Assembly: GCA_012719455.1 (NCBI GenBank)
Contig: JAAYAJ010000095.1
Location: 1 to 51,935 of the forward strand
Reading direction: 5' to 3'
Source of the DNA: Acidobacteriota bacterium
GTDB lineage: Bacteria; Acidobacteriota; UBA6911
DNA: 51,935 bases
Shown here: positions 1-51,935 of the stretch, piece by piece
Numbering within the stretch: position 1 is the first letter of the stretch
Layout of the letters: each line of letters opens with the position of its first letter
Notes under the pieces: generated by a model
The model's database searches: none
What the model was told of the DNA's origin: nothing
The model's input: the letters and a program-made list of their open reading frames with translations, nothing else
Program-made: the position numbers and the translations under genes

Positions 1-1
1 C

Positions 2-181
2 TCGCTGGCCAGGGCGCTCATGGCGGATATTACGGCCGAAGGAGTGGAAACAAAGGCGCAGGCGGATTTCATGAAAGAAATATCCTGCGATGAGATACAA
101 GGGTACCTTTATTCAAGACCCTTGTCGCCGGAAGCACTGGAAGAGTTCCTTAAAAACGAGGCGCTTCGGGCCGAGGCGTAG
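2..181 (+). CDS. C-terminal end of an EAL-domain (cyclic-di-GMP phosphodiesterase-type) protein, 5'-truncated by the window edge
   Basis: The reading frame is open from base 2 to a TAG stop at 179-181 and gives about 59 residues. It contains ITAEGVET followed by CDEIQGYLYSRPLSPE, which match the last conserved blocks of EAL domains (AEGVET and the QGYxFSRP element). EAL domains hydrolyse cyclic-di-GMP in the cytoplasm. The catalytic EAL motif itself, and any GGDEF or sensor domain, lie outside the window, so activity cannot be judged. The gene converges on the methyltransferase gene at 458-1132. Family assignment is firm for so short a piece; function is inferred. Confidence 0.8.
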   Translation, partial: SLARALMADITAEGVETKAQADFMKEISCDEIQGYLYSRPLSPEALEEFLKNEALRAEA

Positions 182-457
182 GCAGCTGCAGCATCTTATA
201 TTCCGCAGCTGGCATGGCTCGCCTTGTTCAAGCCGAGTAAGACAATCCCCCGCAGTGAAAGTAGCGCAGAACGGACCGTTCCCGGTTCCGAAAGCCGCCA
301 GACGTTTTCTTTGCCATCTGAATCCTGCCATTGAGTCCGTAGGCCAGGGTATCATACTGTCGCCAGGCGCGGCTTGTAGCTGGTCATGTTTTGCGTGCCA
401 GACATCCTTTCGTCGAGTGGATGATATTTCTCGTCTCTTCCGATGGGATTTTGTGAA
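182..457. other. Convergent intergenic region without a recognisable gene
   Basis: This 276-base gap lies between the EAL gene tail and the stop of the minus-strand methyltransferase gene. Short ORFs cross it on both strands, but none has a recognisable motif or a plausible ribosome binding site. Just after the EAL stop, CAGCTGC (183-189) and GCAGCTG (205-211) form a 7-bp inverted repeat with a 15-nt loop. It could help transcription end but has no T tract. Confidence 0.5.
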
Positions 458-1132
458 TTATTTGCCGGCGACAACCTGGTAAGGTGCCAGGCCGTTTTGA
501 ACTGCACAGGGGGAAGGGTATTGGGCCGGCCGATATTGCTCCACAGCCAGTAATGCAAAACCGGCGGCATTAAGCATCGACTCGAGTTCCCGGGGCGGAT
601 GGCAAAAGCATTGAGCCGGGTTGTTCTCAATTAGCAGGTTATCCACTTGGTATTCAGTGAGCCCTTTGTCGGAGTTTACATGTCCAATAAAGAGGACGCC
701 GCCGGGCGCCAAAAGCCTCTCAAAAGCCGAAATCGTCGGGCCGCTCAAATCACGCGGTATGTGCAGGAAGCTCGCAAATAAATAAATTCCGTCAAAACTC
801 CCATCCCGGAAGCATGGCGCCGAAATATCCATGGCGACGGAGCTGATTTCATGTGGCGGCGATTGAATTCCGGCAAAAAACTCAGGAACAATATCGGCTG
901 CAGTAACCGCCAATCCATGCGCTGCAAAAGCCAGGCTGTCGAATCCCAAGCCACACCCCGCATCCAGTACTCGCCGGCCTTTCAAGTGTTTCAAAAACAA
1001 TTCACGGCACCGATCGTGAAAAGCGTGGTCAAAATCGGTGTCGCGGCGCCGCAGCCATTCGGCGGCGATGCGGCTATAGGCCTGGCGGTTTTGGCGAATA
1101 ATCGGGTTCGAATGCTTTCCGGAATGATTCAT
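458..1132 (-). CDS. Class I SAM-dependent methyltransferase, last gene of the nickel-uptake operon
   Basis: This is a 224-residue cytosolic protein. It has the class I methyltransferase motif I VLDAGCGLGFDSLAFA near residues 50-65, followed by the acidic AADIVPEF (motif II) and an LLAPGGVLFIGHV strand typical of the fold. The ATG at 1132 is chosen because it overlaps the stop of the upstream ATPase gene as ATGA; the longer frame to 1231 would run deep into that gene. The substrate is unknown. Being last in a nickel ABC transporter operon suggests a role tied to metal handling, for instance methylating a metal ligand, but nothing in the sequence proves this. An unrelated methyltransferase carried along is equally possible. 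Confidence 0.8.
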   Translation of the reverse strand: MNHSGKHSNPIIRQNRQAYSRIAAEWLRRRDTDFDHAFHDRCRELFLKHLKGRRVLDAGCGLGFDSLAFAAHGLAVTAADIVPEFFAGIQSPPHEISSVAMDISAPCFRDGSFDGIYLFASFLHIPRDLSGPTISAFERLLAPGGVLFIGHVNSDKGLTEYQVDNLLIENNPAQCFCHPPRELESMLNAAGFALLAVEQYRPAQYPSPCAVQNGLAPYQVVAGK

Positions 1133-1809
1133 GGGGTCGCACTCAAGTATAGCAGGCGGTCGCACACTTTTTTTAGTACCCGTTGAGAATGCGCAATGAT
1201 CAGGGCAGTCAACCCATGATGCCTGCGCCACTCCCCGATGAGGTCAAGAATCTGCGCCTGGTTGATTGGATCCAGGGATGAGGTGGGTTCATCCAGAAGT
1301 ACAAATTCCGGATCCAGCATGAATATCCGAATGAGTGCAAACCGTTGTATCTGCCCGGCGCTCAGCTCAAAAGGAAAGCGCATGGCCATGCCTGGTTGAA
1401 GGTTCACCATCTCGCACAATTGGGCGACCCTATGCTGGGCGTTTCCGGTCACGCGGTTTACCGAAAGGGTCTCGCGCAATGTCTCCATGATCCGCCGCCG
1501 CGGGTTAAAAGCCAGCATCGGCTCCTGGGAAATCCAGCCGAAACGCGGCCGCAATTCCCTTTGGGAAGCATGTCGCACATTGCGCCCCTTCCAATAGATA
1601 TCACCTTCCCAGGTGCCCATCAGATTCAACAGCGCCTTGCCAACGGACGTTTTCCCGCACCCGCTGGGGCCGGAGAGGCCGACGAACTCGCCCCTATGGA
1701 CATGAAGGGAAATGGGGCCGGCTACCCAGCGCGGTCGTGAAAAAATGGAACCGCTGCGATAGAAAACCCTCAGATTGCGGGCTTCGATCAGGGGGCTAGG
1801 AGCGCGCAT
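1129..1809 (-). CDS. ABC transporter ATPase, NikE/DppF type
   Basis: This 226-residue ATPase has Walker A GPSGCGKTS near residue 50, Q-loop WISQEP, the signature LSAGQ and Walker B FVLLDEPTSSLD, followed by the switch histidine in LIIAHSQ. All catalytic motifs are intact. It is the shorter of two ATPases that would pair as a heterodimer under the two permeases, as in nickel/dipeptide importers. Its start lies 14 bases inside the upstream ATPase gene and its stop overlaps the methyltransferase start, so translation is probably coupled. It ends soon after the switch region and lacks the C-terminal oligopeptide extension seen in many DppF/OppF proteins. Nickel specificity comes from operon context, not from this protein. 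Confidence 0.9.
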   Translation of the reverse strand: MRAPSPLIEARNLRVFYRSGSIFSRPRWVAGPISLHVHRGEFVGLSGPSGCGKTSVGKALLNLMGTWEGDIYWKGRNVRHASQRELRPRFGWISQEPMLAFNPRRRIMETLRETLSVNRVTGNAQHRVAQLCEMVNLQPGMAMRFPFELSAGQIQRFALIRIFMLDPEFVLLDEPTSSLDPINQAQILDLIGEWRRHHGLTALIIAHSQRVLKKVCDRLLYLSATP

Positions 1810-2596
1810 GAACTTTTCCTTCGCCCGGAACGGCGGAGAGACAAAGATCCGATTGGATCATGAGTTGTGCATACGGATGTCCCGGATTGCTCAAAGCCTG
1901 CGGGCATGGACCATGGGCCAAAATCATCCCCTCTTTCATGAAATAAACGCGGTGCGCCAATTCCGCGACCAGCCTCATATCGTGGGTAATAATCAGCATG
2001 GAGCCGTGGTGGATGCGGCGGAGACACTGAACAACGCTTTCACGGCTGGCATCATCGAGCCCCCGAGTCGGTTCATCCACCAGGAGCAGTTCGGGATCGT
2101 TGATGGCGCTCATCGCCAGCATTGCACGCTGATTCATGCCGCCGCTCAATTGAAAGGGATAGGAGTCGCGTATCAGTTGCGGGTCCGCAAATCCCATCTC
2201 CTTCAATAAGGCGTCCGCTTTTTGCCCGGCACGGGAGCTTTCCGAAGGATGATGTTGCAGGTAGGCTTCACAAATCTGCCTTCCGATGGGCAGAACGGGA
2301 TTGAAAAAGCGCTCGGCGTTGGACCAGCAGATGGAGATTCTTTGCCCGCGAATTCTTTTTGCGGCATTCGTCCGGAGCAGATCCTCGCCGTCAAATGTCG
2401 CCGTGCCGGTGACCTGGGCGTTCCTGGGGAGGAGACCTACAAGGGACAAGGCCAGCACGGTCTTGCCGCATCCGCTTTCGCCGACAAGCGCCACGCGCTC
2501 ACCGGCTTCTATGCTTAGGGAGAGCCTGTCCACGGCGCGGACGTCTTTCTCCGGCGTTTTGAAGACCACGGAAAGATCGCGGACATGGAGACTCAT
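1796..2596 (-). CDS. ABC transporter ATPase, NikD/DppD type
   Basis: This 266-residue ATPase has Walker A GESGCGKT near residue 40, the signature LSGGMNQR, Walker B LLLVDEPTRGLD and the switch histidine in LIITHD. The C-terminal HPYAQLMIQS is the HPYTxxL element typical of oligopeptide/nickel-family ATPases. The ATG overlaps the stop of the binding-protein gene (2593-2596). It is expected to power import through the permease pair at 4125-5916. Membership of the peptide/nickel family is clear. The transported metal is inferred from the NikR-type operator upstream of the operon. Confidence 0.92.
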   Translation of the reverse strand: MSLHVRDLSVVFKTPEKDVRAVDRLSLSIEAGERVALVGESGCGKTVLALSLVGLLPRNAQVTGTATFDGEDLLRTNAAKRIRGQRISICWSNAERFFNPVLPIGRQICEAYLQHHPSESSRAGQKADALLKEMGFADPQLIRDSYPFQLSGGMNQRAMLAMSAINDPELLLVDEPTRGLDDASRESVVQCLRRIHHGSMLIITHDMRLVAELAHRVYFMKEGMILAHGPCPQALSNPGHPYAQLMIQSDLCLSAVPGEGKVHARS

Positions 2597-4125
2597 TCTC
2601 GTTCCCCTGCGAAGCGGATCGCACCCAAATCCATTTTGAGGAAAGGATCTATATGAATTCCTGTCAGGCCTTGTCGGTACGCATAGTAATAGCGTTCGTG
2701 ATATAGGGGCACGAAAGGTTTTTCTTCGGCCAGCAGGTCGAGAAGGGAATGATAGGCTTGATCATGCGCCGACACGTTGGGGGCGTTGAGGGCTTTCTCA
2801 AACAGCGCATCAAGCGGGGCGGAGGCATAATGGGTGGTGTTGCCGATGCTTCGCACCTGCATCCCCTTGGAATAGGCCAATCTCCTGACCAGCAGGTCCG
2901 GGATTCCGGTCGGCAACGATAGGGGATAGAGGGTGAGATCGAAATCGCCGGCCTGGGTGGCCTTTTGCCATGCGCCGCTTTCCAGCATCTCAATGCGGAT
3001 GGAAACGCCCAGTTTGGCAAAGTAATCCGACAGATAGTCGGCGGTATGGCGATAACTCCAGGAGGAAGCATCGCCCTGGCTCAAAAGGAGAGTCAACGCG
3101 TTTCCCTTGCCGAGCGCGGCCAGTTGCCTTTTAACCGGCTCGTCTGTTTCCGGCAGCAGCGAAAAGCGATTCCTGTTCCAGCGGACGGCTGTTTCAACCA
3201 GAAAGTCGCGGGCTGCAATGCCCGATCCATGGAGAATGAGCCGGGCCAATTCATGGCGATCCAGGGCGCGCGAGAACGCATCGCGGGATGCCGGATCGGA
3301 AAAGGGATGCCGGGCGCAATTGAACAAAAGGTAGTGCGTGATGGCAACGTCCTGTGCCGCAACAACGATATCCCTTCTGTCCTTCAGCATGTCCAAATAG
3401 GACGGAGGAACTCCGCCATGGTGGGCAATCATGTCGATATCTCCGCGAAGCAGCGACATGATGCGGACTGCGGGATCACCGATGATCTTGAATTCGATTT
3501 CGCCGAAGTGCGGCTTGACTCCGTGATATTGGGCAAAGGCGGTGACTCGGTCGTATTGTCCAATGCGGCTTTGGGAATAAATGTAGGGGCCGGATCCGAT
3601 CGGACGATCGAGCTTGCCATCCGGACCAAAGGCGCGCGGGCTGAAAACGCCCGCGAAATAGTGACCGAGCCGGTTGGGGAGGTCGACCACCGGGCTGGAA
3701 AACTCCAGATGGATTGTCCATTCATCTTTGGGCACGGCCGAAACGAGGGAGGAAAAAGTGCTGTAGTAATCAAGCTCAGGATGGTTTTTCATTCGGAGCA
3801 GGTTGGCGGTCACAAGACGGCTGTTGAGCCGGTCCCCGTTGTGAAACGTCACGCCCCTTTTCAGGTGGAAGGTCCATTGCCTGCCGTCCGAAGAAACTTC
3901 CCACGATTGCGCCAGGCCGGGCCTCGGCGTCAGGGTATCGTCCAATTCGGTCAGCGTTTCCCAGACATTCGCATTGCGCTGAATGAATACAGGATTGTTG
4001 TTGCCGAGATTCAGAGTGGACCCTATGCCGATAACGAGCTTGTTGGACGTGGCGGGTGAAGGTGAACATGCGGTCGCCGCAAACAAAGCCGTTATCAGGA
4101 TTACGGCCAAACGAAAAAAAATCAT
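2593..4125 (-). CDS. Periplasmic substrate-binding lipoprotein, nickel/peptide family (SBP_bac_5)
   Basis: This is a 510-residue extracytoplasmic binding protein. The N-terminus is a hydrophobic signal segment ending in AATAC, a weak lipobox, so a lipid-anchored protein is likely. Conserved family blocks include ELDDTLTPRPGLAQSWEVSSDG and VTFHNGDRL near residues 60-100, and the C-terminal EKPFVPLYHERYYYAYR. I place the start at 4125, where ATG overlaps the permease stop as TGATG; an in-frame ATG at 4143 is an alternative. The gene lies after both permeases and before both ATPases. It would capture nickel, perhaps chelated, and deliver it to the permeases. Dipeptide or other chelate specificity cannot be excluded from sequence alone. 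Confidence 0.9.
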   Translation of the reverse strand: MIFFRLAVILITALFAATACSPSPATSNKLVIGIGSTLNLGNNNPVFIQRNANVWETLTELDDTLTPRPGLAQSWEVSSDGRQWTFHLKRGVTFHNGDRLNSRLVTANLLRMKNHPELDYYSTFSSLVSAVPKDEWTIHLEFSSPVVDLPNRLGHYFAGVFSPRAFGPDGKLDRPIGSGPYIYSQSRIGQYDRVTAFAQYHGVKPHFGEIEFKIIGDPAVRIMSLLRGDIDMIAHHGGVPPSYLDMLKDRRDIVVAAQDVAITHYLLFNCARHPFSDPASRDAFSRALDRHELARLILHGSGIAARDFLVETAVRWNRNRFSLLPETDEPVKRQLAALGKGNALTLLLSQGDASSWSYRHTADYLSDYFAKLGVSIRIEMLESGAWQKATQAGDFDLTLYPLSLPTGIPDLLVRRLAYSKGMQVRSIGNTTHYASAPLDALFEKALNAPNVSAHDQAYHSLLDLLAEEKPFVPLYHERYYYAYRQGLTGIHIDPFLKMDLGAIRFAGERE

Positions 4126-4988
4126 CAGGTGTCGCTCCCGCAAGACGATGCAGTGCTTGCCAGCATTCGGACCTCTTCAATGGGGAAAAGAAAACGCTTC
4201 CTGTCCAGGAATTCGCGGATCCCGTCCGCGAGCAGGTGCAGCCCGAGAGTGAAAGCGGCAATCAAGGCACAGGGGAAGACAAAGAGCCACGGGCTGTTCA
4301 GGAAAAAGCTTCGGGCATCGAAGAGCACCATGCCCCATTCCGGCGTCTGGGGCGAAACCCCCAGGCCGAGGAAACTCAAGGACACAATGGCAAAAACATT
4401 GCCGACAATCGTATTCAGCATGAGGACCAGCAACGAGGGGATGACGGCCGGCAGCGCGTGCATGAATAAATTGCGCGCAACCGAATACCCAAAAGCCGTA
4501 TTGACGGTTATAAAATCAAGATGTTTTACGGCGGAGATTTCATTGCGGACAATGCGGGACAACTGCGCCCATCCGGTCAAGGCAAGAAACAAGACCAATT
4601 GCAGCGCGCCACCGCCGAAAATGCCGAGAAGGCAGATCGCCAGCAGAAAGCCAGGAAGGGCCAGCAAGGCATCGATGAGACGCATCATGGCCCTGTCCAG
4701 CCATCCCCCCAGATAACCGCAGAGCGCGCCTATGACCAGGGCCAGAAAGGTGTCGATGGCGGCTACGAGCAATGCCAGGCCAAGCGTTGTTCGGGTTCCC
4801 GCCATTAAGCGGCTGAAAAGATCCCTGCCGAGATGGTCGGTCCCCATCCAATGCCCGGGGGAAGGGGGAGCCAATATGTTGCCGTAATCGGACAGGGCGG
4901 GGGGGTAGGGGGCAAAAGCCTCTCCAGTCAGTCCCAACAGGAGAAAGAGAATGACAATGGTTCCGCCGATGCAGGCAATCCGGGGCAT
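4125..4988 (-). CDS. ABC transporter permease, NikC/DppC type
   Basis: This 287-residue inner-membrane protein has about six hydrophobic segments. The N-terminal LAPPSPGHWMGTDHLGRDLFSRLMAG is the hallmark of DppC/NikC permeases (GTDxxGRDxxSR). Near residues 195-230 is LSFLGLGVSPQTPEWG, another strong family marker. The gene begins one base after the stop of the other permease gene and ends at the binding-protein start, so the three are tightly coupled. The two permeases would form the channel through which the substrate crosses the inner membrane. Confidence 0.93.
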   Translation of the reverse strand: MPRIACIGGTIVILFLLLGLTGEAFAPYPPALSDYGNILAPPSPGHWMGTDHLGRDLFSRLMAGTRTTLGLALLVAAIDTFLALVIGALCGYLGGWLDRAMMRLIDALLALPGFLLAICLLGIFGGGALQLVLFLALTGWAQLSRIVRNEISAVKHLDFITVNTAFGYSVARNLFMHALPAVIPSLLVLMLNTIVGNVFAIVSLSFLGLGVSPQTPEWGMVLFDARSFFLNSPWLFVFPCALIAAFTLGLHLLADGIREFLDRKRFLFPIEEVRMLASTASSCGSDT

Positions 4989-4989
4989 A

Positions 4990-5916
4990 TCAGCCTAATC
5001 TTTCTTTCGCGACACGGGGATCCAACCAGCGTACCAGCAAGTCGGCGGAGAGGTTGCATGCCAGGACCACGGTTCCGATAAAAAGAATGTACGCCTGGAT
5101 CACCGGCAGGTCCCGGCTTGAGATCGCTTCCAGGATGTAACTTCCCATTCCGGGCAGGGAGAACATGGTTTCGATCAGCACAAGGCCGCCCAGAAGACCG
5201 GCAAAGCGCATCGCAAGGTACGTTACCATGAGGGATAGGACATTGCGCAAACCATGCCTGAGGACGGCTTGCGGATAGGACAGGCCTTTGCCCAGAGCCG
5301 CCAGGAAATGCTCTTCGTGGACTGTCTCCAGCAAGGCATTCCTCAAGACGCGCGCAAGCGACAGCCCCATAATGCCGCCCAGTGTCAGGACGGGAAGGAT
5401 AAGCCCGCTGCCCCCACTGACGCCATAAAGCGGCAACAACTCCAGCTTGAATGAAAACAGGTAGAGAGCAAAAAGCCCGACCAGGAAAGCGGGAACCGAA
5501 TGGAACAGGGATGCGGTGATCCGTACGGCGTGATCGACAAATCCTCCTTCATGCAAGACACAGGGAACTCCCAGGACAAACCCGGTGATGGAGGCAAGAA
5601 CAAGGGCGCCGAACGCAATAAGGGCGGTTATGGGCAGGCGCGCGGCAAACTCGGTAAGAATGGGGCGGTTGGTTTTCAGCGACACGCCCAGGTCGCCGAA
5701 AAGAATACTCTTCAACCACCCCAGGTAACGTTCCGGAAATGGAGCATCAAGGCCCTGCGCGCTCCGGATCCTGTCCAGGGCTTCAGGCGCTATTTCCTGA
5801 GCCGTACCCCCCAGAAGAAGCCGGGTTGGATCGCCCGGCGCCAGATCCACGGCAAGGAAGGAAACAAAGCTGACAAGGACCAGGGTCAAAAAACATGAGA
5901 TTAGTCGATGTGCCAT
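4990..5916 (-). CDS. ABC transporter permease, NikB/DppB type
   Basis: This 308-residue inner-membrane protein starts with a hydrophobic segment containing FLAVDLAPGDP, the DppB/NikB N-terminal signature. The DLGVSL element, the ATPase-contacting loop around AALGKGLS, and LVLIETMFSLPGMG follow the family pattern. It lies 16 bases downstream of the TonB receptor gene, so the receptor and transporter are probably on one transcript. The ribosome binding site is weak, which fits coupling to translation of the receptor gene. Confidence 0.93.
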   Translation of the reverse strand: MAHRLISCFLTLVLVSFVSFLAVDLAPGDPTRLLLGGTAQEIAPEALDRIRSAQGLDAPFPERYLGWLKSILFGDLGVSLKTNRPILTEFAARLPITALIAFGALVLASITGFVLGVPCVLHEGGFVDHAVRITASLFHSVPAFLVGLFALYLFSFKLELLPLYGVSGGSGLILPVLTLGGIMGLSLARVLRNALLETVHEEHFLAALGKGLSYPQAVLRHGLRNVLSLMVTYLAMRFAGLLGGLVLIETMFSLPGMGSYILEAISSRDLPVIQAYILFIGTVVLACNLSADLLVRWLDPRVAKERLG

Positions 5917-5932
5917 ATATCATGGGCGCCGC

Positions 5933-8095
5933 TCAGAATCGGTAGTTATAGGTAGCGCGCATTTCCACGAAGCGGCCCGGAGCATTATATATGAACTCGC
6001 CGTCGTACTTGGAATTCGTCAGATTGTCGACGCCGACGGAAAAGGTGATGCTGTTGCCGTCATTCAAACGTACACTCTTCCGGACCTTGGCGCCCAGGGT
6101 CATGTATTCCTTCATGAAAAAATAATCGAGATTGGTGTTATCGTCATCGTAATAGCGGGTATCGGAGAAACGGCTGTAGAAAGTGGCTCCAAACCCTCTT
6201 CTCCGGTTGTCATACTCAATTCCAAAGCCTCCATGGTAATCGGGCGCATTGCGCAATTGGTTCCCCTTGTTTTTTGCAGACCGGGTGATTTCCGAGCGGT
6301 TCAGGGTGAAATGAACGTATCCGCTTAGATCGGAAACGATTTGCTGGCGCAGGGAAAGCTCCAAGCCCTTGATGGAGACCTCGTCGGAATTGGAGGTCCG
6401 GATGACTTGGACGCCGGGCAGTGTCGGATGCTGGTCATACACGTAGTTCATGGCGTCGCGGATACGGCCGAAGTAAGGAGTCGCGGAGGCCTGGGTGTGT
6501 CCATTCGCGCTGATATAATCGACGCCGAAATCGACCATCAGGGTCTTTTCCGGTTTTAGTTGCGGATTGGCCTCGCGCCAGGTGTTGCCGGTGGAGAGGT
6601 TCTGGAAAAACCAGGTGGCATTGCCCGGCCAGAAGGCATTGCCGACCGATGTGCGAAATCCCCAGGAATCATTGAGCCGATACTTGAACCCGCCTCTATA
6701 GGTTGTCGCGGACTTCCGCACGTCCGGCGGCGTCTGGTTCGTGGAGCCGCTGTCATACACATCGTGGTAGTTCCACCTGTCGTGCCGCATGCCGACAATC
6801 AGCGTGGCCTTGTCGTTCAGGAAGCGGATCTGGTCCTGTATATATACCGCGGTTTGTCCAATGCCGTACTTGGTATGCGCAAGTGTTGCGCTGCGGTCGG
6901 CGTTATAGGTGAAGGAGCGGCTTTGATCGATCAGATCGGTAAATCCGACCGTGATGCTGTTGCCGGCGAAGGGACGGAAATCCATCTGGAAATCCAGCGG
7001 GATTCTCGTGTAGGTCGAATGAGGCCGCCGCGTGATGGTCGGGTCATAGACATAGCTGTTGTTCTCATCGATCGGGCTGAAGACATAGCGGCCATTGATG
7101 GCGGAATTGGCCACCTTCACCGATCCCCTTGTGCCCACCGAATCAGAACGCCGGCTTTGATAGCCGAATCGGAAAGTGAAAGTGCCCACACGCGGAATAG
7201 GCGCATAGAATGAGCCGGTTGAAACAACGCGAATCCCGTCACTATAGACCATGGAACGCCCACCGTATAAATCTTCACCGAATAGGTGGGCGCCGATGGT
7301 GAAGCCGATTCCATTGTTCGGATTGCGGTACCCGATTCGGCTGTAGCCGTAATGGTTCGTGTAATGCTGGTCCTCGATATTCACCGAATTGAGGTAGGAG
7401 GGATAGCCGTTCTTCATCAAATAGACGCCGGTAGCCAGGTCGGTGTTTTTATAGCCGTCGGAGGTGTCCACATTGTAGGAGCCAAAAAAATCCCAGTTGC
7501 CGATTTTTTGGCCGATGGAGAACTGGGGCCTGTATGTGTTGAATGTTCCATAGCCGATGCCCAGGGATATGCCGGTACGGTCGCGGCCGTTCAGTGATCG
7601 GACATTGACGACTCCGCCGCTGGCATTCGCTCCATACAACGACGAGGAGGGGCCGAGCAGGACTTCCGCGGATCCCACGTTGGCAGGATTGACGGCGATG
7701 CTGACCATCGGCTCCGCCAGCGGGATCTCATCGACCATGTAGAGTGTTCGTCCAATAAAATAGCCGGTGCCGCGCAGATGAATCCATGCCGGGATATTCC
7801 GGTTCCCATGCCCTACCGAAACTCCGGGTGCATCGCGGACAATTTCGCCGATATTCAGGTTGTTGAACTGCTTGCTTTCAATTTCATTCCCCGGAACGAG
7901 CTGAACGCTGACCGGTAAATCATCGATCCTGGTCTCGGTCTTCGTCGCGGTAACAACGACGATATCATGACGCGTACGAATATCCTGGCTGCTTTGTTTC
8001 TCATCCATCTCTTCCCCGGCCGATTGCTGCTGGCTTGATGCCGGAAGAGTCCCGAGCAAGAGGAACAAGAGCGCCATAAATAAACGCTGGTACAT
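5933..8095 (-). CDS. TonB-dependent outer-membrane receptor, probably for a nickel chelate
   Basis: This 720-residue outer-membrane protein starts with a signal peptide (residues 1-23, ending at LPASSQ). A TonB-box-like DIVVVTATK near residues 46-54 follows, then a plug domain with VRDAPGVSV and the YGANASGGVVNV segment. A long beta-barrel ends in the aromatic NYRF, as expected for outer-membrane assembly. The start at 8095 is chosen because AAGGAGG precedes it at good spacing; an upstream in-frame ATG at 8170 would add a non-hydrophobic stretch before the signal peptide and lie upstream of the operator. A NikR-type operator lies 30 bases upstream of the start. TonB, ExbB and ExbD are not encoded here. 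Confidence 0.93.
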   Translation of the reverse strand: MYQRLFMALLFLLLGTLPASSQQQSAGEEMDEKQSSQDIRTRHDIVVVTATKTETRIDDLPVSVQLVPGNEIESKQFNNLNIGEIVRDAPGVSVGHGNRNIPAWIHLRGTGYFIGRTLYMVDEIPLAEPMVSIAVNPANVGSAEVLLGPSSSLYGANASGGVVNVRSLNGRDRTGISLGIGYGTFNTYRPQFSIGQKIGNWDFFGSYNVDTSDGYKNTDLATGVYLMKNGYPSYLNSVNIEDQHYTNHYGYSRIGYRNPNNGIGFTIGAHLFGEDLYGGRSMVYSDGIRVVSTGSFYAPIPRVGTFTFRFGYQSRRSDSVGTRGSVKVANSAINGRYVFSPIDENNSYVYDPTITRRPHSTYTRIPLDFQMDFRPFAGNSITVGFTDLIDQSRSFTYNADRSATLAHTKYGIGQTAVYIQDQIRFLNDKATLIVGMRHDRWNYHDVYDSGSTNQTPPDVRKSATTYRGGFKYRLNDSWGFRTSVGNAFWPGNATWFFQNLSTGNTWREANPQLKPEKTLMVDFGVDYISANGHTQASATPYFGRIRDAMNYVYDQHPTLPGVQVIRTSNSDEVSIKGLELSLRQQIVSDLSGYVHFTLNRSEITRSAKNKGNQLRNAPDYHGGFGIEYDNRRRGFGATFYSRFSDTRYYDDDNTNLDYFFMKEYMTLGAKVRKSVRLNDGNSITFSVGVDNLTNSKYDGEFIYNAPGRFVEMRATYNYRF

Positions 8096-8124
8096 ACAAA
8101 GCCTCCTTAAACAAACAGCCCGTA

Positions 8125-8151
8125 GTGTTACGAATGGGAAAAAGGTAGCAC
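8125..8151 (-). promoter_or_regulatory. Probable NikR operator upstream of the nickel-uptake operon
   Basis: On the plus strand GTGTTAC (8125-8131) and GTAGCAC (8145-8151) are separated by exactly 13 bases. This is one mismatch from the GTGTTAC-N13-GTAACAC site reported for Geobacter-type NikR (recalled family knowledge). The symmetry extends one TA on each side. On the minus strand a weak promoter (TTGCGA, 17-base spacer, TACCTT) overlaps it, so bound Ni-NikR would block transcription when nickel is plentiful. No nikR gene is in the window. Confidence 0.75.
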
Positions 8152-8366
8152 TATGGCGATGCCGTCGCAAGGATTATTTCCCAAATAGTGATATTCGCCG
8201 CCGGAAGTCGGGGCGCGGGATTTCCGGCGGTGTGCAAGGGAGGCCGTGCCTCAAACGGTTCCATTGCGAACCAGGTGGCTGATTTAATTGGATAGGATCG
8301 TATACATGCCGACGAGATGCAGCCCGCGCCGGCGTTGAGAGCGGGAACCCGGGGGGCAAGCGCAGG
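8152..8366. other. Intergenic region spanning the base-composition boundary
   Basis: The AT-richer nickel region ends in this stretch and the GC-rich backbone begins. Apart from the upstream part of the nik promoter I see no gene. The short ORF at 8174-8359 has no recognisable motif. No tRNA, direct-repeat attachment site or insertion-sequence end is visible. Confidence 0.5.
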
Positions 8367-8834
8367 TCAGTACATCACCTTCCGGCTGTCGCGCTGCCAT
8401 TCTTCGAAGAGATGCCGGGCTTCGGGCAGCTCCATGCGCCGCATGGCGACGCTTCGGGCTTCGGGAGGGAGGCCGAGTTCATCGTAGATGAACCGGTCGC
8501 CAAAGCCGATCCGGTCGGCGTCGTTTCGGTCCGCACTGTAATAGACGGTCTTGATGCCGGCCCAGTAGATGGCGGCCAGGCACATGGGGCAGGGCTCGCA
8601 GCTGGCATAAAGGACGGCGCCCGGCAGGTGGAAATGGGAGGCGTTTTGACAGGCCTCACGGATGGCCACTATCTCCGCGTGGGCCGTGGGGTCGTTGGTG
8701 GAGGTCACCCGGTTGCAGCCGGAGCCGATGATTTTGCCGTCGCGGACGATCACCGCTCCGAACGGTCCCCCCTGTCCCGTGCGCATTCCCTCGAAAGCCA
8801 GTTCGATGGCCCTGCGTAAATGTATTTCGTTCAT
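8367..8834 (-). CDS. guaD: Guanine deaminase (cytidine-deaminase-fold type)
   Basis: This 155-residue cytosolic zinc enzyme is expected to convert guanine to xanthine and ammonia in purine salvage or catabolism. HAEIVAIREAC (zinc-binding His and proton-shuttle Glu, residues 52-62) and SCEPCPMCLAAIYWAG (two zinc Cys) are intact. The DRFIYDEL segment and a C-terminus ending in VMY resemble the Bacillus GuaD type rather than tRNA adenosine deaminase TadA. Length matches GuaD. It stands alone, with its own predicted promoter upstream. A broader nucleobase deaminase is the main alternative. Confidence 0.88.
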   Translation of the reverse strand: MNEIHLRRAIELAFEGMRTGQGGPFGAVIVRDGKIIGSGCNRVTSTNDPTAHAEIVAIREACQNASHFHLPGAVLYASCEPCPMCLAAIYWAGIKTVYYSADRNDADRIGFGDRFIYDELGLPPEARSVAMRRMELPEARHLFEEWQRDSRKVMY

Positions 8835-8909
8835 TGACCGGTTCCTGTATGCGACGGGGACGTGCCTTCCCGCCGGCGATGGAGTTAAGCTGCTTCTGGC
8901 GGCGGTTGC

Positions 8910-8939
8910 AATATAATGCTTTCACGCTCAGCCAGGCAA
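8910..8939 (-). promoter_or_regulatory. Predicted sigma70-type promoter for the guanine deaminase gene
   Basis: Read on the minus strand, TTGCCT (8934-8939) is followed after 18 bases by TATATT (8910-8915, five of six consensus positions). It lies about 75 bases upstream of the guaD start and points toward it. Confidence 0.45.
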
Positions 8940-9003
8940 CGGGATTCGGCGAAGCGCCGCCCGGCAGGGACGGGAGGCGGGGACAGCCGCGGGGCGCGGG
9001 GGT

Positions 9004-9768
9004 TCAGTGGACGCTGACGTCGGTCCTGGCCATGGAGTACCTTCGGCCGCAGCGCGGGCATTCGATCTCGATTTGCGGCAGGTCGCCGAACAGCTCCCGG
9101 AGGTCAGGCTCCGGCATGCCGAGGATCATGTCGAGGACCATCTCATCCGAACAGCGGCACTCGTAGAAAAGGACCACCTCGCCCAGTTCCCTGAGGCGCC
9201 CGGCGGCCGCTGCGGAATCGAAATATCGGATCACGCCCCCCGGCTCGAGCGCCTCGACCATGTCGAACCGGCCGCCGGGGAGGGCATGCACCAGGATGCC
9301 CTCCCCGGCTTCGGTGATCTCCAGGCGGGTCTTCGTCTGGACCACTTCCGCGAAATACTGCTCGACCATGTCGCGCGGGCTCCGGGTCCGCGGGCGGAGG
9401 TGGCTCTGGGTCATCGGCATGCCCTCCTTCTGGCGCTGGACCATGATGGAGGCCCTGGATGTTTCGGCCGCGCGTGCACGCACGCACACCATCCCCTCCG
9501 GTTCGATCCCGACGAAAAAGCCGATGTCCATCCCCTCGAAGGTGAGCGACCATCCCCAGGACTCCCTTTCGGCAAGGGACAGGGCGCCGAGCGCGGTGGC
9601 TGCAAGCAGTTCCCGGGTTAGGGGGCCGAGGTTGGGCTGGGGCGGTTCGATCCCGTGGCGTTCATGGTAGGCCTTCATGCCGGCGAGCATGGGGGCGACG
9701 TTTCCGCGCACCACCAGCAGGTGATGTTCCTGGTCCAGAGAGCGCTTGTAGAGTGCCAGGTGGTTCAT
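9004..9768 (-). CDS. hslO: Hsp33-like redox-regulated chaperone, shorter than usual
   Basis: This 254-residue protein resembles Hsp33, a cytosolic holdase activated by oxidation. The C-terminus carries CRC and, 30 residues later, CPRC, matching the CxC-x27-32-CxxC zinc/redox switch. The N-terminal half has the ELLAATALGALSLAERE helix and GMDIGFFVGIEPEGMVCVRA, which parallel the Hsp33 core. It is shorter and more divergent than the usual roughly 290-residue proteins, mainly in the first half. The ATG at 9768 has GGGAGG just upstream; the in-frame extension to 9903 lacks such a site and would start beyond a hairpin. It lies downstream of the deoxyhypusine-synthase-like gene on the same strand. 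Confidence 0.8.
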   Translation of the reverse strand: MNHLALYKRSLDQEHHLLVVRGNVAPMLAGMKAYHERHGIEPPQPNLGPLTRELLAATALGALSLAERESWGWSLTFEGMDIGFFVGIEPEGMVCVRARAAETSRASIMVQRQKEGMPMTQSHLRPRTRSPRDMVEQYFAEVVQTKTRLEITEAGEGILVHALPGGRFDMVEALEPGGVIRYFDSAAAAGRLRELGEVVLFYECRCSDEMVLDMILGMPEPDLRELFGDLPQIEIECPRCGRRYSMARTDVSVH

Positions 9769-9888
9769 GGGGCCTCCCCGACATGGTCGGTCTTTTTGAG
9801 AAGGGCGGCTTCGCCGTATTTCATCATGAAGGAGTCTTCTTCGTACCGGACCCGGATCCTGTATTCTGTGCGCGCGTGCCGGGGATGG

Positions 9889-9918
9889 CTGACCCGCCGG
9901 CACTGACCGGCGGGTCAG
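9889..9918 (-). terminator. Perfect 12-bp GC-rich hairpin after the DHS-like gene
   Basis: CTGACCCGCCGG (9889-9900) pairs perfectly with CCGGCGGGTCAG (9907-9918) around a 6-nt loop. It begins 8 bases past the stop of the DHS-like gene and lies upstream of the Hsp33-like gene. There is no T tract, so it may be a Rho-assisted terminator or an mRNA-stabilising structure. Confidence 0.6.
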
Positions 9919-9925
9919 CGCCCAG

Positions 9926-10918
9926 TCAGTCGGCGAGAACGTACGCGAAGACCAGGGGGGCCACGATCGTGGCGTCGCTTTCTATGATGTACCTCCGCGA
10001 ATCGAGGCCCAGCTTTCCCCAGGTGATCTTCTCGTTGGGAACGGCGCCGCTGTAGGAGCCGTACGAGGTGGTGCTGTCGGAAATCTGGCAGAAATAGGAC
10101 CAGAGGCGGCATTCCATCCTGAGGTCCAGCCGGATCAGGGGCACGGCGCAGATGGCAAAATCCCCGGCGATGCCGCCGCCGATCTGGAAAAAGCCCATTT
10201 CACCGGAGGCGGACTCCTCCAGGTACCAGTCGATCAGCGCATCCATCGTTTCCAGTCCCGATTTCACGATCGTATAATCCTTCAGGCGTCCGCTGCGGAC
10301 GCACGAGACGAAGAAATTGCCGAGCGTGGAATCCTCCCACCCGGGGACGAAGATGGGAATTCCCTTTTCACAGGCGGCCGCCAGCCAGGAATCGGTTTCC
10401 TGGATCTGGTAATGATGCGCGAGCGCCCGGCTCCGGATGATGTCCATGATGAATTCAGCGGGAAAGCACCGGCGTCCCTCGTCCTGCGCTTTTTTCCAGA
10501 AATCGAAAATCACCCCCTCGACCTTCTTCATGGCCGCATCTTCGGGAATGCAGGTGTCCGTGACCCGGCTCATCTTGTCGTGGAAGAGGGCCAGTTCTTC
10601 CTCCGGCTTCAGCTCCCTGTAATTGGGCACCCGCCGGTATTGATCATGGGCGACCAGGTTGAAAAGGTCCTCTTCCAGGTTGGCCCCGGTGCAGGACACG
10701 GCGTGCACCTTGCCGCCGCGGATCATGGCGGCGAGGCTGATGCCGAGTTCCGCCGTGCTCATGGCGCCCGCCATCGCCAGCATCATCTTTCCTCCGCTAC
10801 GGACATGGTCCGCGTAGGCCTCGGCGGCATCTACCAGGACAGCGGAGTTGAAGTGGCGGTAGTGGTGTTTGAGGAAGGACTTTACCTGGGGAAAGCTGGA
10901 ATGGTTGCCGTCATGCAT
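9926..10918 (-). CDS. Deoxyhypusine synthase family protein (bacterial polyamine-transfer enzyme)
   Basis: This 330-residue cytosolic protein belongs to the deoxyhypusine/homospermidine synthase fold. The AGAMSTAELGISL and CTGANLEEDL blocks correspond to NAD/spermidine-binding segments. ITWGKLGLDS carries the lysine (K302) equivalent to the imine-forming active-site lysine of deoxyhypusine synthase. The eukaryotic substrate eIF5A is absent from bacteria, so a small polyamine acceptor is more likely, as in homospermidine synthase. The ATG at 10918 is chosen because AGGAG lies 6 bases upstream; the ORF extends to 10942 without such a site. No polyamine gene adjoins it. Catalytic competence is well supported; substrate is not. 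Confidence 0.85.
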   Translation of the reverse strand: MHDGNHSSFPQVKSFLKHHYRHFNSAVLVDAAEAYADHVRSGGKMMLAMAGAMSTAELGISLAAMIRGGKVHAVSCTGANLEEDLFNLVAHDQYRRVPNYRELKPEEELALFHDKMSRVTDTCIPEDAAMKKVEGVIFDFWKKAQDEGRRCFPAEFIMDIIRSRALAHHYQIQETDSWLAAACEKGIPIFVPGWEDSTLGNFFVSCVRSGRLKDYTIVKSGLETMDALIDWYLEESASGEMGFFQIGGGIAGDFAICAVPLIRLDLRMECRLWSYFCQISDSTTSYGSYSGAVPNEKITWGKLGLDSRRYIIESDATIVAPLVFAYVLAD

Positions 10919-11137
10919 TGAAATCTCCTCATGAGGGTTCACCGGGGTGAGTTTGGTTTCCGAAAAGCCGCCGGGCCGGATGCACTGAAAAGGTCATGGG
11001 GCCGGTGTGCCAGCGGGGAGCCGGACCGCGGTGCATGGCTCAACCGTTGCTGTCATCCTGGAGACAAAACGGCTGAACCGCCCGCCATGGGACTGTAACC
11101 TATCCCGAACGTTTGTTCAACCGGTTTGGCTCCACGC

Positions 11138-11167
11138 TTGCCGCGTGGGGGCGCGATCCGATATACT
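11138..11167 (+). promoter_or_regulatory. Predicted sigma70-type promoter for the CoA-transferase gene
   Basis: TTGCCG (11138-11143), an 18-base spacer and TATACT (11162-11167, five of six consensus positions) lie about 80 bases upstream of the start at 11246. The rest of the 327-base gap from 10919 holds no recognisable gene. Confidence 0.5.
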
Positions 11168-11245
11168 TTTTTCCCTTTTGCCCGAAGGGGTTTGGCGTTG
11201 CCCGGGTGGCTGAACCGACACAGTTTCTGACCAGGGGAGGATCGG

Positions 11246-12433
11246 ATGCGCGTTGCAGTTCTGGAGGACATCACCGTCGTCGAGTGCGCCACCTACGTCA
11301 CCGGACCGTACGCCACGGCGTTGCTGGCGGATCTGGGAGCGCGGGTGATCAAGATCGAATCGCCGCCCGCCGGCGACCCTTACCGGCATTTTGCGCCCGG
11401 GCCGCACTTCAGCGCCAATTTCGCGCACCTGAACCGGAACAAGGAGAGCATCGCCCTGGACCTGAAATCGGAGGAAGGGAAGAGGGTGTGCATCGACCTG
11501 GCGAGCCGCGCGGACGTGTTCGTCGAAAACTTCCGCCCCGGGGTGGCGGACCGCCTCGGCTTGGGATACGAAGCGCTCTCGGCGCTGAATCCGCGCCTCG
11601 TCTACGGCTCGATATCGGCCTTCGGCCAGTCGGGCCCCTATGCAAAAAAGCCCGGTTTCGACACCCTCGGCCAGGCGATGAGCGGCCTGATGGGACTGCT
11701 GACCGACCCCCTCGATCCAAAGATCCCCGGCATCGCCCTGAGCGACTACGTCACGGGCTTTTCGGCGGGGTACGGACTCCTGGGCGCCCTGGTGGCACGC
11801 CAGAAGTCGGGGCAGGGGTGCAAGGTGGAAACGTCATTGTTGCAGGCGACCCTCTCCTTCATCGGGGAGGCGGCGGCTACCTATTACCAGACCGGCGCCG
11901 TGCCCAACCGGGTCGACCGGGTTAGAAATGGGCACGCGTTCGCGGTGGTGGCCGAGGACAACCTGCCGCTGGCCATTCACTGCTCGGTCCCGGAAAAGTT
12001 CTGGCTGGCGCTCCTGGAGGCCATCGAACGGACCGATCTCGCCGAGGACCCCAGGTTCCGGACCCGGGACCAGCGCCGTAAGAACTTCGAACTCCTCGAG
12101 CAGGAGATCGCCGCCGTTTTCGCCACCCGGACGAGGGCTGAATGGCTGCGGCGGCTCGAGGCGCACGATGTCCCTTCGAGCCCCCTGTACACCATCGGGG
12201 AAGTCCTGGAGGATCCGCAGGTCGTTCACCTGGGCGTTGCCGAGGAGGTGGAACATCCGGTGGCGGGAAAGGCGCGGTACGTCGGTCCCGCATTCCGCTA
12301 CCATGGCCTGGAAGCCGCGGCGTCGGAGCCCCCGCCGCTCGTGGGTGAGCACACCGAACGCATCCTTCTCGAACTCGGGTATGATCCCGCCGCCGTGATG
12401 AAGCTCAAGGGGGCGGTTCAGGCTGCGCCGTGA
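11246..12433 (+). CDS. Class III CoA-transferase (CaiB/BaiF family)
   Basis: This 395-residue cytosolic enzyme moves coenzyme A between carboxylic acids. Family blocks are in order: GPYATALLADLGARVIKIE (residues 21-39), FVENFRPGVADRLGLGY, SISAFGQSGPYAKKPGFD, and a GIALSDYVTGFSAGYGLLGAL segment with the Asp that forms the acyl-aspartyl intermediate (about residue 168). The C-terminus has VPSSPLYTIGEVLEDPQV. GGGGAGG precedes the ATG. Length is normal. The acid substrate is unknown; related proteins act on formyl-CoA, carnitine, succinyl or benzylsuccinyl substrates. No partner gene adjoins it. Confidence 0.9.
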   Translation: MRVAVLEDITVVECATYVTGPYATALLADLGARVIKIESPPAGDPYRHFAPGPHFSANFAHLNRNKESIALDLKSEEGKRVCIDLASRADVFVENFRPGVADRLGLGYEALSALNPRLVYGSISAFGQSGPYAKKPGFDTLGQAMSGLMGLLTDPLDPKIPGIALSDYVTGFSAGYGLLGALVARQKSGQGCKVETSLLQATLSFIGEAAATYYQTGAVPNRVDRVRNGHAFAVVAEDNLPLAIHCSVPEKFWLALLEAIERTDLAEDPRFRTRDQRRKNFELLEQEIAAVFATRTRAEWLRRLEAHDVPSSPLYTIGEVLEDPQVVHLGVAEEVEHPVAGKARYVGPAFRYHGLEAAASEPPPLVGEHTERILLELGYDPAAVMKLKGAVQAAP

Positions 12434-12597
12434 CGGGGCGCAGCGGGCACAGCGGGTTCTTGCCGGGCCGGCTGCCGGCGTGGCGTGTTCCGGCCATTTG
12501 ACGAAATGGGGCGCCAGGCACACCGCCGCTTGTGCGGTTCCCTCCCCGGCGCCCAGCTTAACCGGCTTCTCCGGGACGTCAACCCGGCGGGATCAGC

Positions 12598-13503
12598 TCA
12601 CGCCGGGAAGTTACTCAGTGCGATCCAGATGGAGACGACGATCAGCAGGGACGCCAGCAGGCGCAACAGGTACACCCGCCGGCTCTGCGTTTCCAGCGCG
12701 GCGCTGCCGCGGTAGGTCAAAGCCGCGGTGATCAGGACGATGAAGATCCCCCGGGTCGCCTGCAGGATGTTGGGGATGACCACGCCGCTGGACATCGTGA
12801 GCATGACGGTGAAGAGCAGGGTCGCGGTTACCAGCGCCGCCGCGGAAAAGAGGCCGAGGCGCAGGTCGGCTCCCTTGAGCCGCAGAGGTATCCCCTTCTT
12901 TCGGAGATAGGGGATGACGCCGAGCGCCAGGATGCCGACGATGAGGTTGTAATAGATCATGAAATTGTAGGAGTCCAGGTACACGAGGGTGCGCTTGATG
13001 TAGATGTCGGTGAACCCGAAAACCACGGCGCACCCCGTCATCAGGGCCACCGGCTTGAGGGGGAAGCGGCGGCGGTTCCCCTGCGACGGGGAGTAGCTGA
13101 GCATGCCGATGGAGACGGCCACCAGCAGGGCCGCGACGTACACCTGCCAGGTGTGTTTCTCCCCGAGCATGGGAATCGCCAGGAGTCCGGCGAAGATCAC
13201 CTTGCTCCCCATGATGGGCATCACGCTGGAGACATCGCCGCAGTGAAGGGCGGAGTAAAGAAACATGTAGGCCGCGACGCATGTCGCCGCGGAGATCAGC
13301 AGCAGCGGCCAGGCTTCGGGAGAGGGGAAGCGCGCGGGGACGAACACCCACAGCAGCGGGGTGATGGCGGCCTGGATGACGCTGACGTAGAGAAAGAGGA
13401 GAAACGGCTCCCGGATCCGGTTCATGAGCGCCTTCGAGAATGCCGAGTAGACGCTGTGCGCCAAACCGGAGGAGAGACCGACCAGCAGGAGTAGTACGTT
13501 CAT
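12598..13503 (-). CDS. EamA/DMT-family membrane transporter
   Basis: This 301-residue inner-membrane protein has about ten hydrophobic segments in two similar halves, the arrangement of drug/metabolite transporters of the EamA family. VMPIMGSKVIFAGLLAIPMLGEK near residues 100-125 and VVIPNILQATRGIFIVLI in the second half are the repeated EamA signatures. The start is placed at the ATG at 13503; a TTG at 13521 would add six residues. No Shine-Dalgarno sequence is clear for either. Substrate cannot be predicted. It is separated from the upstream fatty-acid gene by a strong hairpin, so it may be expressed on its own. Confidence 0.85.
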   Translation of the reverse strand: MNVLLLLVGLSSGLAHSVYSAFSKALMNRIREPFLLFLYVSVIQAAITPLLWVFVPARFPSPEAWPLLLISAATCVAAYMFLYSALHCGDVSSVMPIMGSKVIFAGLLAIPMLGEKHTWQVYVAALLVAVSIGMLSYSPSQGNRRRFPLKPVALMTGCAVVFGFTDIYIKRTLVYLDSYNFMIYYNLIVGILALGVIPYLRKKGIPLRLKGADLRLGLFSAAALVTATLLFTVMLTMSSGVVIPNILQATRGIFIVLITAALTYRGSAALETQSRRVYLLRLLASLLIVVSIWIALSNFPA

Positions 13504-13537
13504 AGGGGGCGGCGATACCAAATAGGGGATGGAGGTG

Positions 13538-13572
13538 CCGCGGGCCCCGGGAGGGAATCCCGGGACCCGCGG
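13538..13572 (-). terminator. Very strong 35-base hairpin downstream of the dehydrogenase-hydratase gene
   Basis: Bases 13538-13552 pair with 13558-13572, giving 14 base pairs with a single C-A mismatch and a 5-nt loop. The gene at 13596-15620 ends 23 bases upstream on the minus strand. No T run follows, so termination may be inefficient without Rho. Confidence 0.6.
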
Positions 13573-13595
13573 AAGGCTAAGAGCCGCGGTGGCGG

Positions 13596-15620
13596 CTATT
13601 TGCCGAATTCGGGCTTTCGCTTCTGCAGGAAGGCCGTAACCCCTTCCTTGCAGTCCTTGGCGCAGGAGATGTCGCCCGCGCCCAGGTAGGCGATTTCCAG
13701 GGCTTCGGACAGCGTCTTGGCCGCTGCGGCCTTGTTGATGACGCCGCCGATGATGCCCAGGATTTCCTTGCTGAGCGGGAGATCCCCCGCCTTGGGATCA
13801 TCGGGAACGATGAACTCGGGAATAGACACCGGCCCGTCGGCGATCCGGGGCACGTTCCCCTGGAGCCTGCCGACCTCGGCGATAGCCGCGTCGATCAGTT
13901 CGGGGAAGCTCTTGGCCGTCTTCTTCACGATACCGATTTCCACGGCCTCCTGGACCGTCAGCCTTTCGGCCTTGCCGATCATGCTGTGGAACTTCGCCGC
14001 GGCCTGGGGCCACTTGCGGTAGGGGATCACCACGCCGCCCATGCCGGGAATCATCCCCAGCGTGATTTCGGGCAGCTGCATGAACGTCTTTTCCATCGCC
14101 ACCATGCTGTGGCAGCGCGAGGCCAGCTCGAAGCCGCCGCCCATGGCCAGCCCGTTGAGAGCCGCGACGACGGGCTTGTTCATCCGGTCGATGAACTCCA
14201 GGACCTTCGAATTGCCGCGCGACAGGGCCTGTCCCTTCTCGTTGTCGCCGAAGGTGGCGACGAAGCCGCCGATGTCCGCGCCGGCGCAGAAGGCCTTGGG
14301 GCCGTACCCGGTGATCACGAATCCCTTGACCGACGGATCCGCCTCGCCCTTCTTGAGCTCAGTCAGGATCTCGTTGCAGGTGTGGTCACTGAGGGCGTTG
14401 GCCGCCTGCGGCCTCCGGATGGTGAGAATGGTCACGCCGTCCACCCGGTCGACCAGGATGTCCCGCGGGAAATCGAAGTACTGCTCGACGGGCTTGGTGG
14501 CCTTCGGCCAGCCGGGACGCTCGGCGTCGAACCTCTTCATGATGTCCTTGATCTTGTCGGCGCCCAGGTTGGCCATGAGGTCGATGATGCCCTTCTTGTA
14601 CGCGAGCGCGATCACGCTGCCGAAGTTGAGGTCGGTGAGCGTGCCGATATTCCGGTCCGCGATTTCGAAGGCCTGGGAGAAGACGGTGCCCAGGAAGCGC
14701 ATCCGGATCCAATCCGCCGTTTCCGGGGGCACGTCCACCTTGGTGCGGGGCCTGTTGAACGCCCACTTTTCGACCGACAGCATGAGATGGGGCGGGGCGT
14801 AGGCCGGCCGCTCGGCCATCCTGCGGGTCATGGACGCGTGCGCCAGCGGGATGCCGCCGCCCACGCCCGTCACGAAGAAGGGCCCGGCGCCGAGGAACTC
14901 CTCGCTCACCGCGTCGATCTCCTTGCTGGTGGCCTTGTGCAGGAGCCCCGCCGCCTCGCTCGCCCAGGTTTCGAACAGCCGGTTGAGGAGGAAGGAGAAG
15001 ACGTTGGCCGCCGCGATCGGCGCCTTGCCGGCCGTGGCCATGAACCAGAGCAGGTAGTCGATGGTGTCCTCTTCCGCCTTGTCCCAGTTGACGACCTCTA
15101 CCCCCAGGCTGTACCACGCGGGTGCGAAGAAATGGGTGATGGCGGTCCGTCCCGGGTGCTTGAGATGGCTGAAGATCTGTTCGGCCGGGATGCCGCTGGT
15201 GTTGGAGGTCAGTATGGCGTCCTCGGCGACGATCGACTCGAGCTGGGTGAAGATCTTCTTCTTCAGTTCCACCGCTTCCGTCGCCGCTTCGATCACCAGG
15301 CTGCAGTTCTTGAGCTGGTTGTAATCGGTGGTGTAGACGACGTTGCCCAGGATGGCATCGACCTGTTCGGCCTTCAGCTTCTTCTTTTCAACCCCCTTCT
15401 GTGCGTAGCCTTCGAACCGCTGCTTGGCCGCCTTGAGGGCGTCCTCGACCACGTCCACGACGTAGAGTTTCGACTGCGGGAAGGCGGTCCGGAAAAAGTA
15501 GGCGATGTCGGTCCCGATGTTGCCGGCGCCGATCACCGCCATCTCCTTGGGCAGCGGCCGCGGGGGGCGGATGAGGAACGGGTTGTTGAAACTGGGGTAC
15601 AACTTGTTGTTTGTAGTCAT
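13596..15620 (-). CDS. Fused 3-hydroxyacyl-CoA dehydrogenase / enoyl-CoA hydratase (dehydrogenase first)
   Basis: This 674-residue cytosolic enzyme carries two steps of beta-oxidation. The N-terminal part is an NAD-dependent 3-hydroxyacyl-CoA dehydrogenase: Rossmann glycines VIGAGNIG (residues 29-36), SNTSGIPAEQIF, and THFFAPAWYSLGVEVV with the catalytic His. The part after about residue 400 is an enoyl-CoA hydratase: AFCAGADIGGF, then LAMGGGFELASRC and LPEITLGMIPGMGG, which hold both catalytic glutamates. The order is opposite to FadB/FadJ, where the hydratase is first, and resembles crotonyl-CoA hydratase/3-hydroxybutyryl-CoA dehydrogenase fusions known from archaea and some anaerobes. The thiolase gene lies 23 bases upstream on the same strand, implying one transcript. 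Chain-length preference is not readable. Confidence 0.92.
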   Translation of the reverse strand: MTTNNKLYPSFNNPFLIRPPRPLPKEMAVIGAGNIGTDIAYFFRTAFPQSKLYVVDVVEDALKAAKQRFEGYAQKGVEKKKLKAEQVDAILGNVVYTTDYNQLKNCSLVIEAATEAVELKKKIFTQLESIVAEDAILTSNTSGIPAEQIFSHLKHPGRTAITHFFAPAWYSLGVEVVNWDKAEEDTIDYLLWFMATAGKAPIAAANVFSFLLNRLFETWASEAAGLLHKATSKEIDAVSEEFLGAGPFFVTGVGGGIPLAHASMTRRMAERPAYAPPHLMLSVEKWAFNRPRTKVDVPPETADWIRMRFLGTVFSQAFEIADRNIGTLTDLNFGSVIALAYKKGIIDLMANLGADKIKDIMKRFDAERPGWPKATKPVEQYFDFPRDILVDRVDGVTILTIRRPQAANALSDHTCNEILTELKKGEADPSVKGFVITGYGPKAFCAGADIGGFVATFGDNEKGQALSRGNSKVLEFIDRMNKPVVAALNGLAMGGGFELASRCHSMVAMEKTFMQLPEITLGMIPGMGGVVIPYRKWPQAAAKFHSMIGKAERLTVQEAVEIGIVKKTAKSFPELIDAAIAEVGRLQGNVPRIADGPVSIPEFIVPDDPKAGDLPLSKEILGIIGGVINKAAAAKTLSEALEIAYLGAGDISCAKDCKEGVTAFLQKRKPEFGK

Positions 15621-15643
15621 TGAATGTCTCCTGCAAAAAACTG

Positions 15644-16834
15644 TTAGTTCACCTTGAACACCAGGGCGGCGCCGGAATCGCCCGCCGCGCAGCCGGCCAC
15701 CAGTCCGTAACCGCCGCCTTTCAGCACCAGTTCTTCGACCAGTTCGATCGCGATCCGCATGACCGTCGGGCCCTGCGGATGCCCGTAGATCAGGGAACTC
15801 CCGTAGTTATTGAAGATCTTGTCGTCGACGCCCATGGCCTTCCTCATGTAGAGGTCGTTTACCGAGAAGGGGTTGTGCGTCTTGATCGCCTTGATGTCGG
15901 CGAGCTTGATCCCCGCCCGCTCCAGCGCCTGCTGCGACGCCGGCACCGGCGCCATCGGCATGTGCGCCTTCTCCACCCGGGCGAACCCGAAGGAACAGAT
16001 CTGGATCGTGATGCCCTTGTCGGCCGAGAGCTCGGCGGCCTTGTCCTTGGTGGTGACGATCATGCCCGCGTTCCCGTCGGCTGCGCGGGTCTGGGCCCCG
16101 AAGGTCAGGATGGAGTCGGGGGAAACCGTGCGCAGTTTCGCAAGCCCCTCCGGGGTGGAGGCGATGACCCCCTCGTCGCCTTCCACGAGGACGGTCTTCT
16201 TGCGCGAAATCTTCACTTCCACCGGGATCATGTAGCCCTTCTGGAATTTGCGGTCGTCGGCCAGTGAATCGGCGTACTTCTGGTACCGGGAGAGGACCAG
16301 GGCGTCCGAATCCTCCCGAGTGAAACCATTCTCCCTGGCGACGTTGTCGGCCGTGCCCGAGGGGGCCGTCCCCGCCGTCGGATCCAGGGTGAAACCGTCC
16401 ACCATCCAGCTCTCGAAGTCCGGCTTCCCGCCGAGGCCCATGGGGTTCGGCCAGAGGAGGTTCGGGGAGTTCGAGGCGCGGTCGCAGGTGGCCACCAGCA
16501 CGTTGGAATTGATTCCGGCTTCGACGAAGGCCGCCGCCACCTTGATGGAGACGGTGGACGTGGCGCAAGCCTGGGAGACACGGGGGCCGCTGATGTGGGG
16601 GTTGCCCATCTGCGTGGCGAAATTGGGGACGTCGAAGAACCAGTGCTTCTGGGGGACGGTCGCGCCGAAAACGATGCTGTCGAAGATGTCGGGGGAGATC
16701 CCGCGCAGTTCAAAGAACTTTTTCGCGGTGGCCGCCGCCAGGTCTACGGCGTTCTGGTTTTGGAACGATCCCTGCCAGCCACAGAAGGGGGAGCTCCAGT
16801 ATCCTTTGTAGGGGACATACGCGTTTTTAAACAT
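15644..16834 (-). CDS. Thiolase (acetyl-CoA acyltransferase family)
   Basis: This 396-residue cytosolic enzyme is expected to cleave 3-ketoacyl-CoA with CoA, or condense acetyl-CoA. VSQACATSTVSI contains the nucleophilic Cys90, SLIYGHPQGPT the active-site His, and VAGCAAGDSGAAL the second catalytic Cys. The usual NEAFA box reads HNPFS, a divergence seen in some anaerobe thiolases. AAGGAG lies 7 bases before the ATG. It is the first gene of a two-gene unit with the dehydrogenase-hydratase fusion, so together they form a complete reverse or forward C4-type beta-oxidation set apart from the acyl-CoA dehydrogenase, which is not in the window. Confidence 0.9.
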   Translation of the reverse strand: MFKNAYVPYKGYWSSPFCGWQGSFQNQNAVDLAAATAKKFFELRGISPDIFDSIVFGATVPQKHWFFDVPNFATQMGNPHISGPRVSQACATSTVSIKVAAAFVEAGINSNVLVATCDRASNSPNLLWPNPMGLGGKPDFESWMVDGFTLDPTAGTAPSGTADNVARENGFTREDSDALVLSRYQKYADSLADDRKFQKGYMIPVEVKISRKKTVLVEGDEGVIASTPEGLAKLRTVSPDSILTFGAQTRAADGNAGMIVTTKDKAAELSADKGITIQICSFGFARVEKAHMPMAPVPASQQALERAGIKLADIKAIKTHNPFSVNDLYMRKAMGVDDKIFNNYGSSLIYGHPQGPTVMRIAIELVEELVLKGGGYGLVAGCAAGDSGAALVFKVN

Positions 16835-17310
16835 TTCCAGCTCCTTTCGATTACGTTATTTAAGATCTAATGCTTGAGGACTTCCAGGTAATACAGCGTA
16901 ATGCAGCTAGGAATGCGAGGCTCTATCGAGGCTTTAAAGCGGGCTATGCGTTTTCGCAAGAAAAGCATGATGTCCTGAATTGTCGCCCCCGATGCTTGGA
17001 ACCATGACGGCATGGACGATTTCCAAGCCTCAACATACTCGCGGCGGCCCTGTGGCCGCCGATTCCGAAATAGTCGCCGGTAAAACCGGGGATTTGTCAT
17101 CATAGGGGCTACGTGGAAGGATTCGCCACTTGATGGCCCACCCCTTATACCCGCTATCGTCTCGCTGCTCCGAAATCCCGAACGTGCGCCGGTAAAAGCA
17201 GATATGCACGCGAAAAGCCGATTTCATAAATAGAATAAGAGAGTTGGAGAACCATAGTCAAGCCCCAAATTCCCGGCTCCGACAAGGAGTTAGGCCCGGG
17301 CGGAAAGTGC
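16835..17310. other. AT-richer intergenic block with hairpin, no recognised gene
   Basis: This stretch separates the divergent thiolase and acyl-CoA-ligase genes and is visibly less GC-rich than both. Two minus-strand ORFs (16867-17103, 78 residues; 17030-17227, 65 residues) overlap out of frame and match no family I recognise; neither has a good ribosome binding site. A perfect 8-bp hairpin with a CTGT loop (CGGCGGCC 17042-17049, GGCCGCCG 17054-17061) sits in the middle. It could be a degraded gene or a small insertion. Confidence 0.5.
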
Positions 17311-17339
17311 TTGACAGCGCGGAAATGGGGGGGGATAAT
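17311..17339 (+). promoter_or_regulatory. Strong sigma70-type promoter for the acyl-CoA ligase gene
   Basis: TTGACA (17311-17316, perfect) is followed after 17 bases by GATAAT (17334-17339, five of six). It is the best consensus promoter I found in the window. Transcription would start near 17346 and leave a leader of about 150 bases. Confidence 0.75.
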
Positions 17340-17345
17340 GTGAAA

Positions 17346-17496
17346 CTTGGTTTCATTGCGCGGAACAATCTTTACCTTCCTGTAAAAATAACCTCGCCGA
17401 CAGCGCGTGCCCGAGTTTTTTTACACCGAGGAAAGGCTCAAGAATCGGCAAGTGCTCTGTAAATAATTGAAAAATAAAAGAAACTGGAGAGATGTT
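17346..17496 (+). promoter_or_regulatory. Long 5' leader of the acyl-CoA ligase gene with terminator-like element
   Basis: The predicted leader has a GAAAC-TTG-GTTTC mini-hairpin at its start. Later a CTCG...CGAG pairing is followed directly by seven T residues (about 17416-17422), resembling a weak intrinsic terminator inside the leader. A GGAGAG ribosome binding site precedes the ATG. I recognise no known riboswitch fold; attenuation control is only a possibility. Confidence 0.3.
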
Positions 17497-19656
17497 ATGG
17501 AAAAAAATTCCGCATTAGACGCATTCTTTAAACCGAAAAGCGTAGCCATTGTCGGGGCATCCTCCGATCCCAAGAAGCCCGGTTTTACCGCGCTCAAGAA
17601 CCTTATATCCATGGGCTACAAGGGGAAAATTTTCCCGATCAACCTGCGCGAGGAATCGATTCTCGGGTATCCGTGCTACAAGAGCGTCCTGGACATCGAG
17701 GAGCCGGTTGAAGCGTGCGTCCTGCTGGTGAGCGCGGAGCTCACCATGAAGGTGGCCGGCGAACTGGTGGAGAGAAAGAAGAAGTTCAACGACGTGACCG
17801 CCGCCGTTTGCATGTCGGCCGGTTTCGGCGAACTCGGCACCCCGGAAGGGAAGCAGCGCGAGCAGGACCTTGTCCGGATGCTCCGCTCCGCCTCGATCCG
17901 CCTCATCGGCCCCAACTGCGTGGGGATGATTGACGCCTACAGCGGGTTCAACACCAGTTTCGACATCCCGTCCTACCCGAAGGGGGGCCTGAGCTTCCTG
18001 ACACAGAGCGGCGCCCTGGCGACATCGTTCCTGTTCTGGGCGGGGGGGCTCAATCTGGTGGGGTTGAGCAAATTCGCCTCGATCGGCAACATGGCCGACG
18101 TCGACATGGCCGAGCTGCTCCTCTACCTGAAGGACGACGATTCGACGAAGGTCATCGGGATCTACATGGAAGGGTTGCCCAAGCCGCGCGAGTTTTTCCG
18201 GACCGCCCGCGCAGTCGCCGCCGTCAAGCCGATCGTTGTGCTCAAGGCGGGCAAGAGCGAAATGGGGACGGCCGCGGCCCTTTCCCATACCGGCGCCATC
18301 GCCGGTTCCGACGCCATTTACGACGGCGCCTTCCGGCAGGCGGGCCTGGTGCGCGCCCGGAGCGTGGCCGAGTTCTACGACCTGATGCGGGCGTTCGAGC
18401 GGCAGCCGGTGCCGGAGGGGAACCGCGTGTGCGTGCTCACCCACATGGGCGGACCGGGGACGCTGTGCATCGACGAGATTTCGGCCACGGCGACGCTGGA
18501 AATGGCCAAATTCTCCCCGGAGACCCATGACGCCATCCGGGCCGTGTGCGCCCCGATGGCCAATGTCGGACATCCCGACGGGTATGTCGACCTGACCGCC
18601 GCCCATACCGAAAAGCTCCATAACCAGGTGCTGGGGCACCTGTTCTCCGAGCCCAACGTCGACATGGTGCTGCAGATCCTGGCGCCGAGCGCGTTTCTGG
18701 AACAGAAGCTGCTCGCGGAAGAGATCTCCGCCGCCTACCGCTCCCAGGCCGGGAAGAAAACGTTCCTCAACGCCGTCACCTTCGGCAGTTTCGCCCTGGA
18801 GGCCCGCAAGGGGCTTGAAGGGGCGGGGCTCCCCACGGTGGAGTTTCCCGATGCCCTGGCCCGGGTGGCGGGAAGCATGGCGGCGTACGGCGCCTTCCGC
18901 CGTGCGGCGGCGGCCAACCCCTGGACTCCGCAGACCAGCGACAGAGAAACGGTCGATGCCACGGCCCGGATCCTCACCGCCGCGGCAGGGAAGGGGCAGG
19001 CGGGCCTGCTCGAGCCCGAGGCTTACGAGGTCTGCGCGAAATACGGCATCCCCACCTCCCCCTACAGCGTGGTCGATACGCTCGAGGAGGGGATCGAGGC
19101 GGTCCGCAAGGTGGGTTACCCGGCCGTGCTGAAAGTGGTCTCCTCCGAGATCATCCACAAGTCGGATGTCGGCGGGGTGATCCTGGGGATCACCTCGGAG
19201 GACACCTTCAGGCAGGGGTACCAGAAGCTGGTCGGCAACATCCGGGCGGCGTTCCCCCACATCACGCAGCCGAGGGTGCTCATTCAGAAGATGATGCCTT
19301 CCACCACCGAACTCGTGATGGGGGCCATCCGGGACCGGCTGTTCGGTCCCGTCGTGATGTTCGGCCTGGGCGGGATCTATGTCGAGGCATTGAAGATGGT
19401 CAACTTCCGGCTCCTCCCCATCGGGCCCGGGGAAGCCAAGGACCTCGTCCGCCAGACGCTCCCGCCCGCCCTGCTAAAGGGGGTCCGGGGCAGGGGGCCG
19501 ATGAACCTCGATTCCATTGCCTCGGTCATGGTGGCCCTCGGCCGCCTGCTCGAGGAGCAGCCGCAGGTCGCGGAGGTCGATCTTAACCCGATCCTTCCCT
19601 TCGAGGAAGGGTGCGTGGCCGTGGACGCGCGCATCATCCTGTCCCCGTCGCGCTGA
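17497..19656 (+). CDS. ADP-forming acyl-CoA synthetase (fused alpha and beta subunits)
   Basis: This 719-residue cytosolic enzyme interconverts acyl-CoA + ADP + phosphate with acid + ATP + CoA. Residues 1-470 are the CoA-binding and CoA-ligase (alpha) part: SVAIVGASSDPKKPG near 15-29, and ALSHTGAIAGSDAIYDGAF with the phosphohistidine H264. Residues from about 490 form the ATP-grasp beta part, with GYPAVLKVVSSEIIHKSDVGG and AEVDLNPI at the end. The ATG at 17497 follows GGAGAG; an in-frame ATG at 17467 lacks such a site. Enzymes of this type usually run toward ATP in fermenters and syntrophs, which fits the nearby beta-oxidation genes. Acyl specificity is unknown. Confidence 0.92.
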   Translation: MEKNSALDAFFKPKSVAIVGASSDPKKPGFTALKNLISMGYKGKIFPINLREESILGYPCYKSVLDIEEPVEACVLLVSAELTMKVAGELVERKKKFNDVTAAVCMSAGFGELGTPEGKQREQDLVRMLRSASIRLIGPNCVGMIDAYSGFNTSFDIPSYPKGGLSFLTQSGALATSFLFWAGGLNLVGLSKFASIGNMADVDMAELLLYLKDDDSTKVIGIYMEGLPKPREFFRTARAVAAVKPIVVLKAGKSEMGTAAALSHTGAIAGSDAIYDGAFRQAGLVRARSVAEFYDLMRAFERQPVPEGNRVCVLTHMGGPGTLCIDEISATATLEMAKFSPETHDAIRAVCAPMANVGHPDGYVDLTAAHTEKLHNQVLGHLFSEPNVDMVLQILAPSAFLEQKLLAEEISAAYRSQAGKKTFLNAVTFGSFALEARKGLEGAGLPTVEFPDALARVAGSMAAYGAFRRAAAANPWTPQTSDRETVDATARILTAAAGKGQAGLLEPEAYEVCAKYGIPTSPYSVVDTLEEGIEAVRKVGYPAVLKVVSSEIIHKSDVGGVILGITSEDTFRQGYQKLVGNIRAAFPHITQPRVLIQKMMPSTTELVMGAIRDRLFGPVVMFGLGGIYVEALKMVNFRLLPIGPGEAKDLVRQTLPPALLKGVRGRGPMNLDSIASVMVALGRLLEEQPQVAEVDLNPILPFEEGCVAVDARIILSPSR

Positions 19657-19998
19657 TCGGCAGGAGAGGGGGGCGGGGCCGGACGCCGGCCCTCCCCCCG
19701 ATCCTGAACGGCCATTGCAGCCCGCCCCGGAGTGCACAATCGCCGTGCAAAGCGGTGGAAGCTCCATGGCTGAAACAATTAGACTGTGATTTTCGGCGAT
19801 ATCCACAGGTTTATCCTCAGTCTTTGTGGATTCCCTTTCCCACCGCCCCCCGTGCCGGGGGGACAATAATTCAGACGAACTGAGCAGAGTGTACTATCAT
19901 TATTCGGTCAGGTCGTGATCCTCACCGGTCAGGGCCGCGCTCAATGTTCCGGATTTCCTCCCCCGATCCCGGAATGCAACGAAAGGCGACCAGGCGGC
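19657..19998. other. Intergenic region with GC-rich hairpin and inverted repeat
   Basis: No gene is evident. A 7-bp hairpin with a 3-nt loop (19676-19692) follows the acyl-CoA ligase stop and may end its transcript. Further on, ATCCACA (19801-19807) and TGTGGAT (19825-19831) are a perfect inverted repeat with a 17-base spacer, next to TTATCCTCA (19811-19819). These resemble imperfect DnaA boxes or a regulator site. Confidence 0.45.
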
Positions 19999-20352
19999 AT
20001 GAAAGATGAATCGAGTTTTAACCCAACCCAGGATCCGAACGGAAATGACGGCGAGGTGATTGCCCTCCTCCAGGATCTGCAGCGGCGGGTGCTGTTTCTG
20101 GAACGAAAGATCGACCTGCTGATCGGCCACTTGCAGGACCGCCCGTGCCGGGAGGCCTCCCCGGACCGAATGTTCCGCAAGAGACCGTACGGATCGACCA
20201 ACGCCGCCGGGCGCCCGCGCCGGCATGGAGGCGAAGAGCGGCACGGTCCCAAAAAGACGGACCCGGATCACACGCCCTTTTATGAGCGCCGCCCCCGCGG
20301 CAGGAAGAAGGGGGCGGCGAAGAAACGCCTTTCCTCCAGGCGCCGGGAGTAG
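19999..20352 (+). CDS. Small basic protein with N-terminal coiled coil, function unknown
   Basis: The 117-residue product begins with an acidic tail, then VIALLQDLQRRVLFLERKIDLLIGHLQ (about residues 19-45, described here by its heptad leucines), which should form a short coiled coil. The rest is very rich in Arg, Lys and Gly, ending in KKRLSSRRRE. This pattern suggests oligomerisation plus nucleic-acid or polyanion binding. The ribosome binding site before the ATG is weak, and an in-frame start at 19915 is possible. I do not recognise a named family. Codon use looks like that of real neighbours, with no competing frame. Confidence 0.55.
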   Translation: MKDESSFNPTQDPNGNDGEVIALLQDLQRRVLFLERKIDLLIGHLQDRPCREASPDRMFRKRPYGSTNAAGRPRRHGGEERHGPKKTDPDHTPFYERRPRGRKKGAAKKRLSSRRRE

Positions 20353-20709
20353 CCCACGGGTCCCGGAGGGGGCCCGCGCTTCCTCGCTGATCGCGGCTGC
20401 GCCCTGGTTCCGGGCCAAGGACTGGGGTGGAGCGACGCCGATTGCTTCCACCTCATCCGCTATCCAGGTCTGGGGAAAGCCTGAACAAGCGGCGGCTCCA
20501 GGAGATGTCCGCCGGACCGCCTCCCCGGCCCGGCCCCCATTGGAACTGCCGGTCGAACCCCCGTAAGGACTCCAGCCCGCGGCGGATACTCGTGAAAAGG
20601 GGTGTCCCCTCCCTTTTTTCAGTGTAAGATTCCCCCTTTGGTTCGATCGGCTTCCCCGGGCCCGACGGGGAGGTGTAGCATTGCAGGTTCAAGGGAAAGG
20701 ATTGTGGGC
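20353..20709 (+). other. Intergenic region upstream of the aspS-gatC operon, with terminator-like hairpin
   Basis: No gene is evident in these 357 bases. AGGGG-TGT-CCCCT (20598-20610) forms a tight hairpin followed by CCC and six T residues (20614-20619), a plausible intrinsic terminator for the upstream small gene or an attenuator in the operon leader. A -10-like TAAGAT preceded by TG follows shortly after, but I find no matching -35. Confidence 0.45.
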
Positions 20710-22830
20710 ATGCCTTTTTCGCAACGTGTTTTTTGCGGGGAGTTGACCCCGGGGGATGCAGGCCGATCGGTGCAACTCGCCGGCTGGGTTGACGCCTTTC
20801 GGGACCACGGGGGATTGCTCTTCATCCACCTGAGGGATCGCAGCGGCATCATCCAGGTGGTCTTCAGCCCCGAGATCGCCTCCGCCGGGGTATGCCGCCG
20901 GGCGGCCGGACTGCGGGCGGAGTACTGTATCGCCGTCACCGGAGAGATCAGGAAGCGGCTGGAAGGGACGGAAAACCCCGGCATCGAAACCGGGGAGATC
21001 GAGGTGATGGCGTCCGGGCTCACCGTGCTGTCGGAATCGGACACGCTCCCCTTCGTCCTTTCCGACAAGGCCATGACCGCCGGTGCGCCCTCCGCGCGGC
21101 GCGAAGCGGTGAGCGAGGAATTGCGCCTCGAATACCGGTATCTCGACCTGCGGCGCGCTCCGATGCGGGACAACCTCATCGCCCGGCACCGCATCTTCCA
21201 GTGTGTCCGGCGGTTTCTCGATTCCCGGGGCTTCATCGAAATCGAGACTCCCATCCTGACCATGAGCACGCCCGAGGGCGCGCGCGATTACCTGGTTCCC
21301 AGCCGGGTGCACCCGGGGAATTTCTACGCCCTGCCCCAGTCCCCGCAGCTCTTCAAGCAACTGCTGATGATCGGCGGGATGGAGCGCTATTTCCAGCTGG
21401 CCCGCTGCTTCCGGGACGAGGACCTGCGCCCCAACCGGCAGCCGGAATTCACGCAGCTCGATCTGGAGGCGTCGTTTGTCGACGAGGAATTTCTCTACGG
21501 CCTCATTGAGGAGCTCACGGTCGAGATGTTCGCCGTCGGGGGGATCGAGTTGCCGCGCCCCTTCCCGCGGATGACGTATGAAGAGGCGATGGAGACGACC
21601 GGGAGCGACCGCCCGGACCTGCGCTTCGGCCTCCGCTTCGTCGACGTGACCGATGTCTTCCCCGGGACCGGCTATGCCATCTTCCGGCGGATCATCGATG
21701 CGGGAGGGAGCATCAAGGGGATCAACGTCAGGGGACAGTCGGGTCGGCTCAGCAAGAACGTGCTCCAGAATGAATACGCCAAGGAGGTGGTCCCCTCGTT
21801 CGGGGGGCGCGGGATGACCTGGATGAGGGCGGAAGGGGGACGCCTGGACTCGAACATCGTCCAGTTTTTCAAAGCGGAGGAACTTGACGCCCTGCGCCGG
21901 AAATTCGAGGTGGCCGACGGCGACGTGCTCATCCTGATCGCCGATGCCTCCCCGAGGGCGGTCACCTCCGTGCTTGGCCAGCTGCGGCTCCATCTTGCGG
22001 AGCGCCTTGGTTTGATCCCCGAGGGGGTCTTCAGCCCGGTCTGGATTACGGAGTTTCCCCTGTTCGAAGCCACCGGGGACGGGGGGGTGACCTCCAGCCA
22101 CCACCCCTTCACCGCCCCCGACCGGACCGATTTCGATCCGAAGAACGTCGAGGAACTCCTCTCGCTCCGCTCCCGCGCCTACGACCTGGTCATGAACGGT
22201 GAAGAGCTGGGGGGGGGGAGCATCCGCATCAGCGACCGCGACCTGCAGCGGAAGATCTTCGCCGCCCTGGGCCTGGATGACCGGGAGACGAGGGAGAAGT
22301 TCGGATTCTTCCTGCGGGCGTTCGATTTCGGCGCGCCGCCGCACGGAGGACTGGCGCTGGGCATGGACCGCACGGTGTCGATGATCCTCGGGACCCCCTC
22401 GATCCGCGAAGTGATCGCTTTCCCCAAGAACCGCAGCGCCGCCTGTCCCATGACCGGGGCCCCGGCCCAGGTGAAACGGGAACAACTTGCGGAACTGGGC
22501 CTGCTGGCCTCGGCCGGGACGGAGCCGATGCGCGGAACCCGCGAGCGGGAAAACCTGGTCGACCGCCTCTCCTGGGTCGCCCGCATCGGGGTCGACGCCG
22601 ACGAACGTCCTGCCGTGGAGGAGGCGCTCGCTTGGGCGGAAGAGATGGCGGCGGCGTCCGCGCGGCACGCCGGGATGGAAGAGCCGGTCCATACCGTCGC
22701 CCCGGTCGCCAACCGCATGCGGCCCGGCGACGAAGCGAGGCGGAGCGAGCTGGCCGAGACGGGAAAGCTGCTCGAGAGCGCTCCCGAGGTCAAGGAGGGG
22801 TATTTCAAGGTGGCCGCCATTCTGGAATAG
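20710..22830 (+). CDS. aspS: Aspartyl-tRNA synthetase with a C-terminal GatC domain fused to it
   Basis: This protein has 706 residues against about 590 for ordinary bacterial AspRS. The OB-fold anticodon domain is N-terminal, with FRDHGGLLFIHLRDRSG; the His-Gly pair there is typical of non-discriminating AspRS as I recall. The class II core is intact: motif 2 FRDEDLRPNRQPEFTQLDLE, HHPFTAP, ELGGGSIRI and motif 3 GLALGMDRTVSMI, with the GAD insertion between. After the normal AspRS end (about residue 603), residues 610-706 read as a complete GatC: ENLVDRLSWVARIGV, then HTVAPVANRMRPGD and the terminal EVKEGYFKVAAILE. GatC normally bridges GatA and GatB. The fused form would tether the amidotransferase to the synthetase. 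gatA and gatB homologues follow directly. Confidence 0.93.
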   Translation: MPFSQRVFCGELTPGDAGRSVQLAGWVDAFRDHGGLLFIHLRDRSGIIQVVFSPEIASAGVCRRAAGLRAEYCIAVTGEIRKRLEGTENPGIETGEIEVMASGLTVLSESDTLPFVLSDKAMTAGAPSARREAVSEELRLEYRYLDLRRAPMRDNLIARHRIFQCVRRFLDSRGFIEIETPILTMSTPEGARDYLVPSRVHPGNFYALPQSPQLFKQLLMIGGMERYFQLARCFRDEDLRPNRQPEFTQLDLEASFVDEEFLYGLIEELTVEMFAVGGIELPRPFPRMTYEEAMETTGSDRPDLRFGLRFVDVTDVFPGTGYAIFRRIIDAGGSIKGINVRGQSGRLSKNVLQNEYAKEVVPSFGGRGMTWMRAEGGRLDSNIVQFFKAEELDALRRKFEVADGDVLILIADASPRAVTSVLGQLRLHLAERLGLIPEGVFSPVWITEFPLFEATGDGGVTSSHHPFTAPDRTDFDPKNVEELLSLRSRAYDLVMNGEELGGGSIRISDRDLQRKIFAALGLDDRETREKFGFFLRAFDFGAPPHGGLALGMDRTVSMILGTPSIREVIAFPKNRSAACPMTGAPAQVKREQLAELGLLASAGTEPMRGTRERENLVDRLSWVARIGVDADERPAVEEALAWAEEMAAASARHAGMEEPVHTVAPVANRMRPGDEARRSELAETGKLLESAPEVKEGYFKVAAILE

Positions 22831-22843
22831 GAGAGGGGGAGTC

Positions 22844-24028
22844 ATGGATTCCGTTTTTGTCCACCGCAACCAGGAGTCCGCGCCCCCCTCGAAGGGGGCG
22901 CTGGCCGGGCTGCGGGTGGCGATCCAGCCGAACATCTCGGTGGTGGGGTGGCCGACCGAAGCCGGTTCCCGGGCGCTGGCCCGATACCGGGCCGTGGAGG
23001 ACGCCACCGTCGTCCGGCGCCTGCGCGCGGCCGGCGCCCGTCTCTGCGGGTCGACCCGGATGAGCGAATTCGGGTTTGGGCTCAAGGGGAGCCGCGCGGG
23101 CGAAAGCGTGGCCGGCAGGGAGGCCGACGCCGAACTGGTGCTCGACCTGATGGGGGAATGCCGGGCGGCCGGGCTGCGGGTGGGGGTGTGCGCCTATAAG
23201 CCCAGCTACGGCCTGGTCTCGCGGCAGGGGATCGTCGGCCTGATCCCGTCGATGGAATGCTGCGGGATCGTGTCGGAAAGCCTCGATGTCGTGCGCCGTG
23301 TGCTTGCCACGATCGCCGGTCCGGACGAATTCGATTTCTCGCTCCCCGAGGAGCCCCCTCCTGATTTCGCTCCCGCCGCCTGCCGCCCGGCGTCCACCGT
23401 CGGCGTCCTCGCCGAAGCCCGTGCCGCCCTGCCCGAAGCGGAGAAGACGGTGTTCGAATCCGCCCTGGAGGGGCTGGAACGTGCGGGGTTCTCCCTCCGG
23501 GAGCTTACGCTCCCCGATTTTCCTCTCTTCCCGCTCGTTCACGGCATCGTGGGCTCCGTCGAAGCCTCCTCCTCGGCCGGCCGTTACGATTCGGTGCGCT
23601 ACGGGCTCCGTGCCCCGGGAGCGGGGAACTGGAACGACATGTACCTCGCGTCGCGCCGGGAAGCTTTCGGCACCGTGGTGAAAAGCTACCTGCTGCAGGG
23701 GGCCTTCTTCCAGTTCGAGCGCTTCGCTTCGTACGAGGACGCCTGCCGCATCCGGGCGCGCCTGATCTCCGGCATGGACCTCCTCCTGGGGCAGGTGGAT
23801 CTCCTCGCCCTGCCTGCGCCGGGCTCGGAGCCCTCCGACGGCCGGCTCCGGGAGGTCTGCGCCCCGTATGCCGGGGCGATGTTCGCCAACGTAACCGGCC
23901 AGCCGGTCCTCTGCCTTCCGGCGGCGGCGCCGGGAGGCGGCGGGATTCAGTTGGCGGGTGCCCGGCGCGGGGACGCCAGGGTGCTCGAAGCGGGGGAGCG
24001 GATCATGAATCTGCTGCGGAGGGACTGA
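22844..24028 (+). CDS. GatA homologue lacking amidase catalytic residues (pseudo-GatA)
   Basis: This protein has 394 residues against about 485 for GatA. Homology is clear from YKPSYGLVSRQGIVG (GatA KPTYGRVSRYGL), the GatA-specific VEASSSAGRYDSVRYG, EAFGTVVKSYLLQGAF, and a C-terminal FANVTGQPVLCLP block. Yet the amidase machinery is missing. The Lys of the usual IKDN motif is Gln28 (AIQPN), and the nucleophilic Ser of DTGGSIR aligns without gaps to Glu105 (DLMGECR). The glycine/serine loop with the cis-Ser is shortened and degenerate, and about 50 N-terminal residues are absent. The frame is intact, with GGGGA before the ATG, so this is a maintained gene, not decay. It probably serves a structural or tRNA-positioning role beside GatB. 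Glutaminase activity is not expected. Confidence 0.85.
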   Translation: MDSVFVHRNQESAPPSKGALAGLRVAIQPNISVVGWPTEAGSRALARYRAVEDATVVRRLRAAGARLCGSTRMSEFGFGLKGSRAGESVAGREADAELVLDLMGECRAAGLRVGVCAYKPSYGLVSRQGIVGLIPSMECCGIVSESLDVVRRVLATIAGPDEFDFSLPEEPPPDFAPAACRPASTVGVLAEARAALPEAEKTVFESALEGLERAGFSLRELTLPDFPLFPLVHGIVGSVEASSSAGRYDSVRYGLRAPGAGNWNDMYLASRREAFGTVVKSYLLQGAFFQFERFASYEDACRIRARLISGMDLLLGQVDLLALPAPGSEPSDGRLREVCAPYAGAMFANVTGQPVLCLPAAAPGGGGIQLAGARRGDARVLEAGERIMNLLRRD

Positions 24029-25473
24029 TGGAATTCGAAGCCGTCATCGGCCTGGAAATTCACGTGGAGCTCAATAGCGCCACCAAGCTGTTTTGCGACT
24101 GCCCCAACCGTCCCGGCGACGAACCGAACCGGAATACCTGCCCCACCTGCCTCTGGTTTCCGGGGGCGGCGCCGCGGCTCGGCCGCGCGCCTCTCGAGAA
24201 GGCGGCCCTTCTCTCCCTGGGGCTGGGGGGTGAACTGCAGCCGCGGAGCGCGTTCGACCAGAAGGTGTACTACTACCCCGACCTGCCCAAGGGGTACCAG
24301 CTGTCGCAGGCGCGCCTCCCCCTCTCCCGCGGGGGCGGAATCGAGATCACCGACGAGGCGGGGGAGCGGAAGACACTGCGTATTCACCACATCCACATGG
24401 AAGAGGATGTCGCGCGCCTGGTGCACCAAGTGGAGGGGCGAACCCCTGTCAGTCTTGTCGACTTCAACCGCGCCGGGGCGCCGCTGGTGGAAATCGTCAC
24501 CGAGCCCGACTTCCGTTCCCCTTTCGAGGCGATGGAATTCCTGAAGGCCCTGCGCACCCGGGTACGCTACGTCGGGGCCTCCGACTGCAGCATGGACAAC
24601 GGCACCATGCGTGTCGACGCCAATATCTCCATCCGTCCACGGGGGTCCGGCGAGTTAGGGACCAAGGTGGAGGTCAAGAACATGAACTCCGTCCGGCACG
24701 TCGGGGACGCCATCGCCTACGAAATCGACCGCCAGCGCGCCCTGGTGGAGGCTGGGGAGGCGGTGGTGCTGCACACGCGCCTCTGGGACCCTGACCGGAA
24801 GGCCACCCTCCCGATGCGGGGTAAGTTCGAGGGCCCCTGCGTGCCCGATCCCTCGGTTCCCGTCATCGACCTCTCTCCGGAATGGATCGGGCGGATGCGG
24901 GAGCGGCTTCCGGAGATGCCCGCAGCGCGGACCGCGCGCATGGCGGCGGCTTACGGCCTTTCGGACGAGGAGGCGCGCTTCCTTTGCGCCGAGGTGGAGG
25001 TCGCGGACTACTTCGAGGCGGTGGCGCGGGAGGGGGTTGCGCCGCGCCTGGCCATGCACTGGATCGCCACCCAGCTCCTGCCCGCCCTGAAGGAGCGGAA
25101 GCTCGATCCGGGCCGCTCGCCGGTCGGTCCCGTGCGGCTGGCGGCGCTGCTCGGAATGCTGGCGCGGGAGGAGGTCAACGCGGGCGCCGCGCGCGAGGTG
25201 TTGCTCGAGATGTTCGATTCGGACGAGGCGCCGGAAGCGATCGTCGGCGCCCGCGGGTTGACGCAGCAGTCCGACGCCGGGCAGCTGGAGGCCCTCGCCG
25301 ACCAGGTCCTGTCCCAGCATCCGGAGGCCGTCCAGGACATCCGCCGCGGCCAGGGGAAGGCGATCGGTTTCCTGATCGGCCAGGTCATGCAGGCATCGGG
25401 CGGGCGGGCCAATCCCCGGGTGATCAGGGAACTGCTGCACCGGAAACTCTCCATCGGCGACGAGCCGGGATAG
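24028..25473 (+). CDS. gatB: Aspartyl/glutamyl-tRNA amidotransferase subunit B, divergent
   Basis: This 481-residue protein has the GatB kinase-like core that phosphorylates mischarged Asp/Glu-tRNA: VIGLEIHVEL (catalytic Glu and His), zinc Cys in FCDC and CPTC, YYYPDLPKGYQLSQ, HMEEDVARLVH and NRAGAPLVEIVTEPD. The C-terminal helical and tail domains (YqeY-like) bind tRNA. Divergence from typical GatB is visible: CPVCLGLPGALPVLN reads CPTCLWFPGAAPRLG, and the DYRYFPDPDL box is replaced by PCVPDPSVPVID. The ATG overlaps the pseudo-GatA stop (TGATG), so synthesis is coupled. It probably acts in a complex with the AspRS-GatC fusion to make Asn-tRNA(Asn). The nitrogen source is unclear. Confidence 0.9.
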   Translation: MEFEAVIGLEIHVELNSATKLFCDCPNRPGDEPNRNTCPTCLWFPGAAPRLGRAPLEKAALLSLGLGGELQPRSAFDQKVYYYPDLPKGYQLSQARLPLSRGGGIEITDEAGERKTLRIHHIHMEEDVARLVHQVEGRTPVSLVDFNRAGAPLVEIVTEPDFRSPFEAMEFLKALRTRVRYVGASDCSMDNGTMRVDANISIRPRGSGELGTKVEVKNMNSVRHVGDAIAYEIDRQRALVEAGEAVVLHTRLWDPDRKATLPMRGKFEGPCVPDPSVPVIDLSPEWIGRMRERLPEMPAARTARMAAAYGLSDEEARFLCAEVEVADYFEAVAREGVAPRLAMHWIATQLLPALKERKLDPGRSPVGPVRLAALLGMLAREEVNAGAAREVLLEMFDSDEAPEAIVGARGLTQQSDAGQLEALADQVLSQHPEAVQDIRRGQGKAIGFLIGQVMQASGGRANPRVIRELLHRKLSIGDEPG

Positions 25474-25617
25474 CCGTCGCCATACCTACAGCCGTTGCAT
25501 ACCTATGGTCGCGGGAAACCGTGACGCCGAAATCGAATTTGTGTTGAAACAAATCTCCGTCCAGGTTGTCTGATGGAGTGTCGGCCTTTTTTGCGACCAC
25601 ACATCGGAGGACACATC
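25474..25617. other. Short intergenic gap with direct repeats
   Basis: CATACCTA occurs twice, 17 bases apart (about 25482 and 25499), inside a region flanked by CCATA and TATGG. This could be a regulator site for the crystallin gene. GGAGG precedes the ATG at 25618. Confidence 0.25.
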
Positions 25618-26307
25618 ATGAGACAGAGACCGTGGCTATGGCTTTTGACCCTTGTACTCCTGACGGGATCCCCGGCTGCGGCCCAGCGCGGCCGGGACCG
25701 GGACGACCGGCCCCGGGGCAACCGTAATTCCCAGGAGGAGAGGGAAGAGGCGCGGGCGCGGGAGCGGGAGTGGCGCGAATACCTGAAGGAGCGGAGGAAG
25801 GCGTACAAGGAGGAAGCGCGGGCGACGCGGGAGGAACGGCGGGAGTTCGAGCGGTACCTGCGCGAACGCAACCGGCGGGAACAGGACCGGCAATGGCGGG
25901 CGTTCCTGGGCGCGCGGCGTCATGGCTACAAGCCCTATGCGCAGGCAACGGAACGGGAGCGCAAGGAATTTGAAAAGTATCGCCGCGACACTTTCCCCGG
26001 CACTGCCGGGAGCGACGGCTTCGGCGACCAGGGGCGATGGAGGGGCTTGGGGACTCCGACAAACGGCGCCTGTTTCTACACCGACGCCGATTACAGGGGG
26101 AGCCGCTTCTGCATGGCGGCGGGGGAGCGGAAGGAACATGTCCCCAATGGCTACAACGACAAGATCTCCTCGGTCCGCATCTACGGCAGGGCGCGGGTGA
26201 CCCTGTACCAGGATTCGAATTTCCGGGGCTCCCGGCGGGTGGTCACGGCCGACGCCCCGGGCCTCGAGGGCTTCAACGACAAGACCTCGTCGATCGAGGT
26301 GCGTTAG
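25618..26307 (+). CDS. Secreted beta-gamma crystallin domain protein with charged coiled-coil segment
   Basis: This 229-residue protein has a signal peptide (residues 1-22, cleaved after PAAAQ). A long stretch rich in Arg and Glu (about 23-130) should form a charged helix or coiled coil. The C-terminal 80 residues are a beta-gamma crystallin domain: ACFYTDADYRGSRFCMAAGE and VTLYQDSNFRGSRRVV are the two Greek-key motifs. NDKISS and NDKTSS match the double N/D-N/D-x-x-S/T-S calcium clamp, so calcium binding is predicted. The protein should act in the periplasm or outside the cell. GGAGG precedes the ATG. A terminator follows immediately, so it is probably expressed alone. Confidence 0.88.
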   Translation: MRQRPWLWLLTLVLLTGSPAAAQRGRDRDDRPRGNRNSQEEREEARAREREWREYLKERRKAYKEEARATREERREFERYLRERNRREQDRQWRAFLGARRHGYKPYAQATERERKEFEKYRRDTFPGTAGSDGFGDQGRWRGLGTPTNGACFYTDADYRGSRFCMAAGERKEHVPNGYNDKISSVRIYGRARVTLYQDSNFRGSRRVVTADAPGLEGFNDKTSSIEVR

Positions 26308-26329
26308 AAGGGCTGGATACGCCCTTTTT
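26308..26329 (+). terminator. Intrinsic terminator after the crystallin gene
   Basis: AAGGGC (26308-26313) pairs with GCCCTT (26321-26326) around a 7-nt loop, and the T run continues to 26329. It lies directly after the crystallin stop, between two convergent genes. Confidence 0.7.
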
Positions 26330-26360
26330 CCCGGGCGGCGGGACAGGATGGGGAGAGACT

Positions 26361-26960
26361 TCAGATCTTGCCCAGGCCCTGGCGGACGACGACGGGTTCG
26401 TCTCCCGTGAAATCGACGACGGTCGAGGGCTCCAGTCCCCCCGGGCCGGCATCGAGGAAGACATCGACCAGGTGGCCGAAGATGTCCTCGATTTCATCGG
26501 GATCGCTCAAGTAGGAACCACCGGGAAGCGAGGCGCTGGTGCTGATGACCGGGTGCCCCAGGCCGTCGAGCAGCGCCCGGCAGACCGGGTGGTCGGGCAC
26601 GCGGATGCCGACGGTCTTCCTCTTTTCCAGCAGGATCTTGGGCACTTGCCGGGTGGCTGCAAGGAGGAAGGTGTAGGGACCGGGCAGGAGGTGGCGCATC
26701 ACCTTGTAGGCTGTGTTCGGGACAAACGCATATTCGGCGATGTTCTTCAAGTCGCGGCAGATGAAGCTCAGGAGCTTCCGTTTGTCGTTCCCCTTGATGC
26801 GGTAGATCTTTTCGATCGCCCCCTTGTCAAGGAGGTTGCAGCCGAGACCGTAGACCGAATCGGTCGGGTAAATAACAAGGCCGCCGCCGCGGAGCGCGTC
26901 GAAGGCGGGTTCGAGCAGCCGTGCCTGGGGGGTCTCCGGGTGTATCCGAATCCGTTTCAT
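26361..26960 (-). CDS. YciO/Sua5/YrdC-family protein (threonylcarbamoyl-AMP synthase-like)
   Basis: This 199-residue cytosolic protein has LRGGGLVIYPTDSVYGLGC near residues 24-42, the ATP/bicarbonate-binding strand of the family. IYRIKGNDKRKLLSFI, PGPYTFLLAATRQVP, TVGIRVPDHP and HPVISTSASLPG follow in order. Sua5/TsaC makes the threonylcarbamoyl-AMP used for t6A in tRNA. The KGNDKRK version and the overall length resemble the YciO subgroup, whose physiological role is less certain than that of TsaC. It converges on the crystallin gene. Confidence 0.85.
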   Translation of the reverse strand: MKRIRIHPETPQARLLEPAFDALRGGGLVIYPTDSVYGLGCNLLDKGAIEKIYRIKGNDKRKLLSFICRDLKNIAEYAFVPNTAYKVMRHLLPGPYTFLLAATRQVPKILLEKRKTVGIRVPDHPVCRALLDGLGHPVISTSASLPGGSYLSDPDEIEDIFGHLVDVFLDAGPGGLEPSTVVDFTGDEPVVVRQGLGKI

Positions 26961-26997
26961 CGTCGTGTTTGGTCTCCAGGAATTCCAGTATATCCCT

Positions 26998-27213
26998 TTA
27001 CGGTTTCCCGGGCACTCCTTTTTTCCGCGCCCCCGGCGGGCGCCCGGTGGAGGGGGCCGGTTCCGCTCCGGCCCCGCGGCGCCGCTTCACCGCCTGCCGG
27101 AGCAGGTATTCGATCTGGCCGTTGACGCTGCGCAGTTCGGCCGCGGCCCAAGCCTCCACCTCGGCCCACAATTCCGGATCCACCCTCAGAAGAAAAGACT
27201 TTCGCTTGTCCAT
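26998..27213 (-). CDS. Small Arc-like ribbon-helix-helix DNA-binding protein
   Basis: This 71-residue protein starts with [25 protein letters not shown], a ribbon-helix-helix strand and helix, followed by [17 protein letters not shown] for the second helix. The C-terminal tail is basic and Pro/Gly-rich. It should bind DNA as a dimer. ATG at 27213 is preferred over GTG at 27219. Its gene starts immediately after the small membrane-protein gene, and a striking 28-bp palindrome lies at the head of that unit. Autoregulation is the simplest reading. No toxin partner is visible. Confidence 0.75.
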
Positions 27214-27215
27214 CG

Positions 27216-27473
27216 TCACGGTTCAGGACCAGGTATAGAGCGTGCGGTGTTGACCACGGGGTGCACCTCGGATTCGCCGCAGAGCACGGGGATCATCAGG
27301 ACGGACAGGGCGATGAGCAGCGGGTGCGAGGTCCCCCGGCTCTCCGCGGCGATGCAGTAGACGAGGAGCGCAATGTCGGCGAGCATCAGGACCAGCGGCA
27401 GGACGAGGGCGGCCCGGCCGTTGTGAACGGTGACCGCTTGTTCGGTGTTCCAGGCATTGTTTTCGGTGGTCAT
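27216..27473 (-). CDS. Small membrane protein, possibly the N-terminal remnant of an SPFH/band-7 protein
   Basis: The 85-residue product has a polar start ([18 protein letters not shown]) and two hydrophobic segments (about 21-43 and 50-66), so it is probably an inner-membrane hairpin. This resembles the N-terminus of a group of SPFH-domain proteins often paired with an Arc-like gene, as I recall. Here the frame stops after [13 protein letters not shown] with no SPFH domain. AAGGAAA lies before the ATG at 27473. It could be a functional short protein or the left-over of a deleted gene. A longer frame to 27905 is antisense to the radical SAM gene and is not used. Confidence 0.5.
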
Positions 27474-27486
27474 GGCGCTTTCCTTT

Positions 27487-27514
27487 GGTATCAAAGTGAT
27501 ATCACGTTGATACC
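27487..27514 (-). promoter_or_regulatory. 28-bp nested palindrome, probable operator of the membrane protein/RHH unit
   Basis: GGTATCAA (27487-27494) and TTGATACC (27507-27514) flank GTGATATCAC (27496-27505), itself a perfect palindrome. Only one symmetric pair of bases breaks the full dyad. This gives four half-sites spaced about one helical turn apart, a typical arrangement for cooperative ribbon-helix-helix repressors. It ends 14 bases upstream of the start at 27473. Confidence 0.7.
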
Positions 27515-27603
27515 AGAGGAGGGGTTTGCGGCGCAAGGGCTGTTTTGTTATGGTTACAGGGGCGTGTGGGTGGGGCAACCGGGCTTTTACGACGGAGGGC
27601 GTG

Positions 27604-28878
27604 ATGCGGGTACTCCTGGTTTCTGCCAATCGCGAGGACGGCGACATGCGGGTGCCCGCCCTCGGGATGGCCTCGGTGGGCGCGGCGGCCGAAAGGGCTG
27701 GGCATGATACCCGGTTGCTCGACCTGATGATCGAGACCGAGCCCCGGCGCGCGCTCGAGAAGGCCATCGCAGATTTCGGCCCCGACGCCATCGGCATCAG
27801 CGTGCGCAACATCGACAACCAGTGCATGCGCCACCCGCGCTTCCTCCTCGACCAGGCGCGGGATGCCGTCGCCCTTTGCCGGGAAGCCTCCGCGGCTCCA
27901 ATCATCCTGGGCGGGGCGGGCTACAGCATCCTGCCCGGGCCCATCCTGGAATACCTGGGCGCCGACATGGGGATTGCCGGGGAAGGAGAACGCGGTTTCC
28001 CCGAACTGCTCGCCCGGATCGGGGCGGGCCTGGACCCGGGCGCCCTTCCCGGGCTCTACCGGGCGGGAGGGGAGGGGGGCGCACCCTGCGCCTATGTTCA
28101 GGATCTCGACGAACTGCCGCTGCCCGATCCGCGCCTGCTGGCGCGTTCCCTGGCCGGAGCCGCCGACGCCCCGGTCCCCGTGCAGAGCCGGCGCGGCTGT
28201 CCCCTCGCCTGCAGCTACTGTTCGACTCCCACGATCGAGGGGAGGATCGTGCGCCGGCGTTCGCCGGAGGCGGTGGTCGATTGGATGGCGCGCTGGACGG
28301 CCGAGGGGTTCCGCCGCTTTTACTTTGTAGACAATACCTTCAACCTGCCGGCTGATTACGCCGCCGACCTCTGCGGCGCCATCCTGCGCGCGCGCCTCGA
28401 TGTCGACTGGCGTTGCATCCTCGTTCCCGTCGATCTGACCCCGGAGCTGGCCGAACTCATGGCGCGGGCCGGGTGCCGGGAGGTCAGCCTGGGGTTCGAA
28501 AGCGGGTCGGCGGCGCTTTTGAGGGGGATGGGCAAGCCTTACGATCCCGTAGAGGTGCGCCTTGCCAGCGAACGCCTGCGGCACGCGGGGATCGCCCGGA
28601 TGGGATTTCTCCTTCTGGGCGGCCCCGGCGAGACTGAAGCGACCGCCCGGGAGAGCCTTGATTTCGCCGAGTCCCTGGAACTGGAATCCCTCATGATCAC
28701 CATCGGGGTGCGCATCTACCCCGGTACCGACGTCGCCCGCTTCGCCCGCGGGGAGGGGGTGATCTCCTCCGACGCCGAACTCCTTCATCCCCGCTTCTAC
28801 ATGGCACGGGGGCTCGAGGACCGGCTCCACGCGCTGGCCGCCGAGCGACAGTCCCGCAATCCCGGCTGGATTCTCTAA
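27604..28878 (+). CDS. B12-binding-domain radical SAM protein
   Basis: This 424-residue protein has an N-terminal cobalamin-binding-like Rossmann domain (VLLVSANREDGDMRVPALGM, then IILGGAGYSILP and ADMGIAGEGE). The radical SAM core follows with RRGCPLACSYCSTP (CxxxCxxC for the 4Fe-4S cluster, about residues 200-207), FYFVDNTFNLP and VSLGFESGSAALLRGMGK. GGAGG precedes the ATG at 27604; the in-frame stretch back to 27526 is in the operator region and not used. The reaction cannot be predicted. The gene stands alone and divergent from the RHH unit, sharing the upstream region. Confidence 0.88.
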   Translation: MRVLLVSANREDGDMRVPALGMASVGAAAERAGHDTRLLDLMIETEPRRALEKAIADFGPDAIGISVRNIDNQCMRHPRFLLDQARDAVALCREASAAPIILGGAGYSILPGPILEYLGADMGIAGEGERGFPELLARIGAGLDPGALPGLYRAGGEGGAPCAYVQDLDELPLPDPRLLARSLAGAADAPVPVQSRRGCPLACSYCSTPTIEGRIVRRRSPEAVVDWMARWTAEGFRRFYFVDNTFNLPADYAADLCGAILRARLDVDWRCILVPVDLTPELAELMARAGCREVSLGFESGSAALLRGMGKPYDPVEVRLASERLRHAGIARMGFLLLGGPGETEATARESLDFAESLELESLMITIGVRIYPGTDVARFARGEGVISSDAELLHPRFYMARGLEDRLHALAAERQSRNPGWIL

Positions 28879-28961
28879 CCTGCCCCGCGCACCCGGCGGG
28901 CTCGAGGCGGTCCAGGACCCGTCGCGGGGAACCGGCCGCCCGGCGCAGTTTTCACTTCTTC

Positions 28962-29939
28962 CTATGTTTCGACGCGGGGTTCGGGGATCCCTGGTGTGGA
29001 TTCGCCGCCCGGCAGACCCCGGTCCCCCCTGAAATCCTGAAGGAACCGGAGCTGCCATTCAAGGCTCGAGATCCGCGGCAGGTCCAGCCCGGACCGGGCG
29101 GCGGCCTGGACCGGCCTGGAGTAGATGGTTTCGATCTCCATCGGGCGGCCGTGGTCGTAGTCCAGCTTCATGCTGGGAGCGTAGGGTGTCATCCGGAGCG
29201 TCTGCTCGATCATTTCATCCGCCAGCGCTTCCGGCAGGGGGGCGCCGCACCGGCCCGCTCCGTGGATGACTTCGAGCATGATCTCCCGGACCAGTCGCCG
29301 CGAAGCCTCGTGCCGCACCAACCGGTCGGTCGTGGTGTCCATGACGACGGTCAGCCCGTTGAAGGGGACGTTCCACACCAGCTTCCGCCAGCGGGCGGCG
29401 GCCAGGTCGGGCGTGCATTCCGCCTGGACTCCGGCCGCGCGAAAATCGGCGGCCACCAGCCGCACGATTTCCGGATCGGTCCTCCCGTGTGCGCCGAGGG
29501 TGAGTGCGCCGTAATCGAGATGACGCACGTGTCCGGGGCCCACCTTGTGGCAGCACACGAAAGCCAGTCCTCCCGCGATGGCGGCCGCGGGCAGCCGGTC
29601 CTGGAGATCTTCCTCCACCTCCAGGCCGTTCTGCAGCAGCAGGACGACGCCGCCGGCGCCGAGCAACGGGCGCAAGAGCTCGGGCAACAGGGGGTTCGAG
29701 GTGGTTTTCAGGCACACCAGGAGGATGTCACACTCCGGCATGAGGCCCGTCTCCGGGTAGGCGCGGACCCGGTCCAGGTGAAAATCCCCCAGCACCGAAT
29801 CGACCCGGAGTCCCAGCCGGCGTACGTGGTCGTAGTCGCTCCGGAGGAGGAAGTGCACTTCCCGCCCGGCCCTGGCCAGCATCCCCCCGTAGAAGCCGCC
29901 GAGGGCGCCCGTTCCGATTACTCCGTATCTGAAAGCCAT
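28962..29939 (-). CDS. Ketopantoate reductase (PanE/ApbA) family protein
   Basis: This 325-residue cytosolic enzyme has the NADP-binding YGVIGTGALGGFYGGMLARAG at residues 5-25. LLLQNGLEVEEDL, ARWRKLVWNVPFNGLT (catalytic Lys and Asn) and APSMKLDYDHGRPMEIETI, the PanE C-terminal signature, follow. Members reduce 2-dehydropantoate to pantoate for coenzyme A synthesis, but many paralogues act on other 2-ketoacids. No panB or panC is nearby, so I leave the symbol empty. The gene follows an SDR gene on the same strand. Confidence 0.8.
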   Translation of the reverse strand: MAFRYGVIGTGALGGFYGGMLARAGREVHFLLRSDYDHVRRLGLRVDSVLGDFHLDRVRAYPETGLMPECDILLVCLKTTSNPLLPELLRPLLGAGGVVLLLQNGLEVEEDLQDRLPAAAIAGGLAFVCCHKVGPGHVRHLDYGALTLGAHGRTDPEIVRLVAADFRAAGVQAECTPDLAAARWRKLVWNVPFNGLTVVMDTTTDRLVRHEASRRLVREIMLEVIHGAGRCGAPLPEALADEMIEQTLRMTPYAPSMKLDYDHGRPMEIETIYSRPVQAAARSGLDLPRISSLEWQLRFLQDFRGDRGLPGGESTPGIPEPRVET

Positions 29940-29944
29940 GAAAC

Positions 29945-30087
29945 TACCATCCTTGGATCCGGGGGTCGATCGCCGAGGTGGAACACCAGGCCGGCGGAGA
30001 CCCGCAGGTTGTTTGAGCGGTCGTTGGTCCCGCTGAAGAATATCCAGGCGCCGGACGGGATGCGCCCTGCGACCGGAACCGGTTCGT
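29945..30087 (-). pseudogene. Possible 3' remnant of an outer-membrane beta-barrel gene
   Basis: Between the SDR stop and the PanE-like start, one frame stays open and encodes about 45 residues including FFSGTNDRSNNLRVSAG followed by LVFHLGD. This reads like the last two strands of an outer-membrane beta-barrel, as in proteins ending NNLRxSAGxxFRF. It has no start codon of its own, and upstream the frame runs into the SDR gene as an antisense-free shadow. I read it as a relic; chance similarity is possible. Confidence 0.35.
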
Positions 30088-30894
30088 TCACCCCAGGAGC
30101 AGGATGCCGCCGTCGTGGACCACGACGGTGCCGGTGATATGGTTTCCCGCCGGGGAGGAGAGGAAGACGCACAGGGCGCCGATTTCGATCGGCTCGGCGA
30201 AGCGGTGCATCGGCATCTGGTTTTCGAACTTTTCCAGGGCGTCCGGGGGGAGATCCTTGTCCAGGTCGGAGTGGGTCGGGCCGGGGGCGATGCCGTTGAC
30301 CCGGATGCCGTAGTCTCCGAAATCGAGCGCCATGTTGCGCGTGAACATGTCCAGCGCCGCTTTGGAGGCGTGGTAGGAGGGCATCGGGTGGGTCTTTGCC
30401 CCGCCCAGGTCCTGTCCCCCCACCGAGGAGATGTTGATGATGCTTCCGCCGCGCCCCGCGCGGATCATGTGCGGCGCCACCTCGTAAATCATGTAGGCCG
30501 GCCCGTTGAGGTTGGTGTTGATGACGCGGTGCCACTCCTCCAGGTCCCTGTCCTCGAGGAAATCGCCGACGGTGGACACCCCGGCGTTGTTGACCAGCAC
30601 GTCGACGGCGGGAAAGCGCCGGAAGACTTCGGCCACCGCCCCCTTCACGCTCGCAAGGTCGCCCACGTCGCAGGGGACACAGAAGCATTCGGTTCCGTGT
30701 TGCCGGAGTTCCGCAACGGCCCGGTCCCCGCTTTCGCGGCTGCGGCAGAGCAGGGCCACGTTCGCCCCGCTTTCGGCGTAGGCCCGGCTGATTCCAAACC
30801 CGATGCCCCGGTTGCCGCCGGTGACGATGACGTTGAAGCCTTTGACCGAAAAGGCGTTCTTCATGCTCTCGATGGGGGGCGCTTTGATCGTCAT
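30088..30894 (-). CDS. Short-chain dehydrogenase/reductase
   Basis: This 268-residue cytosolic oxidoreductase has the cofactor motif TGGNRGIGFGI (about residues 25-35), the structural NNAG, and the active-site Ser in IINISSVGG. YHASKAALDMF carries the catalytic Tyr and Lys. The C-terminus reads GNHITGTVVVHDGG, the standard SDR ending. All catalytic residues are intact. Arg-Ser after the second strand (CRSRES) suggests NADP rather than NAD. Substrate is unknown. The DUF169 and PanE-like genes flank it on the same strand. Confidence 0.88.
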   Translation of the reverse strand: MTIKAPPIESMKNAFSVKGFNVIVTGGNRGIGFGISRAYAESGANVALLCRSRESGDRAVAELRQHGTECFCVPCDVGDLASVKGAVAEVFRRFPAVDVLVNNAGVSTVGDFLEDRDLEEWHRVINTNLNGPAYMIYEVAPHMIRAGRGGSIINISSVGGQDLGGAKTHPMPSYHASKAALDMFTRNMALDFGDYGIRVNGIAPGPTHSDLDKDLPPDALEKFENQMPMHRFAEPIEIGALCVFLSSPAGNHITGTVVVHDGGILLLG

Positions 30895-30948
30895 GGTCTT
30901 CCTTTCAGGGAAATCCAGGGTTTCGGGAAAGCGATGAGCCGGGATAGT

Positions 30949-31710
30949 TCAGTCCTCTTTGGATTTGCGCGCCAGGTCCGAAAGGATGCCCCCGAACTCT
31001 TCCAGGTAGGCGCTCTTGCTCCCGTGCGAGGGGAGGTGCCAATTCATCCTGCCGAGATTGGCTGTGACCGTAGGGAGCCACTGGTGGGGTATCGTCACCA
31101 GGACCGTATCCGCGGGGAACAGTTCGCGCCCCTTCATCCCGTGCACGAATTCGGGGAGGAAGTAATTCACCTTGCCGCGCTGGAACGGGTAGATGAGGGC
31201 CCAAGCGCACCCCATGACCGGGGTGACACGGGAGGCGTAGGGTTCGCCGGTGGAGTAGGTCACGGCGCGCAGGAGGATTTCGGCCTGGGAGGGGTCCGCG
31301 GCGAAGACCGTGACATCGGGGTCGAAGCCGGCCCGGTCCAGGCGGGAGAAGACCACGTAGCGGACGACGCCGCGGTCGAACCGGGGCACGTGCCGGTACA
31401 GGGCGTAATTGGCCCGGGCCTCCTCGAACACCCCGAGGCGCTCCCCGATCTGCCCGCTCTCGGCGAACGGTTCCATCGCCTGCATCCCCAGCAGGATCCT
31501 GCCCACGCAGCTTTCCTCGTACCCGGGGCCGAAAAAAAACGGCTCGGGCGCGCGCCCGGCTTCCAGCAGCATCTCGCACAGCGAGAGCGGTTTTTCGGGC
31601 GGCAGCGGCCGCACGCCTTCCGGCTGGAAATACTGGAACTTGACCGCCACCGGGGGATATTTGAAACGAAATCTCTCGCAAATGGACAGATCGGTCTGCA
31701 TCGGCTTCAT
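30949..31710 (-). CDS. DUF169-family protein
   Basis: This 253-residue soluble protein fits DUF169: PPVAVKFQYFQPEGV near residue 20, SLCEMLLEAG, GRILLGMQ with a preceding ESCVG, and VMGCAWALIYPFQRGKVNYFLPEF. Conserved cysteines in these blocks (LCEM, SCVG, MGCA) are typical of the family and may bind metal or a cofactor. GAGG lies 8 bases before the ATG. Function is not established. It is common in anaerobes and often near oxidoreductases, as here upstream of an SDR gene. Confidence 0.75.
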   Translation of the reverse strand: MKPMQTDLSICERFRFKYPPVAVKFQYFQPEGVRPLPPEKPLSLCEMLLEAGRAPEPFFFGPGYEESCVGRILLGMQAMEPFAESGQIGERLGVFEEARANYALYRHVPRFDRGVVRYVVFSRLDRAGFDPDVTVFAADPSQAEILLRAVTYSTGEPYASRVTPVMGCAWALIYPFQRGKVNYFLPEFVHGMKGRELFPADTVLVTIPHQWLPTVTANLGRMNWHLPSHGSKSAYLEEFGGILSDLARKSKED

Positions 31711-31836
31711 CTCATCACCTCCCGCGAGGGCTTCTTTCTAACATATCCGCCGTCGGCGACGCAAATGGCGGTTGACCCCGGAGGCGCCGGTTTTTCGCGC
31801 GATCGGCTGAATTTGACCTCCTTCAGGCGGGGGAGC

Positions 31837-32322
31837 CTATTTCATCATCCCCTTGCGCACGTACTCCATGAGGCCCCCCGCCGCGATCAGTTCCTGCATG
31901 AAGGCGGGGATCGGCTTGGCGGCGTATTCGCGCCGGAGGGCGAGGTTGGTGATCTTCCCGGTCGCGGTGTCCATCCTGAGGACCTGGCCGTTTTCAGCCT
32001 CGACGGCGCACTCCATGATGGTCAACCCGATGTTGAAGGCGTTGCGGTAAAAGATGCGGGCGAAGCTTTCCGCCACCACGCACGCCACGCCGGCGGCCTT
32101 GATGGCGATCGGCGCGTGCTCGCGCGAGGATCCGCAGCCGAAGTTCTTGCCGGCCACGATGATGTCGCCCGGCTTGACCCGGGCGGAAAACGCGGGGTCC
32201 GCGTCCTCCATGACGTGGGCCGCCAGTTCCTTGGGATCGCTCGTATTCAGGTAGCGGGCGGGAATGATTTCATCCGTGTTGACGTCGTCGCCGAATATGT
32301 GCACCTTGCCCTTGATGATCAC
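31837..32322 (-). CDS. leuD: 3-isopropylmalate dehydratase small subunit (homoaconitase-type possible)
   Basis: This 161-residue swivel subunit pairs with the large subunit encoded just upstream. [19 protein letters not shown] and [21 protein letters not shown] are its hallmark blocks. The start is a GTG at 32322 that overlaps the leuC stop as GTGA, so the two are translationally coupled; the longer frame to 32715 runs inside leuC. With LeuC it isomerises 2- and 3-isopropylmalate in leucine synthesis. Short archaeal-type LeuCD pairs can also act on related acids, so the substrate is probable rather than proven. Confidence 0.88.
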
Positions 32323-33617
32323 TTTTTCACCCCCACTTTCCAGTTGCTCCCCCGGACTTCTTTCGGCAGCGCCAGCCGTCCCTTGATCGCCGAAGCCGCG
32401 GCTACCGCGGGCGAGGCGAGGTAGACCTCGCTGCCGGTATGCCCCATGCGCCCGACGAAGTTGCGGTTGGTCGTGGCCACCGCCCGCTCCCCCTGCGCCA
32501 GGATGCCCATGTGCCCGCCCAGGCAGGGTCCGCAGGTCGGAGGCGAGATGATGCACCCGGCCGCCATGAAGATGTCCATCAGCCCCTCCTTGAGCGCCTG
32601 CCGGAAGACGAGCGGGGTCGCGGGTATGATAATGGTGCGTACCCGGGGGCTCACCCTCTTCCCCTTCAAAATCTTCGCCGCCGCGCGCAGGTCCTCGATC
32701 CGGCCGTTGGTGCACGACCCGATGACGGCCTGGTCGATGACGACGTTTTTGGCCTTGGATACCGGCACCACGTTGGAGGGGAGGTGGGGCAGGGCCACGA
32801 CCGGCTCCATGCCGGTGACGTCGAATACCTCCACCCGTTCATACTCCGCCCCGGGGTCGGACAGGTAATAGCGGGGCTTGCGCTGGGCCCGTGCTTCCAC
32901 GTAGGCCCGGGTGATGTCGTCGGGAGGAATGATGCCGGTCTTGGCGCCGGCCTCGATGGCCATGTTGCTCATGGTCAGCCTCCCCTCCATCGACAGGCGG
33001 TCGATTGCCGGCCCCGTGATTTCCAGCGCCCGGTAATTGGCCCCTTCCACCCCCAGGCGCCCGATCGCGAGCAGGATCAGGTCTTTGCCGGTCACGTCCG
33101 CGGGGCGCCGTCCCTTGAAGACCAGCTTGATGGTCGGCGGAACCTTGAACCAGGCCTTCCCGGTCAGCATCGCCGCGCCCAGGTCGGTCGATCCCACCCC
33201 GGTGGAGAAGGCGGCGAGCGCTCCGTAGGTGCAGGTGTGCGAGTCGGCCCCGATTATCAGGTCTCCCGGAACGACAACCCCCTGCTCTGGCAGAAGCGCG
33301 TGCTCGACCCCGACCTCCCCCTGGTCCCAGTAGTGGACGAGCTTCTGCTCCCGGGCGAAATCACGCAGGATCTTTGCCTGTTCGGCTGACTTGATGTCCT
33401 TGTTGGGGGTGAAATGATCGGGGACCAAGGCCACTTTCCCGCGGTGGAACACCTTCCGGCCGCCGTTCTGATAAAAGGCCTGGATGGCCAGGGGCGCGGT
33501 GATGTCGTTGCCGAGGCAGAGGTCGAGCTTGGCCAGGACGATGTCGCCCGGGCTCACGCTCTTGACGCCCGCCGCACGCGCCAGGATCTTTTCCCCCAAG
33601 GTCATAGGTCTGGGCAT
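32319..33617 (-). CDS. leuC: 3-isopropylmalate dehydratase large subunit (archaeal/short type)
   Basis: This 432-residue aconitase-family protein needs a 4Fe-4S cluster. [32 protein letters not shown] and [13 protein letters not shown] contain the three cluster cysteines and substrate residues. Length and the start [13 protein letters not shown] match the short LeuC/HacA-like group. The ATG at 33617 follows GGAGA; the frame to 33665 lacks a site. It forms an operon with leuD, and asd lies upstream on the same strand. leuA and leuB are not in the window. Confidence 0.9.
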
Positions 33618-33696
33618 ACTGCATTCTCCTTTCAATGGGTGTGCCGCCCTGCGGGTCGGCTGCAACCGGGTGCCTTCGCGCTGTGTGACGGGTCTG

Positions 33697-34812
33697 TCAG
33701 CGCCCTAGGTGTTCGCGCAGAATGGCGAGCATCCTGTGCAGGGGTTCCGCGGCTCCCCACAGGAGCTGGTCCCCCACGGAGAAGGCGGTGAGGTATTCAT
33801 CCCCCATCATCATCTTGCGGATGCGTCCCACCGGCACCTCGAGCGTGCCCGACACCGCCGCCGGGCTCAGGTGCCGGAGGGTGTCTTCCTTGGTGTTCGG
33901 AACCACCCGAACCCATTCATTGGCACGCGAGATCCTGTCCTCGATTTCGTCGAGCGGGACGTTCCGGTTCAACTTGACGGTGAACCCCTGGGAATGGCAG
34001 CGCATGGCGCCGACGCGGACGCAGATGCCGTCGACGGGAATCGTCTTCCGGGTGCCGAGGATCCGGTTGGTTTCGGCCATCCCCTTCCACTCCTCGCGCG
34101 TCTGGCCCCGCTCCACGGCGCGGTCGATCCAGGGGATGAGACTGGCGGCCAGCGGTGCGCCGAAATGTTTCATGGGCAGTTCGCCGGACCGGAGGATGCC
34201 GGTCACGGCGCGGTCGAGGTCCAGGGTCGTGGTGGACGGGTCTTCGAGCAGCGGCCCGGCCCCGGTCCCGATCACCGCCATCTGCGCCACCAGTTCCTGC
34301 ATGTTCGCGGCTCCGGCCCCGGAGGCCGCCTGGTAGGTCATCGTGGAGACCCACTCCACCAGGCCGGCCCGGAAGAGACCGTCGAGAGCCATAAGCATGA
34401 GGCTGACGGTACAGTTCCCCCCGACGTAGGTCCGGATTCCCGCGGCCAGGGCATCCTCGATCATCGGGCGGTTGACCGGGTCGAGGACGATGCGCGCCTC
34501 GTCGGACATGCGCAGGGTCGATGCCGCGTCGATCCAGTAGCCGCGCCATCCGGAGAGGCGCAGCTTTTTGTAGACGGCGGAGGTGTAATCCCCCCCCTGG
34601 CAGGAGATGGCGGCATCGAGCCGCCCGAGGGCGCCGATGTCGTGGGCGTCCTCCAGCACGGTTTCCCCCTGCCCGACGTCGGGCCCGCGGCCGCCGATGT
34701 CGGAGGTGGAGAAGAAGTGGGGTTCAAGGCCGGAAAACCCGTCCGTCGCGCGCATGCGCTCCATGAGGACCGACCCAACCATGCCCCGCCATCCGATGAA
34801 TCCTACTCTCAC
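33697..34812 (-). CDS. asd: Aspartate-semialdehyde dehydrogenase
   Basis: This 371-residue cytosolic enzyme reduces aspartyl phosphate to aspartate semialdehyde, the branch point to lysine, methionine and threonine. VGFIGWRGMVGSVL binds NADP, GGNCTVSLML carries the catalytic Cys134, SCQGGDYT binds phosphate, and the active-site His lies in MRCHSQ. Length and motifs match the E. coli/Gram-negative type. lysC, dapA and dapB, which act before and after it, are about 9-11 kb away. It is 79 bases upstream of leuC and may be cotranscribed with leuCD. Confidence 0.93.
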   Translation of the reverse strand: MRVGFIGWRGMVGSVLMERMRATDGFSGLEPHFFSTSDIGGRGPDVGQGETVLEDAHDIGALGRLDAAISCQGGDYTSAVYKKLRLSGWRGYWIDAASTLRMSDEARIVLDPVNRPMIEDALAAGIRTYVGGNCTVSLMLMALDGLFRAGLVEWVSTMTYQAASGAGAANMQELVAQMAVIGTGAGPLLEDPSTTTLDLDRAVTGILRSGELPMKHFGAPLAASLIPWIDRAVERGQTREEWKGMAETNRILGTRKTIPVDGICVRVGAMRCHSQGFTVKLNRNVPLDEIEDRISRANEWVRVVPNTKEDTLRHLSPAAVSGTLEVPVGRIRKMMMGDEYLTAFSVGDQLLWGAAEPLHRMLAILREHLGR

Positions 34813-34971
34813 GCTGTCCGTCCTTCCCGGGCCCCTCGTCCGTTTCCGGGGGCCGCCGCCTAATAGTAGCCTATCTCCGCCCCTCCTCGCAGGGATAAAA
34901 GTACATTAACGGCGGCCGGGTGTCGATATAGTGGGGGTAACCTGGGAATCATCGGAAAGACCGGACCTGCC

Positions 34972-35601
34972 ATGGATCAGCGGTTCACGGAGATCGCAGC
35001 GGAAGTCGAGGCGTACCTCGGCGTCCATCCCAATGTTTCCCTGCGCCTTCTGGCCGGGAAACTGGGCCTCGCCCCCGATCTGGTCGTGGAGGCGCTCGCC
35101 CATGTCGAGGGGGGGTCCTTCGAGGAATTCCGGGAGCGCAAGCGGCTCGAGCGGGCGTTTGAGCATCTCGGCGCGCTCAGCCCCGCGGCCAACGGCCCTT
35201 ACGACATCGTGCGCGCGCGCCGTCGCCTGGCCATTCCCCGGGCCACGGTTCGCTACGGGCGCCCCGTTTTCTTCCGGCGCAGGATCGAATACTCTCCCCC
35301 CTGCCCGCTGGTGGACTTGAGCCGCGACGGGCTGGCCCTGCTGGCCGACAGTGGGCAGAACCCCGGCCGGCGCCTCTCCCTGCAGCTGGCAATCCCGGGT
35401 GCGGAGTCCGCGCTCCGGGTCGATGGGCGGGTGGTGTACACCGTGGCGACCGGGATCGCCGGGTACCGCTGCCGCGTAGGCGTCCGTTTCCTCCCCTTTG
35501 CGGCCGGGAAGGGGAGCAACAATCCGCGGACACTGGAAGCCCTCGAGGGGATCGAGCTGCGATACGCTCCCGGGCCTATAGACTCACCACGGCTTCCCTG
35601 A
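34972..35601 (+). CDS. PilZ-like protein with N-terminal AraC-like helix-turn-helix
   Basis: The 209-residue protein has an N-terminal segment (about residues 10-60) resembling half of an AraC-type DNA-binding domain: EAYLGVHPNVSLRLLAGKLG, then SFEEFRERKRLERAFEHLG. The second half looks like PilZ: RRRLAIPRATVRY followed by VDLSRDGLAL (DxSxxG) and a terminal RVGVRFLPF strand. PilZ domains bind cyclic-di-GMP. The R motif is imperfect, so binding is plausible, not certain. The combination suggests a signal-responsive DNA-binding protein. It overlaps the convergent phosphodiesterase gene by 26 bases. Confidence 0.6.
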   Translation: MDQRFTEIAAEVEAYLGVHPNVSLRLLAGKLGLAPDLVVEALAHVEGGSFEEFRERKRLERAFEHLGALSPAANGPYDIVRARRRLAIPRATVRYGRPVFFRRRIEYSPPCPLVDLSRDGLALLADSGQNPGRRLSLQLAIPGAESALRVDGRVVYTVATGIAGYRCRVGVRFLPFAAGKGSNNPRTLEALEGIELRYAPGPIDSPRLP

Positions 35602-36040
35602 TCTCAAGACCGTCGATTTCCAGGATCCCCACGGTGGCCGGCAGGTCGTACCGCCGCGGACCGGCGCTCCCGGGATTGAAGTAGAGCACGCCGTCACGCC
35701 TCTCGGCTTCCGCGACGTGGGAGTGCCCGAAGATCACGGCGGCCACACCGGCGGCACGGGGCCGCAGGTCGAGGCGGGAAAGGTCGTGGAGGATGTAGAG
35801 AAAACGGCCGGCGGCTTCCATCAGGGCCGTTTCGGGAAGCGGGCGCGCCCAGGGATCCCGATCCACGTTGCCGCGGACGGCCGTCACAGGGGCGATCTTC
35901 CCGAGCTCTTCCAGCACCGCCGGGTCGCCGATGTCGCCGGCATGGATGATATGGGCGACCCCGGCGAGCGTCTCCACCGCTTCCGGTCGGAGCACTCCAT
36001 GCGTGTCCGAAATGACTCCGATCCTGAGGCGTCGCTCCAT
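35576..36040 (-). CDS. YfcE/MJ0936-family metallophosphoesterase
   Basis: This 154-residue protein has all metal-binding motifs of the calcineurin-like fold in the short YfcE type: VISDTHG (D-x-H), HAGDIGD, VRGNVDRD, IFGHSHVAE and YFNPGSAG. Such enzymes hydrolyse phosphodiesters in vitro; the natural substrate is unknown. The ATG at 36040 has AGAGG upstream; frames extending to 36064 or 36094 are possible. It is convergent with the PilZ-like gene and overlaps it. Confidence 0.85.
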   Translation of the reverse strand: MERRLRIGVISDTHGVLRPEAVETLAGVAHIIHAGDIGDPAVLEELGKIAPVTAVRGNVDRDPWARPLPETALMEAAGRFLYILHDLSRLDLRPRAAGVAAVIFGHSHVAEAERRDGVLYFNPGSAGPRRYDLPATVGILEIDGLEIREAVVSL

Positions 36041-36183
36041 TCCTTCGTTCCTCTTCAGCCCCCTCATTCCGCCCGCGGATGACGGAGAACTCAATATACT
36101 CGATTTCCGGCCCGAAAGGGCGTTTCCGGATATATAATGTGACCTTTTTGAACCGGAAACCAGTGGATTGAAAGGGGACGCGC

Positions 36184-38280
36184 ATGAGCTCCAGCTCCAG
36201 GTATGAAAAACTTATGGAGCCCGGCCGCATCGGGTCCGTGAAAACGAGAAACCGGATCGTCAAGTCGGGGGCCGGGCTGCTGATGTGGCACGAGGACGAC
36301 GTGCATATGCGGCCGGAGGTCCTCGCCGTCTACGAGGGGATAGCCCGGGGGGGCGTCGGGCTGCTGATCGTGGAGTCTCCGACGATCGACTACCCCCTTG
36401 GGGTGCGGTGGAAGGAACGCTACCGCATCGACGATGATAAATACATCCGGGGACTCGCCGAACTGGTGGAGGTGATCCACCGGCACGGTTGCCCCACCTT
36501 CATGCAGATGAACCATGACGGCCCCTGGCAGGCGAAGCTCCCTTTCGCCCCCGAGCCTTTTTTCGAGGGGGAGCCCATCGGCGCTTCCCCCGTGACGCTC
36601 GATTCGGAGAGCGACTTCCACAACCAGGCTCCCCACGCGCTCACCGTAGAGGAGATCGAACAGGTCGTCGACAAGTTCGCCGCCGCCGCGGTCAGGGCCC
36701 GCAAGGCGGGATTTGACGGCGTGGACATCAACGCCGCCAGCAGCCACCTGCTGCACAATTTCTTCTCCCCGTACTGGAACCGCCGGGAAGACGCCTACGG
36801 CGGGAGCGTGGAAAACCGGGCCCGCTTCGCCATGGAGGTGATCCGCGCAATCAAGAAGCGCGCCGGGGAGGATTTCCCGGTTTCCATGATCCTGAACGGG
36901 ATCGAAATCGGCCAGACCGCCGGCGTGGATAACCGCCGCTGCCTCACCCACGAGGACAGCCGCGCCATCGCCCGGTTGCTTGAGCAGGCGGGGGCCGACG
37001 CCATCCAGGTCCGGAGCCACTGGCTCGGCTACCACGTGGGGGCCTATCTTCCCGAAGCCCTCTTCTACCCGGAGCCCCCCGTCCCGATCGAATCCTTCCC
37101 CCGGGAATACGAAACCGGCCGCAGGGGGGTCGGCGCCAATATCCGGCTGGCGGCGGGGATCAAGACCGTCGTTGACATCCCGGTCATGGTGGTCGGCCGG
37201 CTCGACGCCGATCTCGGCGAACAGCTGCTGCAGGAGGGAAAGGTCGATTTCATCGCCATGACGAGGCGTTTGCTGGCCGACCCGGAATACCCGAACAAGG
37301 TGGCCGCGGGGAAGATGGACGACATCGCCCCCTGCACCGCCTGCGACAACTGCCTGGGGAGCGGCCGCTGCAGGATCAACGGCCTGATGGGCACTCCCTA
37401 CAACACGATCGAGCCGGCGGCCAGGAAGAAACAGGTCCTGGTGATCGGAGGCGGCCCCGCCGGGATGTCGGCCGCCAGGGTCGCGGCGTTGCGCGGGCAC
37501 ACGGTCACCCTGTACGAGAAGGCCCCGGCCCTAGGGGGGCTGCTGCCCCTCGCCTCCATGGTCAAGGGGACCCATCCCGAGGACCTGTCGCTCATCATCC
37601 GCTATTTCGAGCGGCAGTTGAAGCAACTGGGGGTGAAGGTGGTCCTGGGCCGCGAGGTGAACCTGCACACGGTGGAGGCGATCAAGCCCGACGTCGTGTT
37701 CCTGGCTACGGGAGGGGCCTCCGTCGCGCCCGAAATACCGGGTGCGGACAGCTCCATCTTTCTCAGCGGCGCGGCGCTCCACCGGCGGCTGAAGTTTTTC
37801 CTGAAGTTCTTCAAGCCTGAAACGCTGCGGAAGCTTTCCCGCTTTTACATGCCGATGGGGAAGAGGGTGATCGTGATCGGCGGGGCGATCCAGGGGTGCG
37901 AACTGGCCGAGTTTTTGACCAAGCGCGGCAGGGAGGTGACGATCGTGGAACAGAAGGAGATGATCGGCGAGGGGATGGTCGACGCCCTGCTCGGGCATCT
38001 GATGCTCTGGTTCAGGAAAAAAGGGGTGAAGCTCTACAGCGGGGTCCGGGAGATCGTCGGGATCAGCTACCGGGGGTTGACCCTCGTCACCCGCGAAGGG
38101 GACCGGCTGACGCTCGGGGCCGACACCATCGTCTCGGCCCTGCCGCTTGCGCGGGTCGATGGGCTCCTCAAGGAGCTCGAGGAGAGGGTGCCGGAAGTGT
38201 ACGCGATCGGGGACTGCAAGGATCCCCTCCTGATCGCCGACGCCATCGGCGCGGGAGTGCGTACCGCCCGCGAGGTCTGA
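36184..38280 (+). CDS. Old-yellow-enzyme-type FMN/4Fe-4S/FAD oxidoreductase (2,4-dienoyl-CoA reductase-like)
   Basis: This 698-residue cytosolic flavoenzyme has an N-terminal TIM barrel (residues 1-370) with NRIVKSGAG, DGVDINAASSHLLHNFFSPYWNRREDAYGG and the FMN-binding FIAMTRRLLADPEYP. A cysteine cluster CTACDNCLGSGRC (about 381-393) follows. A FAD/NAD domain has VLVIGGGPAGMSAARVAAL (about 418) and VIVIGGAIQGCELAEFL. The architecture matches FadH, enoate reductase, BaiCD and trimethylamine dehydrogenase. The cysteine spacing (2, 2 and 5) is shorter than the usual 2, 3 and 11. Substrate is unknown, probably an enoate or enoyl-CoA. AAGGGG precedes the ATG. Confidence 0.88.
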   Translation: MSSSSRYEKLMEPGRIGSVKTRNRIVKSGAGLLMWHEDDVHMRPEVLAVYEGIARGGVGLLIVESPTIDYPLGVRWKERYRIDDDKYIRGLAELVEVIHRHGCPTFMQMNHDGPWQAKLPFAPEPFFEGEPIGASPVTLDSESDFHNQAPHALTVEEIEQVVDKFAAAAVRARKAGFDGVDINAASSHLLHNFFSPYWNRREDAYGGSVENRARFAMEVIRAIKKRAGEDFPVSMILNGIEIGQTAGVDNRRCLTHEDSRAIARLLEQAGADAIQVRSHWLGYHVGAYLPEALFYPEPPVPIESFPREYETGRRGVGANIRLAAGIKTVVDIPVMVVGRLDADLGEQLLQEGKVDFIAMTRRLLADPEYPNKVAAGKMDDIAPCTACDNCLGSGRCRINGLMGTPYNTIEPAARKKQVLVIGGGPAGMSAARVAALRGHTVTLYEKAPALGGLLPLASMVKGTHPEDLSLIIRYFERQLKQLGVKVVLGREVNLHTVEAIKPDVVFLATGGASVAPEIPGADSSIFLSGAALHRRLKFFLKFFKPETLRKLSRFYMPMGKRVIVIGGAIQGCELAEFLTKRGREVTIVEQKEMIGEGMVDALLGHLMLWFRKKGVKLYSGVREIVGISYRGLTLVTREGDRLTLGADTIVSALPLARVDGLLKELEERVPEVYAIGDCKDPLLIADAIGAGVRTAREV

Positions 38281-38348
38281 GCTTTCTTTGGACTCAACCC
38301 CGCCGCCGTCGGATGCTATGATTAGGGTCTTGCCAGGGGGATAGGTAT

Positions 38349-39167
38349 ATGGATCGAGTGGAGAAGGTGGTGATCATGGCGCGCGGGCTGGGGACGCGGA
38401 TGCGCTCCCGGGACGGATCCGCCCTGCTCGAACAGGGCCAGAGCGAGGTGGCCGACGCCGGGATCAAGGCCATGATTCCGATCGGGCGCCCCTTCCTGGA
38501 TTACGTCCTGAGCGCGCTCGCGGACGCCGGCTACCGCCGAGTGTGCCTCGTCATCGGCCCCGAGCATGGAATGATCCGGGAGTATTACGAGACCCAGTCC
38601 CCCCCCCGCCGGATCGCGGTCGAATTCGCCATCCAGGAAAAACCCCTGGGAACGGCCGATGCCGTGCTGGCGGCCGAAAGTTTCGCCGGGGAGGACCTGT
38701 TCCTGCTGCTCAACTCCGACAACTACTACCCGGTGGAAACCCTCGCGGCCATGGGGCGCCTGGACCGGTCGGGGATCGCGCTTTTCGAACGGGAAGCCCT
38801 GGTGGCTTCAGGCAACATCCCCGAGGAGCGCGTGCTCAAATTCGCTGTCGCCAAGGCGGGCCCGGACGGTCTGCTCGAGCGCATCATCGAAAAGCCGAGT
38901 GCGGACGCCGTCCGGGAGCTGGGCCTGCCGGTGTACGTCAGCATGAACTGCTGGGTTTTTTCCCCGGCCATTTTCGAAGCCTGCCGGCGCATCGCGCCTT
39001 CGGCGCGCGGCGAGCTCGAGCTGACCGACGCGGTCCAGTACGCCATGAATACGCTCGGCGAACCTATTCGAGCCCTCACCTTCCGGGGTTCGGTGCTTGA
39101 CCTGTCCAGTCGCGCGGACATCGCCCCGGTGGCGGAGCAATTGAAGACGATCGATCCCAACCCCTGA
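38349..39167 (+). CDS. Sugar-phosphate nucleotidyltransferase family protein
   Basis: This 272-residue cytosolic protein has VVIMARGLGTRMR at the N-terminus, the nucleotide-binding GxGTRxR loop, though the usual AAG is ARG. KAMIPIGRPFLDYVLSAL corresponds to the KP...PMI element, and LFLLLNSDNYYP to the metal-binding D. The C-terminus has ELELTDAVQYAMN. It should couple a sugar 1-phosphate to a nucleoside triphosphate, like RmlA or GalU. The specific sugar cannot be read. It lies between an oxidoreductase and an SHMT-like gene on the same strand. Confidence 0.8.
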   Translation: MDRVEKVVIMARGLGTRMRSRDGSALLEQGQSEVADAGIKAMIPIGRPFLDYVLSALADAGYRRVCLVIGPEHGMIREYYETQSPPRRIAVEFAIQEKPLGTADAVLAAESFAGEDLFLLLNSDNYYPVETLAAMGRLDRSGIALFEREALVASGNIPEERVLKFAVAKAGPDGLLERIIEKPSADAVRELGLPVYVSMNCWVFSPAIFEACRRIAPSARGELELTDAVQYAMNTLGEPIRALTFRGSVLDLSSRADIAPVAEQLKTIDPNP

Positions 39168-39246
39168 CCCGCGATTGCGGCCAAACGATTCCGGCCGGCG
39201 GGCCGCGCGGTTTGCGGGCCGGCGGCCCGGGAACTGGAGAACGACC

Positions 39247-40719
39247 ATGAATGCGTTAGAACGGAAGCTCGGTGAAATCGCGGACAGGATTGTGGAGAAC
39301 AACCTGTGGCGCCAGCGGGAATGCTTCAATCTCATCCCCTCGGAAAACACCCCCTCGCTCCTGGTCAAGCTGTGCGAGATCGGGGACCCCTCCGGGCGGT
39401 ACGCCGAACACAAAACGGCGATCAAGAAGGAGCTGGAGTCGCTGGCCGGGAGCGGCGCCCTCAAGGGGGACCAGGTCTATTACTACCAGGGGGCCGATTT
39501 CATCTACCGGATGGAAGAACGCCTGAAGGCTGAATTCGCCGACTTCGTGGGCGCGAGCGACGTGGAAACGCGGCCGGTGAGCGGCCAGATGGCCAACGAA
39601 ATCGTCTTCAAGGGGCTGGTCAAATTCCTGTCGGCGCGGCCTGCCGGATTCCAGCCCCTGAGTTCGACCGGGCGCCTGGCCTGCGTCATGAACAACGATC
39701 TCAATTACGGCGGCCACCTGTCGGCGCAGCCGTACGGGGCCCTGTACAATTTTGCCGAGGACCACATCGTCAATTTCCCCGCCGACGCGCGCAACCTCTA
39801 CAAGACCGACGCCGAAAAGATGATCGAGCTGGTGGACCGGAACCGGCCGGCGCTGATCGTCTTTGGCAAGAGCATGTTTCTGCACCCCGAGCCCATCCGG
39901 CAGCTGAAGGCCTTCCTCCATACCGTGCCTGGATACCGCCCGCTGGTGATGTACGACGCGGCCCATGTCATGGGAATCCTCGGGGCGGATTTCCAGGATC
40001 CCCTGGAAGAGGGCGCGCTGGTGGTGACCGGGTCGACGCACAAGACCTTCTTCGGACCCCAGAGGGGCATCATCGCGGCGAAGATCCCCGAAGGATCCCC
40101 CTGGCGGAAGCTCTGGTCCGACATCGTCGGCCGCACCTTCCCGGGTTCAACCAGCAACCACCACCTGGGCACCCAACTCGGGATGCTTGCCGCGACCATG
40201 GAGATGAACGCGTTCAAGGCCGAATACCAGGCCCAGGTCCTGTCCAATGCGCGGGCGTTCGCCGCGGCCTGCGCCGCCGCTGGGATTCCCGTCGAGGGGG
40301 GTGAAGAAGAAGGGTATACGCGCACCCACCAAGTGCTCATCCGCGTCGATCGGTTCGGGGATGCCAAGGAGGTCGCCTCCAGGCTCGAGGCGAACAACGT
40401 TATCACCAACTACCAGGCCCTTCCCGGCGACGCCACCTTCTACCATCCCAGCGGCATCCGCATGGGGGTCCAGGAGATGACGCGGTTCGGGATGAAGGAG
40501 GCCGATTTCGGCGAACTCGCGGGGCTCATGGCCGACATCATCGTGAGGAACAAGTCGAAGGCGGCCGAGATCCGGGAATTCCGGGGCCGGTTCACCGCCA
40601 TGGAATATTGCCTGACGATGGAGCAGACCCTGCGTGTCGCGCCCAGGATCTTCGAGAGCGTTTTCCCGGGGCAAGGGGAGTTTCGCGGGTTTGTCGAGGC
40701 GTTGAACAAGTTGGGGTAG
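39247..40719 (+). CDS. SHMT-like PLP-dependent transferase, divergent
   Basis: This 490-residue fold-type I enzyme has the PLP lysine K266 in TGSTHKTFFGPQRG and the cofactor-binding Asp/His in MYDAAHVMG, both as in serine hydroxymethyltransferase. LIPSENTPS also matches the SHMT N-terminus. But the segment after it differs: the usual NKYAEGYPGxRYYGG is replaced by GRYAEHKTAIKKEL...VYYYQGADFIYRME, and the protein is longer than the common 415-430 residues. It may be a true glycine/serine enzyme, or a transaldolase-like relative acting on another aldehyde. GGAGA precedes the ATG. A symmetric hairpin follows the gene. Confidence 0.75.
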   Translation: MNALERKLGEIADRIVENNLWRQRECFNLIPSENTPSLLVKLCEIGDPSGRYAEHKTAIKKELESLAGSGALKGDQVYYYQGADFIYRMEERLKAEFADFVGASDVETRPVSGQMANEIVFKGLVKFLSARPAGFQPLSSTGRLACVMNNDLNYGGHLSAQPYGALYNFAEDHIVNFPADARNLYKTDAEKMIELVDRNRPALIVFGKSMFLHPEPIRQLKAFLHTVPGYRPLVMYDAAHVMGILGADFQDPLEEGALVVTGSTHKTFFGPQRGIIAAKIPEGSPWRKLWSDIVGRTFPGSTSNHHLGTQLGMLAATMEMNAFKAEYQAQVLSNARAFAAACAAAGIPVEGGEEEGYTRTHQVLIRVDRFGDAKEVASRLEANNVITNYQALPGDATFYHPSGIRMGVQEMTRFGMKEADFGELAGLMADIIVRNKSKAAEIREFRGRFTAMEYCLTMEQTLRVAPRIFESVFPGQGEFRGFVEALNKLG

Positions 40720-40726
40720 CCCCGGC

Positions 40727-40754
40727 CCGCCGGGGGGCGGAAGACCCCCGGCGG
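40727..40754. terminator. Bidirectional 10-bp hairpin between convergent genes
   Basis: CCGCCGGGGG (40727-40736) pairs perfectly with CCCCCGGCGG (40745-40754) around an 8-nt loop. It lies 7 bases after one stop codon and 6 from the other, serving both the SHMT-like gene and the convergent gene. No T run is present. Confidence 0.6.
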
Positions 40755-40760
40755 ATGGGC

Positions 40761-41276
40761 TTAGGAAAACCGGAGGCCGCTGGGAAAGACCGACCGGCAC
40801 TGCACGCCCCAGGCTCCGTCCCGGCGGGTCACGATCCAGAGAGCCTGGTAGGTGGCGTAGCGCGAGTCGTTGGCCTGGTGCATGCTGAACTGCAGTTCGA
40901 AGTGAACCTTGTCCTCGCAAAACTGGCGCATCATGCAGGAATCCAGGGTGCTGTGGGTCCACCCCTCGCCGGCGAGTGCCTGGAAGTCGATCTGGAACGA
41001 CTCCGGGTCGTGGAGGATGCTGATATCGCTCCCCGCGATCTGGACGTGGGGGTAGTGGAGAGTACGGCGCCCCCATACCAAGTCCCTTGCGTTGAGCGCG
41101 GCGAAGAAGTCCTCGACCGGTTTGCGCGCCTCCGACTCGATTTCCGATTCCTTCATCCCGGCGGCGCTGATATAGCCCATCAGCAGCGACAATCCCCCCA
41201 GCACGCCCAGGGAAACCTTCGCCGCCTTGCCCCAGCCGGTCTTCTTCTGTGTTTCCTCTTCCGACCGATCGACCAT
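40761..41276 (-). CDS. Membrane-anchored protein with NTF2-like domain, function unknown
   Basis: The 171-residue protein has one N-terminal transmembrane helix (about residues 20-40, VSLGVLGGLSLLMGYISAAG) after a short charged tail. The remainder, starting PVEDFFAALNARDL, has the pattern of NTF2/SnoaL-like domains, with a terminal WIVTRRDGAWGVQ strand pair. The domain should face the periplasm. No catalytic residues can be named, and I do not recognise a named family beyond the fold. Confidence 0.6.
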   Translation of the reverse strand: MVDRSEEETQKKTGWGKAAKVSLGVLGGLSLLMGYISAAGMKESEIESEARKPVEDFFAALNARDLVWGRRTLHYPHVQIAGSDISILHDPESFQIDFQALAGEGWTHSTLDSCMMRQFCEDKVHFELQFSMHQANDSRYATYQALWIVTRRDGAWGVQCRSVFPSGLRFS

Positions 41277-41373
41277 ATCCCGATGCGCTCCTTTTGACGT
41301 TGTAGATATATTTTGTATCGGGACCTCCCCGGAGTCAATCCCGGGCCGGAGGACGGCCGGGGCTCTGTGGGCG

Positions 41374-41760
41374 TCAGGCGGACTGTTCCTGCAGGTATTC
41401 GGCGTATTCCTCGGCGCTGAGCAACCCGCGCAGCTCCTCCGGGCGGGTGATGCGGATTTTGATCATCCAGGCCTCCCGGTGGGGGGATTCGTTGATGAGT
41501 TCGGGCTTTTCCGCCAGCAGGGGGTTCACCTCCACCACCTCTCCCGCGACGGGACAGAAGATCTCCGATACCGCCTTGACCGACTCCACCGAGCCGAAGG
41601 AGTCGCCCGCCTCGAAGGTGTCTCCCACCTTGGGCAGCTCCGCGAATACCACGTCCCCGAGTTCATGCTGGGCGTATTCCGTGATCCCGATGGTCCCGAT
41701 ATCCCCCTCGACGAGGATCCACTCGTGGTCTTTGCTGTAGACATAATCCGCAGGATACAT
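41374..41760 (-). CDS. gcvH: Glycine cleavage system H protein
   Basis: This 128-residue lipoyl carrier shuttles the aminomethyl group of glycine. YSKDHEWILVEGDIGTIGIT at the start, GDVVFAELPKVG and FGSVESVKAVSEIFCPVAGE, with lipoylated Lys62, are diagnostic. AGGAGG precedes the ATG at 41760; the longer frame lacks it. gcvP, gcvT and lpd are not in the window. It sits next to a DUF1015 gene, and an SHMT-like gene lies nearby on the other strand, which is suggestive for one-carbon metabolism but not proof. Confidence 0.93.
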   Translation of the reverse strand: MYPADYVYSKDHEWILVEGDIGTIGITEYAQHELGDVVFAELPKVGDTFEAGDSFGSVESVKAVSEIFCPVAGEVVEVNPLLAEKPELINESPHREAWMIKIRITRPEELRGLLSAEEYAEYLQEQSA

Positions 41761-41909
41761 CGATCTACCTCCTGTTGCTGGTTTGCCGTTCCTCGCGCCT
41801 TGCGGGTCCATGGGAGCGTTCCCCGACGGTGATTATAATGCCAAAAGGTGTTTCCACCGCCGTGTATTCCGCGCCCGGCGCACCCCCCCCGCGGGCTCGT
41901 CGGGCCCGG

Positions 41910-43211
41910 TCACTTTCCGATTTTCATTTTCATGAAGAGCAGCCCCGTGAGGAGCTTGGGATAGAAATCGGTCGATTTCTGCGGCATGCGCTCCCCCAGG
42001 GAGGCGATGCGCTGCATGGCGGCGGCCGACGTCGGGTTCAGGAAAAAGGCCGCTTGGTGCCCCCCCGCGTCGATTTTCCTGACCGCTTCGTCCCTGCAGC
42101 GCTCGTAGTCGATGTGCGACTGCGCGGCCAGCTTCCGCTCGTCGATTCCCAGGTGCTGCTCCAGGACCAGGGAGTGGAGGATGCTGACGTCCAGGTCCCG
42201 GAAAGCTTCCGGGTGCCGGCGCAGTGCCCCGGTGTCCATCGCGGAGGGCTTCATCCGCAGCAGGTGGAACCCCGCCATGCTGCCGGCGTAAAAGCCGAAG
42301 ATATGGTCGTTTTGTCCCCCCCTCATCCCCTCCCACAGCTCCGTGGCCGAGGCGGCCGGTTCCACCGTGAAATGTTCCTCCAGGCGCTGCAGCAGGGACC
42401 GGGGATCGAAGCCGTCGAGGTCGCGCAGCAGCCGGTGGGTGGCCAAAATCGTCACCCCGGAGGCGCTGTTGAAGCACGTGACCATGCGTTTGTCGAACGA
42501 TTCCATCCCCTCCGGGCGCCAGCCTTTGGCGGCGCATTCTTTCATGAAGTTGACCGAGGTTTCGAAGCGGTGGTGCCCGTCGGCAATGAACAGGTCGCGG
42601 GCGCTCATGGCCGTGCGGATCGTGTCGAGCACCCGCGGGTCGGTGATCGCCCAGAGGCGGTGGACGGCGCCGTATTCGTCGGTGACTTCGATTTCAGGTC
42701 TCCTGCCGGAGACGGCGGCGTCCATGACCCGGTCCACCGTGCGGGCTTCGTCGGCGTAGAGCATGTAGATGAGGTCCTCGTTCCCTTCCAGGCTGCGCAT
42801 CAGGTTGAGTCGGTCCTGCTTCGGCGCCGCCAGGGTGTGCTCGTGCGGGATGATGGCCGATTGTGACTGCCCGAGATCCAACAGCGCGATGAACCCGCGC
42901 TGCAGCCGTGTGTGGCCGTCGATGGCGTACTCCTGGTAATAGGGGTAGAATGCCGGTTGGCTGTCCTCGACCAGCACCCCCTCCTCGATCCACCGGCGGA
43001 AGGTGGCGCCCGCGTCCGGGTAGGTGGTCTCCGGGTCGCTGCGCTTTTCGAGGTTCAGGGTGATGCGCACGACGTTGTAGGGGGAATCCTGGTAGTACCG
43101 GTCCTGCATTTCCGGCGTGGTTTTGTCGTAGGGCTGGGCGACCACCCGGTCGAGATCCCCCACTACCCCTGGATCGTAACGGTATGCGTGGAACGGGTAA
43201 ACCAGAGCCAT
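41910..43211 (-). CDS. DUF1015-family protein
   Basis: This 433-residue soluble protein has the family blocks YPFHAYRYDPGVVGDLDRVVAQPYD near the start, then PHEHTLAAPKQDRLNLMRS, LFIADGHHRFETSVNF and ATHRLLRDL. The histidine-rich HEHT and DGHHR motifs suggest a metal- or phosphate-binding active site. Some related proteins have been linked to serine phosphorylation, but I cannot assign that here. GAGAGG precedes the ATG at 43211. It lies just downstream of dapA on the same strand. Confidence 0.8.
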   Translation of the reverse strand: MALVYPFHAYRYDPGVVGDLDRVVAQPYDKTTPEMQDRYYQDSPYNVVRITLNLEKRSDPETTYPDAGATFRRWIEEGVLVEDSQPAFYPYYQEYAIDGHTRLQRGFIALLDLGQSQSAIIPHEHTLAAPKQDRLNLMRSLEGNEDLIYMLYADEARTVDRVMDAAVSGRRPEIEVTDEYGAVHRLWAITDPRVLDTIRTAMSARDLFIADGHHRFETSVNFMKECAAKGWRPEGMESFDKRMVTCFNSASGVTILATHRLLRDLDGFDPRSLLQRLEEHFTVEPAASATELWEGMRGGQNDHIFGFYAGSMAGFHLLRMKPSAMDTGALRRHPEAFRDLDVSILHSLVLEQHLGIDERKLAAQSHIDYERCRDEAVRKIDAGGHQAAFFLNPTSAAAMQRIASLGERMPQKSTDFYPKLLTGLLFMKMKIGK

Positions 43212-43257
43212 AGATCCTCTCAAAGGTAAGTGCCCATGCGGCCGTGCGCCGGGCTTG

Positions 43258-44154
43258 TCATTCCCGGAGCAGCCCCAGGGATTCGAGGACGGCGGACACC
43301 CGTGCGCGGGCGCCGTCCGAAATCGGGCATAGCGGCAGGCGGTAGACCTCCTCGATCAACCCCATCATGGCAAGGGCGGCCTTGACCGGAATCGGGTTCG
43401 ATTCCACGAAGTTTACCTTCATCAGCGGGTACAGGGTGCGGTTGAGCCGCCGCGCCTGTTCCCAGTCCCCCTCGAGGCATGCCACGGCCAGCCGGGCCAT
43501 CGGCCCCGGCGCCTCATTGGAGGCCACGGAAATGACGCCGTGCCCCCCGGAAGCGATGAGGGGGAGGGTCAGGGAATCGTCGCCCGAAAAGATGCGGAAC
43601 CTCTCCGGCGCCCTGGTGCAGATCTCCCCGATCTGGGACATGTCGCCACTCGCCTCCTTGACTCCGGCGATACGGGGGAGCTCGGCCAGCCGCAGCAGGG
43701 TGTCGGGCAGGACGTTCGAGCCGGTGCGGCCGGGCACGTTGTAGACGATGACGGGGAGACCGGTCGATTCGGCCAGCGCCCGGTAGTGTCGGTAGATCCC
43801 CTCCTGGGTCGGCTTGTTGTAGTAGGGAGACGCCGAGAGGATGGCGTCGGCCCCGATCCGCTCGATTTCCGCCGCCATCGCGATCACCTTCGCGGTGTCG
43901 TTGCCGCCGGCGCCCGCCACGACGGGCACGCGCCCGGCGGCGGTCCGCACGGTCGCCTCCACGACCGCGAGGTGTTCGTCATGCGAGAGCGTCGGGCTTT
44001 CGCCCGTCGTGCCGCAGGGTACGAGAAAGTGAATGCCCTCGCGGATCTGCCTGTCGACCAGTGCCGCCAGGGCAGGCTCGTCCACGCGGCCGGCGGATGT
44101 AAACGGCGTAACCAGGGCGGTGCCGCACCCCACGAGAGCTGTCAGATCGGCCAT
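43258..44154 (-). CDS. dapA: 4-hydroxy-tetrahydrodipicolinate synthase
   Basis: This 298-residue cytosolic aldolase condenses pyruvate with aspartate semialdehyde for lysine and peptidoglycan. PCGTTGESPTLSHDE (residues 46-60), VYNVPGRTGSN with catalytic Tyr138, and IAGVKEASGD with the Schiff-base Lys166 are all present, and length is standard. GGAGG precedes the ATG at 44154; the frame continuing to 44286 runs inside dapB. It follows dapB and lysC on the same strand. Confidence 0.95.
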   Translation of the reverse strand: MADLTALVGCGTALVTPFTSAGRVDEPALAALVDRQIREGIHFLVPCGTTGESPTLSHDEHLAVVEATVRTAAGRVPVVAGAGGNDTAKVIAMAAEIERIGADAILSASPYYNKPTQEGIYRHYRALAESTGLPVIVYNVPGRTGSNVLPDTLLRLAELPRIAGVKEASGDMSQIGEICTRAPERFRIFSGDDSLTLPLIASGGHGVISVASNEAPGPMARLAVACLEGDWEQARRLNRTLYPLMKVNFVESNPIPVKAALAMMGLIEEVYRLPLCPISDGARARVSAVLESLGLLRE

Positions 44155-44188
44155 GATTAGGTTCCTCCACGTCGGGACCGCCCCGGGC

Positions 44189-44893
44189 CTAGGGCTGTCC
44201 CACGATTTCTCGAAAGACCCGGCGAAAATCGTACATTCCCTTTTTCCCCACGATCCAGCGCGCCGCCAAAAACGCCCCTTCCGCAAAACCCTGGCGGTTG
44301 CGCGCGCGGTGTTCCAGCAGGAGGGTGTCCGCCTCGCTGTCGAACCCGATCACGTGGGTGCCGGGAATGAATCCCGCGCGGACGCTGGTGATGGAGAGGT
44401 CGCGGTCTCCGAGGTGGGGCCGCATCAGGTCCCGGAGGTCGAGCGCCGTCCCCGAGGGCGCATCCTTCTTCTCCCGGTGGTGCTCCTCCATCATGAAGGA
44501 GTCGTACCGGAGGTTGCTCCCAACCAGGCGCGAAGCGTGGGCGACGATTTCAAAGAACAGGTTCATGCCGGGCGAAAAGTTGGCGCCGTGGATCAGGCCA
44601 ATGCCCGAATCCGCGACGAGGCGCTCCGCCCGCTCGCGGCCGGCCATCCACCCGGTGGTGCCCACAACGAGGTTGACCCCCGCGCGGGCGGCCGCTTCGA
44701 TATTCGCCATCACCGCTTCCGGCTGGCTGAATTCGACGGCGACATCCACCCCCTTCATGGAATCGGCGGTGATGCCGCGCCCCCCGGGGTTGTCTTCGAT
44801 GTCCAGCCGGGGGCCGACATCCCACCCTTCCCGGACGGCGATCGCCTCCACCATCTTGCCCATTTTGCCGTAGCCGAGCAATGCGATTCTCAT
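44189..44893 (-). CDS. dapB: 4-hydroxy-tetrahydrodipicolinate reductase
   Basis: This 234-residue cytosolic enzyme catalyses the step after DapA. IALLGYGKMGKMVE binds the nicotinamide cofactor, VVGTTGW and NFSPGMNLFFE follow, and EEHHREKKDAPSGTA is the catalytic and substrate-binding signature. It is shorter than the E. coli enzyme (273), matching a compact group. Distance to dapA is 34 bases and to lysC 37 bases, so the three are probably one transcript. Confidence 0.95.
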   Translation of the reverse strand: MRIALLGYGKMGKMVEAIAVREGWDVGPRLDIEDNPGGRGITADSMKGVDVAVEFSQPEAVMANIEAAARAGVNLVVGTTGWMAGRERAERLVADSGIGLIHGANFSPGMNLFFEIVAHASRLVGSNLRYDSFMMEEHHREKKDAPSGTALDLRDLMRPHLGDRDLSITSVRAGFIPGTHVIGFDSEADTLLLEHRARNRQGFAEGAFLAARWIVGKKGMYDFRRVFREIVGQP

Positions 44894-44930
44894 CCGCGAA
44901 CCCTCCTATGGCCGCCGGCGGTCCGGCCCG

Positions 44931-46304
44931 TCACTCGAATATCCGCGGGTCGACCTTTTGAAAAAAGGCGTCGTGCAGCTTCCGCACCGCTTTCGGGATC
45001 TGGTCGTCATCGATGACAAATGTGATGTTGATGGCCGAGGCCCCCTGGGAAATCATCTGGATCCTGATGTCGCGCAGCGCGCTGAAGGCGATGTAGGGCA
45101 GGCCGGGGACATTGCGCACGTTGTCACCGACGCAGCAGACGATCGACTTGGATCCCTCGATGTTGACTTCGCCGATCTTCCTGAGGTCCGCCACGATGTC
45201 CTCCAGGTTCGAGGTCTCGTCGACGGTCAGAGACACGGACACCTCGCTGGTGGCGACCACGTCCACCGGCACCTTGTACTGTTCGAAGATTTCGAAGATC
45301 TTCTTGAGGAAACCGTAGGCCATAAACATGCGGGTCGAGGTGATGTTGACGACCGTGATCCCGCTCTTGTAGGCGATGGCTTTGATCGGGTTGTCGCAGC
45401 AGGCCGCTTCGTTGGTGATCAGCGTCCCCTCGTGGTCCGGCTTGGAACTGTTGAGCACGTGAACGGGGATCTTTTTCCGGACCGCGGGGATGATGGTGGC
45501 CGGGTGCAGCACCTTGGCGCCGAAATAGGCCAGTTCGGCCGCTTCGTTGAACGAAATGACCCGGATGCGCCGGGCATCCTCGACCATGTGCGGGTCGGTG
45601 GTCATGATCCCGTCCACGTCAGTCCAGATCTGGATATCCTCGGCGTCAAGCGCAGCTCCCACGATGGCGGCCGTGAAATCGGAGCCGCCGCGGCCGATGG
45701 TGGTAGTGATCCCATCGCGCGTGCGCCCGATGAACCCCTGGAAGACGGGGATCTTTCCGCTCCTCAGCACCGGGCGGAATTGTTCCACGATAGCGGCTTC
45801 CGTCAGGTCGAACAGGGGGGCCGCCCGCGTGAAACGGTCGTCGGTGATGATGCATTCCCGGGCATCCATCAATTCGGCCGGCAACCCTTCGTTTTCCAGC
45901 AGCCGGGCGATGATGAGGGTGGACAGCCGTTCCCCGTAACTGGCCATGGCGTCGGTGATGCGCGGGGTCAGTTCCCCCAGCGCCGCCAATCCACGGACCA
46001 GGTCCCTCATTTCCTTGAAGTAGGTGTTGATCGTTTCGGAAACCTGGTCTTCCGCGACGGCGATGCCGAGCTTCCGGGCTTCCCCGAGATGCCGGTCCTT
46101 GATTTTCGCCAGCAGGTCCAGCGCTTCCTTCTTCTTTCCCTGCGCCGCCGTGCGGGCGACCTCGAGCAGGTTGTTGGTCGTTTTCCCCATCGCCGAGGAA
46201 ACCACGATGGGCTTCTGTTCCCGCTGCGACCGGATGATCCCGGCCAGGCGCATGAGCGCGTCCGCGTCCTGAACTGAAGAGCCGCCGAATTTGCAGACTA
46301 TCAT
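44931..46304 (-). CDS. lysC: Aspartate kinase (monofunctional)
   Basis: This 457-residue cytosolic enzyme phosphorylates aspartate, the first step to lysine, methionine and threonine. KFGGSSVQDADAL at the start, the central GRGGSDFTAAIVGAALDAEDIQIWTDVDGIMTTDPH (kinase core), and two C-terminal ACT domains (about residues 310-457) are present. The ACT part suggests feedback inhibition by lysine or threonine. Length fits the LysC/ThrA-like long class. No good Shine-Dalgarno sequence is seen before the ATG. dapB and dapA follow it. Confidence 0.94.
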   Translation of the reverse strand: MIVCKFGGSSVQDADALMRLAGIIRSQREQKPIVVSSAMGKTTNNLLEVARTAAQGKKKEALDLLAKIKDRHLGEARKLGIAVAEDQVSETINTYFKEMRDLVRGLAALGELTPRITDAMASYGERLSTLIIARLLENEGLPAELMDARECIITDDRFTRAAPLFDLTEAAIVEQFRPVLRSGKIPVFQGFIGRTRDGITTTIGRGGSDFTAAIVGAALDAEDIQIWTDVDGIMTTDPHMVEDARRIRVISFNEAAELAYFGAKVLHPATIIPAVRKKIPVHVLNSSKPDHEGTLITNEAACCDNPIKAIAYKSGITVVNITSTRMFMAYGFLKKIFEIFEQYKVPVDVVATSEVSVSLTVDETSNLEDIVADLRKIGEVNIEGSKSIVCCVGDNVRNVPGLPYIAFSALRDIRIQMISQGASAINITFVIDDDQIPKAVRKLHDAFFQKVDPRIFE

Positions 46305-46464
46305 GATGTATTCCAGGAATCCTTGGGCCCCGCGCTATCCTGGACCCGGAGGAGTATTCCCCGGGCGGCGTCGGGACTCGCGTGATTGTCGAAATTCCAA
46401 GTTTTTCAAAAGACACGCATTTTCGCACAACGCGCCGGACGGGACAAGACCTTCTTGGGGGGCG

Positions 46465-47361
46465 TCAGCCGCGCGGCAGGGCAAGCCCCGCACGGTTCGC
46501 CGCACGCATGGCGACGGCCTTCAGGGCGACGGTCCCCTTTTCCCGCGCGGAGAGGCGTATGCGGTCGCCGAAGACGTCGAACCGCCGCTCGGTGATCCGC
46601 TCGAGGATCCGCTCGTAGATCTCGATCATGGCCCACAGGGCCGGGCGGCTCGACGCCTCGACCAGCGGGATCAGTTCCCGCGCCTGGCGGTAATACTCCC
46701 GGGCCCGCTCGGTCTGGTGGCGCATCAGCGCGCGGAACCGGTCGTCCAGGACCCCGGCCGCGATTTCCTCGGGAGCGTAACCGAAACGCCGGAGATCCTC
46801 GAGCGGCAGGTAGATGCGCCCACGTTCAGCGTCCTCTTTGACGTCCCTCAGGATGTTGGTCAGCTGGAAGGCGATGCCGCACTGTTCGGCGAGTTTCTCT
46901 GCCCGTTCCCCGCTCGCCCCCCCGCTTAAACCAAAGATGCGGAGGCAGACCAAGCCGACGGCGGAGGCAACCCGGAAACAGTAACGGTACAGTTCCTCGA
47001 AGCTGTCGTACCGGCTGATTTCCAGGTCCATCTCCGCTCCATCCAGGATCCAGTGGAAATATTGCGCCGGGATGGAAAACCTCCGGAGCGTGTCGTGGAA
47101 GGCGGGGAGGATCGGGCTGGCCGAATCGCGGCCCGGGGCGGCGGTGTCGATCTGCAGCCGCCACTGGCGGAGGCGCTCCCTCCTGTCCCCGGTCCCACCC
47201 TCCTCGTCGGAAATATCGTCGCCATGGCGCATGAAGGCGTATACGGCGCAAAAAGCGAGCCTTTTCTCCGCGGGGAGGACGATGAACGAATAATAGAAAT
47301 TGCTCCGGCTGCGGGCGATGGCTTCCGCGGACCGGTAAGACTCCGTCAATTCCGGTGTCAT
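46465..47361 (-). CDS. hpnD: Squalene/phytoene synthase family, presqualene diphosphate synthase-like
   Basis: This 298-residue prenyltransferase has the two aspartate-rich motifs: MRHGDDISDEEG (about residues 44-55) and FQLTNILRDVKEDAERGRIYLP. These bind diphosphate through magnesium. Between them are ISRYDSFEELYRYCFRVASAVG, as in the family. With hpnA nearby I assign it to HpnD, which makes presqualene diphosphate from two farnesyl diphosphates for hopanoids. A carotenoid phytoene synthase is the alternative. HpnC and HpnE are not in the window. GGAGAA precedes the ATG. Confidence 0.82.
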   Translation of the reverse strand: MTPELTESYRSAEAIARSRSNFYYSFIVLPAEKRLAFCAVYAFMRHGDDISDEEGGTGDRRERLRQWRLQIDTAAPGRDSASPILPAFHDTLRRFSIPAQYFHWILDGAEMDLEISRYDSFEELYRYCFRVASAVGLVCLRIFGLSGGASGERAEKLAEQCGIAFQLTNILRDVKEDAERGRIYLPLEDLRRFGYAPEEIAAGVLDDRFRALMRHQTERAREYYRQARELIPLVEASSRPALWAMIEIYERILERITERRFDVFGDRIRLSAREKGTVALKAVAMRAANRAGLALPRG

Positions 47362-47401
47362 GCGCTTCTCCGGGGATCCCGGGAGTGCGGCCCGCGGCCG
47401 C

Positions 47402-48463
47402 TCAGGGGATGATGGCTATTTTGAGGTCCCCGTTACGGCTCAGGAGCCGCTCCAGAACGCTGCCGATCGCGGTCAGCTGCTCCTCGCCCGTGATCAGGCT
47501 GCGGGCGTTCACCCTCCCCCGGTGGATGGCTTCCAGGGACTCGCGGATGTGCCGCGGCGTGTGGTGGAAGTTGGCCTTGATCGAGATTTCGGAATAGTGG
47601 ATCAGGGTGCTGTCCAGCGGGATGTGCGTGCCCGAGGGGCAGCCGCCGAACAGGTTGATGGTTCCCCCGCGACGGACCATGCCCATCGCCTGCTGCCAGG
47701 TTTCCCTGATGCCCACAGCCTCGATGACGACATCGGCACCGCGTTGCCCCGACGTGATCCGGCGCACCTGCTCCACCACGTTCGAGTGGGTGGAGTCCAC
47801 GACGTGGTCGGCCCCCATCGCCTCGGCCAGGGACAGCTGGGTCTGGCGGTTCCCCAGCGCGATGACACGCGCGCCCATCGATTTCAGGACCTGGACAAAC
47901 ATCAGGCCGATCGGTCCCATGCCGATGACGACGACGGTGTCCCCCTCCTCGATGCCGGTCTCCTCCGCCGCCCTGATGACGCAGGCCAGCGGTTCCACCA
48001 GCGCCGCTTCCTGGAAATCCACGCTGTCGGGGAGGATCAGGAGGTTCTGGCGCACGATCCGTTCGGGGATCTTGATGTATTCGGCGTAGGCGCCGTTGAT
48101 GAACTGGAGGTTTTCACAGAGGTTCGCCAGGTGCTTCTGGCAGAAGAAGCATTCATTGCACGGGCCGGAGTTGGCGCTGACCACGCGCATTCCGGGCGAG
48201 AAGCTTTCGACCCCCTCTCCCACCTCCTCGACGACACCCGCGAGCTCGTGCCCGAAAACGGAGGGGGGGACGATCATGCGCGCGTGGAATCCCTGGCGGT
48301 AGACCTTCAGGTCCGTTCCGCAGGTGAGCGCCGCCTTGATCCTGACCAGAACCTCGCCTTTTCCTACGCGGGGGACGGGGATCTGTTCGATGCGCACATC
48401 CCGCTTCCCGTAGAGGACGGCGGCGGTCATTTTCTCTCTGCTTACCTTCATCAATTCTCTCAT
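47402..48463 (-). CDS. Zinc-dependent alcohol dehydrogenase (MDR family), first of a tandem pair
   Basis: This 353-residue cytosolic enzyme has LTCGTDLKVYRQ and FGHELAGVVEEVG, with catalytic-zinc Cys, His and Glu. CNECFFCQKHLANLC supplies the four structural-zinc Cys, and VIGMGPIGLMFVQVLKSMGARVI binds NAD(P). The start at 48463 overlaps the upstream stop (ATGA); in-frame ATGs at 48451 and 48430 are possible, the first having GAGAG before it. It resembles threonine/sorbitol dehydrogenase-type enzymes. Substrate is unknown. Position between hpnD and hpnA hints at a role in lipid or hopanoid side chemistry. Confidence 0.85.
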   Translation of the reverse strand: MRELMKVSREKMTAAVLYGKRDVRIEQIPVPRVGKGEVLVRIKAALTCGTDLKVYRQGFHARMIVPPSVFGHELAGVVEEVGEGVESFSPGMRVVSANSGPCNECFFCQKHLANLCENLQFINGAYAEYIKIPERIVRQNLLILPDSVDFQEAALVEPLACVIRAAEETGIEEGDTVVVIGMGPIGLMFVQVLKSMGARVIALGNRQTQLSLAEAMGADHVVDSTHSNVVEQVRRITSGQRGADVVIEAVGIRETWQQAMGMVRRGGTINLFGGCPSGTHIPLDSTLIHYSEISIKANFHHTPRHIRESLEAIHRGRVNARSLITGEEQLTAIGSVLERLLSRNGDLKIAIIP

Positions 48464-49545
48464 GGTTGTATCACGATTTTTAGCGAACTGGCGGAGGGGT
48501 GCGATGCGAGTCGTATCCCCTCCTCGAGACGTTCCAAGGGAAACCGGTGGCTGATGAGCCGGGCCACGTTGATCCTTCTTTCGAAAATCATCTGCGCCGC
48601 TTTTTCCTGGAGTTCCACCGAGGCGCTATAGCTGCCGATGAGCCTCTTTTCCTCCATGCAAATGCTCGAGGCGTCGACGGGTATCAACTCGCCGGGCACG
48701 GTTTGGGCGAAAAGCAGGACGCGCCCTCCCCGGCGGACGATGCGCTGGGCGTCCGCCACCGCTTCCGGGCTGGCCGCGGCCACGATGGCCAGGTCGGCCC
48801 CCCTGCCGTCCGTCATGCCGGCGACCGCCCGGACGACGTCGTCCCGGGCCGGGTCGAGGGCGGCTTCCGCCCCCAGCTCCCGTGCTGTCTCCAGTCGTGC
48901 CTCGAGGAAGTCCAGTCCCAGGACGCGGGCGCCTTGCGCACGGGCGGCCTGCATCATCAGGAGCCCGACCGGCCCCTGCCCGTAGACCACCACCACCTCT
49001 CCCGGCTCGAGGGACGCCGTTTCCAGCGCCTTCAGGCAGGTGTTGAGCGGCTCGAGGAAGCTGGCTTCCTCGAAGCTGACGTTGTCCGGGATCGGCACGG
49101 TCCCGCCGGCCACGATCCAGTCCATGACCCGGATATACTCGGCGAACCCTCCCCCGGCGGGTTCGAACCCGGCGGTGGTGCCGGTGCGCCGGTAGAACTC
49201 GCACTGGGAAAAGAGTTTTCTTGCGCAGTAGAAGCACTCCCGGCACGGGATGTGGTGGTGGGTGGCCACCCGGTCCCCGACCTTGTACCCTTTGACCGCG
49301 GCCCCCACCGCGGCCACCACCCCGGCGACTTCATGGCCGAAGATGCGCGGTGGTGGGACGAGGGCTTGTTCGATCTTCTTCAGGTCCGTGCCGCAGACAC
49401 CGCACGCCCGCACCCGCACCAGGATCTCCCCGTCCAGGATGTCCGGGACCGGGACCGTTTCCAGGGAGATCTCCCCGGGGCCGCGGTAAACGGCGGCGCG
49501 CATCTCCTGGGTGTTGCTCGGAAACTGCCGGTTCTGGGACATCAT
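48460..49545 (-). CDS. Zinc-dependent alcohol dehydrogenase (MDR family), second of a tandem pair
   Basis: This roughly 361-residue enzyme has the same layout as its neighbour: GVCGTDLKKIEQ and FGHEVAGVVAAVG for catalytic zinc, CRECFYCARKLFSQC for structural zinc and VVYGQGPVGLLMMQAARAQGARV for the cofactor. The pair arose by an old duplication or came together, since identity is clearly partial. The start is uncertain: ATGs at 49545, 49542 and 49503 are in frame, none with an ideal ribosome binding site. It lies 56 bases downstream of hpnA. Substrate is unknown. Confidence 0.85.
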   Translation of the reverse strand: MMSQNRQFPSNTQEMRAAVYRGPGEISLETVPVPDILDGEILVRVRACGVCGTDLKKIEQALVPPPRIFGHEVAGVVAAVGAAVKGYKVGDRVATHHHIPCRECFYCARKLFSQCEFYRRTGTTAGFEPAGGGFAEYIRVMDWIVAGGTVPIPDNVSFEEASFLEPLNTCLKALETASLEPGEVVVVYGQGPVGLLMMQAARAQGARVLGLDFLEARLETARELGAEAALDPARDDVVRAVAGMTDGRGADLAIVAAASPEAVADAQRIVRRGGRVLLFAQTVPGELIPVDASSICMEEKRLIGSYSASVELQEKAAQMIFERRINVARLISHRFPLERLEEGIRLASHPSASSLKIVIQP

Positions 49546-49601
49546 CAGCTTTCTGTCGTTCGCCTCTGTTGTTCTTGTGCCTGCCGGGGCGGCCCCGGAT
49601 G

Positions 49602-50642
49602 TCAAATGGTGTCGGAGCGCATTTTCGAAACACGACCGTGCGCGGCGGCCGGCTGCCAGTCGTAGCGGAAATAGTCGACGGCCGCGCGCAGCGCCTGCTC
49701 GACCGGCCGCGGGTTGTAGCCCAACTCCCTGCGCGCCTTTTCGCAGCTGACGTACATTTTGTAACGGGACATCCTTACCCCCTCGAGCGGTATCGAAGGC
49801 TCACGACGCAACAGGGTCCCGGTGACGAAATCATCCAGGGTGCCGGCCATGAGGGCGACGGTCCACGGGATCCGGAAGCGGGGGGGCCGCCTCCCGCAGA
49901 TCTCCGCCAGGGCGTTCAGGATCTCCTTGAGGCTCCAGTTTTCCCCTCCGAGGAGGTAGCGTTCCCCGACCCGGCCCCTGGTTTCGGCCAGGAGATGCCC
50001 CTCGGCCACGTCCTCCACGGCCACCAGGTTCAGCCCCGTTTCCACGTACGCGGGGAGCCTTCCCCTGAGAAAATCGAGGATAATCTTCCCGGTCGGCGTC
50101 GGCTTGATGTCTCCCGCGCCGATGGGGGTGGTCGGGTTGACGATGACGACCGGGAGCCCGGAAGCGGCGAATTCCCGGGCTACCTGTTCGGCCATGAACT
50201 TGGAACGTTTGTAATGGCCGATCATGTCGTCGAGCTTGACGGGGGTGTCTTCGATGGCGGGGACGCCGTTCCTCTGCATCCCTATCGTCCCCACCGAGCT
50301 GGTGTAGACTACCTTCTCCACCCCGGCTTCGCAGCAGGCGGACAGGAGATTGCGCGTGCCGCCCACGTTGTTGTCATAGATTTCCTGGGGGTTGCGGGCC
50401 CACAGGCGGTAATCGGCCGCGACGTGGTAGACGCGGCGGCAACCCTGGACGCAGCGCAGCAGCGACATGGAGTCCTTCAGGTCGCCGATGACGATCTCGC
50501 ACCCGAGCGCCTCGATGTTCGACCTGGGGCTGGAGCCGCGGACCAGCACCCTCACCCGGTCCCCCCGGAGCAAAAGCCTGCGCACGACATGGCTTCCGAT
50601 GAAGCCGGTTGCGCCCGTCACAAAAGTGATTTCCTCGTTCAT
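49602..50642 (-). CDS. hpnA: Hopanoid-associated sugar epimerase (NAD-dependent epimerase/dehydratase family)
   Basis: This 346-residue extended SDR protein has FVTGATGFIGSHVVRRLL at residues 7-24, VYHVAADYRLWARNPQEIYDNNV and YTSSVGTIG. The catalytic YKRSK lies near residue 145, and NPTTPIGAGDIKPTPTGKII is typical of HpnA. The family is linked to hopanoid side-chain biosynthesis by conserved clustering. hpnD is two genes downstream, supporting the name. A good promoter lies about 95 bases upstream, so it heads the operon. Confidence 0.88.
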   Translation of the reverse strand: MNEEITFVTGATGFIGSHVVRRLLLRGDRVRVLVRGSSPRSNIEALGCEIVIGDLKDSMSLLRCVQGCRRVYHVAADYRLWARNPQEIYDNNVGGTRNLLSACCEAGVEKVVYTSSVGTIGMQRNGVPAIEDTPVKLDDMIGHYKRSKFMAEQVAREFAASGLPVVIVNPTTPIGAGDIKPTPTGKIILDFLRGRLPAYVETGLNLVAVEDVAEGHLLAETRGRVGERYLLGGENWSLKEILNALAEICGRRPPRFRIPWTVALMAGTLDDFVTGTLLRREPSIPLEGVRMSRYKMYVSCEKARRELGYNPRPVEQALRAAVDYFRYDWQPAAAHGRVSKMRSDTI

Positions 50643-50734
50643 GGAGCCGCTTACCCGAAGAAGGCCATCCCTTTCATTAGTAGCCGCCGCAGTCCCGCGG
50701 ATATCTTCCTCTTCAAAGAAACGGTAAAGAGAAA

Positions 50735-50763
50735 ACTATATCCCAAGTGCACCCTTTTTCCAA
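50735..50763 (-). promoter_or_regulatory. Predicted sigma70-type promoter for the hpnA operon
   Basis: On the minus strand TTGGAA (50758-50763) is followed after exactly 17 bases by TATAGT (50735-50740, five of six). It lies between ispH and hpnA and points to hpnA. The 148-base gap contains nothing else I recognise. Confidence 0.6.
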
Positions 50764-50790
50764 CCTTGGACATGCCGGTCGGGCTTTTCC

Positions 50791-51768
50791 TCATTCCAAG
50801 GCGTGGTCTGGGTGATGGGCCGCGGCGGCCTCGGCAAGTTCCGGGGGGAGCGAGAATTGGACGTGCTCGACGATACCGCTGTCCGATTCGACGTGGGGGT
50901 ACCCCAGGCGGTTCAGGTAGAACACCACCCTTTTGACCAGTTCCTCCGGGGCCGAGGCGCCGGCGGTCAACCCGATGGTTTCCACGTCCCGGAGCCAGCG
51001 GAGCTGGATGTCCTCGATGCCGTCGATCAGGTGGGCGGGCACCCCGGCGCTCTGGGCAACCTCCACCAGGCGGCTTGAGTTGGAGCTGTTGGCGGAACCC
51101 ACGACCAGGATCAATTCCGCCTTTTTCGTCAGTTCCAGCACCGCCGCCTGGCGATTCTGGGTCGCGTAGCAGATATCCTCGGCATTCGGGGCCTTGATAT
51201 TGGGAAACCGCCGCCGCAGCTTCTCCACGATCCTCCGGGTGTCGTTGATGCTCAGGGTGGTCTGGGTGAGGTAAACGATCCGGGCGGGATCCGCAATTTT
51301 CAGTTTTTCGATGTCGTCTTCCGGGTTGAGAACAGTGATATTGGCGGGAGCTTCGCCCAGGGTGCCGATGACTTCATCGTGGTCCGAATGGCCGATAAGA
51401 ACGATGGCATAGCCCAATCCGGCGTATTTTACCGCCTCGTTGTGCACCTTGGTCACCAGCGGGCAGGTGGCGTCGATGACCTTCAGCCGGCGGGCCGCCG
51501 CCTCGTCCCAGACCTCGGGGGAGACACCGTGAGCGCTGAAGATGACGCGGCTCTCCGCGGGAACCTCGTCCAGTTCGTTGACGAAAATGACCCCCTTTTC
51601 GTGGAGACTGTTGACGACGAACTTGTTGTGCACGATCTCCCGGCGGACGTACAGCGGCTGCCCGTATGCTTCCAGGGCGAGGTTCACGATATCGATGGCG
51701 CGAACCACCCCCGCGCAGAATCCGCGCGGAAACGCCAGGATCACCCTCCTGTTTCCGGTTCCGTTCAT
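50791..51768 (-). CDS. ispH: 4-hydroxy-3-methylbut-2-enyl diphosphate reductase
   Basis: This 325-residue iron-sulfur enzyme makes the last step of the MEP isoprenoid pathway. PRGFCAGVVRAI (Cys 1), IVHNKFVV, SAHGVSPEVWDEA, VIDATCPLVTKVH (Cys 2), GHSDHDEVIGTLGE, TQTTLS, DICYATQNRQ (Cys 3) and GSANSSNSSRL cover cluster and active-site residues. ATG at 51768 is chosen; a TTG at 51816 is in frame upstream. TATAAT lies only six bases before this ATG, so transcription may begin at or next to the start codon. It supplies precursors for the neighbouring hopanoid genes. Confidence 0.95.
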   Translation of the reverse strand: MNGTGNRRVILAFPRGFCAGVVRAIDIVNLALEAYGQPLYVRREIVHNKFVVNSLHEKGVIFVNELDEVPAESRVIFSAHGVSPEVWDEAAARRLKVIDATCPLVTKVHNEAVKYAGLGYAIVLIGHSDHDEVIGTLGEAPANITVLNPEDDIEKLKIADPARIVYLTQTTLSINDTRRIVEKLRRRFPNIKAPNAEDICYATQNRQAAVLELTKKAELILVVGSANSSNSSRLVEVAQSAGVPAHLIDGIEDIQLRWLRDVETIGLTAGASAPEELVKRVVFYLNRLGYPHVESDSGIVEHVQFSLPPELAEAAAAHHPDHALE

Positions 51769-51774
51769 GCCGTG

Positions 51775-51780
51775 ATTATA
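51775..51780 (-). promoter_or_regulatory. Perfect -10 box immediately upstream of the ispH start
   Basis: TATAAT on the minus strand ends six bases before the ATG at 51768. No -35 box fits at 16-19 bases. If used, the mRNA would have little or no leader. Confidence 0.4.
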
Positions 51781-51817
51781 CCCCAGCGTCCGCGGATGCA
51801 CCCCCTCATTTGGCAAG

Positions 51818-51846
51818 TTGACGCGCGCGGGAGGTTTTGGTAATAT
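51818..51846 (+). promoter_or_regulatory. Predicted sigma70-type promoter for the tRNA-Glu gene
   Basis: TTGACG (51818-51823, five of six), a 17-base spacer and TAATAT (51841-51846) lie 13 bases before the tRNA. Spacing and position are right for a stable-RNA promoter. Confidence 0.6.
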
Positions 51847-51859
51847 TTATCCCGGTTAC

Positions 51860-51934
51860 GGCGCTATCGTCTAGGGGTTAGGACGGGTGGTTCTCAGCCA
51901 TCAAACCGGGGTTCGATTCCCCGTAGCGCTACCA
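51860..51934 (+). tRNA. tRNA-Glu, anticodon CTC
   Basis: The 75-nt sequence folds into a full cloverleaf. The 7-bp acceptor stem has one G-U pair at its end; the D arm is GTCT/GGAC; the 5-bp anticodon stem encloses TTCTCAG, giving anticodon CTC for GAG codons. The T arm is CGGGG-TTCGATT-CCCCG. CCA is encoded at 51932-51934. It is transcribed away from ispH. No other gene follows before the window ends. Confidence 0.95.
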
Positions 51935-51935
51935 A

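Follow-up and report, generated by a model that had tools for sequence, protein, structure and literature searches.

In delta-proteobacteria, the NikR signal has been published as GTGTTAC-[N13/14]-GTAACAC (PMC545781), and in Geobacter and Desulfovibrio it controls NikMNQO or NikKMLQO transporters and a hydrogenase. The E. coli NikR operator reads GTATGAT-N13/14-ATCATAC (PMC545781). Outer-membrane receptors under predicted NikR control have been described in Helicobacter (FecA3, FrpB4, and NikH, cited in PMC11247825), and in cable bacteria a TonB receptor directly upstream of a Nik/Opp/Dpp importer has been proposed to serve nickel uptake and appears to have been laterally acquired (PMC11247825). 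NikR-controlled TonB receptors and a receptor beside a Nik/Opp/Dpp operon proposed for nickel are already known, and an operon with these parts is therefore not a new kind.

We analyzed a window of 51,935 nucleotides from an acidobacterial contig, JAAYAJ010000095.1, in which a predicted NikR operator precedes a receptor and transporter operon. Like the delta-proteobacterial operators, the site matches GTGTTAC-N13-GTAACAC within one mismatch and lies a short way upstream of transporter genes, and the genome has a nikR; unlike them, it precedes a TonB receptor and a Nik/Opp-type importer, in an acidobacterium. Predicted NikR control of an outer-membrane receptor is shared with Helicobacter, and the receptor-importer order with cable bacteria, whose operon is not known to have a NikR operator. 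A search of cable bacterium genomes gave no match to the binding protein at 1e-45. As in E. coli nikABCDE-nikR, a five-component importer of the same superfamily is placed under NikR, but the E. coli system has no receptor and no methyltransferase, and nikR is unlinked in the window genome. What is new is a cassette of receptor, ZnuA/ABC-3 importer, and SAM-methyltransferase adjoining nikR in relatives (G007, G011), which is deleted in the window genome, where the low-GC operon with its Nik/Opp-type importer carries the same operator elsewhere.

A predicted NikR operator precedes the receptor gene

The earlier note on this DNA had singled out GTGTTAC-N13-GTAGCAC as a near-perfect Geobacter-type NikR operator, and we confirmed the repeat at its exact coordinates (Table 1), with a single mismatch to GTGTTAC-N13-GTAACAC. 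The site does lie close to the receptor start, at 29 bases rather than 30 when counted to the likely ATG at 8095, which is preceded by AAGGAGG. The N13 and N14 spacings given there for the motif are published (PMC545781), while N16 did not appear in the literature searched. "Geobacter-type" holds for the operator class and fails for the organism, which groups with the Acidobacteria.

No other sequence in the 2.79-Mb genome comes within one mismatch of the motif; a scan for further copies, as the earlier note proposed, returned no second one. Allowing up to three mismatches gave 13 other matches, every one with three mismatches, and the chance expectation for such matches in the window is 0.34. 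The window site scored 26.4 bits against a profile of nine relatives' operators from which the window was left out, sites that are not fully independent, as some reflect recent common descent and they were collected with the motif in mind. On the same profile, the best of 2.0 million positions from a Markov model reached 14.0 bits and the next-best position in the portion of the own genome that was scored 13.5 bits. The latter (C95:2404-2430, L014) lies inside the start of a short open reading frame reading like ribosomal protein L28, and we took it as chance. The extended half of the operator, GTGTTACGAAT, is common to genus-mates. The palindrome is strongly supported as the predicted binding site of this genome's own NikR, although no orthologues of the window receptor turned up. 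As to the further claim that this single site gives a confident nickel-uptake prediction, one site alone would not suffice; the relatives make the case, and nickel as the substrate has to be inferred.

The operator is followed by a receptor, an ABC importer, and a methyltransferase

Seven minus-strand genes lie downstream of the operator, with gaps that are short or overlapping (Table 1). The plug and barrel domains of the first product place it among TonB-dependent receptors. The next five genes form one unit of a family 5 binding protein, two BPD_transp_1 permeases, and two ABC ATPases, placing them in the Nik/Opp/Dpp ABC importer superfamily. For all five ABC subunits the top NCBIfam model is a nickel model, with other family models, including peptide models, close behind. 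All five fall below the curated NikABCDE equivalog cut-offs (NikA 150 against 393 bits, NikB 226 against 447, NikC 212 against 358, NikD 181 against 319, and NikE 141 against 333). The binding protein is 25% identical to E. coli NikA by pairwise alignment, and in an alignment of such low identity the residues that we take to be the NikA ligand positions (R97, W100, R137, W398, Y402, and H416) are not kept. We placed the methyltransferase start at an ATG overlapping the ATPase stop; the longest open reading frame starts at 1231. To our knowledge, the Helicobacter receptors do not stand in one unit with their own ABC importer and methyltransferase, and the letters of the Helicobacter NikR operator differ from those in the window. 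Elsewhere in the window, a deoxyhypusine-synthase-like gene (9926-10942, Pfam DS) was found, in a bacterium, and the neighboring gene (9004-9903) matches HSP33 in part.

Table 1. Positions of the predicted operator, candidate promoter, and operon genes in the window.
Feature	Coordinates	Strand	Basis
Predicted NikR operator, GTGTTACGAATGGGAAAAAGGTAGCAC	8125..8151	.	7-13-7 inverted repeat, one mismatch
Possible promoter, TTGCGA (8165-8170)-N17-TACCTT (8142-8147)	8142..8170	-	By eye; weak; -10 inside operator
TonB-dependent outer-membrane receptor, 720 aa	5933..8095	-	Plug and beta-barrel Pfam domains
ABC permease, Nik/Opp type, NikB position	4990..5916	-	BPD_transp_1; best NCBIfam Opp2B nickel permease, 273 bits (below cut-off 350)
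ABC permease, Nik/Opp type, NikC position	4125..4988	-	BPD_transp_1; best NCBIfam Opp2C nickel permease, 226 bits (below cut-off 300)
Solute-binding protein family 5, likely lipoprotein	2593..4125	-	SBP_bac_5; best NCBIfam nickel_nikA, 150 bits (below cut-off 393)
ABC ATPase, NikD position	1796..2596	-	ABC_tran; best NCBIfam nickel_nikD, 181 bits (below cut-off 318.7)
ABC ATPase, NikE position	1129..1809	-	ABC_tran; best NCBIfam nickel_nikE, 141 bits (below cut-off 332.6)
Class I SAM-dependent methyltransferase, last gene	458..1132	-	Methyltransf_23/25/11

The genome encodes NikR and nickel enzymes

The earlier note had proposed looking for nikR in the genome, and it is present, on a different contig from the operon (C4:970-1377). 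The encoded protein has an RHH domain and NikR_C, scores above two curated NikR equivalog cut-offs, and in alignment conserves the four nickel ligands of E. coli NikR (H76, H87, H89, and C95). Also encoded are two [NiFe]-hydrogenase-type proteins: a large subunit with the motifs RICGIC and DPCISC, adjoining a small subunit, and a second protein with RVCGIC and DPCYSC; these are nickel-binding motifs of [NiFe]-hydrogenases. No CbiM/NikM importer was found in the genome. Near nikR lies a weak site, GTGGCAC-N13-GTAACAA (9.4 bits on the relatives' profile), which is kept in G000 and G011 with a spacer that mostly differs. Such conservation is as expected for autoregulation of nikR, though the score is low.

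The operator is conserved before receptors in related genomes

The closest named NikR loci were found in metagenome-assembled Acidobacteria. If a weaker copy in G008 is included, five genomes of the same genus or family have the N13 operator ahead of a TonB receptor, as do two more distant members of the class. In G007, G011, and G002 it separates divergent nikR and TonB receptor genes, and in G009 it precedes an operon of receptor, ABC, and methyltransferase genes. The receptor gene comes after nikR in G240 and G108, where the operator has the form GTATTAC or GTATTAT-N13-GTAATAC; weaker versions precede receptors at L045 (G008), L047, and L048. The receptors in these genomes are not orthologous to that in the window. 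With N14 spacing as a control, there were 0 matches in 38 class genomes, and around nikR genes of other phyla the palindrome peaks at N13 and N14 only. Co-occurrence of site and NikR across genomes was modest (p 0.019; 0.045 without the window), and three genomes with one-mismatch matches (G075, G098, and G159) had no detected NikR.

We also noted variation in the site and its reader. In G008, a half-site is turned round about 90 bases before nikR (GTAACACCAATATATAATTCGTAATAC, L134 6528-6554), and everted NikR sites have been reported in Desulfotalea (PMC545781). Comparing NikR N termini (L039 and L040 with L032-L037), LIRLSF or LVRLSF in the DNA-binding strand goes with GTATTAC half-sites, and NikRs with LIRTGI go mostly with GTGTTAC half-sites. 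Residues of this strand may possibly be linked to half-site specificity.

Searches for orthologues of the window receptor found none in the order at E 1e-40, none in 396 phylum genomes at 1e-60, none in a scan of named genomes with receptor peptides, and none in plasmids at 1e-30, where weaker matches were mostly plug-only. For the binding protein, the 396-genome phylum sample yielded none at 1e-50, nor did 50 NikR-bearing genomes at 1e-45, the latter a search without a positive control.

A native cassette is missing from the window genome

Downstream of the operator, G007, G011, and G009 have a cassette that opens with a receptor gene, continues with a ZnuA-like binding protein, an ATPase, and an ABC-3 permease, and closes with a SAM-methyltransferase. 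The same cassette type adjoins nikR in G014, where the receptor is preceded by no more than a degenerate site with three mismatches, and is present in G010, where NikR and operator were not detected. NikR-linked cassettes of this composition lie at L027 10272-15392, L028 3966-9097, L030 13293-18700, and L046 7484-13066. In such cassettes, a ZnuABC-type importer occupies the place where a nickel importer would be expected.

The flanks of the native cassette's place are collinear between the window genome and G011 (78.6% and 88% identity), and the 4.9-kb cassette is missing, with a 0.45-kb repeat-rich stretch in its place. At the deletion place relative to G011 and G007 (L016 1605-2190, on C4 of the window's genome), a 69-base receptor remnant accompanies the repeat-rich stretch. 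No homologue of the ZnuA-like protein was found in the window genome at E 1e-10; five genus-mates have one. The operon has a GC content of 55.9%, versus 64.9% for the rest of the contig, where pieces of operon length never fall below 62.3%. Because the native cassette is deleted, the operon is low in GC, and no close relatives of it occur in 396 phylum genomes, the simplest reading is that the operon is a horizontally acquired replacement for the native NikR-linked receptor/ZnuA-type cassette.

Proposed regulation and function

Six of the nine relatives have, by eye, a clearer TTGNNN-N17-TAGTNT before the receptor, with the operator beginning inside the presumed -10. NikR binding in these relatives would therefore block the promoter. 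In the window, the corresponding elements (the candidate in Table 1) are weaker, and a consensus promoter scan reported neither them nor any other promoter. By analogy with the NikR family, nickel-loaded NikR would act at the operator as a repressor. With enough nickel, NikR would bind at 8125-8151 and block the promoter of what is presumably one seven-gene transcription unit; when nickel is scarce, the unit would be expressed. The receptor and the Nik/Opp-type importer would then bring nickel through the outer and inner membranes, probably in chelated form, and supply the cell's [NiFe]-hydrogenases. The operon, acquired horizontally, would stand in for the lost native cassette.

We consider this whole reading, a NikR-repressed, horizontally acquired replacement operon that imports nickel, probably as a chelate, to be likely. 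Its computed parts are the site, NikR, operator conservation before receptors, loss of the native cassette, and foreign composition. We infer nickel as the substrate, and its form, rather than reading them off the importer, because the subunits fall below the NikABCDE cut-offs and the NikA ligand residues are not kept in the low-identity alignment.

Alternative explanations

We give next to no weight to a chance palindrome: the thirteen weaker matches show that loosely similar sequences occur in the genome, but none of the 2 million model positions came near the score of the window site, whose position relative to the gene start is the same as in relatives. It is also very improbable that the palindrome is read by some other regulator that recognizes a similar sequence and that the operon serves iron, haem, or peptides. 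Among NCBIfam models, the receptor most resembles siderophore and haem receptors, all below cut-offs, and among solved structures its best relative is PhuR, a haem receptor. In relatives, however, the element adjoins nikR itself and precedes different receptors, and its letters and spacing agree with the published NikR signal (PMC545781).

Two alternatives accept the operator as true. The contig could be chimeric or misbinned, with the operon coming from another organism with a similar NikR; the low GC, the sharp GC change at the end of a metagenome-assembled contig, and the lack of relatives in the 396-genome phylum sample would fit. We regard this as unlikely, since the operator's extended half GTGTTACGAAT is shared with genus-mates and the native NikR cassette is absent, which a replacement would predict. 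The cargo could instead be a metal other than nickel, or a mixed complex (cobalt, zinc, or a metal-peptide chelate), restrained by NikR only because the system admits nickel as well. Subunit scores below the Nik cut-offs with peptide models close behind, the NikA ligand residues not kept in the 25%-identity alignment, and the relatives' use of the same operator before a ZnuA-type importer, whose family is mainly associated with zinc and manganese, lend this some weight. It remains the lesser prospect, as the targets of NikR sites in the literature searched are nickel transporters or a hydrogenase that does not depend on nickel (PMC545781), and the genome has nickel enzymes and no CbiM/NikM importer.

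A possible exchangeable cassette under NikR

A class I methyltransferase ends NikR-linked receptor cassettes with a Nik/Opp-type importer (the window) and with a ZnuA/ABC-3-type importer (G007, G011, G009, and G014), and also that of L059. At L059 (3788-6846, beside nikR) a TonB receptor, a small membrane protein without a Pfam match, and the methyltransferase were observed; the membrane protein is possibly a third importer type in the same layout. The window and relatives' methyltransferases are just 23% identical. As a guess, the methyltransferase might act on the imported chelate. Tentatively, and at somewhat less than even chances, we suggest that NikR in Acidobacteriota controls an exchangeable nickel-uptake cassette made up of a receptor, an importer, and a SAM-methyltransferase, in which the importer is swapped among Nik/Opp, ZnuA/ABC-3, and perhaps the third membrane protein while operator and methyltransferase stay. 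No such cassette with a methyltransferase was met in the limited collection of literature searched. If the suggestion is true, some ZnuABC-like importers would transport nickel under NikR control, and the handling of the imported chelate would include a methylation step.

For Nik/Opp-type operons, peptide and metal transport usually cannot be told apart from sequence, and for this one the operator allows a testable assignment to nickel, with the outer-membrane step included. ZnuA-type importers and the methyltransferase may be unrecognized parts of nickel uptake, in a regulon whose operator would persist as the downstream transporter is exchanged.
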